NCBI GenBank assembly: GCA_003660975.1
Contig: QMVG01000008.1
Coordinates: 1 to 36,099, forward strand
DNA from: Microcaldota archaeon
GTDB taxonomy: Archaea > B1Sed10-29 > B47-G15
DNA length: 36,099 bases
Direction: 5' to 3'
The position numbers and the translations under genes are program-made. Position 1 is the stretch's first letter. Each line of letters begins with the position of its first letter. The notes under the pieces are model-generated. The model was not told the origin of the DNA. It worked only from the letters and a program-made list of their open reading frames with translations, and searched no databases. Of this stretch, positions 1-36,099 are shown in pieces.

Positions 1-1
1 G

Positions 2-208
2 AAAAAGATAACAAGGAAGAAGAAAGTTAAGACAAGGGTCAGAAAAGAGAAGAGAGGTGTAAGAAAAATAAAGAAAAAGGGTAGCAAAAAGAAGGAGATT
101 ATACCCTTGTCAGAAGACAGCAGCAAAAAACTGGAAAAGACAGAGAAAATCATAAAGGAAAGAAAAAAGAAGCTTAAGAATTTAATAGATGTTATTGAGG
201 ACATATAG
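2..208 (+). CDS. C-terminal end of a Lys/Arg-rich protein (5' truncated)
   Basis: An open frame enters from the left edge and ends at a TAG at 206-208, giving the last 68 residues of a protein. The visible part is extremely basic (runs of K and R), followed by a mixed-charge helix-like segment ending in a short acidic and hydrophobic tail (LIDVIEDI). No domain can be recognised, and the start lies outside the window. A basic tail of this kind is common on nucleic-acid-binding or ribosome-associated proteins, but that is inference. The tandem TATA boxes after the stop suggest that the next gene starts its own transcript. Confidence 0.6.
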   Translation, partial: KKITRKKKVKTRVRKEKRGVRKIKKKGSKKKEIIPLSEDSSKKLEKTEKIIKERKKKLKNLIDVIEDI

Positions 209-293
209 GTGAAATATGTGAAAAAAAGCAAAAGATTTATAAATACATCCTACCAAATAGGCATGAAAGAAGGTAATATATTACAAGGCAACA

Positions 294-302
294 TTTATAA
301 AT
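294..302 (+). promoter_or_regulatory. TATA box of the archaellin-like gene (second of two tandem boxes)
   Basis: TTTATAAAT matches the archaeal TATA consensus. Initiation about 26 nt downstream would fall near 324, just before the ATGs at 332 and 350. An identical nonamer lies at 236-244, 58 bp upstream, so two start sites are possible. This placement is the main reason for not using the GTG at 209 as the archaellin start. Confidence 0.6.
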
Positions 303-349
303 CAGTTTTGAGTGTGTTAAACGTAACGCCTATGGATGGGGGCAAAAAG

Positions 350-961
350 ATGTCAAGGAAGGGTATATCTGGTATTGGTGTGCTTATTATATTCATTGCT
401 ATGATTCTCGTAGCTGCTGTGGCAGCCATGGTTTTGCTCCAAACAGTTAGCAGTTTAGAGGGTCAAGCATTGGCAACTGGAAAACAGGCAAAAGGAGAGG
501 TTTCATCTAAGTTCCAGGTGCAAAGTGTCGTGGGAGAAGCAAATGTCAGCAATAACAGCATTGTTTATTTGAGAATATCGCTTAAAGTGGCTCCTGGAAG
601 CCCTGATTTCATTCTAAACAGAACGCTTTTAAGCTATCAAACAGAACATGTTATAAGGACAGGAATAAAATACGTTAAGACACCAGAGGGAAACAATACA
701 GCAGAGGGAGCAAGAAACACTGTTAAAGGAAGGACGGATGTTTATACGGTTGTTTGGCTGAACAAAGATGCTAATATGAGTCAGGCGCAGAAATCCGCTG
801 TAATGCCTGAAGAGATTGTTGAAGCTTGGTATTACGCAAAGGACTTAGGACCTTATGACAGGGTAAGCTTGGCGATAACACCCAATGTTGGGACTGTTAG
901 CAGGGTTTACTTTACAGTGCCTTCAGTAATAACAAAAGACGTTGTTCCTCTATTCCCGTGA
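350..961 (+). CDS. Archaellin-like (flagellin-like) class III signal peptide protein
   Basis: The 203-residue product starts with a class III signal peptide: MSRKG, then ISGIG and a roughly 20-residue hydrophobic stretch. In archaellins and archaeal type IV pilins the GxGD peptidase cuts after this Gly, and the hydrophobic helix packs into the filament core. The rest is Asn/Ser/Val-rich with several N-x-S/T sites, consistent with an exported filament subunit. I chose ATG 350 because it follows GGGGG at 338-342 with 7 nt spacing and sits just after a TATA box. ATG 332 is the alternative. No arl motor genes are in the window, but a matching A24 peptidase is at 10856-11734. It could be an archaellin or a pilin; the N-terminus looks more archaellin-like. 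Confidence 0.75.
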   Translation: MSRKGISGIGVLIIFIAMILVAAVAAMVLLQTVSSLEGQALATGKQAKGEVSSKFQVQSVVGEANVSNNSIVYLRISLKVAPGSPDFILNRTLLSYQTEHVIRTGIKYVKTPEGNNTAEGARNTVKGRTDVYTVVWLNKDANMSQAQKSAVMPEEIVEAWYYAKDLGPYDRVSLAITPNVGTVSRVYFTVPSVITKDVVPLFP

Positions 962-965
962 GAAC

Positions 966-1589
966 ATGTCGGTCTTCTCAGCATTTGAGGAGAGCAGAGC
1001 CATTTTTTTGAAACTTTTGCGTATATTTCTGCTTTTCTTTTTGCTTTCCTTTGCTGTTTCATCTCTCTTTCCAGAAGCAAGCCAAATAGCTGTTAATTCA
1101 TACACAGTTATGCTACCAAGCTTTAACCTAATAAGCGAATACGCACCCATAATAAAATATGATGCATACAAGGTTTTTGGATTCATTGTTGCAAACAACC
1201 TTATTGTCATAGCTGTAATATGTTTCATAGGCTATTTTGGTTTGTCTTTTATACACCCAGCTGCTTTTGCTATGTTATCAGGGGCCTTGGCGGGCATTTA
1301 TTTAAATAACAACCTTACCCAATTCATCTATTTGTTGATATATACTAGTATGGAGGCATTTAACTATTTGATGGCAGCCACTGTTTCTATGAAGGACGCA
1401 GAGTTGAGAATGTCTTTCACATCTTTCAAAGGGCATCTAATTTACTTGCTCCAAAAAGGCATACCAAAAAGAAAAAAGAGCCGATTCACGCAAAAAATGA
1501 AGGATTTCATTCTCTTTGTTAATGTGCCTTTAACAGTATTCATAGCTTTGATTGAGACAGCCCTCATCGTAAACAGTCTCGGTGCATAG
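966..1589 (+). CDS. Integral membrane protein of unknown function
   Basis: This 207-residue protein has hydrophobic segments at roughly residues 20-38, 72-95, 97-113, 118-135 and 185-205, with a basic loop (KRKKSR) before the last. I do not recognise the family with confidence. The arrangement around the central NN...GYFG and SGALAGIYLNNN region weakly resembles SpoIIM/DUF95-type membrane proteins. ATG 966 lies 4 nt after the archaellin stop, so the two genes are probably co-transcribed. A role in filament export or anchoring is possible from position only. Confidence 0.55.
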   Translation: MSVFSAFEESRAIFLKLLRIFLLFFLLSFAVSSLFPEASQIAVNSYTVMLPSFNLISEYAPIIKYDAYKVFGFIVANNLIVIAVICFIGYFGLSFIHPAAFAMLSGALAGIYLNNNLTQFIYLLIYTSMEAFNYLMAATVSMKDAELRMSFTSFKGHLIYLLQKGIPKRKKSRFTQKMKDFILFVNVPLTVFIALIETALIVNSLGA

Positions 1590-1631
1590 TGTTATAAATA
1601 AGGTCATAGAAAAAATAAGTGTTCTAATTAT

Positions 1632-1705
1632 GGGCCCGTAGCTCAGCCTGGTAGAGCACTTGGCTTTTAACCAAGGAGTCGCGGGTTCAAATCCCGTCGG
1701 GCCCG
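1632..1705 (+). tRNA. tRNA-Lys(TTT)
   Basis: A complete cloverleaf can be drawn: acceptor GGGCCCG/CGGGCCC, D arm GCTCAGCCTGGTAGAGC, anticodon stem CTTGG/CCAAG with loop CTTTTAA (anticodon TTT), T arm GCGGG/CCCGT with loop TTCAAAT, and discriminator G. CCA is not encoded and no intron is seen. A TATA box (TTATAAATA, 1592-1600) lies upstream. The 3' end is only 2 nt before the ATG of the next gene. It is closely similar to the tRNA-Lys(CTT) at 32113-32186. Confidence 0.97.
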
Positions 1706-1707
1706 TT

Positions 1708-2100
1708 ATGAAAAGCAAAAGCAGAATTTTATTGTTTAGACTTGTCTTTGCAATTTCTCTTCTCATCATATTCATTCTACTATTACAGGAATTCCGCCAT
1801 TTTGGCAATCCAATTAAAAGAGAAGCATACTTTGATGAGAAATTGAACGAAAGGATAAGGGATTGTTATGCTCTTAGGATGGACTCACCCCAAGTTTCTG
1901 TACACTATAAAGCCCATACATATATGAATATAGAAACACTGCTCAGGCACACAAAGATACCTGTGTCAGAGGTTAGGTTCAGGAGCTGTCCTGACAGCTT
2001 TTCATTGTGTAACCCAGATGAAGTTTACGTGGAATATGAGAGCTATGCGACAGCCATTGTCCGCTTTGAAAATGGCATTTGTTATATTGATTTCCGTTAA
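1708..2100 (+). CDS. Small single-span membrane protein, unknown function
   Basis: The 130-residue product has a basic N-terminus, one hydrophobic segment (about residues 8-26) and a soluble domain with four cysteines (residues 53, 94, 101 and 125) that may pair if it faces outward. I do not recognise it. An in-frame upstream start at 1660 would lie inside the tRNA-Lys gene, so ATG 1708 is used. That ATG is 2 nt past the mature tRNA 3' end, so tRNA end processing would leave a near-leaderless mRNA. No Shine-Dalgarno sequence is possible within that spacing. Confidence 0.6.
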   Translation: MKSKSRILLFRLVFAISLLIIFILLLQEFRHFGNPIKREAYFDEKLNERIRDCYALRMDSPQVSVHYKAHTYMNIETLLRHTKIPVSEVRFRSCPDSFSLCNPDEVYVEYESYATAIVRFENGICYIDFR

Positions 2101-2138
2101 GCTGAAAGCCTTAAATACATCAAATATTTAATCACATT

Positions 2139-3773
2139 ATGAAGTATTTTGCTCTAATTTGCTTTTTACTTGTTGTATTGCCAAGTGCATATCCCATATA
2201 CGCAGGTAATATAGGCTATGCCAAGATGCTGTATTCTGTTGAAGGAGATATGAAAGACGCCACTATGTACCTACATGTGCCTTTTGACAGCGAGTATCAA
2301 AAGGTGGAACAGATAACAGCACTTTCCACATATGAAGACGAGATAGGCAGATATGCAAAGCTGACAGGAAACTTTAAGTTTGAAGCTATCATTGATGTAA
2401 ATACCTCTGCTGCTGAGATAAACAGCAATCCTCTTATGCCTTTGAATCTTCCTTCTATGAAAGAATATCTTAAAAGCAGTGGGAAAATTACCCCAAATAA
2501 CACACAAATACGCGCGTTAGCTAAAGAGATAAGTCACGGACTGCCAAGAGAGCTTGATGTCATAAAAGCAGTCGTTGATTGGGTTCGCCAGAATATAGAA
2601 TATTATTATGATGAAAATAGAACCATTACTGTGCTAACAGCACAACAATTGCTTCAAACAAAGAAAGGCGTTTGCGGAGATTTTTCAGTTCTCACAGCTT
2701 CTTTGCTTCGTTCTTTGGGTATTCCTACCAAGTATATAGAAGGTTGGCAGTATACTGGCGAGAGCTTCCAATTGCATGCATGGCTTGAGGCTTATGTTCC
2801 TGGCACTGGCTGGGTATCTGTTGACCCAACGAACGGTGAAATAGGGCTGTTAGACGCAGGCCATATAAAGGTTATGGAAGGCGTGGACCCAAGCGAGATG
2901 GCCAACAAAATAAGGTATGTTGGTACTTTGCCAGATTATAAAATTAAGCGAAATGTCACTTTGTTAACATACAAGCCATTTTACTCTCTCTTTGACACGC
3001 AGCTTTCTATTTCGCCACGCATAGCAGGACCCTCTGAGCTTGTAAGAGCAAATCTTGAGATAAAAAATCTTAAGGATACATATATGATAGCCTCCTTAAA
3101 CATTGTAACAACAAAAGGACTCAGACTACTTGACGATTTTAAAACAGTCATTTTGCCTCCTAGGTCCAAGAAGAATGTTAGTTTTGCATTTTACGTGCCT
3201 GATGACTTAGAGGAAGGTTATTCTTACACCTATTTTGTAAAAATTTACGGTCCAAATGTGAGCGTTACAGAAGCGATGCAAGCAGAGGCATCAAAAGAGT
3301 CAAAACCAATAAGCAACATAGAGGTCAACACGCTTTACAAATACCTCAGAAATAATTCCATATCTATTGCCTTTTTGCTGCACAATGTGGGAACTGTGGC
3401 TATAGAAAACATAGAAGCAAGCTTGTCATGTGGTGCTTTTAAACAAAAAAAATCTATTGCATTGCTCCCAGGAGAAAAGAAGAGCATTGACTTTAGCATT
3501 CCTGTTGTCGCTAATAAAAGTTCCTATATATTTACATTGGAGCTGACTTATGAAGGGAAGAGGCAGATGCAGAGCATATATTTTGAGATTCCAAGCAACG
3601 AAGGAGAGCAGGAGAACAGTGAGGGAATCCCTGTATTCAAGGTGATTATAACTGTTCTAATTGCTGTTCTCATTTTTGTTTTCATACTTCTCATTGTTCC
3701 TTATATTAGCAAAGGCAAAAAACCATTTGCATCGCGCATATCTCTACATAAAATAATAAAGAAAAAGAAATGA
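2139..3773 (+). CDS. Exported, membrane-anchored transglutaminase-like protein
   Basis: The 544-residue product has an N-terminal signal sequence (about 1-22), a transglutaminase-like core, beta-rich CARF-like or CARDB-like segments after it, and a C-terminal membrane span (about 500-522) with a basic tail. The catalytic triad is visible: Cys179 in KKGVCGDFS, His213 in LHAWLEAY and Asp229 in VSVDPTNG. Such archaeal proteins are thought to be surface peptidases or cross-linking enzymes; the substrate is unknown. The active domain should lie outside the cell with the tail in the cytoplasm. AT-rich TTAAATA at 2111-2117 is a possible TATA element that would give a nearly leaderless transcript from ATG 2139. 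Confidence 0.8.
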   Translation: MKYFALICFLLVVLPSAYPIYAGNIGYAKMLYSVEGDMKDATMYLHVPFDSEYQKVEQITALSTYEDEIGRYAKLTGNFKFEAIIDVNTSAAEINSNPLMPLNLPSMKEYLKSSGKITPNNTQIRALAKEISHGLPRELDVIKAVVDWVRQNIEYYYDENRTITVLTAQQLLQTKKGVCGDFSVLTASLLRSLGIPTKYIEGWQYTGESFQLHAWLEAYVPGTGWVSVDPTNGEIGLLDAGHIKVMEGVDPSEMANKIRYVGTLPDYKIKRNVTLLTYKPFYSLFDTQLSISPRIAGPSELVRANLEIKNLKDTYMIASLNIVTTKGLRLLDDFKTVILPPRSKKNVSFAFYVPDDLEEGYSYTYFVKIYGPNVSVTEAMQAEASKESKPISNIEVNTLYKYLRNNSISIAFLLHNVGTVAIENIEASLSCGAFKQKKSIALLPGEKKSIDFSIPVVANKSSYIFTLELTYEGKRQMQSIYFEIPSNEGEQENSEGIPVFKVIITVLIAVLIFVFILLIVPYISKGKKPFASRISLHKIIKKKK

Positions 3774-3807
3774 TTTTATATCTGATAATCAAAAATACTT
3801 TAATCAA

Positions 3808-3881
3808 GCGCCAGTAGTCTAGTTTGGTTAGGACATAGGCTTGCCAAGCCTATAGCCCGGGTTCAAATCCCGGCTGGCGCA
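3808..3881 (+). tRNA. tRNA-Gly(GCC)
   Basis: The acceptor pairs GCGCCAG with CTGGCGC. The anticodon stem TAGGC/GCCTA encloses loop TTGCCAA (anticodon GCC), the T arm is CCGGG/CCCGG with TTCAAAT, and the discriminator is A. No CCA is encoded. TTTTATAT near 3773-3780 is a plausible TATA box. The rnp4 gene begins 34 nt downstream, which is notable because Rnp4 is a subunit of the enzyme that trims tRNA 5' ends. Confidence 0.96.
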
Positions 3882-3915
3882 CTGCTTTTTATTTGTGATT
3901 GTCCATTATCAAGGT

Positions 3916-4272
3916 ATGAGCAAAAGAAAGGCAAAGCCAAAGTGGATAAAAGAGATTGCTAAAAAAAGAATTCTCAGCCTACTTGAGCAGGCAAAAGAGA
4001 CAGTTTTTTCTAATTCAGACAGAACTAAGCGTTACGTGGAGCTGGCATTGGCCTTAAGCAAAAAGTATAATGTGAGCATTGGCCCTGATTGGAAAAAACA
4101 CGTATGTAAAAACTGCCACACTGTTCTCATAGAGGGCTTTAACCTGCAGGTTAGGACATCAAAGAAGACAGGCACAGTAATTTACAAATGCAAGGAATGT
4201 GGAGCTGTTAAGAGATATCCTTACAAAGGCAAAGTATTTATAAAAGAAAAAACACTAAACACTACACATTGA
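3916..4272 (+). CDS. rnp4: RNase P protein component 4 (Rpp21 family)
   Basis: This 118-residue basic protein has the Rpp21 layout: N-terminal helices with the RYVELALAL segment, then a zinc ribbon with paired cysteines (CKNC and CKEC) and a closing R-Y-P-Y motif. Rpp21/Rnp4 binds the specificity domain of archaeal RNase P RNA and helps remove tRNA 5' leaders. ATG 3916 is chosen because homologues start MSKRK-like and AGGT precedes it closely; a GTG/ATT-type start 21 nt upstream is less likely. It heads the translation gene block, as in many archaea. Confidence 0.85.
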   Translation: MSKRKAKPKWIKEIAKKRILSLLEQAKETVFSNSDRTKRYVELALALSKKYNVSIGPDWKKHVCKNCHTVLIEGFNLQVRTSKKTGTVIYKCKECGAVKRYPYKGKVFIKEKTLNTTH

Positions 4273-4313
4273 GATGCTCTTCTCAATTTCTTACACGCTT
4301 CTAAGGTGAATGA

Positions 4314-4931
4314 ATGGTATCAATAAAGGAAATAAAGGCAGAAGACTTTATAGAAAAAGCAAGCTCTGAACTTAAAAGATTCCCTGAGCTGAAAGCACCT
4401 GCTTGGGCGTCCTTTGTTAAAACAGGGGCACACAGAGAAAGAAAACCAGAGAGACCTGATTGGTGGTATCTGCGTTGCGCTTCAATTTTGAGGAGATTAT
4501 ACATTGAAGGAAATGTTGGTGTAGGCAGGTTGAGGACCTGGTATGGAGGAAGGAAAAACAGAGGTAGCAAACCAGAAAAACATGTGGATGCCTCAGCACA
4601 TATCATAAGAAGCTCACTACAACAACTTGAAAATGCTGGTTTGGTAAAGAAAGAGAAATTTGGAAGAAGCCTTTCACCAAAAGGACGTTCATTCGTTGAT
4701 AAAATTGTATTGTCCTTAAGGCCCAAAATTGAGAGGAAGGAGGAAGTGAAGAGGGATGAATCAAGAGGAAGAAGCACAAAAAGAACTACAAAAAAGGCTA
4801 CAGCAAGAACTGGAAAGAAGGCAACTAGAACTACAAAAGCAAGCACTACTAAGAAGCCTTCTAGAACCAAAAGCAAAGGAAAGGCTGACAAGGATAAAAA
4901 TAGCAAACCCAGAACTAGGTCAAAAAGTTGA
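4314..4931 (+). CDS. rps19e: 30S ribosomal protein S19e with overprinted basic tail
   Basis: Residues 1-147 are a typical S19e, a winged-helix-like ribosomal protein of the small-subunit head: PDWWYLRCASILRR, VGVGRLRTWYGG and LSPKGRSFVDKI are all family signatures. Known archaeal S19e proteins are about 150 residues. Here the frame continues for 58 more residues, rich in K, R, T and S, and that whole extension (from about residue 148) is read from the PDCD5 gene in another frame. The start is supported by AAGGTGA at 4301-4307. The tail resembles basic RNA-binding or histone-H1-like tails; whether it is made and useful is unknown. Confidence 0.93.
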   Translation: MVSIKEIKAEDFIEKASSELKRFPELKAPAWASFVKTGAHRERKPERPDWWYLRCASILRRLYIEGNVGVGRLRTWYGGRKNRGSKPEKHVDASAHIIRSSLQQLENAGLVKKEKFGRSLSPKGRSFVDKIVLSLRPKIERKEEVKRDESRGRSTKRTTKKATARTGKKATRTTKASTTKKPSRTKSKGKADKDKNSKPRTRSKS

Positions 4932-5055
4932 GTCACTTATACTTTCCCTTTATCAGATGGGAAGCATAAAAAGGAAGATAAATGAGGAGGAGTTTATAAC
5001 CTTATTACGCAAGGTTTCAGAAAGAAAGAGGAGGACTAGAATAATAAGAAAGTGA
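4756..5055 (+). CDS. PDCD5-family DNA-binding protein
   Basis: The 99-residue product has the PDCD5/TFAR19 architecture: an N-terminal charged helix rich in Q, E and R, the conserved QKQALLRSLLEPKAKERL block, IKIANPELGQKVE, and a helical C-terminus with a basic end. Archaeal members are small DNA-binding or chaperone-like proteins of uncertain role. Its start lies inside the S19e frame, with an A/G-rich GGAGG-containing ribosome-binding region (about 4735-4750) just upstream. The first 176 nt overlap S19e in a different frame. L39e follows after 5 nt, so all three are surely one operon. Confidence 0.9.
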   Translation: MNQEEEAQKELQKRLQQELERRQLELQKQALLRSLLEPKAKERLTRIKIANPELGQKVESLILSLYQMGSIKRKINEEEFITLLRKVSERKRRTRIIRK

Positions 5056-5060
5056 TCTAA

Positions 5061-5243
5061 ATGGCAAGACACAAGAGCGAGGAAAAGAAGAAGCACTTGA
5101 GTCATGAGTTAAAAAAGAACAGAAGGGCACCTGTGTGGGTAGCTCTTAAGATGCAGACAAGAGAGGTTTTGAGAGAGAGGCTAAGACATTGGAGAAGAAG
5201 TAAGCTTGGAAAGAAGATAAGAAAATACGGACGTGAGGCCTAA
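5061..5243 (+). CDS. rpl39e: 50S ribosomal protein L39e
   Basis: A 60-residue, very basic protein with the L39e signature: KKNRRAPVWVALKM and RHWRRSKLGK. L39e lies in the peptide exit tunnel, in the position occupied by a bacterial uL23 extension. It is about nine residues longer than the usual 51, with extra residues at both ends. Its stop overlaps the next start as TAATG, so translation of L31e is probably coupled to it. Confidence 0.95.
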   Translation: MARHKSEEKKKHLSHELKKNRRAPVWVALKMQTREVLRERLRHWRRSKLGKKIRKYGREA

Positions 5244-5671
5244 TGCCAAAAGTTGAGGAAAAGAACAAAGAGCAAAAAGTAGAAAATAAAGTAGAGAAAA
5301 AGAAGAAGGGAAAAGAAGAAGAAAAGACAGAGCCAGCTAAGACACCAAAGAAAAAGGAAACTGAGGAGAAAAAAGAAAGCAAGGCTGAAGCAAAGAAAAA
5401 AGAAGTAGGGAAAAAAGAAAAAGAGAAGAAAGAAGAAAAGCTCGTTTCTATTTCTTTGAAAGAGGCATGGAAGGCACCGCGAACCAAGAGGGCTAGGGCT
5501 GCCGTTAAAATTTTGAAAAAAGAGCTCAAAAAACATATTAAGAAAGATGTCGCAATAAGCACAGAGCTAAACATGAAGATATGGGAACATGGAATACAAA
5601 AGCCTCCCAGAAGACTTAGGATAAGAGTTGAGATAACAAAGGATAAGGCAATCGCTTATCCGATGGAGTAG
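5243..5671 (+). CDS. rpl31e: 50S ribosomal protein L31e with long charged N-terminal extension
   Basis: Residues 67-142 are the L31e domain (LVSISLKEAWKAPRTKRARAA, then HGIQKPPRRLRIRVE), a protein next to the exit tunnel. Residues 1-66 are almost only K and E with a few P, T and A, and are probably disordered or a single charged helix. Archaeal L31e is usually under 100 residues, so this extension is unusual. The ATG shares bases with the L39e stop and no better internal methionine exists before the domain, so the extension appears to be truly translated. aIF6 follows 7 nt later. Confidence 0.93.
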   Translation: MPKVEEKNKEQKVENKVEKKKKGKEEEKTEPAKTPKKKETEEKKESKAEAKKKEVGKKEKEKKEEKLVSISLKEAWKAPRTKRARAAVKILKKELKKHIKKDVAISTELNMKIWEHGIQKPPRRLRIRVEITKDKAIAYPME

Positions 5672-5678
5672 AGCTAAA

Positions 5679-6320
5679 ATGATATACAAGGCCGCAAACT
5701 ACGGCTCTCCTTATATAGGTATCTACTGCCTGCTTAACGATAACTATGCATTTGTGGCCCCGAACGTGGACCCAAACTTTGAAGCAGTGATAAGGCGCTT
5801 GGACGTTGATGTAGTGAAAATAAGTATTGCAGATACATACTTGCCTGCTCTCTTCGCCTCTGTTAATAACAAAAGAATAATCTTGAGCCAATTGGCCACA
5901 AGAGATGAGATAAAGGTGTTCAAGGATTACTTTTCTGACGTGATAATCTTAAGCACCAGTTATACTGCTGTTGGGAATCTGCTTTCAATGAATGACTATG
6001 GCATCGTTGCAGCGAAAGAGATAGCAGAAGAGTTGAAAGAGGCAAAAGCCATGACTGTTGCAGGTTCTGACCTGCTTGGTGCTTCTCTTTACGCAAATAA
6101 CCTCGCATTTCTCTCGCACCCAGACACATCTGATGAGGAAATGGAGCAGATAAGGAAAGTGCTTAAAGTTGATGGTGGGAAGGGCACAGTAAACTTTGGT
6201 GACCCCATGGTAGCAACAGGTATCATAGGAAATAAGAAGGGCATCATTGTAGGGGAACGTAGTACAGGCCCTGAAATGAATAGAATAGATGACATATTTA
6301 TTTTTGAAAAATCTGAATGA
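5679..6320 (+). CDS. eif6: Translation initiation factor aIF6
   Basis: The 213-residue product matches the pentein-fold aIF6 family: repeated beta-alpha-beta units with GSPYIGIYCLLND at the start, VPN-like APNVDPNFE, the DTYLPALFASVNN segment and the late STGPEMNRIDDIF block. aIF6 binds the large ribosomal subunit and prevents premature joining with the small one. The length is close to the usual 220. In many archaea the LX (L18a/L20a) gene lies next, before prefoldin; it is absent here. Confidence 0.94.
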   Translation: MIYKAANYGSPYIGIYCLLNDNYAFVAPNVDPNFEAVIRRLDVDVVKISIADTYLPALFASVNNKRIILSQLATRDEIKVFKDYFSDVIILSTSYTAVGNLLSMNDYGIVAAKEIAEELKEAKAMTVAGSDLLGASLYANNLAFLSHPDTSDEEMEQIRKVLKVDGGKGTVNFGDPMVATGIIGNKKGIIVGERSTGPEMNRIDDIFIFEKSE

Positions 6321-6322
6321 TA

Positions 6323-6330
6323 AAAGGAGG
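6323..6330 (+). promoter_or_regulatory. Shine-Dalgarno sequence deciding the prefoldin alpha start
   Basis: AAAGGAGG lies 7 nt before ATG 6338. An in-frame ATG at 6317, which overlaps the aIF6 stop, has no such site, so initiation at 6338 is favoured. Confidence 0.75.
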
Positions 6331-6337
6331 TTTTGCT

Positions 6338-6754
6338 ATGGCAGACGCAAAGAAGGTGAAGGCCGACCAGAAGGACATAGTTACTGCTAAATATCTTGAA
6401 CAGCAGATGACAGCTTTTCAAAACGAGATAAACAGGCTTCGGAACATGGCAAATGAGACAAGAAGAACCATATCCGCTTTAGAGGACCTAAAGCAATTTA
6501 AGGGAAAGCAGAATTCAATAGTGCCACTAGGTGCAGGGGTTTTTTTACACAGCACTGTTGACTTAACAAAGCCCACACTTGTGGATATGGGAGCAGGTGT
6601 TGTCGTGGAAAAAGAGATAGATGAGGCAATAAGTATCTTGAGGGAGCGTTTGAAGAATATAGATGAAAATGTGAAGGTTCTGACTGCTAATTTATCAAAA
6701 ATGTCAAAACAGTACAACAGCATTCTTATGAAACTTTATCAGCAGCAGGCGTGA
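6338..6754 (+). CDS. pfdA: Prefoldin subunit alpha
   Basis: This 138-residue protein has the prefoldin alpha plan: an N-terminal coiled coil (KYLEQQMTAFQNEINRL), a central beta hairpin region (SIVPLGAGVFLHSTV, VDMGAGVVVEKE) and a C-terminal coiled coil. Prefoldin alpha2-beta4 hexamers hold unfolded proteins and pass them to the thermosome. The gene sits between aIF6 and ftsY, the usual archaeal order. The start follows the strong ribosome-binding site at 6323-6330. Confidence 0.93.
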   Translation: MADAKKVKADQKDIVTAKYLEQQMTAFQNEINRLRNMANETRRTISALEDLKQFKGKQNSIVPLGAGVFLHSTVDLTKPTLVDMGAGVVVEKEIDEAISILRERLKNIDENVKVLTANLSKMSKQYNSILMKLYQQQA

Positions 6755-6758
6755 GCAT

Positions 6759-7754
6759 ATGTTTGATAGCCTAAAGAAAAAGCTCAAGAAGTTTAGCCAG
6801 GTATTTTCTAAAAAAGTTGAAGAAAAAGAAAAAAGCAGGGTGAAAGAGGGCACAGCGAAAAAGGAGAAGGCAAAAGCAAAGGTTAGCACAAAAGTAAAAA
6901 AGGCAGTTATAGGCAGGATACAACTTTCTGACAAGGACATTGACAGCTTTTTACAGGATTTCGAATTGGAGCTCTTAGAAGCAGATGTCGCTCTTGAAAG
7001 CGCTGAAAGAATAATACAGAAGATAGGCAAGAAGCTAAAAGAAACAGAGTTCAGAAGGGGCGAAAACATAGAAGCGAAAGTATATACTATTTTTAAAGAA
7101 GCGATAGCAGAGATATTAGATGACAACAAGCCTTTTGATATTCCTGATGCCATCTCTGAAAGACCTTATAAAATACTTGTGATGGGGCCTAATGGTGTTG
7201 GGAAGACGACCACAATCGCCAAGCTGGTTTTTTACTTAAAACAAAGAGGTTTCAGCTCAGTTATCGCTGCTTCGGATACTTTTAGAGCAGCGAGCATAGA
7301 ACAATTATCATATCATGCTGAAAAGCTCGGCGTGAAACTGATAAAGCACAGCTATGGGGCAGATCCAACAGCTGTTGCTTATGACGCTATCAATTACGCA
7401 AAGGCCCACAACATAGATATCGTGTTCATAGACACAGCTGGTAGGCAGGAGACAAACCAGAACCTTATAAGAGAAATTGAAAAAATGAAAAGAGTGATAA
7501 AGCCAAACCTAAAACTTTTCATCGCAGAAGCAGTTGTTGGCAACGCCATTCTGGAGCAAATAAGAAACTATAAGGAGAAGATAGGCATAGATGCAGTGGT
7601 GCTTACTAAAATAGATTTAGACACAAAAGGAGGTTCAATCCTTTCCATAATAGACAACAAGATTCCTGTTATATACTTTGGAACAGGGCAGTCCTATGAA
7701 GACTTGATGCCTTTTGACAAGTCTTTTGTGCTTAAAAAAATCTTTGAGTCCTAA
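6759..7754 (+). CDS. ftsY: Signal recognition particle receptor FtsY
   Basis: The 331-residue SRP GTPase has a short lysine-rich N-terminus, the helical N domain (DSFLQDFELELLEADVAL) and the NG GTPase domain: P-loop GPNGVGKTT (residues 143-151), DTFRAASIEQL, DTAGRQETN and TKIDLDTKGG. It docks the SRP54-ribosome complex at the membrane. The N-terminal acidic domain found in bacteria is replaced by a basic segment that may contact the membrane. It is followed by a new TATA box and srp54. Confidence 0.96.
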   Translation: MFDSLKKKLKKFSQVFSKKVEEKEKSRVKEGTAKKEKAKAKVSTKVKKAVIGRIQLSDKDIDSFLQDFELELLEADVALESAERIIQKIGKKLKETEFRRGENIEAKVYTIFKEAIAEILDDNKPFDIPDAISERPYKILVMGPNGVGKTTTIAKLVFYLKQRGFSSVIAASDTFRAASIEQLSYHAEKLGVKLIKHSYGADPTAVAYDAINYAKAHNIDIVFIDTAGRQETNQNLIREIEKMKRVIKPNLKLFIAEAVVGNAILEQIRNYKEKIGIDAVVLTKIDLDTKGGSILSIIDNKIPVIYFGTGQSYEDLMPFDKSFVLKKIFES

Positions 7755-7760
7755 ACTGCT

Positions 7761-7768
7761 TTTATATA
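7761..7768 (+). promoter_or_regulatory. TATA box upstream of srp54
   Basis: TTTATATA lies between the ftsY stop (7754) and the srp54 ATG (7799). Its centre is about 34 nt before the ATG, which would give a very short leader, so srp54 may be transcribed independently of the ribosomal block. Confidence 0.5.
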
Positions 7769-7798
7769 ATCCCGTTCTCAATATTATGGGGGTTCTTG

Positions 7799-9100
7799 AT
7801 GCTAAACAAAATGAAAAATGTTCTTGCCAAGATAACAGGCGCCTCAATAGTTGATGAAAAGCTGGTAATGGATATAATAAAGGACATACAAAGAATACTG
7901 ATTCAGTCAGATGTTAACGTTGCCTTAGTAAAGCAATTGAGTGAGGAAATAAAAAAGAAGGCAATAGAGGAAAAACCCGCACCAGGCATATCTTTAAAGG
8001 AACACCTAATCAGAATAATCTATGATGAATTGCTTGAGATTCTGGGCGGTGAAGCATACAAGCCCAGGATGGACAAGCATAAGATACTTCTCGTAGGGCT
8101 TTACGGTTCTGGAAAGACAACAACTGCTGCTAAGTTGGCCAAGTTTTACTCCAAGAGGGGTTTTAAAACAGCTATGATAAGTACAGATACATGGAGACCA
8201 GCTGCTTTCGAACAGTTGAAGCAATTGGGGAAGCAAGCAAAAATTCCTGTTTTAGGCGATATGGCACCTGACCCTATAGAGATATTGAAATCAGCTGAAA
8301 AGGCATTAAAAGAATACGACATAGTCATTGTAGACAGCGCTGGCAGGGACAATCTCAATAAATCCCTTATAGAGGAAATAAAAAGGATTAAAGAGTGGTT
8401 GAAGCCAGAGGAAACATATCTGGTTATCTCTGCTGACATAGGTCAGAGCGCTTCTAAGCAAGCCATGGAATTAAATGAGGCATTAGGACTTACTGGCGTG
8501 ATCGTCACTAAGGCAGATTCGTCAGGCAAGGCAGGCGGAGCACTAAGTGCCTGCGCTGTGGCAAAAGTGCCTGTTACTTTCATAGGCACAGGAGAGAAAC
8601 TGGATGACCTTGAGCTGTTTAACGCAGAGCGCTTTATATCCTCGTTATTGGGCTTTCCAGACATAGGTTCTCTTGTGAAGAAGGTCAGAGAAGCTGTTGA
8701 GGAATCAGAGTTTTCGGCAGAGGATATCCTAAAAGGAGATTATAACCTAAAAACATTTTACAAGCAATTGGAAGCTACAAGGAAGATGGGTCCTTTAAAG
8801 AAGGTTTTCGAAATGATGGGCTTGTCCCAGATGCCTGAGGAATTGGTTGAGACAGGCGAAAAAAAGCTAGAGGTTTATAAAATTATAATGGACTCTATGA
8901 CAAGGGAGGAATTGGAACACCCAGAAATAATAAAAGCATCAAGGATAAAGCGCATTGCAAAAGGCAGTGGTAGGAAAGAGGAAGAAGTAAGAGAATTGCT
9001 TAGGCAGTTTGAAAATGGAAGGAAAATGATAAAGAGGTTCAAGAAAGGAAAGGTGAGAGGACTACAAAATATGATGAAACACTTTAAGCTCCCTATGTGA
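7799..9100 (+). CDS. srp54: Signal recognition particle protein SRP54
   Basis: The 433-residue protein has the N domain, the G domain with P-loop GLYGSGKTTT (from Gly100), DTWRPAAFEQL, DSAGRD and TKADSSGKAGG, and the methionine-rich M domain (KMGPLKKVFEMMGL ... GLQNMMKHFKLPM) that binds SRP RNA helix 8 and signal sequences. ATG 7799 is used; a TTG one codon earlier is the alternative. The SRP RNA gene was not seen in this window. trmY follows within 6 nt. Confidence 0.97.
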   Translation: MLNKMKNVLAKITGASIVDEKLVMDIIKDIQRILIQSDVNVALVKQLSEEIKKKAIEEKPAPGISLKEHLIRIIYDELLEILGGEAYKPRMDKHKILLVGLYGSGKTTTAAKLAKFYSKRGFKTAMISTDTWRPAAFEQLKQLGKQAKIPVLGDMAPDPIEILKSAEKALKEYDIVIVDSAGRDNLNKSLIEEIKRIKEWLKPEETYLVISADIGQSASKQAMELNEALGLTGVIVTKADSSGKAGGALSACAVAKVPVTFIGTGEKLDDLELFNAERFISSLLGFPDIGSLVKKVREAVEESEFSAEDILKGDYNLKTFYKQLEATRKMGPLKKVFEMMGLSQMPEELVETGEKKLEVYKIIMDSMTREELEHPEIIKASRIKRIAKGSGRKEEEVRELLRQFENGRKMIKRFKKGKVRGLQNMMKHFKLPM

Positions 9101-9105
9101 TATTT

Positions 9106-9621
9106 ATGCGTGTTTTCATAATAAAGCTGAACAGGGCATTTGAGAATTTTGAGCTGAACAACTTAAGTGAGAATAGAATGGACTTGGTTGCCAGGTGCGT
9201 AAGTTCAGCTTTCTTTCTTGACCATGACATAAGGAGAGATGTAAAATTACTCTTATGTTTTGATAACAACAAGGTGGTTGAGATTTCCGGAGAGATAAGG
9301 CAGATGAGGCCTGATGAGAGAAGCATAGCTGGTTTTTTTAAAGGCCTTCTCCAAGGTAAGAGATACAACGGCATTCGTTTTTATGAAGCTTCCTTTAATG
9401 ATATCATCAAAAGATACAAAGTATTTTACGTGCTTGACAGGAAAGGGAGAGACATAAAAGAGATAAGGATAGATAAGCCCGTTTTCATCATAGGGGATGA
9501 CTTGGGGCTTCCAGACATTGAGGGAAGGAAAATAAGTTTAGGTCCTCTCTCATACATGGCAAGCCATTGTATAGTAATTTTGAACAACCACTTAGATGGT
9601 GTAATCTATGAAAGTGCTTGA
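9106..9621 (+). CDS. trmY: tRNA (pseudouridine(54)-N1)-methyltransferase TrmY
   Basis: The 171-residue SPOUT-fold protein starts MRVFIIKLNRAFENF, as TrmY proteins do, and has the knot region FIIGDDLGLPD and a C-terminal IVILNNHLDGV strand. TrmY uses S-adenosylmethionine to methylate pseudouridine 54 in the T loop of archaeal tRNAs. A GTG at 9097 overlapping the srp54 stop would add three residues; ATG 9106 fits the family. The gene overlaps pus10 by 14 nt, and Pus10 makes the pseudouridine that TrmY methylates. Confidence 0.9.
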   Translation: MRVFIIKLNRAFENFELNNLSENRMDLVARCVSSAFFLDHDIRRDVKLLLCFDNNKVVEISGEIRQMRPDERSIAGFFKGLLQGKRYNGIRFYEASFNDIIKRYKVFYVLDRKGRDIKEIRIDKPVFIIGDDLGLPDIEGRKISLGPLSYMASHCIVILNNHLDGVIYESA

Positions 9622-10852
9622 AATAAGAGATATAATATTGAGCAAGGGGGAGATATGCGACCACTGTTTGGGCAGGCAGTTCACACAGCTGTATCAAGGC
9701 GTTGAAAACAGCAAAATAGGGGCAGCCATACGCATTGCCAAGACCGAGGAAGATATTGCAAAGCTTATATCAAAGGATTTGAAAGTAAAGCTCAGCAAAA
9801 ACTGTTTCATATGTAAGGGCATTTTTACTGAGATGGAAGATATGCTTGAGAAAATGCTTGAGAAGGCATCTGGGCTAGAGTGGAAGAGCTTTCTTGTTGG
9901 CAACAAGCTTCCTCCAGAGCTTATTGAAAGCGAGGAAATTCTGTGGACGGATATAGGAATGCAATACTGCGAGCCGATAAAAAGGGAGATAAACAGGCTG
10001 CTGGGAAAGAGGATTTCTGAAAAGACCGGAAAGCTTGCTGACTTTGAAAATCCAGATATCATTTTAATTGCTAACTTTAAGACAAAGAGGGCTGAGATAA
10101 ACATTAGGCCTCTTTTCATAAAAGGCAAATATAGAAAGCTTGTCAGAGGCATCCCTCAGACAAAGTGGCCTTGCAGATATTGCAAGGGAATTGGCTGTGA
10201 AAAATGCAATTACACTGGAAAGATGTACAAAGAGAGTGTTGAGGAATTGATAGCGCATGAAATACTGAAAGCCACTGGCGGTAAAGAAAGCAAGTTTCAC
10301 GGCAAGGGCAGGGAGGACATTGATGCCTTAATGCTCGGCAGTGGGAGGGACTTTATTATAGAAATTATAGAGCCAAAAAAGAGGTACATAAATCTTGACG
10401 AAATGTTGAGAAAAATAAATGATTATGCTAAAGGAAAAGTTGAGGTCTCAGATCTATCGTTCTCCAACAAAAAAGAGGTTATTGAGCTGAAAGCAGCCAC
10501 AGCAGATAAGGTTTATGAAGCTTTTGTAAGCTCTGAAGAAAGCCTGTCTGATGAGGAAGTTCACAAGCTTGAGCTTTTCTTTAAAAACAGGAAAATAAAA
10601 CAGCGAACGCCGAAGAGGGTTGCCCATAGAAGGGCTGATAAAATCAGAGAAAAGGAGATAAGGTATGTGAAATGCCAAATGATTAATGAAAAACAGTTCA
10701 AAGCAGAGATAAGGGCAGAGTCAGGCACATATATCAAAGAGCTTATCTCAGGAGATGAAGGCAGGACAGAGCCATCTTTTTCAAGCACAATTAATAAAAA
10801 GCTCAGCTGTGAAAAGCTAAATGTCTTAGAGCTTGTTGATGTGGAGGATTGA
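9608..10852 (+). CDS. pus10: tRNA pseudouridine(54/55) synthase Pus10
   Basis: The 414-residue protein has an N-terminal Cys-rich zinc region (CDHC at 17-20, later CFIC), a THUMP-like central part, a second zinc cluster (CRYCKGIGCEKC), and the catalytic domain with GREDIDALMLGSGRDF and a conserved C-terminal AESGTYIKELISGDEGRT segment. Archaeal Pus10 makes Psi54 and Psi55. The family motif is usually EDxDxRMLG-GRPF; here the Arg is Leu and the Pro is Asp, close to the catalytic Asp. The gene starts inside trmY, so the pair is translationally coupled. Confidence 0.92.
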   Translation: MKVLEIRDIILSKGEICDHCLGRQFTQLYQGVENSKIGAAIRIAKTEEDIAKLISKDLKVKLSKNCFICKGIFTEMEDMLEKMLEKASGLEWKSFLVGNKLPPELIESEEILWTDIGMQYCEPIKREINRLLGKRISEKTGKLADFENPDIILIANFKTKRAEINIRPLFIKGKYRKLVRGIPQTKWPCRYCKGIGCEKCNYTGKMYKESVEELIAHEILKATGGKESKFHGKGREDIDALMLGSGRDFIIEIIEPKKRYINLDEMLRKINDYAKGKVEVSDLSFSNKKEVIELKAATADKVYEAFVSSEESLSDEEVHKLELFFKNRKIKQRTPKRVAHRRADKIREKEIRYVKCQMINEKQFKAEIRAESGTYIKELISGDEGRTEPSFSSTINKKLSCEKLNVLELVDVED

Positions 10853-10855
10853 GAG

Positions 10856-11734
10856 ATGATAAATATAATAGCAGCTTTTTTGGGTCTTCTTTACTCAACT
10901 TACACAGACATAAAAACAGGCTATGTGGATGATTGGCTTTCACATACTCTTATCGTGCTTGGCGTGATATTTGTTCCTATATTTTACCCACATAGGATAA
11001 TAGAAGCGTATCTTATAGCTGCCTTAGTCTTTGCATTGGGCTTCGTACTCTATATATTCGGCAACATAGGCGGAGGAGATGTTAAGTTATTCACAGCCAT
11101 AAGCCTACTGCTTCCGTATTACAATGAGGACATTGCAGGTCTTTTTTCCTTTCTGGGCATAAGGCCAGTCATTCCCCCATATCCCTTTATATTCAGCGTT
11201 TTTCTGCTCTCAGGCATAATCTTCATGCTTGTTATGTCGTCTTTCTATTTCTACAAGATATTGAAATACAGGAAAAAAATAGAGGAATTTCATAGAAAAG
11301 CTTTAATTGGCTTTGCATATGCAGTGGTGCTGCTTCCTTTTTTCTACTATTGGTCCTATTTTTCATGGTTCTTTACTTTGCTTTACATACCAATAAGCAT
11401 CACCTGTTTTATAATTCCATTCAAGGCAGATTTTGTCAAGCTTTTCTTTGCTAGGAAGAAATCGGTAAGCAAGTTAGATGATGATGACATACTGGCTTTG
11501 GAGATAATGGACAAGGACATTATAAAAAAGCTCGGCGTAAAGAGAAAAACACACACAAATTGGGAGCTTAAGAAAATAAAAGAAAATGCCAAAAAATATG
11601 GAATAAAAACAGTGCCTGTCTGCGAAAACCTGCCTAAGTATGTGCCTTACATCCTGATTTCATTTATATTGAATCTTCTGACAGGAGATTTTTTTCTATA
11701 CATGCTGAAGCTCAGCAATACCGTGATTTTCTAA
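10856..11734 (+). CDS. Preflagellin/prepilin peptidase (A24, GxGD family)
   Basis: This 292-residue polytopic protein has the two catalytic aspartates of the A24 family: Asp18 in YTDIKTGYVDDW and Asp75 in IGGGDVKLF, separated by membrane spans. A long cytoplasmic basic loop (about residues 195-260) lies before the last hydrophobic end, as in FlaK/EppA-type enzymes. It cleaves class III signal peptides such as that of the gene at 350-961. It starts 3 nt after pus10 and overlaps the convergent MgtC-like gene by 4 nt. FlaK versus EppA or PibD cannot be decided here. Confidence 0.88.
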   Translation: MINIIAAFLGLLYSTYTDIKTGYVDDWLSHTLIVLGVIFVPIFYPHRIIEAYLIAALVFALGFVLYIFGNIGGGDVKLFTAISLLLPYYNEDIAGLFSFLGIRPVIPPYPFIFSVFLLSGIIFMLVMSSFYFYKILKYRKKIEEFHRKALIGFAYAVVLLPFFYYWSYFSWFFTLLYIPISITCFIIPFKADFVKLFFARKKSVSKLDDDDILALEIMDKDIIKKLGVKRKTHTNWELKKIKENAKKYGIKTVPVCENLPKYVPYILISFILNLLTGDFFLYMLKLSNTVIF

Positions 11735-13002
11735 TGTATCATCAGACCTACTGCCATAAACAGGCTTAGAAGGCTTATCACAACAGTTAAAAACATTTGC
11801 TTAGCGGAATACTTTATTATCTCTACAGTGCCATTGAGATAACAGAGCAACCATGCAAAGCATATGCTTCCCGCATTTGCCAAAAACAGCGCAAAGGTAG
11901 CTGTTAAAGCGTCTATATTGCCAGAGCTGAGAAGACCCGCTATTGAGATGGAGGTTGAAGTGCTGCTTATCACACCGCCCACAAAGGCAGTTATAAGGAA
12001 GACCCCAAAGTTTACTTTTCCAGCAAGGTCTAAGAGCACAAAGAGGAAGAATATCCCTAATCCCAGCTTCGCGGCAACCTTGACATTAAAAGGAGATTCA
12101 ACAGTTATCGGTTTTATCTCCTTTTTTCTTTGCATTACCTTTCTCAGCGTGTAATATGCAAAGAATATGAACATTGAAATCATCAAGAGAAACGGTAGAA
12201 AAGCATAATCGAGCACCTGTGGCGCAGGCATTGCTACTATAATGAGATTTCTAAGGGATAGCCCTGCATTTATGGTAAAGAATGCAGCCAGTATGCTTGC
12301 TAGCCTCTTTTTATTCTCTTTGTAAAAATTGCTTACAGCCATTGTAGCTGCTATTGAACTCATCATACCTCCAAGAAAGCTTATTATCTCTATTTGATAA
12401 CTGCCTCTAAGGAAGCGGGCAGAGAGAAAAGCTATAAAATTTATTAAAGAAACCAGCACAATAAGGGCCCAGATCAATAAGAGAGGCAGTTTTATACCGT
12501 AAAGAACAAGTTCTCTTGGGATTATTGGATATACAATGCCAAGCAGTATGAGAAATTCAAGTAGGTCCCCTACCTCTTTTTGCGTCAAGTGCTTTACTAT
12601 TTGGTGTAACCTTTCCCGCGAGAAGAGAATAACAGCCACCGCTATTGACAAAAAGATGGCTTCAAAAAACATGTCATAGCCAACCATAACTCCAAGGATG
12701 TATGTAATAATAACAGATATACATGTAGTGAAGCCAGGTCCTTTTTTTCGTATCAAACTGTTTACATAGATTACAATAGCAAATATAGAGATAAAAGCCA
12801 AACCAATAGCAGTAAATAATGTGGAAGCATAACTGACAACCTCCTCAGGTATGACAACAGTCATGGTTCCCAAAAGTGAAATAAGGGCAAAGGTCCTAAG
12901 CCCCATAATCTCCTGCTTTTTGTGATACTCTCTTTCCATGCCGAGTAATGCCCCTATGAATATTGAGAGCAATATCTCCTGAAGAAAAGAGTACGTTATC
13001 AT
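11731..13002 (-). CDS. MgtC/DUF4010-type membrane protein
   Basis: The 423-residue protein has about 12 hydrophobic segments. The N-terminal third has the MgtC/SapB look (FIGALLGMEREYHKK, MGLRTFALISLLGTM), and the rest resembles the DUF4010 domain (GGMMSSIAATMAVSNFY, AFVGGVISSTSTSISIAGL). Archaeal and bacterial members are predicted transporters or regulators of Mg2+ or other ions; none is defined well enough to give a substrate. The start overlaps the GGGP synthase stop by 4 nt, so the two share a transcript, with no obvious functional link. Confidence 0.8.
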   Translation of the reverse strand: MITYSFLQEILLSIFIGALLGMEREYHKKQEIMGLRTFALISLLGTMTVVIPEEVVSYASTLFTAIGLAFISIFAIVIYVNSLIRKKGPGFTTCISVIITYILGVMVGYDMFFEAIFLSIAVAVILFSRERLHQIVKHLTQKEVGDLLEFLILLGIVYPIIPRELVLYGIKLPLLLIWALIVLVSLINFIAFLSARFLRGSYQIEIISFLGGMMSSIAATMAVSNFYKENKKRLASILAAFFTINAGLSLRNLIIVAMPAPQVLDYAFLPFLLMISMFIFFAYYTLRKVMQRKKEIKPITVESPFNVKVAAKLGLGIFFLFVLLDLAGKVNFGVFLITAFVGGVISSTSTSISIAGLLSSGNIDALTATFALFLANAGSICFAWLLCYLNGTVEIIKYSAKQMFLTVVISLLSLFMAVGLMIH

Positions 13003-13766
13003 CTTTCTCCTCCTGCTTTATGAATTGCAGACGCGATGCGCTTTATTAGCTCAGCGTTCTTTTCAGCATTTTCAACAATGTTGCCAGTTACAATGATGTC
13101 TGCCCCAGCTTTTACTTTTTGATAAGCTGTTTTTTCGTCTCTTATGCCTCCACCAACTATTAAGGGTATCTCAAGAACCTCTTTTGTTGCTTTTATAACA
13201 TTATCAGGTACTGGTGTAGGGGCACCAGAACCTGCTTCTAAGTAAACCACCTTCATACCTAAATATTGGGCTGCTAAGGCATATGAAGCAGCAATTTTTG
13301 GTTTGTTTGGCGGTATGCCGTTCACATCACCGTAGAAAGCAACGCTTGATTTCACAGGCGACTCCATGACAATATATCCCATTGGAATTGCCTCTATGTT
13401 CGCTTTATAAACGCTAAATGAGGCCAATGCCTGAGCCAAAGAAAGCCAATAGCGAGACCTTGAGTTCATCAAGGTCATGAAATATATAGCATCTGCATAA
13501 GGCGAGATTTGTGAAACACCTCCAGGAAAGATAATCACAGGCAAATTGCTGCCCTTCTTTATTGCCTTTATGCACATATCAATCTGCTCTCTGTCAACAC
13601 TGGAGCCCCCTACCATTATAGCGTCAACGCCAGAGTCCTCAATTATCTTGGCAGTCCTCATCACATCATGGCTATTGTTGAAATTGTCCTGGTCTATAAG
13701 GGCCATGTGCAATGCTCCTTTTTCTTTAATCCCTTTAATTATGTAGTCGTATACGTCGTGTTTCAT
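12999..13766 (-). CDS. Geranylgeranylglyceryl phosphate synthase
   Basis: The 255-residue TIM-barrel enzyme joins GGPP to sn-glycerol-1-phosphate, the first committed step of archaeal ether lipids. Signatures are HMALIDQDNF, MVGGSSV, PVIIFPGGVSQIS, YLEAGSGAPTPV and IVGGGIRDEKTA with a late VTGNIVE, which place it with group II GGGPS enzymes. GGGGGTG precedes the ATG, and a TATA-like CTTTTATATTT lies about 40-50 nt upstream. The GGPP supplier genes are in the operon at 23.5-30.5 kb. Confidence 0.92.
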   Translation of the reverse strand: MKHDVYDYIIKGIKEKGALHMALIDQDNFNNSHDVMRTAKIIEDSGVDAIMVGGSSVDREQIDMCIKAIKKGSNLPVIIFPGGVSQISPYADAIYFMTLMNSRSRYWLSLAQALASFSVYKANIEAIPMGYIVMESPVKSSVAFYGDVNGIPPNKPKIAASYALAAQYLGMKVVYLEAGSGAPTPVPDNVIKATKEVLEIPLIVGGGIRDEKTAYQKVKAGADIIVTGNIVENAEKNAELIKRIASAIHKAGGER

Positions 13767-13873
13767 TTACACCCCCGCCTACAATCTGTTTTAACCCTAT
13801 TTCAAATATAAAAGCATATGTCATTTTTATATGGGCGCTTCGCTGATTGTTTAAGCGACAGGTACACAGGAGA

Positions 13874-13882
13874 TTTTTAAAA
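13874..13882 (+). promoter_or_regulatory. TATA box of the RPA-radA operon
   Basis: TTTTTAAAA in the divergent gap between GGGP synthase and RPA. Initiation about 26 nt downstream coincides with ATG 13904, so a leaderless RPA mRNA is predicted. The 137-bp gap also holds the minus-strand promoter of GGGP synthase. Confidence 0.6.
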
Positions 13883-13903
13883 GGCAAAAAACAGAATCTT
13901 AGC

Positions 13904-14839
13904 ATGGTGGCTTCTATCTTAGACAATCCTGAAAAGATAATAAAGCTCATTGAGGAGAAATCTGGGTTATCCAAAGAGGAGATAGAGGAGAGAATCAGGA
14001 AGAAACAGGAGGATTTTGGAGGGCTCCTCACTAGAGCAGGGGCTGCATATGCCCTTGCAAAGGACCTGGACCTTAACTTTGAGGAGGAATTTAGAAAGCA
14101 ACGCATCACAGACATCAAAGAGGGCAGCTTCAATATAAATCTAGAAGCAGAGGTTTTGAAAGTGTTTCCTACCCACTTCTTTAAGAGAAATGGGGAAGAC
14201 AGGTCTGTAAGGAATCTGATAATTTCTGATGACTCAGGAACCTCTAAGCTGGTTCTGTGGAACAAGGACATAGACATCTCTGAAGGAGACAAGATAAGGA
14301 TATCAAATGCATATAGCAAGAACAATGAAATACATCTAGGGGACAGGGGATATATACACATAGTGAACAAGGCAGAAAGAAAGAGGGAAGAGCTGTCTAA
14401 AATATCTGAACTCAAGATAGGAGAGCACGTAAAGGTAAGGGCATTTGTTACGAGGCTTTACAGGCCGAGCGTCATAAGGATATGTGCAAGCTGTGGAGCA
14501 ATGATGAAGGAAGACATCTGTCAGAATTGCGGGGCTAAGGAATCCAAGCACACACTGATTTTGAATATGGAGTTAGATGACGGCTCATCAACAATCAGAG
14601 CCACTATGTATAGATATGTAGCAGAGGCATTTCTAGGCATAAGCGGGGATGAAATGAGCAAAAACCAAAAGCTTTTTGATTATAAACTGCCCCAATTAAT
14701 TGGAGTTGAGAAAATCTTCACAGGCGATGTCAGGAAAAACAATTATATGGACAGCAGTGAACTGATAGTTCGCAGCTTTGAAGATGTTAATGTTGATAAG
14801 GAGATTGAAAGGTTGATCTTATGCCAGGAAAAAGAATAG
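13904..14839 (+). CDS. Replication protein A-like single-stranded DNA-binding protein
   Basis: The 311-residue product has an N-terminal helical region, an OB fold (about residues 70-155: [28 protein letters not shown]), and a second OB-like part carrying a zinc finger (Cys194, Cys197, Cys206, Cys209). Archaeal RPA binds single-stranded DNA in replication and repair. ATG 13904 is favoured over upstream codons because the TATA box at 13874-13882 would start transcription there. It overlaps radA by 19 nt, which couples ssDNA coating to strand exchange. Confidence 0.88.
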
Positions 14840-15771
14840 AAAAGATAGAGGACTTGCCAGGCGTTGGCGAGACAACTGCAAAGAAACTTAGAGAAGGTGG
14901 CTTCACCAGCTTGGAAGCAATAGCCGTGGCTTCTCCTGGAGAATTGATGGACGCAGCTGGTCTGGGTGAGAGCACTGCCTCAAAGATTATAAATGCAGCT
15001 AGGAAGGCCACAGAGGTTGGCATTGAAACAGCAAAGGATATTTTAGAGAGAAGAAAGAATGTTATAAAGCTGACCACTGGGTCAAAGCAGCTCGATGCCC
15101 TGCTGGGCGGTGGCATAGAATCTCAAGCCATAACAGAGGCATACGGCAAATTCGCCAGCGGAAAGACACAGTTAGCATTACAATTGGCCGTTAACGTGCA
15201 ATTGCCACCAGAAAAACAAGGCCTAGGAGGAGCTTGCTTTTTCATAGATACTGAAAATACATTTAGGCCAGAGAGGATAGTGCAGATGGCAGAGGCAAAG
15301 GGACTAGAACCTGAAAATGTTTTGGAAAACATCTTTGTTGCCAAGGCACACAATGCCGACCACCAGATGCTTTTAGCTGAAAAAGCAAACGAAGTAATAG
15401 AGGAACACAATGTTAAGCTAATTGTTGTTGATTCTTTAACTTCGCGGTTCAGGAGTGAGTTTTTGGGGAGAGGGACACTTGCAGATAGGCAGCAAAGGTT
15501 AAATAAGCACCTACATGTCCTGCAGAAATGGGCAGATCTCTACAATATACCTGTTTTTGTAACCAACCAGGTGATGGCCAATCCAGGCGTTTTATTTGGG
15601 GACCCGACAACACCAATAGGCGGGCATATTGTTGGACACCACTCAACATTTAGGATATATCTAAGAAAAGCAAAGAACGACATGAGGATTGCAAAACTTG
15701 TTGACGCCCCTTACCTGCCTGAAGGAGAGTGTTTGTTTAGGGTAACAGCAGAAGGTATAATTGACGTTTAG
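14821..15771 (+). CDS. radA: DNA repair and recombination protein RadA
   Basis: The 316-residue recombinase has an N-terminal helix-hairpin-helix domain (about residues 8-60), a polymerisation linker, and the RecA core with Walker A GKFASGKT (109-116), Walker B LIVVD (200-204) and loop regions ([34 protein letters not shown]). It forms filaments on ssDNA for homologous recombination. The length is typical for archaeal RadA. The gene begins inside RPA and its end overlaps the convergent small membrane protein gene by 4 nt. Confidence 0.97.
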
Positions 15772-15989
15772 GAAAAGAATCTAAGCAGCAGAACTATCAC
15801 TATTGTTATGAAAAGTATAATACTGCTCAATAAGAGCATCCAATTGCTGCTTCCAAAAACCACTGGAAAAGGACCTATCATCACAGCCCCACCTGTCTCT
15901 ATGTTTACGGTTTTGCTTTCAAAGGCAGACATAAACATAACCAGAAATCCCATGAATACAAGCAGCATTCCTATAAAGAACATATTCAT
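15768..15989 (-). CDS. Small two-span membrane protein (TIGR00304/DUF131-like)
   Basis: The 73-residue product has hydrophobic segments at about 3-22 and 50-70 and the central [16 protein letters not shown] motif typical of the archaeal TIGR00304/DUF131 membrane proteins, which have no assigned function. It is the last gene of a three-gene operon; its ATG overlaps the stop of the 54-residue protein as ATGA. Confidence 0.78.
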
Positions 15990-16150
15990 TTCTTTCCCTC
16001 TGTTTCAATGTTCTTTATCATCCTCCTTATTACTGCTCTTTTTTTCTTTATGAGTTTCTTTTCTTCATCACTCGCATCTTCATAATCCTGCTTGTACTGC
16101 TCTAATACCCTTTTTAGCAAGTTAATATGTTCTGATTTTTTATCTTTCAT
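15986..16150 (-). CDS. 54-residue charged helical protein, unknown
   Basis: A short frame from ATG 16150 to TGA 15986 encodes a highly charged protein (start MKDKKSEHINLLKRVLEQYK, end [10 protein letters not shown]) that is probably one or two long helices. It overlaps the glutaredoxin stop and the start of the membrane protein gene by 4 nt each (ATGA at both ends), which is strong evidence that it is a real gene. I do not recognise it. Confidence 0.7.
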   Translation of the reverse strand: MKDKKSEHINLLKRVLEQYKQDYEDASDEEKKLIKKKRAVIRRMIKNIETEGKK

Positions 16151-16380
16151 AGTCCCAACAGCTTTCTTATTTTATCAACATCAAAACCTATTATGATGTT
16201 GCCGTCTATATCTATAACAGGCACCCCCATTTGCCCGCTTTTCATAATCATCTCAGTGGCCCTTTCAACGTCTTGTGAGACATCAACATCCTCAAATTCT
16301 ATATTATGTTCTTTCAGAAACTGCTTAGTTCTTTCACACCACGGGCATGTTGGTGTCGAATAGACAATTACCTTGTGCAT
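16147..16380 (-). CDS. Glutaredoxin-like protein (CPWC active site)
   Basis: The 77-residue thioredoxin-fold protein has active site CPWC (residues 12-15), the cis-proline segment GVPVIDIDG and a late GFD motif, as in NrdH/glutaredoxin-like proteins. It reduces disulphides; the physiological reductant is not known from the sequence. GGAGGGA at 16385-16391 precedes the ATG, and an AT-rich TATA-like stretch lies near 16428-16440. It heads a tightly overlapping three-gene operon. Confidence 0.9.
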   Translation of the reverse strand: MHKVIVYSTPTCPWCERTKQFLKEHNIEFEDVDVSQDVERATEMIMKSGQMGVPVIDIDGNIIIGFDVDKIRKLLGL

Positions 16381-16452
16381 TTAATCCCTCCAAAAATCGG
16401 TTTTTTACTCTTTTAGTTTTAGCAGCTTTAAATATATATCTGATTGGTAATG

Positions 16453-16462
16453 CTTTTAAATT
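16453..16462 (+). promoter_or_regulatory. TATA box of the first KaiC-like gene
   Basis: CTTTTAAATT with centre about 26 nt before ATG 16483, which predicts a leaderless mRNA for the KaiC-like gene. Confidence 0.55.
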
Positions 16463-16482
16463 AGTATTCCCTATTTAAAGCG

Positions 16483-17235
16483 ATGAAGAGGGTTAAGACA
16501 GGCATATATGGTCTTGATGAGCTGATAGAAGGCGGATTTCCAGCAGGCAGGACAGTGCTTGTCTCTGGCGGCTGCGGGACAGGCAAAACAATATTCTCTA
16601 TGCAATTCGCATACAGGGGAGCAGTTGAATTTGATGAGCCTGCTGTTTTTGTTACTTTGGATGAAAGACCAAAAATGATAAGAGAGGATATGCTTAGGTT
16701 TGGCTGGGATTTAAAGAAAGCAGAGCAGCAGGGAAAGTTTGCAATTTTGGATGCAAGTGCTGCCAAGGTTGGCTTTCCATCTGATGAGAAATATACTCTA
16801 CCGCAAAGCGGGATAGATATTGATAAGCTTTTAATGAAGATTATGGACATAAGTCAGCAAATGGGGGCAAAGAGGGTTGTGATTGACTCCATAGCTGGCC
16901 TGGGCTTGCAGGCAGAAAATGTAAATGAGATAAGAAAAACAATTTTAAAGCTGAATTACCTTCTTTTAAAAACCAATTACACAACTGTTATAACAAGCGA
17001 AATTGCAGAGCAGTCTTTTGAGAGTGGCCCAATGATGTTCTCTAAATACGGTGTTGAAGAATATGTAGCAGACGGCCTTATAGTATTGCACTATTTGGGC
17101 ATAGGCACACAGTCCAATAGGCAACTGTATATAAGGAAGATGAGGGGAACTAAGCACTTTGAGGATTTAATACCTATGGAAATTACTCCAAAAGGCATTG
17201 TAGTGAAAAAGCCAGAAGACGAGTATAAAATTTAA
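16483..17235 (+). CDS. KaiC-like single-domain RecA-superfamily ATPase (first copy)
   Basis: The 250-residue protein is a single KaiC domain: start TGIYGLDELIEGGFP, Walker A GGCGTGKT (29-36), FVTLDERP at the place of the KaiC catalytic carboxylate pair (here D-E), Walker B RVVIDS, and a C-terminal RKMRGTKHFEDLIPMEI segment. Such archaeal proteins are signalling ATPases (KaiC/GvpD/ArlH group); targets are mostly unknown. It shares a nearly identical C-terminal region with the second copy at 18097-18879. Its stop overlaps that of the convergent Lrp gene by 4 nt. Confidence 0.9.
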   Translation: MKRVKTGIYGLDELIEGGFPAGRTVLVSGGCGTGKTIFSMQFAYRGAVEFDEPAVFVTLDERPKMIREDMLRFGWDLKKAEQQGKFAILDASAAKVGFPSDEKYTLPQSGIDIDKLLMKIMDISQQMGAKRVVIDSIAGLGLQAENVNEIRKTILKLNYLLLKTNYTTVITSEIAEQSFESGPMMFSKYGVEEYVADGLIVLHYLGIGTQSNRQLYIRKMRGTKHFEDLIPMEITPKGIVVKKPEDEYKI

Positions 17236-17690
17236 AACGTTCTCTTGTATGTGGAAGATGACAGCATATCGTAAATCTCGTAGATTTCAGGGAATTCCTC
17301 GTAAAGGCTGTTTATAAAGTCGCTCTGCTCTTCCATGTTTTTTGTCTTAACGTTGATTAGAAACCTCCACTCTCCTGTTAATGAGTATATCTCCTTTATT
17401 TCATTTTTTCTTTCAAGCTTCTTTATTAAATCCCTGATTTTGCTTCCAGCCTTTACCTTTAGCAATATATAACTGTTTACGTAAGGGCCTGCTTTTTCAT
17501 AGTCTATCACAGGCATGAAAGCTTTTATTATGCCTTCCTCTTTCATTCTCTTTATTCTCGAGTGCACTGTTGCAGTTGGTTTGCCTATAAGCTTGGCTAT
17601 TAACGTGGCATTTGCTGATATTGCGTCTTTATTTCTCATAGCTTCAAGTATCTCCTGATCCAAGGCATCTAGGTCTGTCATGTATTTCAT
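17232..17690 (-). CDS. Lrp/AsnC-family transcriptional regulator
   Basis: The 152-residue protein has an N-terminal winged HTH (LDQEILEAMRN ... IGKPTATVHSRIKRMKEEGIIK) and a C-terminal RAM/ligand-binding domain (VNSYILLKVKAGS, IYSLTGEWRFLINVKTKN). Lrp proteins bind amino acids or other small ligands and often control their own gene. TTTATATA at 17705-17712 (minus) would start transcription near 17682, so ATG 17681 (three codons in) is a possible leaderless start instead of 17690. A 7-bp inverted repeat lies upstream at 17756-17775. Confidence 0.9.
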   Translation of the reverse strand: MKYMTDLDALDQEILEAMRNKDAISANATLIAKLIGKPTATVHSRIKRMKEEGIIKAFMPVIDYEKAGPYVNSYILLKVKAGSKIRDLIKKLERKNEIKEIYSLTGEWRFLINVKTKNMEEQSDFINSLYEEFPEIYEIYDMLSSSTYKRTF

Positions 17691-17755
17691 TTTGCCTAGA
17701 ATAATATATAAAGCTTACCAAGAGTTGGGTATTTTTATGTAAATTTTACAGACAA

Positions 17756-17775
17756 ATTTAGATGTATGTCTAAAT
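17756..17775. promoter_or_regulatory. Inverted repeat upstream of the Lrp gene, possible operator
   Basis: ATTTAGA and TCTAAAT form a perfect 7-bp inverted repeat with a 6-nt spacer, upstream of the Lrp TATA box. Size and spacing suit a dimeric HTH regulator such as Lrp itself. The rest of 17691-17890 is AT-rich and I see no gene in it. Confidence 0.35.
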
Positions 17776-17897
17776 AAACAGCGAATTTGTGTTATTTTAA
17801 GCATTGTGCAATTATTTTTTAATATAAATGTTCAATAAATATCGTTTCTATGTGCTGTTTTTTCAAGGGTGCTATTTGTTGAATAATTACCAAAACA

Positions 17898-17905
17898 TTT
17901 ATATA
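17898..17905 (+). promoter_or_regulatory. TATA box for the structured repeat copy 1
   Basis: TTTATATA with an A-rich upstream flank. Initiation would fall near 17928, 15 nt before the structured repeat that starts at 17943. Confidence 0.45.
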
Positions 17906-17942
17906 TAAGAATAAATAATAACTATACATCCGTATTTTGAGA

Positions 17943-18042
17943 CTGGGTGAGCCTTCTCCTCCTCGCAGCGAATTCGGCGAGGAGGAGCCGAATTTTCTCT
18001 CATCGTTCCACCATATCACCTCCCCCAATGAGAAGGCTCACC
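17943..18042 (+). ncRNA. Candidate structured small RNA containing repeat copy 1
   Basis: No convincing protein is encoded here. GGTGAGCCTT (17946-17955) can pair with AAGGCTCACC (18033-18042), closing a domain that contains an 11-bp hairpin: CTCCTCCTCGC (17956-17966) with GCGAGGAGGAG (17977-17987) and a 10-nt loop. A competing stem AATTCGGC/GCCGAATT (17971-17978 with 17987-17994) cannot form together with it. A T-rich run follows the closing stem. The first 67 nt recur at 21881-21947 with one mismatch. The strand is inferred from the TATA box at 17898-17905. I could not match it to a known RNA family; a short mobile repeat is the alternative. Confidence 0.5.
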
Positions 18043-18096
18043 TTTCTTTACCTTTTATAGTTATTATTTTAAACCATCTATTCCTTATTTTCTACA

Positions 18097-18879
18097 ATGG
18101 CAATTGAAAGGGAACCTACAGGCATACCTGGCTTTGATGAGTTAATAGAAGGTGGTTTTCCGAGATACTCAATAGTGCTCGTCAGCGGGAGCCCTGGCAC
18201 TGGGAAATCCCTTTTTTCGCAGCATTTTGTATATACGGGAGCGACAAAATTTGAGCAAAAAGCCTTGTATGTCTCTTTTGAGCAAAGGATACCTGAAATA
18301 TATGAACAGGCAAAAAGGTTTGGCATGGACTTTGACCTTTTAGAAAAGCAGGGCAAGGTAAGGTTCGTCTTTTATGACATAAGCAACAGGGTGCTGGGAG
18401 AAGGAGAAACATACGTTGAGCTAATAAAGAGGGAGGCAAGAGAGTTCAATGCTAAAAGGATAGTGATAGATTCTTTAGTTCCTTTAGCCAACTTCCCCGT
18501 TTCTGTTGATGAGCTCGCTTCATACGGATTTATAAACGAAATAGACAAGTTAATGCCCATAGGCATAAGCGAGGAACTGCTTGTGAGAATGCAGGTACAT
18601 AAACTGATGAGCACATTAAAGGACCTAAGAGCCACCTCAATAGTTGTATCTGAAATACCAAAAGAGTCAAACTGGCTTTCAAGGGACAGGGTTAGTGAGT
18701 TTATGGCAGACGGAGTTATAGTATTGCACTATTTGGGCATAGGCACCACCTCCAACAGGTCTTTAGTCATAGAGAAAATGAGAGGCACGAAACACGCTGA
18801 AGACGTCATCCCAATGGAAATAGGAAAGAATGGCATTGAAGTTAAAAACCCCAGGGACGAATTCAAAGTGCCCAAATAA
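18097..18879 (+). CDS. KaiC-like single-domain RecA-superfamily ATPase (second copy)
   Basis: The 260-residue protein has the same plan as the first copy: GIPGFDELIEGGFP, Walker A GSPGTGKS, Walker B RIVIDS and EKMRGTKHAEDVIPMEI near the end, plus an insert (about residues 135-165) before the last helices. At the catalytic carboxylate position it reads SFEQR, so the second acidic residue of the KaiC pair is Gln. TTTTAAA near 18068-18074 would give a start close to ATG 18097. It lies directly after the structured repeat and faces the V4R gene. Confidence 0.9.
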   Translation: MAIEREPTGIPGFDELIEGGFPRYSIVLVSGSPGTGKSLFSQHFVYTGATKFEQKALYVSFEQRIPEIYEQAKRFGMDFDLLEKQGKVRFVFYDISNRVLGEGETYVELIKREAREFNAKRIVIDSLVPLANFPVSVDELASYGFINEIDKLMPIGISEELLVRMQVHKLMSTLKDLRATSIVVSEIPKESNWLSRDRVSEFMADGVIVLHYLGIGTTSNRSLVIEKMRGTKHAEDVIPMEIGKNGIEVKNPRDEFKVPK

Positions 18880-18881
18880 GT

Positions 18882-19463
18882 TTACTTAAAAAGGTGTGGC
18901 AATTGTCTTTTAGTTATGTTAGAATTTAGATCAAAACCTGTTGCTGGTTTGGTTATGAATTTACAAATTTTGTCTCCAGCAGACACACAATTCGTCTCAA
19001 CCACTTCAAGATTATTTATCCCAAAGGATACCCTTAGCTCACCAGCAATGAATCCTCTAATGATGTGACATGAAGGCTCATTCGATTTTTTAGCTTTAGC
19101 ATACTGTGAATTTTCACATATATTTATAAAATAATTATTTTCTAAATCAGCTTTATATACCTCCCATTTTCCCCAACCCCCCATGGATGAAATGTCCATC
19201 AATAGCTTGGCAAGCTTAAAACCAGACAGCCTGGTTTCTTCTTTATAAAGCAGAGCTATCTTTTTACCTGTTTCTATTCCTAGATTATACATAAATGAAA
19301 TTCCTTCTTTTCCTAACCGTTTTACTATCTCTTCTTCCATACTTGCAAAGGGTCTCGCAGGAAAGATTACATGGGGCGCACCCAAAATACTAAACATACC
19401 ATCTTCAATAGTAAACTGTCTCGCAAACATAAGCTTCTTAGCCAAACTACTTACAGACACCAT
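18882..19463 (-). CDS. V4R-domain protein (small-ligand-binding sensor-like)
   Basis: The 193-residue protein has the V4R (4-vinyl reductase) pattern: FTIEDGMFSILGAPHVIFPA at the start, a helical middle with LLMDISSMGGWGKWE, then GFIAGELRVSFG and the ending ETNCVSAGDKICKF with two conserved cysteines. V4R domains bind small molecules and occur in BchJ and in regulators; by itself it is probably a sensor or adaptor. ATG 19463 is used; a GTG at 19469 overlaps the UbiA stop. It ends the winged-helix/UbiA/V4R operon. Confidence 0.8.
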   Translation of the reverse strand: MVSVSSLAKKLMFARQFTIEDGMFSILGAPHVIFPARPFASMEEEIVKRLGKEGISFMYNLGIETGKKIALLYKEETRLSGFKLAKLLMDISSMGGWGKWEVYKADLENNYFINICENSQYAKAKKSNEPSCHIIRGFIAGELRVSFGINNLEVVETNCVSAGDKICKFITKPATGFDLNSNITKRQLPHLFK

Positions 19464-19465
19464 AT

Positions 19466-20398
19466 TCACCTTGAATCAAACTTTCTTTTTTTTATTAAGA
19501 ACAATATGAAGACAGAAACTAAAATGATGAAAACAGATTTTACATTAGTCGCTGTTAATATTAATGTTAACATCAAAAAAGCATTAGCATACAAAAAACC
19601 TTCAGTATGTGTTTTTTCTAAAAGATCGAATGATTTATACTTCATTATGTTATTAATAACCAGCAACAGAGGAAGCAACATAACGAGCAAAATTGCAAAT
19701 TTTACCTCGATTAATCCAGAGCTTATTAGCATTACGAAGAGGGGATAAGGACTGAGTAGAATTATAGATGTTGCCATCTTGGCTCTGTCTAATGTTTTGA
19801 ACACTGTGGCAGTCGTTTTCAGACCAGCCAACAGATCTCCTTCAAAATCGGGCAGGTTTTTTACAGTCCCGTACGTTAAAAACCAATAACCAATTGCCAT
19901 TCCTATTACAGGAAATTCAAATATGTTCTTATTTATACTCCATGCAGCTAATAGAGGTAAAAAAACAGCTCCCGAAAAGGATATAAGGCTCATTAGGGGT
20001 TTAGTTTTGAACCTTAATGGAGGTAAAGAATAAAAAGCAGAGTCAAATACTGCTAATAAGTAAATGAGCAAAAATTGCAGCGGAAGGGGTACAGCTAATA
20101 TGAATCCGCAGATATAAAGAATTAGAGCAGCTTTTAAAACATTTTTTCTACCAATTTTCATCACTGTTTTGAACCTATTTGGTAAGTTTATCTTATCTTC
20201 TTCAATGTCAGTATATGCATTAATGATGTTCGTACTTGCTACGACACATATAAATGCAGACAAACCAAATAATTCATAGAATATATTATTACCAGAACTT
20301 AAAAACCATCCAATATAGTAGGATAAAATAATGAATATCCATGTTCTGGGTCTTCCAAGCTTTATAAGTTCCACCAACACATTTAAGCGGTTTTTCAT
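19466..20398 (-). CDS. UbiA-family prenyltransferase
   Basis: The 310-residue polytopic protein has both aspartate-rich UbiA motifs: NAYTDIEEDKIN (about residues 61-72) and LPDFEGDLLAGLKT. UbiA enzymes move a prenyl chain from a diphosphate to an acceptor inside the membrane. In archaea the main one is digeranylgeranylglyceryl phosphate synthase; others make quinones, hemes or chlorophylls. The N-A-Y-T-D form differs from the usual NDYxD, so the substrate is uncertain. The gene overlaps both neighbours as ATGA/GTGA. Confidence 0.85.
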   Translation of the reverse strand: MKNRLNVLVELIKLGRPRTWIFIILSYYIGWFLSSGNNIFYELFGLSAFICVVASTNIINAYTDIEEDKINLPNRFKTVMKIGRKNVLKAALILYICGFILAVPLPLQFLLIYLLAVFDSAFYSLPPLRFKTKPLMSLISFSGAVFLPLLAAWSINKNIFEFPVIGMAIGYWFLTYGTVKNLPDFEGDLLAGLKTTATVFKTLDRAKMATSIILLSPYPLFVMLISSGLIEVKFAILLVMLLPLLLVINNIMKYKSFDLLEKTHTEGFLYANAFLMLTLILTATNVKSVFIILVSVFILFLIKKRKFDSR

Positions 20399-20676
20399 TT
20401 CAACATCTCATGAATGAACCTTATCTTTTCAATTTCATGAGGCCAAATCACCACGGCCCTATCTATTTTTTTGGTATGTACCTTCTCCTCCTGTTTAAGT
20501 TTGTTAACATGGTATGAGATTCTTGCCACAACCCTTTTCTGATGTTCTCCATCTGGATTAAGGCCCAATTCTCTTGCTATGCCACTTATATTGATGGGCC
20601 AATGTTTTTCTATTACCCGATATATCTCTATTCTACCTATTTTTGATATATCCAAACTATTTCTCTTTTTTTCCAT
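20395..20676 (-). CDS. Winged-helix DNA-binding protein
   Basis: The 93-residue protein has a winged-helix shape: helix IYRVIEKHWPINISGIARELGL, recognition helix KRVVARISYHVNKLKQE and a short wing (KVHTKKIDRAVVIW). It is probably a dedicated regulator of this operon. Its stop overlaps the UbiA ATG (ATGA). The TATA box at 20701-20708 predicts a leaderless start at ATG 20676. Confidence 0.78.
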   Translation of the reverse strand: MEKKRNSLDISKIGRIEIYRVIEKHWPINISGIARELGLNPDGEHQKRVVARISYHVNKLKQEEKVHTKKIDRAVVIWPHEIEKIRFIHEMLK

Positions 20677-20700
20677 ATAAAATTAGATAACAGAACAATA

Positions 20701-20708
20701 TTTATAAA
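20701..20708 (-). promoter_or_regulatory. TATA box of the winged-helix/UbiA/V4R operon
   Basis: TTTATAAA (self-complementary) with a purine-rich AAAAG flank on the minus strand; its centre is about 28 nt before ATG 20676. The 12-mer GATATATCCAAA occurs on both sides, at 20645-20656 and 20729-20740, and could be an operator. Confidence 0.55.
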
Positions 20709-20750
20709 CTTTTGCATGGATTTGTCTAGATATATCCAAAATTTTTTAAT

Positions 20751-21590
20751 CTATGCTAATTGATGGCCATAGGCTTTCTTCGGAGTAAACAGCTCGGTGC
20801 TTGCTTCCTCGGCCTTGTTCCAAAGCCTTATGAAGTAGTCCTCAAAGTTTCTAACAATGTCTGGATCTCTCACTACATTGACGCTGTATATCTGATTGCC
20901 TTCTGAAAGAGCAAAGCCAACTGCCTTGTTATCTATTACAGCAAACGTTGTTCCACTATTCGGCAGCATCTTAACCAACGTGTTTGGCCATGAAAGCAGG
21001 GGAAGAAATTTATTTAATTCTTCATCACTTAGTTCCAAGTTCTTTGGTATAATCAAACGAACTTCTATACCTCCTCTGAGTTTTTCATTTAATGTTCTGA
21101 CTAACTCAATACTTCTAATGCCTTTTTTGTATGTCGCAGTTCCTCCTATTATGTATACATGACTTTCTGCATCAACTATATGTCTTGCCAACTCTCTGAA
21201 AACAGGATTTTCGCCGATGATATAATAGTTCTTCTTTGTAACTCCATTTACTGATGTCTCTTTCAACAGTTTTTTCACTAAACCGATCGTCTCTTGCTTC
21301 CTATTTTCCAAGTCTCTTATCATTTCTCTGTGTTTTGATATCATCTTGTTTATGATTTCTACGATATCCATTGCTTTGTATCTTTTCGGCCTTCCAAGTG
21401 TCTGCTTCACGAAACCCATGTCATCAAGGGAGTCAAGTACAGCATAGACCTTCGTTTCTGGTATGCCCCCATATTTGGAGATGTCTTTGGCTGTTGACTC
21501 AGACCTCTCAAACAACACAGACAAGGCCTTTGCCTGGTACTCTGTAAAGCCAAAACTCTTTAGCTTTTCAACTAAATCTATATTCAACAC
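20751..21590 (-). CDS. TrmB-like transcriptional regulator
   Basis: The 279-residue protein has an N-terminal winged HTH of the TrmB type (LKSFGFTEYQAKALSVLFERSESTAKDI, then GIPETKVYAVLDSLDDMGFV), a coiled-coil dimerisation helix (about 80-110) and a PLD-like C-terminal domain (HVYIIGGTATYKKG, EVRLIIPKNLEL). It lacks a long sugar-binding domain, so it is probably not a sugar regulator. It has an unusually long leader (about 145 nt) with two hairpins. The gap of 75 bp to the winged-helix gene includes that operon's promoter. Confidence 0.85.
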   Translation of the reverse strand: MLNIDLVEKLKSFGFTEYQAKALSVLFERSESTAKDISKYGGIPETKVYAVLDSLDDMGFVKQTLGRPKRYKAMDIVEIINKMISKHREMIRDLENRKQETIGLVKKLLKETSVNGVTKKNYYIIGENPVFRELARHIVDAESHVYIIGGTATYKKGIRSIELVRTLNEKLRGGIEVRLIIPKNLELSDEELNKFLPLLSWPNTLVKMLPNSGTTFAVIDNKAVGFALSEGNQIYSVNVVRDPDIVRNFEDYFIRLWNKAEEASTELFTPKKAYGHQLA

Positions 21591-21655
21591 TCACCACCCC
21601 CACCAGTGATTTTAAGTAAATCAGGCGACTGAAAAAAGAAGAAAGCGGTAGCATA

Positions 21656-21715
21656 CCTGGGAAGATTTCTTGTTGTGGCCCAGGACCATTACTTGAGGTT
21701 TTCTGAAAAAACCTC
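21656..21715. promoter_or_regulatory. Two hairpins in the TrmB-like gene leader
   Basis: CCTGGG (21656-21661) pairs with CCCAGG (21679-21684), and TGAGGTTTT (21694-21702) pairs with AAAACCTCA (21707-21715) around a 4-nt loop. TTTATAAA at 21763-21770 would start minus-strand transcription near 21740, which puts both hairpins in a 5' leader of about 145 nt. They could be a regulatory leader or a separate small RNA. Confidence 0.4.
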
Positions 21716-21783
21716 ACATAGCGCATAAGTCCTTCAGCCCTTGTTAATATGTGCTAAAATTATTTATAAATCTTTCTAACTGG

Positions 21784-21812
21784 TTTTAACCAATAATCGA
21801 TAATTTTAACCA
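21784..21812. promoter_or_regulatory. Direct repeats 20 bp apart upstream of the TrmB-like promoter
   Basis: TTTTAACCA occurs at 21784-21792 and 21804-21812, exactly two helical turns apart, just upstream of the TrmB TATA box (minus strand). The first copy also forms TGGTT/AACCA symmetry. This is a plausible binding site for a dimeric regulator. The region 21591-21984 otherwise contains no gene except the structured elements listed. Confidence 0.35.
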
Positions 21813-21880
21813 TTGTCTAAAAAGATTTGATAAAAAAACTTTTTAAATTAATTGAGACAAAAGAGAAAATAGCAGATCTG

Positions 21881-21947
21881 CTGGGTGAGCCTTCTCCTCC
21901 TCGCAGCGAATTCGGCGAGGAGGAGCCGAATTTTCTCTTATCGTTCC
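21881..21947 (+). repeat. Structured repeat copy 2 (candidate small RNA)
   Basis: These 67 nt equal 17943-18009 except for T at 21939 (C at 18001), and the flanks differ completely. The 11-bp hairpin and the competing AATTCGGC stem are preserved, but the outer closing stem of copy 1 is not. TTTTTAAA at 21840-21847 lies 37 nt upstream on the plus strand (centre to element), similar to copy 1. It lies between the TrmB-like gene and the end of the nuclease-like gene. Confidence 0.6.
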
Positions 21948-21984
21948 CATTCAAACAGTTCTTTTGCTTTCTCTATAGGCATTG

Positions 21985-22563
21985 TTAAAAGAGGTTTGCG
22001 CATCTTATAATCCGCCCTTTCCCTGCTTTTTTCTGTTCCTCTTTACTACCGAAATACCCCTTATGTTTGATAAGTCTCCTCCTAATGTCCTCCTCCTTCT
22101 TTTTCATAGGACCCCACAGCGCATGTCTCATTTCACTTGGATTCTCTTCTATATATCGCTTTACTTTTCTTAAGTCAATAATCACCTCCTCCCCTGCTGC
22201 TTTAACAATTAGGAGAGGCACCACTTCTTTTCCCTCAAGGTTTTTTATGCGTGTGTTTATGATTTTGTCTAACTGTTTCTGGGTTAATCTAAGTCTGCCA
22301 TCTGTACTGTGCTTAACCTCAACAGCAACAGGAACGCCTCCAATCTCCCCGAAAAAGTCAGGACTAGAAAAAGCCACTCGCTTTAAATTATATTTCTCAA
22401 CAATTTCTCTCTCTGCCTCGTTTCCAAAGATGACAGCCTTCTTTGATCTGCTTGCTTTTGGGTCAGGCGATCTATGTCTCAAGGAGCCCTTCATCTCCAA
22501 CGGCAGTGTTTCTTGAATTTTTAGAGGCAGTTTCTTATCTGCTCCCCTCTTTCTACGCCTCAT
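21985..22563 (-). CDS. PD-(D/E)XK nuclease-like protein, unknown role
   Basis: The 192-residue protein has a basic N-terminus, then FGNEAEREIVEKY, SSPDFFGEIGGVPVAVEVKHS (aspartate, then E-x-K) and LTQKQLDKIINTRI, the order of a PD-(D/E)XK core such as in archaeal resolvases and Mrr-like enzymes. The tail is basic. I cannot name a subfamily. ATG 22563 is preferred; the TTG 39 nt upstream would need an unusual start. It is divergent from deoxyhypusine synthase. Confidence 0.6.
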   Translation of the reverse strand: MRRRKRGADKKLPLKIQETLPLEMKGSLRHRSPDPKASRSKKAVIFGNEAEREIVEKYNLKRVAFSSPDFFGEIGGVPVAVEVKHSTDGRLRLTQKQLDKIINTRIKNLEGKEVVPLLIVKAAGEEVIIDLRKVKRYIEENPSEMRHALWGPMKKKEEDIRRRLIKHKGYFGSKEEQKKAGKGRIIRCANLF

Positions 22564-22635
22564 AACATTATTACAATATAAACAAATAAAAACTTTCCTC
22601 AAAGCTTATTATTGAGATAATATATAACAAAACTC

Positions 22636-23562
22636 ATGCCGAGATTAGAACCCATAAAACAGATTAAGTTGTCAAAGATGTCTGTTGATGAGCTTATCAG
22701 GGCTTTTGGCAAGGCCTCGTCTATGGGAGCAGGAAGATTGGCTGAAGCCGTTGACATCTACGAAAAGATGATAAGAGATAGGGATTGCAAGATATTCTTT
22801 GGCATCGCTGGTGCAATGGTCCCAGCAGGTCTTAGGTATGTCATACACGATGTCCTTATAAATAACTGGGCAGATGTTTTTGTCTGCACTGGCGCTACTC
22901 TCACACATGACTTGATAGAGGCATTGGGCCATAAACACTATAAAGGAAGTCCTGATTTGGATGATGCTTGGCTGAACAAACTTGGCCTTGACAGGATATA
23001 TGACTCTCTCATGAGCAACAATGTTTATCCAGACCTTGAGAAGCATGTTAAAAGAACAGTAAAGAAGATTCCAGAGCAAGAGATGGGCATCTCAGAGTTT
23101 TTGAGATATTACGGAAAGTATTCTCCAAAACACAGCATACTGAGAATTGCATATGAAAAAGAGATTCCCCTCTTCTGCCCAGCTCTGCAGGATTGCGGTT
23201 TTGGCATAATGGTTCACTACGCTATAAAGCAGTTTGGTGGGCCGACGATAAACGTTTTCAAAGATTTGGATGATATATTTGACATCTCATGGGAAGCAAA
23301 GAAAAAAGGAAGTGTTGTGGTGGGAGGTGGCGTTCCGAAGAATTTTATAATGCAGTCCTTTCAATTCTCACCAAAGCCCGCTGATTACGGCATACAGTTG
23401 ACAATGGACAGGCCTGAGCCAGGAGGAAGCTCTGGGGCCCCTCCCAGAGAGGCAGTTAGTTGGGGAAAGTTTAAGCCAAAGGCAAGCTTTGTAAATGTTG
23501 TCAGCGATGCCACCATAACCTTCCCCATTATAATAGCTGCACTTAAAGAGAGGCTACTTTAA
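22636..23562 (+). CDS. dys: Deoxyhypusine synthase
   Basis: The 308-residue NAD-dependent enzyme has GIAGAMVPAGLRYVI, VCTGATLTHDLIEALGH, a CPALQDCGFG segment, and the late GGGVPKNFIMQ motif containing the catalytic lysine, followed by EPGGSSGAPPREAVSWGK. It transfers the aminobutyl group of spermidine to a lysine of aIF5A, the first step of hypusine formation. The aIF5A gene is not in the window. Its end overlaps the convergent idi gene by 9 nt. Confidence 0.94.
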   Translation: MPRLEPIKQIKLSKMSVDELIRAFGKASSMGAGRLAEAVDIYEKMIRDRDCKIFFGIAGAMVPAGLRYVIHDVLINNWADVFVCTGATLTHDLIEALGHKHYKGSPDLDDAWLNKLGLDRIYDSLMSNNVYPDLEKHVKRTVKKIPEQEMGISEFLRYYGKYSPKHSILRIAYEKEIPLFCPALQDCGFGIMVHYAIKQFGGPTINVFKDLDDIFDISWEAKKKGSVVVGGGVPKNFIMQSFQFSPKPADYGIQLTMDRPEPGGSSGAPPREAVSWGKFKPKASFVNVVSDATITFPIIIAALKERLL

Positions 23563-24075
23563 GATGTATCCTCTCTTAACCAATTCGTCAAAAATCATTC
23601 TGAACCATGGCGTATATTTTTCGGGATATTTTTTCATGTCCTCTGCCACGAACTTTACACTTTCCCAAGAATAGCCGTCAGCTTCATTGGGGTCAGGGCA
23701 TATCCTTCCATTATACTCTCCCATGAACACATGGTCCATTTCGTGTTCTGTCAAGCCATGGTCCAGCTCTGCTCTGTACTTGAACGTGAAAAGCTCTTCC
23801 AGTTCAGCGTCAAATCCCATTTCCTCTTTTAGCCTCCTATGAGCTGCTTCTATTGTTCTCTCTCCAGGTCTCGGGTGGGTGCAGCAAGCATTGGACCAAA
23901 GGCCACCTGCATGGTATTTTGACTTTGCCCTTTTCTGCAGTAGCATATCTCCATCTTTATTAAGAATTATTATTGAAATGGCTCTATGCAAGAGAGCTTT
24001 TCTGTGCACCTCTATTTTCTCTCCAGTACCTATTTGATTGTCGTTTTCATCAACCAATATCACTATTTCAGTCAT
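23554..24075 (-). CDS. idi: Isopentenyl-diphosphate delta-isomerase type 1
   Basis: This 173-residue Nudix-fold enzyme interconverts IPP and DMAPP. It shows LLHRAISIIILNKDGDMLLQKRA, the active-site SNACCTHPRPGE (Cys65) and the metal and acid site EHEMDHVF (Glu112). Many archaea use the unrelated flavin-dependent type 2 enzyme, so the type 1 form is informative. GGAGGGATT precedes the ATG. It is the last gene of the isoprenoid operon, 18 nt after the kinase gene. Confidence 0.94.
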   Translation of the reverse strand: MTEIVILVDENDNQIGTGEKIEVHRKALLHRAISIIILNKDGDMLLQKRAKSKYHAGGLWSNACCTHPRPGERTIEAAHRRLKEEMGFDAELEELFTFKYRAELDHGLTEHEMDHVFMGEYNGRICPDPNEADGYSWESVKFVAEDMKKYPEKYTPWFRMIFDELVKRGYILK

Positions 24076-24093
24076 AATCCCTCCTCCATAAAA

Positions 24094-24906
24094 TTAACGT
24101 AATCTTATCACAGTTCCTCTTTTAATTTCTCCCCTCAGTGCGTCTTTTATATTTCCCTCTTTTTCAGCATTTATTACAACAGCCTCAACATTCACTCCTT
24201 TTTTGAGAAGTTCAATTATCTCCATTACCTTCCCGAACATGCCCCCTGTAACATCAACAGCAGATGAGCCGCCAAGCATTCTTTTTATTTCATCAAAATT
24301 TTCACTGTTTATTTCAGGTATCAATCTTGCATTTGGCTCTTCTTTTGGATTAGCAGTAAAGATGCCATCAACATTTGTTCCATGTATTATCTTTCTCGCG
24401 TTTAATTTCTCAGCTAAGAAAGGCGCTATTTGGTCTCCAGACAGTATAGAGCATTTCTGCTTCCTGTCATAAGCAGGCACCCCGTATAGCACAGGGATAA
24501 GGCCAATACTGAGAAAACCTTTTATTGTTTCAACATCCATCTTAACAAGCCTGCCTGCTTCCATCACAGCGTGAGAGGATGCAAGAACAGGGATAGCAGG
24601 CAAACCTTTTTCAATTAAAACCTTCGTCACTATGGAATTCAATTCATTTTGCAGCCTTTGTGTTTCAGCAAAAGCCAGCAATTGCTCATAGTTATTTATG
24701 CCTTTATGTATCCCTGTTTTCTTGACTATCTGGTGGCCATAACTACCAGCACCGTGAATTAGGATAAGAGACATGCTATCTTTGTCATACGCCTCCGCTA
24801 TTTCCGAGGCGATCCTATGCAGGACTTCAAGATTTACCTTGGGCGTCTCGCTGTGCTTGTCTGTTATTACGCTACCCCCTATTTTGAGTATCGCTAAATT
24901 ATTCAT
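24094..24906 (-). CDS. ipk: Isopentenyl phosphate kinase
   Basis: The 270-residue amino-acid-kinase-fold enzyme phosphorylates isopentenyl phosphate to IPP. Motifs: LKIGGSVITDK, LIHGAGSYGH with the specificity histidine (His58), LSGDQIAPFLAEKL, GTNVDGIF and DVTGGMFGKV. It is the marker enzyme of the archaeal mevalonate branches that decarboxylate before the second phosphorylation. Its start overlaps the AcnX small subunit gene by 8 nt. Confidence 0.95.
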   Translation of the reverse strand: MNNLAILKIGGSVITDKHSETPKVNLEVLHRIASEIAEAYDKDSMSLILIHGAGSYGHQIVKKTGIHKGINNYEQLLAFAETQRLQNELNSIVTKVLIEKGLPAIPVLASSHAVMEAGRLVKMDVETIKGFLSIGLIPVLYGVPAYDRKQKCSILSGDQIAPFLAEKLNARKIIHGTNVDGIFTANPKEEPNARLIPEINSENFDEIKRMLGGSSAVDVTGGMFGKVMEIIELLKKGVNVEAVVINAEKEGNIKDALRGEIKRGTVIRLR

Positions 24907-25285
24907 TAACCCTCACTTCATCTCCTTTTATTTCAATATCATCATCAGTTTTTATTTTAGATATGTCTATTTTATCTAGCATTGTTATATTGGATATTAT
25001 CGCGCCAACTGCTATTATGGCCTCGCTCTCTTCACATAGAATTGCAAGAGGTGCCTTTCCATTTTTCTTCAACCTGTACATCGTATAGCTGCCAACAGTA
25101 GAGCCCTTACCTGTTGGAAAGACCAGTATTTTATTTGCCACGCTTTTTCCCTCTAATGGATGCCCTTTTTCAATAACAACGCCTGTTTCAGGGTCAATGT
25201 TCCCATAAAAACCTATCGGCTCCTTTGACACAAGCGCTTTTCCCCTTACATGACCTTCCTTTATTACCCTAGCTTTTAGTATCAT
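24899..25285 (-). CDS. Phosphomevalonate dehydratase small subunit (AcnX-S/DUF126)
   Basis: The 128-residue protein is the swivelling-domain subunit of AcnX: HVRGKALVSKEPIGFYGNIDP, VFPTGKGSTVGSYTMYRLK and EAIIAVGAIISNITMLD. With the large subunit it dehydrates (R)-mevalonate 5-phosphate to trans-anhydromevalonate 5-phosphate. ATG 25285 with GAGGTG upstream is used rather than the longer frame from 25333. It overlaps the large subunit end by 17 nt. Confidence 0.92.
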   Translation of the reverse strand: MILKARVIKEGHVRGKALVSKEPIGFYGNIDPETGVVIEKGHPLEGKSVANKILVFPTGKGSTVGSYTMYRLKKNGKAPLAILCEESEAIIAVGAIISNITMLDKIDISKIKTDDDIEIKGDEVRVNE

Positions 25286-26492
25286 ACCAAGCACCTCTAA
25301 TGGCAGCATTAATGCATTCGTCGGTGCTACCAAACTTTATCTCAAAGCCCTGATTTCTGAGATACCATAAGTACTTTCCTGAATTTACTGCTATGTGTTT
25401 AAATCCAAAGCTTTTCATTGGAGCAACAACAGCACACATATCTGACAGTATCTTGCCTCCTGCCTTCTCTATAAGCTTATCATATCCTGCTCTCTTTGCA
25501 ACCTCTTTGACAGGCTTTGAGCTTGTTATCCATATAGGAACTTTTAGCTTGCTGCCTTTTACTTTAGATGCAATGTACTTAATTTCCTCAATGCTGGCAT
25601 GAGGACAACCAAAAACCACAAGGTCCAATTCATTTCCACCACTGTTTAATTCAGCGTAAATCTCTTTTAAGTCATCTGCTGTAAATGTAAGCTCGTCATA
25701 ATCTTCTGAGAGCATCTCAGCAGCCCTTGCCTCAGCTGTTATGCCTTCAATATGATACAACGCAATGCCTCCACTGGCAGCAGCAGCTGCTCCCAGCTGT
25801 TTTAGCAAGTCATTGTCTGCCTTCTTTATGCCTGTAAAAAAAGGCACAGCGTTTTTTAGTTTGATCCCAGTCCAATATCCCAGAGCACCGAAATCAGAAA
25901 AGCTCTCTACTTCTACCTCTACATTTACTTTGTATTTGGCCTTTCTGTTCTCATCTAAGTGGTAACCATAAGCAGCTGTTTTTCCGCAGATTGCAGAGGC
26001 TAGAGCACTAGGCCCTCCCTCTCTATTTGTTCTGGCTCCTATGACTGAATTGGCAAAGCTAACAGCAGAGGACTCTCCCCATGCAATGTGGTCTCCAAAC
26101 TTTGGCACATTCCCTGCTAAATACGGCGTGCAGGTGCAGGTAGGCGTTATGCCCAAACTTTTGAATACTTCTATCACTTTGAGCTGTTTTTCAGAAAAGC
26201 CCTTATCAAAGCCAACCTCTGCCCAGTCATCAAGGTCTATGCCTGCTGGGTTGAGCGTTGTCGGAACAGTGACAGTGGCACCTGATGAAGCCCAGTCTTC
26301 AAGGAATTCAAGCCCTGCTTCACCAAGGTTTTTGTAGCTGACTCCAGAAACCTGAACGCTTGTAATCGGAAGCAGTCTCTCTGCTTCATATATCTTTGCA
26401 AGGGCAACAATAATCTCCAAAGCCCTTTGCCTTGCCTCGCCCATTTCTCCGTTTAGCATGGCTTCCTCTTCTCTCGTTAAATACAAAGTCAA
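25269..26492 (-). CDS. Phosphomevalonate dehydratase large subunit (AcnX-L/DUF521)
   Basis: The 407-residue aconitase-X protein starts near LYLTREEEAML, has a Cys-rich CTCTPYL motif, GCPHAS and SDMCAVVAP (candidate iron-sulphur ligands) and SANSVIGA-like FANSVIGARTNREGG. Partner and position in a mevalonate operon favour the phosphomevalonate dehydratase type over hydroxyproline-type AcnX. The start is a TTG (26490-26492) overlapping the UbiD stop, supported by GGAGGAT at 26498-26504, 5-7 nt upstream. Confidence 0.92.
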   Translation of the reverse strand: MTLYLTREEEAMLNGEMGEARQRALEIIVALAKIYEAERLLPITSVQVSGVSYKNLGEAGLEFLEDWASSGATVTVPTTLNPAGIDLDDWAEVGFDKGFSEKQLKVIEVFKSLGITPTCTCTPYLAGNVPKFGDHIAWGESSAVSFANSVIGARTNREGGPSALASAICGKTAAYGYHLDENRKAKYKVNVEVEVESFSDFGALGYWTGIKLKNAVPFFTGIKKADNDLLKQLGAAAAASGGIALYHIEGITAEARAAEMLSEDYDELTFTADDLKEIYAELNSGGNELDLVVFGCPHASIEEIKYIASKVKGSKLKVPIWITSSKPVKEVAKRAGYDKLIEKAGGKILSDMCAVVAPMKSFGFKHIAVNSGKYLWYLRNQGFEIKFGSTDECINAAIRGAWYDTKS

Positions 26493-27793
26493 ATGTAATC
26501 CTCCTTCTTTACTGTTTCATAATCCGTTCTTATAAAATCCTTCTTACTCTTGTCAAACGGAATTGTGGCATCTACACCTACTTTTGTTGTGTAATGAATG
26601 TCATCTACTTCATACCTTGAGGGGTCAAGAGAAGAACCCTTTTGCTTTTCCATTATCACTAAATCTCTATGGGCCTGAAATCTTGTAGCTATGGCCCATT
26701 CAACGTCATATGGGTTGTAAATGTCAATATCCTCATCAACGACTACGCAATGCTTCATGCTTGTATGTCCTCTAAAAGCAGCCTCTATTGCCCTTTTTCC
26801 GTCATCTTCTCTTTGCTTCGCAATCTGCACTATACCATGCAGCCAGGAACAGCCTCCAGGAGATATAAGCACATTTTTGCATTTGCATACTTTTGAAACC
26901 TCCTTGTATATTGTCGGCTCTCTTGGCATGCCCATTAATATCTTGTGCTCGTTTTTGCCAGGAAGCAATGCTTGCATGTATGGCTTTTTTCTATGCGTTA
27001 TCTTTTTAATCTCTATCACTGGCTGTTTCCTTACAATATCATAGGTCCCTGTCAAATCAAGGAAAGGACCCTCGTCTGCTTCCTCATCTATTATACGACC
27101 TTCAAAGATAAACTCAGCATCAGCAGGAACTTCAACGTCAACTGTTTTGCACTTAACTAAAGGCGTTTCCTCAATAGCATTTGCCATTGAAAGCTCGTCC
27201 TCGTCTTTTGCTATGCTAGTGGCAGCTGCTATCATCACGTTTGTTGCGTTGCCCACAGCTATCGCCACATCCAGCTCTCCGCCTGCATTTTTCAGGGCAG
27301 TGTCTGTGCCTCTTCTGGGAATTATCCTCGCAACAAAGCTGTTTTTCGATATCTGCATTAACCTGTGATAGCACATATTCCTTCCGTTTTCAGGGTCATT
27401 TACTATAACAAGAGCGCAGGTAAGATACCTGCCGCCATCATTTGGCAAGTATTTCGGTATTGGCAGTGCATCCAAATCAACGTGCTTCTCAACAACTTCC
27501 TGACATGCTCCTTTTTTAAGAATTTCAGCTTCCTTTGGCTTTTCCATAGCTGATAGAATTGTCTTTAATATCTGCTCCTTTTTCACTTCTAAAGCTTCTG
27601 CTACGAGTTCACGTGATGAGTTTACATTTATAACAACAGGGATATCATAGCCTTTTACTTTTTCAAATAAAATCGCCTGCCCATCAAAGGCACTGGCAAC
27701 CTTTGCCAGCTCAATGTTGCAGTCAACCTCTCTCTTTACCTTAATCAGATCGCCCTTTGAGTCCAAATATTCCAAAAACTCCCTAAGCTTCAC
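26489..27793 (-). CDS. UbiD-family decarboxylase, trans-anhydromevalonate 5-phosphate type
   Basis: This 434-residue prenyl-FMN-dependent decarboxylase shows VKLREFLEYLDSKGDLI at the start, NDGGRYLTCALVIVNDPE, RHIP-like ARIIPRRGTDT, EADEGPFLDLTGTYD (catalytic Glu region) and GCSWLHGIVQI. In this operon it should convert trans-anhydromevalonate 5-phosphate to isopentenyl phosphate, using the cofactor made by UbiX. The GTG start at 27793 has GAGGTGG just upstream; it overlaps ubiX by 11 nt. Benzoate-type UbiD activity is unlikely in this context. Confidence 0.92.
   Translation of the reverse strand: MKLREFLEYLDSKGDLIKVKREVDCNIELAKVASAFDGQAILFEKVKGYDIPVVINVNSSRELVAEALEVKKEQILKTILSAMEKPKEAEILKKGACQEVVEKHVDLDALPIPKYLPNDGGRYLTCALVIVNDPENGRNMCYHRLMQISKNSFVARIIPRRGTDTALKNAGGELDVAIAVGNATNVMIAAATSIAKDEDELSMANAIEETPLVKCKTVDVEVPADAEFIFEGRIIDEEADEGPFLDLTGTYDIVRKQPVIEIKKITHRKKPYMQALLPGKNEHKILMGMPREPTIYKEVSKVCKCKNVLISPGGCSWLHGIVQIAKQREDDGKRAIEAAFRGHTSMKHCVVVDEDIDIYNPYDVEWAIATRFQAHRDLVIMEKQKGSSLDPSRYEVDDIHYTTKVGVDATIPFDKSKKDFIRTDYETVKKEDYI
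26498..26504 (-). promoter_or_regulatory. Ribosome-binding site for the TTG start of AcnX-L
   Basis: GGAGGAT on the minus strand, within the end of the UbiD-family gene, correctly spaced for the TTG at 26492. No in-frame ATG is near, so this site decides the start. Confidence 0.6.
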
Positions 27794-28319
27794 TTTTCCA
27801 CCTCTTATATAAATTATTCTCAATGCCCAAGATGTCCAAGACCTTTCCGACAAAGAAATCAGTTATATCCTCAATGCTTTTTGGCTTGGTGTAGTATGCA
27901 ACATTTAGCGGGAGAACATATGCGCCTGATAATAACACTTTACGTAAATTTTCAACATACGGCAAACTGTACGGCGTTTCTCTTGGACACAGGATAAGTT
28001 TTCCCTTTGTCCTCAACACGATGTCTGCCACCCGGCCTATCAGATTGTCTGAGTAATTATTAGCTATAGAGGAAAGCGTTTTTGAACTGCAAGGACATAC
28101 TACAAGGGCATCAGGAGCATTTGAGGAAGAGGCGATGTCTGCATCTATTTCTGAGGCATTGTAGTCAAAGTCAATAATATGTCCTAATTCGTGTTTCATT
28201 ACCCTCTTTGATGCTTCTGACACTATAATAGAAAGCTCTACATTTTTTCTCAATTGTTCACTCAATCTAAGGGCCACAGGAGCGCCACTTGCGCCTGTGA
28301 TTCCCAAGATTACACGCAT
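27783..28319 (-). CDS. ubiX: UbiX flavin prenyltransferase
   Basis: The 178-residue Rossmann-like protein begins MRVILGITGASGAPVALRL, has VVCPCSSKTLSSIANNYSDNLI and LCPRETPYSLPYVENLRK, all UbiX signatures. It attaches a dimethylallyl group to FMN to give prenyl-FMN, the cofactor of the UbiD enzyme encoded directly downstream. GGAGGT lies 6 nt before ATG 28319, within the end of the upstream prenyl synthase gene. Confidence 0.95.
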   Translation of the reverse strand: MRVILGITGASGAPVALRLSEQLRKNVELSIIVSEASKRVMKHELGHIIDFDYNASEIDADIASSSNAPDALVVCPCSSKTLSSIANNYSDNLIGRVADIVLRTKGKLILCPRETPYSLPYVENLRKVLLSGAYVLPLNVAYYTKPKSIEDITDFFVGKVLDILGIENNLYKRWKSEA

Positions 28320-28325
28320 CCTATC

Positions 28326-29405
28326 CTATACCTCCCTATTTATTAGGTATTCTGCTATGCCTATGAGATATTGCTTTGCTTCCTCAGCAAGCTCCACATT
28401 TTCTATTGCCTCCAAGGCCTCAGAAGCCAGCTCTCTTGCTTTATTTCTAGTGTAATCCAAAGCTCCTGTGTCCCTCATAATCTGCTTTGCTTCCTCAATC
28501 TCTTGCTCAGTTATATGCAGTTTTCCCAATAGGGACAGCAATTTCTTTTTCTGCTCAGGTGAGCCTTTCTCCAGAGCCTTTATAACCAGAATTGTTTTTT
28601 TACCATCTCTCAAATCACTGCCCACAGGTTTACCAAGCTTTTTCACATCTCCAAACATGCCTAAAATGTCATCCTGCAGTTGAAATGCCTGGCCAAGAGG
28701 AATAGCATAGTTGCTGAATGCCTCTCTCTGCTCTTCACTTCCTCCTCCCAATGCCCAGCCCATAAGCAATGGGGCTTCTATAGTGTATATGCTTGTTTTT
28801 GTTTTGTGTATATTCATCGTATGTTCCTCTGTGACCTCCTCTGCTTTCATCTCTTCTGATAACATGTCAAGAAACTGGCCGAAGTTTGTTGACTGGTTGG
28901 CATACTCATACACTTTGAGCGCTTCAACAATCCTTGCCTGGTCAAAACCAGAATTTAAAAGTGCTTCAACAGCTAGGCTCTGCACATAATCACCAGCTAT
29001 GATGGCCATTCCTTCTGAAAAACGCTTTGCCCTCATTTCGCTGCCTTGAAAGTGTTTTTTGTAATAATCCAGGTAAGCAACGTGCAAAGTGGGCCCTCCT
29101 CTCCTCAAATCATCCTGGTCCATAATATCATCATGGATCAGGAAATATCCCTCCATGAGTTCTATTGACGCAGAGGCTTTGTATATCTTATCCATCTCCT
29201 TTCCACCAACCCCCTCATAAGCAGCCACCATAAAAGCAGGTCTCAATCTCTTGCCTCCTCTCATGTTGTAGTCTCTAATCCATTCCAGATAATCGGCTGC
29301 TCCTGGGTACTCTTTTTTTGCATTTTCTATTTTCTCATCGAGCAATCGCTCTAACTCATCATTTATTTTCTCCCTGTATTCAGAAAGCTTTTTCAAAACA
29401 TCCAT
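28326..29405 (-). CDS. Short-chain polyprenyl diphosphate synthase (GGPP synthase-like, copy 1)
   Basis: The 359-residue all-helical enzyme has GGKRLRPAF, the first aspartate motif HDDIMDQDDLRRGGPT and the second QLQDDILGMFGD. Tyr stands five residues before the first DDxxD, a pattern found in archaeal type I GGPP synthases. It should build GGPP (or FPP) from IPP and DMAPP. ATG 29405 is preferred, after AAGGTGGAT; an earlier codon at 29432 would overlap the upstream gene. It ends 6 nt before ubiX. Confidence 0.9.
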   Translation of the reverse strand: MDVLKKLSEYREKINDELERLLDEKIENAKKEYPGAADYLEWIRDYNMRGGKRLRPAFMVAAYEGVGGKEMDKIYKASASIELMEGYFLIHDDIMDQDDLRRGGPTLHVAYLDYYKKHFQGSEMRAKRFSEGMAIIAGDYVQSLAVEALLNSGFDQARIVEALKVYEYANQSTNFGQFLDMLSEEMKAEEVTEEHTMNIHKTKTSIYTIEAPLLMGWALGGGSEEQREAFSNYAIPLGQAFQLQDDILGMFGDVKKLGKPVGSDLRDGKKTILVIKALEKGSPEQKKKLLSLLGKLHITEQEIEEAKQIMRDTGALDYTRNKARELASEALEAIENVELAEEAKQYLIGIAEYLINREV

Positions 29406-29415
29406 AATATCCACC

Positions 29416-30504
29416 TTAGAAGTCTCTCTCAACTATAAATCTGGTGAAAGCCTCAAGAGCCTCTTTTGCTCTGCCTTCCTTTAACAGGCCATTTACGTTT
29501 TCCCATGTCTCATTTACAAGCTCTCTTGCAAACTGCTTTGCATATTCTATAGAGCCGTATTTCTTCATGAGCTCTATTGCCTTTTTTATTTTTTCTCTGT
29601 CCTTTGTGTGCTCATTTAGTGTTTTTAGAAGCCATTCTTTTTCCTCATCTGTGCAATGCTTTAAGGTGTGCACTACCATTAATGTTCTCTTTCCCTCTGT
29701 TATGTCGCTTCCTATATATTCTTTCGTGTATTGGGCTTTGCCACTGGTAGCTGTTAAGTTTAAGATATCATCTTGTATCTGAAATGCTATTCCTATGGTC
29801 TCTGCATACTCTCCTATTTTTCTTTCATTTTCCTCGTCCAGGCCTGCCAGGACAGCAGCCATCCTTGCAGCCATTCTTGCCAATGTGCCTGTCTTGTATG
29901 CACACATCTGCAGATACTGCTCTTCAGTTATGTTGTCTGCATCGCCATGGCCATTGTGCCAATATATGTCTGTTCCCTGGCCAATGGAAATGTTTATCAT
30001 TTCCTGTGCATAGATGTCATACAATCTCTTCAACGTTTTTTCATCAACGCCAGGTCTGTTTTTAAGTATAGACACAAGAGGAAAATAATACATGCTATTG
30101 CCAAAGTTGATTGCGATGTCCTCCCCATACTTTATGTGCGCAGCTGGAAGCCCTCTTCTTGTCTCTGATTTGTCCTCTATGTCATCTATAACCAGTGTTC
30201 CGTTATGGACTAATTCTGGAATGATGGCAAAGTCAATATATCTGTTTGCATCTCCCCCTAAAGCTTCTATTAGGAGCATGAAGAGGACAGGTCTCCATCT
30301 CTTGCCCCCTGTTTCTAAAAAATCCCACATAGGTTCTATTATCGCTTTATTTACTGCTTCAACATCATATTCATACCTTGCCTTTCCAGCTATCTTTTCA
30401 ATGTCTTCTTTTGTCATTGGCTTTGGAAAATAACTTCGGATCATTCCATCTATCAGGGGTTTTTTCTGCTTCAAAATATCCGTAATTTTTATTTTGTCTG
30501 ACAT
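29416..30504 (-). CDS. Polyprenyl diphosphate synthase (GGPP synthase-like, copy 2, eukaryote-like type)
   Basis: The 362-residue paralogue has GGKRWRPVLF, ELVHNGTLVIDDIEDKSETRRG, GQGTDIYWHNGH, EEQYLQMCAYKTG and FQIQDDILNLTA ... DITEGKRTL. The HN-x-x-LVIDDIED-S, GQG-DIYW and LTEGK-like blocks resemble eukaryotic type III GGPP synthases more than copy 1 does. A longer-chain product is also possible. ATG 30504 follows AGGTGAT (30511-30517) and a TATA box, so it is the first gene of the isoprenoid operon. Confidence 0.87.
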   Translation of the reverse strand: MSDKIKITDILKQKKPLIDGMIRSYFPKPMTKEDIEKIAGKARYEYDVEAVNKAIIEPMWDFLETGGKRWRPVLFMLLIEALGGDANRYIDFAIIPELVHNGTLVIDDIEDKSETRRGLPAAHIKYGEDIAINFGNSMYYFPLVSILKNRPGVDEKTLKRLYDIYAQEMINISIGQGTDIYWHNGHGDADNITEEQYLQMCAYKTGTLARMAARMAAVLAGLDEENERKIGEYAETIGIAFQIQDDILNLTATSGKAQYTKEYIGSDITEGKRTLMVVHTLKHCTDEEKEWLLKTLNEHTKDREKIKKAIELMKKYGSIEYAKQFARELVNETWENVNGLLKEGRAKEALEAFTRFIVERDF

Positions 30505-30550
30505 TTCTATATCACCTAAAACTCGTAATACTCTTTTTTGTGAGCGACTA

Positions 30551-30558
30551 TATATAAA
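30551..30558 (-). promoter_or_regulatory. TATA box of the isoprenoid operon
   Basis: TTTATATA on the minus strand, between the lysS stop and the first prenyl synthase. Predicted start near 30528 with a 24-nt leader that contains the ribosome-binding site at 30511-30517. Eight genes to idi follow without a gap over 20 nt. Confidence 0.6.
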
Positions 30559-30580
30559 ATTAACCACGTCAATTGTAGAA

Positions 30581-32110
30581 TCAACCCTTTAAGAGCAACC
30601 TGTTTACAACGAAATCCCTGTCCATGCTTGCAAGAAAAGGCCCTAATCTAGGTCCTCTGCTCTTCCCTATGAAAAGAAGATATATGGTTGAAAAGAGCTG
30701 CTTTACGTCTGTTTTCTTTCCCTCTTCATATATAACTGCTTGCAAGCTTTCACCATCTATGCCTTCCTTAACTTTTTCAGCTATTTTCTTTAAGGACTGC
30801 TTTGTTTTGTCATCTATTTCAAGCTCTGGCAAGGACTCTTTTACAGTGAATTTCACTTGCTCAGGCGCGTATTTCTTTACCCAGTTCCAGGCCAAAGCCA
30901 ACCTCCTTCTTGTTCTTCCTTTCCCTTCAATCTCTGGGTACAGTTTTCTTAAAACCTCAATCGCTTTCTCAATATCTCCCAAGGCAATCTGGATTGCATT
31001 TACACATGAGGAGAATGGGGGCTGTTCTGGCATTTCGTCTCTTTTCTCAATCACAGACAACCTGTACCTATCAACCTCATTCTCGTCAATCTCTTTTTCC
31101 TTGCCGTAATACATTCTCTCGGCCTTATCAAAATAGTTATATGTGTTCAACAAGTCCATGTCAAAGCTTATTTCAAATGACCTATTTATCCTCGTATTGT
31201 ACATATACCTTATAACTTCTGCTTCGTAAACCTCAAGCAGCTGGGAAACAGTTACAACATTCCCCGCGCTGCTGCTCATTTTCTCCTTCTGCCCTTTAAA
31301 GTAAACGAACTCATACATAGGGCCTATAAAACCTCTGCCACCGAAAACCTTTTTGTATATCGGTATTGTAGTTGTCATGCTCCCTCCTGCTGCCTGGTGT
31401 TCTTTTCCAGAGCTTTCGAAGTCAACATCATAATACGCCAGTCTCATAGGCCAGTCAACGCGCCATGGGAGCTTTATGATGCCTTTCCTTCTAAAATCAA
31501 ATTCCCCCTCATTGCCACAGTCACAGACATATTTTATTTTGTAATCGCCAAGCCATTCAAATCTTGTTGTGTCCTTTCCACATTTTTCACAGTAAACACG
31601 GGCTGGCATCCAGTCATCTGGAAGAGGCTCTTTTCTGTACTTGTCAAGCACCGACTTTATGAAATCTCTGTTTTCCAATGCCTTCTTTATTTCATCAGAG
31701 AAAACACCTTTTTCGTATTCTTCTCTCATGCTGATATATTTTGCTTCAACGCCACACTGCTCTGCTTCCTTCATGAATGCATCTTTGAAGTGGGAGGCAT
31801 AGGAATCATGACAGCCCCAAGGGTCTGGGGTTTTCGTTACAGGTAAGCCTATATACTCTTCCCATTCCTTTGGCACGCCTTTGGGCACTTTCCTGAATCT
31901 GTCGTAGTCATCCCAGACATACTGGTAAACAGCATTAACACCTATGTCCAACAGCGCCCTGTAAACGAAATCCTGGGTTAGCACTTCTCTGAAATTTCCC
32001 GCGTGTATTACTCCTGATGGAGTTATTCCTGACTCTACAATGTAGGTGTCCTTTTCCTTTGCTTTGATTATCTGCTCTGCATACTTGTAAGCCCAGTGGC
32101 TTTTCTCCAT
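30581..32110 (-). CDS. lysS: Lysyl-tRNA synthetase, class I
   Basis: The 509-residue class I enzyme has the HIGH-type motif HAGN (36-39) in GITPSGVIHAGNFREVL, a KMSKS-type KMSSSAGN (about residue 281), and a zinc-like Cys region (CEKCGKDTTRF, YVCDCGNEG). Class I LysRS is characteristic of archaea and a few bacteria. ATG 32110 lies 2 nt after the tRNA-Lys(CTT) 3' end, so its mRNA would be nearly leaderless after tRNA processing. Confidence 0.96.
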   Translation of the reverse strand: MEKSHWAYKYAEQIIKAKEKDTYIVESGITPSGVIHAGNFREVLTQDFVYRALLDIGVNAVYQYVWDDYDRFRKVPKGVPKEWEEYIGLPVTKTPDPWGCHDSYASHFKDAFMKEAEQCGVEAKYISMREEYEKGVFSDEIKKALENRDFIKSVLDKYRKEPLPDDWMPARVYCEKCGKDTTRFEWLGDYKIKYVCDCGNEGEFDFRRKGIIKLPWRVDWPMRLAYYDVDFESSGKEHQAAGGSMTTTIPIYKKVFGGRGFIGPMYEFVYFKGQKEKMSSSAGNVVTVSQLLEVYEAEVIRYMYNTRINRSFEISFDMDLLNTYNYFDKAERMYYGKEKEIDENEVDRYRLSVIEKRDEMPEQPPFSSCVNAIQIALGDIEKAIEVLRKLYPEIEGKGRTRRRLALAWNWVKKYAPEQVKFTVKESLPELEIDDKTKQSLKKIAEKVKEGIDGESLQAVIYEEGKKTDVKQLFSTIYLLFIGKSRGPRLGPFLASMDRDFVVNRLLLKG

Positions 32111-32112
32111 AA

Positions 32113-32186
32113 CGGGCCCGACGGGATTTGAACCCGCGACAACTCGGTTAAGAGCCGAGTGCTCTACCAGGCTGAGCTACGGGCCC
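32113..32186 (-). tRNA. tRNA-Lys(CTT)
   Basis: Acceptor GGGCCCG/CGGGCCC, anticodon stem CTCGG/CCGAG with loop CTCTTAA (anticodon CTT), T arm GCGGG/CCCGT, discriminator G; no CCA and no intron. It begins at the base right after the serS stop codon and ends 2 nt before the lysS ATG. It differs from tRNA-Lys(TTT) at 1632-1705 mainly in the anticodon arm and variable loop. Confidence 0.97.
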
Positions 32187-33455
32187 TTACTTCTTTTCCA
32201 AGCGTTTAAAGTCTAGGTATTTCCATAGTACTTTCGGTATGTCAACAGAACCATCTTCATTTTGGTTGTTCTCTATAATTGCTATCATGGTTCTGGAAGT
32301 TGCCAGAGCAGTGTTGTTTAACGTGTGAACATATCCCTTTTCTCCACCTTCCTTTCCAAATCTTATGTTCAACCTCCTTGCTTGGTAATCAGTGCAATTG
32401 GAATTAGAGCCAATTTCCTTATACTCTCCAGCACTCGGAAACCAGCCTTCAATATCATATTTCTTGGCAGCCACTGTTCCTATGTCACCAGTGCAAACAT
32501 TAACCACCCTGTAAGGTATCCCCAAACTTTCATATAACTCTTCTGCATTCCTCTGCAATTCTTCAAGAAAATCCCACGAATCTTCTGGAAGGCAGAATAT
32601 AAACTGTTCAACTTTGTTGAATTGGTGCATCCTGAACAGTCCCTTTGAATACTTCCCATGCGAGCCGACCTCTCTCCTGAAGCAGGGGCTTATCCCAGTC
32701 AGCTTTATCGGAAGCTCTGCTGGGTCTATTATCTCATCCATAAACATGGCTGCCATTGGGTGTTCTGATGTTGCTATTAGATACAGGTCATCATTTTCTA
32801 TTTTATACATAACGGTTTCAAAGTCAGCAAGGTCAGTAACGCCTTCATATGCTCTCCTGTTCATCATATAGGGCGGTTCTACTGCCACATAGCCTTTCTT
32901 TCTCATGTGGTCCAGTGCAAAGTTTATGAGAGCATAGTCAAGCTTTACAAGGTCATCCTTTATGTAGTAGAATCTGGCCCCTGCCACTTTGGCTCCTCTC
33001 TCAATGTCTATGAGGCCCAGCGCCTCAAGAATTTCTATGTGGTTTTTTACAGGGAAGTCAAAATCTTTTGGCTCGCCCCAACGCTTTATCTCAACATTGT
33101 CCTTTTCATCTTCCCCGTATGGAACTGAATCATGGAGCAAATTAGGCAATTGCATCCACAAGTGTTTTCTTTTCTTTCCGAGTTCTTCATATTCCTTTTC
33201 TTTACGCTTTATCTCAACATTTATTTTCTTGACTGCTTTTTGCAACTCTTTACTGTCTTTCCCTTTCTTTCTCATCTCTGCTATCTGGGTGCTCTTTTCG
33301 TTTCTCTCTTTTCTCAATCTGTCTATTTCTTTCTTCAATTCTCTCCATTTTTTATCCAGAGATATCAAGTCATCTAATGGAAAATCGCTTTTTCTCTTTT
33401 CCAGGTTTTTTCTAACAACTTCTGGTTTTTCCCTTATCAGCTTTATGTCGATCAT
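32187..33455 (-). CDS. serS: Seryl-tRNA synthetase
   Basis: The 422-residue class II enzyme has an N-terminal tRNA-binding coiled coil (about residues 30-100, very K/E-rich), motif 2 FRREVGSHGKYSKGLFRMHQF and motif 3 ALATSRTMIAIIEN, with EIGSNSNCTDYQARRL. It is the common type, not the rare methanogenic form. The start MIDIKLIREKPE at 33455 follows GGAG; a longer frame from 33563 would translate the tRNA-Ser gene and is rejected. The TAA is immediately followed by tRNA-Lys. Confidence 0.96.
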   Translation of the reverse strand: MIDIKLIREKPEVVRKNLEKRKSDFPLDDLISLDKKWRELKKEIDRLRKERNEKSTQIAEMRKKGKDSKELQKAVKKINVEIKRKEKEYEELGKKRKHLWMQLPNLLHDSVPYGEDEKDNVEIKRWGEPKDFDFPVKNHIEILEALGLIDIERGAKVAGARFYYIKDDLVKLDYALINFALDHMRKKGYVAVEPPYMMNRRAYEGVTDLADFETVMYKIENDDLYLIATSEHPMAAMFMDEIIDPAELPIKLTGISPCFRREVGSHGKYSKGLFRMHQFNKVEQFIFCLPEDSWDFLEELQRNAEELYESLGIPYRVVNVCTGDIGTVAAKKYDIEGWFPSAGEYKEIGSNSNCTDYQARRLNIRFGKEGGEKGYVHTLNNTALATSRTMIAIIENNQNEDGSVDIPKVLWKYLDFKRLEKK

Positions 33456-33487
33456 AGTTATCTCCAAGCATTTCTCATTTAAATTAA

Positions 33488-33569
33488 CGCTGGGAGTGGG
33501 ACTCGAACCCACGAACCCTTGCGGGAACCAGCTCTCCAGGCTGGCGCGTTGCCACTCCGCCATCCCAGC
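33488..33569 (-). tRNA. tRNA-Ser(GGA)
   Basis: Acceptor GCTGGGA/TCCCAGC, anticodon stem CCAGC/GCTGG with loop CTGGAGA (anticodon GGA), a long variable arm (CCCGCAAGGG region) typical of class II tRNAs, T arm GTGGG/CCCAC, discriminator G. It lies 32 nt before serS, so the tRNA is encoded beside its own synthetase. Confidence 0.96.
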
Positions 33570-33581
33570 ATAGTTCTAACT

Positions 33582-33639
33582 CTAAGCCCTTTTTACAGCA
33601 GCCTGAGAAATGGAGGCTGCGTCTAGCATGAGGACTTAG
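33582..33639. other. Two-stem inverted repeat next to tRNA-Ser, possible small RNA or leader
   Basis: CTAAGCCC (33582-33589) pairs with GGACTTAG (33632-33639, one G-T pair), enclosing a hairpin GCAGCCT/AGGCTGC (33598-33604 with 33614-33620). It begins 12 nt upstream of the tRNA-Ser 5' end (minus sense) and may be part of that transcript's leader. It does not satisfy H/ACA or C/D box spacing as far as I can see. Confidence 0.4.
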
Positions 33640-33654
33640 AATCAGACAAAGATA

Positions 33655-33696
33655 CTGCTATTGAAATCTTAAAATCTCCTGTGACAACAATAGCAG
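33655..33696. repeat. 9-bp inverted repeat in the tRNA-Ser/IS gap
   Basis: CTGCTATTG (33655-33663) and CAATAGCAG (33688-33696) are perfect inverted copies with a 24-nt spacer. The region 33570-33937 contains no gene; besides these two repeats it is AT-rich with a possible minus-strand TATA near 33706-33717. Confidence 0.4.
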
Positions 33697-33937
33697 CCAT
33701 CATTACTTTTTTAAATAATCTTATTTTTATTGTTTTCGGAGAAAACAGTAGTTGGCAAAGTTGATAAACCTGTTGGCTCTTGAGCTATAAATTCTTTCTG
33801 AAATTTTAAGAAAACATACTCTGAACAGAGTAAAATTTAATGGATTTCTTACAAAACTAATCAAATTTCAATAAAAATACTATAATTAGAGATAATTACA
33901 GCTAACAAAATCAATTCAGAATCCTATAAAGCAATTG

Positions 33938-35303
33938 TTATCCACCGCCTGGATCTAAGAAAGAACAAATAGTATAGAGCATTACTCCGAACATCTTGGC
34001 CGTAATAAAAGGTTCTTTCGGAATAAACTTCAGAACAACCAAACCAACCAAAATATTAGCCAATATCCACAGATTGTATAAGCAAGCCGAAAACATAAAG
34101 TAGAAGAACCTAACAACATACCTCTTAGATGTCGTTCTTGCCTTGAAATCTTGCTTAACTCTATAGGAAGTTTCTATTTCCCATCTTTTTCCGTACAACT
34201 CAAATGGGTATTGAGCATTTTCTTCTTTTACATTAAGATTTGTAGCAAACACCCTTTTAACTTCGTTTTCGTCATTGACTATAACCAACTTAAACTTAAC
34301 CTGATCGAAATTCTTTCTTCCCATCACATAATCTAAGATTTTAGGAGCTTCGTATTCCTTCATCAATTTCTTAATTGCTGTATTCTGAACGGCTGGCATT
34401 AACTACTTTACCTTATGCTCCTGCAAAACCTGAATACATTTAACATTAAAGAAACCTCTATCAACATAAACATTATTGATGTTGATTTTCTTTTTAGCAT
34501 AAGCTAATAACTCATTAAGAACTTTATGTTTTTGGGAAAACACACCCATGAGAGTAGCCAATAAAGTAAACCTTCTCCCACTTTCAACAATGTTAATTGT
34601 AGCGAATCTAAAACAATGCGTAGTTCCCTTTTGAGGTTTTGTTTCGCAAACCATTAAATCGTTCTTATCTCCGTAGTAAAGCCAATCATGTAGATCAGCG
34701 GCAACATCTAACTTTTTCTTCTTGAAAACATTGTTTTTCTTAGCTATTCTGAAAATTTCTTCAAACGCTTTCATGAAAGATTTTTAATTCCTCTGTGTCA
34801 AATTTCCTTATATGATAAAGCAAAGTATTGGAAGCGGGTGTATTTTCCTTCATAACAAATCTGAATGTTCTAGAACCATTGTGTGTAAAATCATGATTCA
34901 TAGCGATATGCGTTAGCAGATCGAGAAATTTGCTCGTGTCGTATTTTGCAGTATAGTGAAGTTTAAAATCAAGATAAGGATAAACTGTTTCTTTGATTAA
35001 TTTGCACAGCTTTCTTAGTTCCTTAGTTTTAGATTGTTCTATATCCTTGTGATTCAAATTAAACTTGATCGGTTTAACAAGTTTACTTGTAGGAGTGAAC
35101 TTGGCATTACAATCCTTACACTTGTATCTTTGTTTCTTACCATCTTTTGTTATGTTATATCCGAACTTAACGACATTAGATGAACCACAAAATCTGCAAA
35201 CAACATTATCCTTATCGGTTTTTCTAAACCTTCCAGATTTGTTTCTAGAAATATTTTTATATTCTCTCTTCCTACTGTCTTTTGTGAGGTTTGGTTTTCG
35301 CAT
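33938..35303 (-). pseudogene. ISH3-like DDE transposase, broken by a frameshift and an in-frame TAG
   Basis: Three consecutive pieces make one transposase. 35303-34761: zinc ribbon (CRFCGSSN ... CKDC) and helical part. 34774-34403: first catalytic Asp in LHDWLYYGDKNDLMV, then TTHCFRFATINIV and the second Asp in VYVDRGFF. 34399-33938: MPAVQ block, YGKRWEIETSYR with the catalytic Glu, TTSKRYVVRFFYF and hydrophobic end. Piece 2 is one base out of frame with piece 1; pieces 2 and 3 are in frame with only a TAG (34403-34405) between. No clear terminal inverted repeats or target duplication could be identified. Confidence 0.8.
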
Positions 35304-35492
35304 GGGAACCGCCTCACCCAGAGGGTTGGACCCCGCAAAGCCGCCTCTGGTTATCTTAGTTATGTTTTTTACATATTATATATGTTAATAGCACAACTAA
35401 TATTTAAATATTTCTATAGTTAAGTATATGGGTTATCCGATAAATTTATAAACTTTAAACAAATTAATTATGTTATAGGCATAGGTGTTAAA
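35304..35492. promoter_or_regulatory. AT-rich promoter region between transposase and nuclease-like gene
   Basis: The first part (about 35304-35360) holds the transposase leader with GC-rich GGCGG repeats and a minus-strand TATA-like stretch near 35375-35385. TTTATAAA near 35445-35452 and AGGTG before ATG 35493 serve the plus-strand gene. No coding frame is seen. Confidence 0.4.
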
Positions 35493-35957
35493 ATGAGATA
35501 TAGAGATTTGGCTTCATTTGGAAAACGTCAAGAATTCATAGCAATAGCAGAGCTCTTAAGAAGAGGTTTCGATGTAAATATTCCATTGGTTGATGATCAA
35601 CAAGTAGATTGCATAATAAGGAAAATTGTGAATGGAAAACCAGTTTATGTGGATATTCAAATAAAGGCCAGATCAAAAGACTGTAAGCCTTATAACGCAG
35701 CGAGATTTGCCGCAATGACAATAAATCCAAGAGATAATTATTTTTTCATCTTCTACTCTGAGCAGTTAGATACTTATTGGGTTATACCTTCAAAAGAACT
35801 TGTAAAAATAGCCAGCCAAAACAAAAAAGGAAAAAATAAAGGGAAATACCATATAAATCTTGCTGGCTATAGTAAAACCAAAAAGCTCGTTTATCCTCTT
35901 CAAAAATTCAAGAAATATGAAAATAATTTTAAATTATTGGAAGAGTTTAGAGGTTGA
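35493..35957 (+). CDS. PD-(D/E)XK nuclease-like protein (DUF4365/Mrr-type fold)
   Basis: The 154-residue protein starts with a helix (RQEFIAIAELLRRGF), then QQVDCIIRK and YVDIQIKARSK, the D ... (E/Q)-x-K order of a PD-(D/E)XK core, and a WVIPSKEL strand. The Q-I-K form is typical of restriction-like and DUF4365-like enzymes. AT-rich codon use and location beside a broken IS suggest recent transfer. The next gene starts 6 nt later, so they form an operon. A defence role is possible, not shown. Confidence 0.65.
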   Translation: MRYRDLASFGKRQEFIAIAELLRRGFDVNIPLVDDQQVDCIIRKIVNGKPVYVDIQIKARSKDCKPYNAARFAAMTINPRDNYFFIFYSEQLDTYWVIPSKELVKIASQNKKGKNKGKYHINLAGYSKTKKLVYPLQKFKKYENNFKLLEEFRG

Positions 35958-35963
35958 TGTAGA

Positions 35964-36099
35964 ATGACAGAGCCATTACCTAAATGGGAAAACAAAATGA
36001 GGATAGAAAAATTAAAACCTGGAATGATTGTAACATGTAAAAGATGGAAAGAACCTATTGAAATTAAAAAAATTGATAGAGTGGGCAAATATATACATA
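35964..36099 (+). CDS. Unknown protein, 3' truncated by window end
   Basis: An open frame from ATG 35964 encodes at least 45 residues (start MTEPLPKWENKMRIEK, then LKPGMIVTCKRW) and is still open at the edge. The LKPGMIV segment looks like the start of a small beta-rich domain, but I do not recognise it. It follows the nuclease-like gene by 6 nt. Confidence 0.5.
   Translation, partial: MTEPLPKWENKMRIEKLKPGMIVTCKRWKEPIEIKKIDRVGKYIH

What the first reader, a model, noticed from the sequence alone, without database searches (positions are those of the whole stretch)
17943..18042. Structured element with two alternative folds, repeated 3.9 kb away
A 67-nt sequence (17943-18009) recurs at 21881-21947 with one mismatch while the flanks are unrelated. 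Each copy has an 11-bp hairpin and a competing 8-bp stem that exclude each other, and each follows a plus-strand TATA box by a similar distance (about 42 and 37 nt from the box centre). Copy 1 also has a 10-bp closing stem and a T-rich end. This looks like a small RNA family or a small mobile repeat, placed next to regulator and KaiC genes.
Basis: partly seen in the sequence, partly recalled or inferred. Interest (0 to 1): 0.75.

Follow-up and report, generated by a model that had tools for sequence, protein, structure and literature searches.

The report
Altered copies of new archaeal RNA
The repeated 67-base element is a pair of rearranged copies of a previously undescribed small-RNA gene family with a two-way folding switch, found in most members of one small archaeal phylum and often next to DNA-binding regulator and chromosome-maintenance genes; what it does is not yet known.

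Summary
In detail: 66/67 nt repeated 3,938 nt apart, an 11-bp hairpin with a competing 8-bp stem in each copy, a TATA box about 40 nt upstream, and a closing stem in copy 1 (13 bp, not 10). Only these two long copies exist in the genome.

The first 17 nt (CTGGGTGAGCCTTCTCC) are the core and 3' strand of an RNA gene family absent from Rfam. The own genome holds two canonical members. A covariance model finds 25 in 15 of 19 genomes of the phylum; of 375 other archaea only one matches, and a shared neighbouring gene supports it as a distant relative.

Members have a covarying stem P1 (all 6 modelled pairs change on both sides; 0 of 20,000 permutations), a competing 5' hairpin (0 of 20,000), a hairpin GGCU-GGGUG-AGCC and mostly a TATA box. 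They sit beside Lrp- or XRE-type regulators, a PRC-barrel gene pair, or smc.

The window copies fail the covariance model: they keep core and 3' strand, but the purine strand lies downstream instead of upstream. I read them as rearranged paralogues that keep an either/or fold. A mobile element is not supported. The mechanism (switchable trans-acting RNA) is inferred.

The parts
17898..17905 (+). TATA box (TTTATATA) of copy 1, centre about 41 nt before the repeat
   Evidence: sequence; TATA-like sites are enriched upstream of the whole family
17943..18009 (+). copy 1 of the 67-nt repeat
17943..17959 (+). family core plus start of the pyrimidine 3' strand, CTGGGTGAGCCTTCTCC, identical in the canonical member at G000:C5:60607-60623
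17956..17966 (+). pyrimidine arm of the 11-bp hairpin (Z strand)
   Evidence: sequence; fold
17977..17987 (+). purine arm of the 11-bp hairpin (X strand, here downstream of the core)
   Evidence: sequence; fold
17971..17994 (+). competing 8-bp stem AATTCGGC (17971-17978) with GCCGAATT (17987-17994), which puts the X strand in its loop
   Evidence: sequence
17946..18042 (+). 13-bp closing stem of copy 1: 17946-17958 with 18030-18042
18017..18023 (+). CACCTCC box; the same box stands 45-59 nt after the core in five canonical members
18043..18058 (+). T-rich stretch after copy 1, possible archaeal terminator
   Evidence: sequence only
21842..21849 (+). TATA-like box of copy 2, centre about 36 nt before the repeat
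   Evidence: sequence
21881..21947 (+). copy 2 of the 67-nt repeat (stems at 21894-21904/21915-21925 and 21909-21916/21925-21932); no closing arm
17232..17690 (-). Lrp/AsnC-family regulator beside copy 1
   Evidence: PF01037, PF13412
18097..18879 (+). KaiC-family ATPase downstream of copy 1; relatives' KaiC loci lack the element upstream
   Evidence: PF06745
20751..21590 (-). TrmB-family regulator beside copy 2 (divergent)
   Evidence: PF01978

Best explanation
The two window elements are rearranged paralogues of an undescribed archaeal small-RNA gene family. Shown: canonical members have, on the plus strand, usually a TATA box, then a purine strand X, a pre-core strand Y, a core hairpin GGCU-GGGUG-AGCC, and a pyrimidine strand Z. 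X can pair with Y (5' hairpin) or with Z (stem P1), and both pairings are supported across relatives by cognate complementarity. In the window copies the core and Z come first and X follows, so X:Z is a simple 11-bp hairpin; a second stem (AATTCGGC/GCCGAATT) competes with it, so an either/or fold is kept in a new strand order. Inferred: each copy is transcribed from its own promoter as a roughly 70-130-nt RNA; the early local hairpin refolds into the more stable X:Z stem as Z emerges; the state decides whether Z (C/U-rich, complementary to purine-rich ribosome-binding sites) and the GGGUG loop are free to bind a partner. Most likely it is a trans-acting riboregulator. I put the switch-and-bind mechanism at about 0.3, and descent of the window copies from the family at about 0.8.
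For: 17-nt identity of the window copies with a canonical own-genome member. Covariance model R2: 25 matches in 15 of 19 genomes of the phylum, none in 375 other archaea apart from G078 at E 0.002. P1 cognate-pair test 0/20,000, z -4.7; X:Y 0/20,000, z -4.4; distant-flank controls flat. All 6 P1 pairs change on both sides; covariation score 0/500 shuffles. TATA-like sites 60-120 nt before the core at 7-8 times background. P1 state more stable than the 5' hairpin in 22 of 25. No Rfam family matches. G078 shares the downstream regulator gene of G005 at 44% identity and a CCTCCGAA box 47 nt after the core.
Against: The window copies score only about 8-11.5 bits with the models (E 0.55 or worse) and their core hairpin is weakened (GAC or TGC instead of GGC). 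Sequence support for a true strand permutation is weak: 30/2000 shuffles do as well and nhmmer finds nothing. No expression data, no known binding partner, and the trans-acting mechanism is untested. Copy 2 is not unusually stable. They could be non-functional debris.
Confidence: 0.6

Rival explanations
1. The window copies are dead or dying fragments: part of a canonical member (core plus Z) was duplicated, joined to a chance inverted repeat, and then locally copied once more.
For: They fail the family model; the upstream X strand and the intact GGC of the core hairpin are missing; no relative has the element at the kaiC locus.
Against: 66/67 identity between copies, a TATA box at nearly the same distance in each, an intact 11-bp stem plus a competing stem, and in copy 1 a perfect 13-bp closing stem. 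High identity could simply reflect a recent event.
Confidence: 0.25
2. A small mobile element (MITE-like) with 13-bp terminal inverted repeats; copy 2 is a 3'-truncated insertion.
For: 13-bp perfect terminal repeats in copy 1, unrelated flanks, a near-identical second copy.
Against: Two long copies only in the genome, no target duplication seen by eye, no match in phages, plasmids or viral contigs. The 'terminal repeat' sequence is the core of a family whose members lie in conserved neighbourhoods and have covarying stems.
Confidence: 0.05
3. The family acts in cis, as leader, attenuator or promoter-proximal control element of the gene downstream (regulators, smc).
For: Members stand 100-540 nt upstream of Lrp-like, XRE-like or smc genes in many genomes; neighbour regulator shared between G005 and G078.
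Against: Downstream genes often have their own TATA box between the RNA and the start codon (sequence); in G014 and G015 an opposite-strand gene lies between the RNAs and smc; in own3 the usual regulator is replaced by a peptidase gene, and in G016 and G017 one member is convergent with an smc-like gene.
Confidence: 0.15
4. Copy 1 is an antisense regulator of the canonical RNA: its 3' arm GAGAAGGCTCACC is perfectly complementary (13 bp) to the core and Z strand of copy 2 and of the member on C5.
For: Exact complementarity.
Against: The same arm closes copy 1 on itself, which is favoured within one molecule; copy 2 lacks the arm; no relative shows such an arm.
Confidence: 0.1
5. The elements act as DNA, as sites for chromosome organisation or origin proteins, since members lie near smc, a topoisomerase I gene and PRC-barrel genes.
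For: Neighbourhoods.
Against: Stems of arbitrary sequence kept by compensatory change, and upstream TATA boxes, point to RNA.
Confidence: 0.05

Closest known systems
Rfam 15 structured RNA families (RNase P, SRP, tRNA, H/ACA and C/D guide RNAs, riboswitches)
   Same: Structured, with a closing stem, a conserved hairpin and compensatory changes, as expected of any structured RNA
   Different: No family reaches its gathering score at any member tested or at the window copies; only chance-level matches
Archaeal trans-acting small RNAs (general class, from memory)
   Same: Predicted 70-130 nt, intergenic, own TATA box, a few paralogues per genome
   Different: Unusually strong sequence core and a conserved two-way fold; conserved over a whole phylum
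MITE-like elements
   Same: Copy 1 has perfect 13-bp inverted ends and a near-identical partner
   Different: No multiplication, no target duplication, conserved neighbourhoods of the family
Permuted RNA genes (permuted tRNA and SRP RNA genes of archaea, from memory)
   Same: The window copies have the core and 3' strand ahead of the purine strand that is 5' in canonical members
   Different: No processing motif was shown and sequence support for a true permutation is weak

Membership tests
the new RNA family defined here (covariance models R1/R2) | conserved core GGCYGGGTGRGCC | tested here: inconclusive
   Window copies match 12 of 13 core positions; GGC is GAC in copy 1 and TGC in copy 2, which weakens the core hairpin
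the new RNA family defined here (covariance models R1/R2) | score with the covariance model | tested here: not met
   9.1 bits with R1 (core only, E 0.55); at most 11.5 bits (E 1.4) with R2
the new RNA family defined here (covariance models R1/R2) | purine strand upstream of the core pairing with the 3' strand (P1) | tested here: not met
   The purine strand lies downstream in both window copies
the new RNA family defined here (covariance models R1/R2) | two mutually exclusive stems around the purine strand | tested here: met
   17956-17966/17977-17987 against 17971-17978/17987-17994; in relatives X:Z and X:Y are each supported
the new RNA family defined here (covariance models R1/R2) | TATA box upstream on the same strand | tested here: met
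   17898-17905 and 21842-21849; enrichment in the family
the new RNA family defined here (covariance models R1/R2) | common descent with a canonical member | tested here: met
   17 identical nucleotides with the C5 member; the C1 member differs at two of them. About 1e-4 exact 17-mer matches are expected by chance in this genome
Rfam families | match above the gathering score | tested here: not met
MITE or insertion sequence | terminal inverted repeats | tested here: met
   13 bp in copy 1 only
MITE or insertion sequence | target-site duplication and multiple copies | tested here: not met
   Two long copies in the assembly; no direct repeats at the ends by eye
permuted RNA gene | significant similarity of the downstream half to the upstream half of canonical members | tested here: inconclusive
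   30/2000 shuffles as good; nhmmer finds nothing
trans-acting small RNA | discrete transcript | not testable with these tools
   no transcript data

The most novel reading that the evidence does not exclude
An ancient archaeal riboregulator with a built-in either/or fold, spanning at least two phyla and linked to Lrp-type regulators and smc, in which the own genome carries working copies with permuted strand order that preserve the switch. The either/or pairing, not the order of strands, would then be the selected property.
Probability: 0.3. Interest if true: 0.85.

Novelty: new variant of a known kind. Interest (0 to 1): 0.62.

Why it matters
Structured RNA families of small uncultivated archaea are poorly catalogued. 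This one is present in most sampled genomes of a phylum with a probable relative in another, has compensatory changes in its main stem and support for a competing one, and lies beside transcription regulators and chromosome genes, so a role in global regulation or the cell cycle can be tested. The window copies would be a natural experiment on which features of the fold are kept when strand order changes.

Tried and rejected
Rfam search of the window, both canonical own members and ten relatives' loci: only tRNAs and chance-level matches. Exact 21-mer and 100-131-nt searches for the window copies in genomes, viral contigs, phages, plasmids and the phylum: nothing beyond the own genome. KaiC loci in relatives: no element. 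Regions upstream of smc and of the XRE regulator in the own genome: no element seen. A 12/13 match to the closing arm after a kae1 gene (C1:131016) was set aside as a terminator hairpin at chance level. The genome-contig scan of the 19-mer found one archaeal contig, of the same length as G006:C6; the other 24 hits are bacterial and taken as chance. G273's pattern match looks like coding sequence. Pairing of the core with 16S rRNA (12 of 13 positions with GGCUCACCAAGCC) was considered; the mismatch stands at a G that is fixed in all 25 members, so I did not adopt it. Strand permutation by sequence: not significant. A third stem around the CACCTCC box: not significant in A-type members. RNAalifold on a plain MAFFT alignment found only the core hairpin because P1 is misaligned; the alignment-free test and the covariance alignment replaced it. 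R2's training alignment A3 includes one likely chance match (L154 2010-2042), and the weak member G007a was not recovered by the models. Three literature searches found nothing relevant.

Full report
1. Observation. The repeat is real: 17943-18009 and 21881-21947 agree at 66 of 67 positions, with unrelated flanks. A whole-assembly search finds no other long copy. Each copy has an 11-bp hairpin and an 8-bp stem that share bases, and a TATA box about 41 and 36 nt upstream.

2. From the repeat to a family. Long queries found nothing outside the genome. A search of the own genome with the 13-nt closing arm found a further exact site on contig C5, identical to the window copies over 17 nt, CTGGGTGAGCCTTCTCC. 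Stretches of the genome then gave a fourth, on C1, which shares 31 exact nucleotides with C5, CACACAAATGACCCCTTTGGCTGGGTGAGCC. Using the C1 member as query recovered short matches to the same core in relatives. Reading their flanks showed that each core sits between complementary strands of different sequence. A 13-nt core pattern has 31 matches in the 19 genomes against 4 for the reversed control.

3. The canonical RNA. Order on the plus strand: usually a TATA box, purine strand X, variable loop ending in a pre-core strand Y, core GGCYGGGTGRGCC (a 4-bp hairpin with a GGGUG loop; most of the variation seen keeps it paired), pyrimidine strand Z. I tested the pairing without an alignment: for 25 members, duplex energy of each 5' flank with its own 3' flank against permuted partners. 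No permutation of 20,000 does as well (z -4.7); more distant flanks show nothing. The same test supports a local hairpin in which the upstream strand pairs with Y just before the core (0/20,000, z -4.4). With one member per family and type the counts are 11 and 40 of 20,000. X cannot pair fully with both, so the two stems compete; the X:Z state is the more stable in 22 of 25, and X:Y can form first during transcription (inference).

4. Covariance model. R1, built from ten members, recovered members outside its training set, for example L151 3e-7, the own C1 member 3e-6, L150 9e-6, and a second member in G011. On the resulting alignment all six P1 pairs change on both sides in some sequence, and no shuffle of 500 reaches the covariation score (the alignment was fitted to the model, so the alignment-free test is the primary evidence). 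R2 finds 25 members in 15 of 19 genomes of the phylum. Among 375 archaea outside it there is one match, G078, at E 0.0022, which alone is at the chance level for that many genomes. G078 is nevertheless probably a relative: it lies just after a topoisomerase I gene, has a long P1, has CCTCCGAA 47 nt after the core like other members, and its downstream regulator is 44% identical to the one downstream of the G005 member.

5. Transcription. TATA-like octamers are 7-8 times more frequent than background 60-120 nt before the core. Members G005, G006a, G013a, G014a and G015a show no such box within 180 nt, and some of them directly follow a gene. CACCTCC occurs 45-59 nt after the core in own3, G007b, G016 and G017b against 0.075 expected per 40-nt window, also in G011a and in copy 1; its role is unknown.

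6. Neighbourhoods (with Pfam). G008, G009, G013, G014, G015, G017a: before smc, in four of them as a tandem pair about 275-330 nt apart. G001, G002, G003, G006, G007b: near a PRC-barrel gene pair (or one such gene) and an XRE-type regulator; own3 keeps the PRC-barrel pair. G005, G006a, own4, G078: beside Lrp-type regulators. This looks like vertical inheritance with conserved synteny, not mobility.

7. The window copies. They keep core and Z and a TATA box, and they share descent with the C5 type (17 identical nucleotides). They lack X upstream, have a weakened core hairpin, and fail R1 and R2. A purine strand downstream of Z forms the 11-bp hairpin, and AATTCGGC/GCCGAATT competes with it. So an either/or fold is present in another strand order. 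A true permutation of a B-type member (the smc-proximal second copy) is suggested by resemblance (sixth of 14,424 segments) but not established (30/2000 shuffles; nhmmer none). Under the membership rule I do not file them as canonical members; I call them rearranged paralogues.

8. Mechanism. Shown: family, structure, competing stems, likely promoters, neighbourhoods. Inferred: discrete transcripts, co-transcriptional refolding, exposure of Z or the GGGUG loop to a partner, trans action. I think a trans-acting riboregulator most likely (about 0.3 for the specific switch-and-bind scheme).

9. Limits. The assembly is 90% complete and holds contigs of deviating GC; the phylum is represented by 19 genomes, most incomplete; no expression data exist here; core-based searching fixed the core, so only the stems, not the core, are tested independently.

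Noticed in passing
window 16483-17235 and 18097-18879: Two KaiC-family genes flank the Lrp gene, with a 74-nt stretch 78% identical between them (17048-17121 and 18686-18759).
   Followed up: no
G000 contigs C6, C11, C12, C17, C20-C22, C27-C29 (loci L090-L092, L096, L097, L102, L105-L107, L111-L113): GC of about 0.46-0.58 against about 0.40 for the other large contigs; probably foreign contigs in the metagenome bin.
   Followed up: no
L158 (G015), smc gene from 2033: The smc reading frame appears to hold an intein-like insert right after the P-loop (GPNGSGK/CLRGDSQL).
   Followed up: no
L251 (G078) 37-1491: The topoisomerase I gene upstream of the distant family member carries a LAGLIDADG homing-endonuclease or intein stretch (Pfam).
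   Followed up: partly
L121 1007-1168, L133 1899-2055, L135 1239-1380: tRNA matches spanning 142-162 nt, i.e. tRNA genes with long introns, near family members.
   Followed up: no
L030 1501-1533 (G000:C1:131016): A hairpin GGGTGAGCC..GGCTCACGCCC with a 12/13 match to the closing arm lies after a kae1 gene and near an orc1/cdc6-like gene; taken as a terminator.
   Followed up: partly
L011 and L012 (G001, G002), KaiC relatives: The match to the window's second KaiC protein contains one in-frame TAA in both genomes.
   Followed up: no
L089, reverse strand near position 618 of that strand: 16S rRNA contains GGCUCACCAAGCC-like sequence, complementary to the family core at 12 of 13 positions; the mismatch falls on an invariant core G.
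   Followed up: partly
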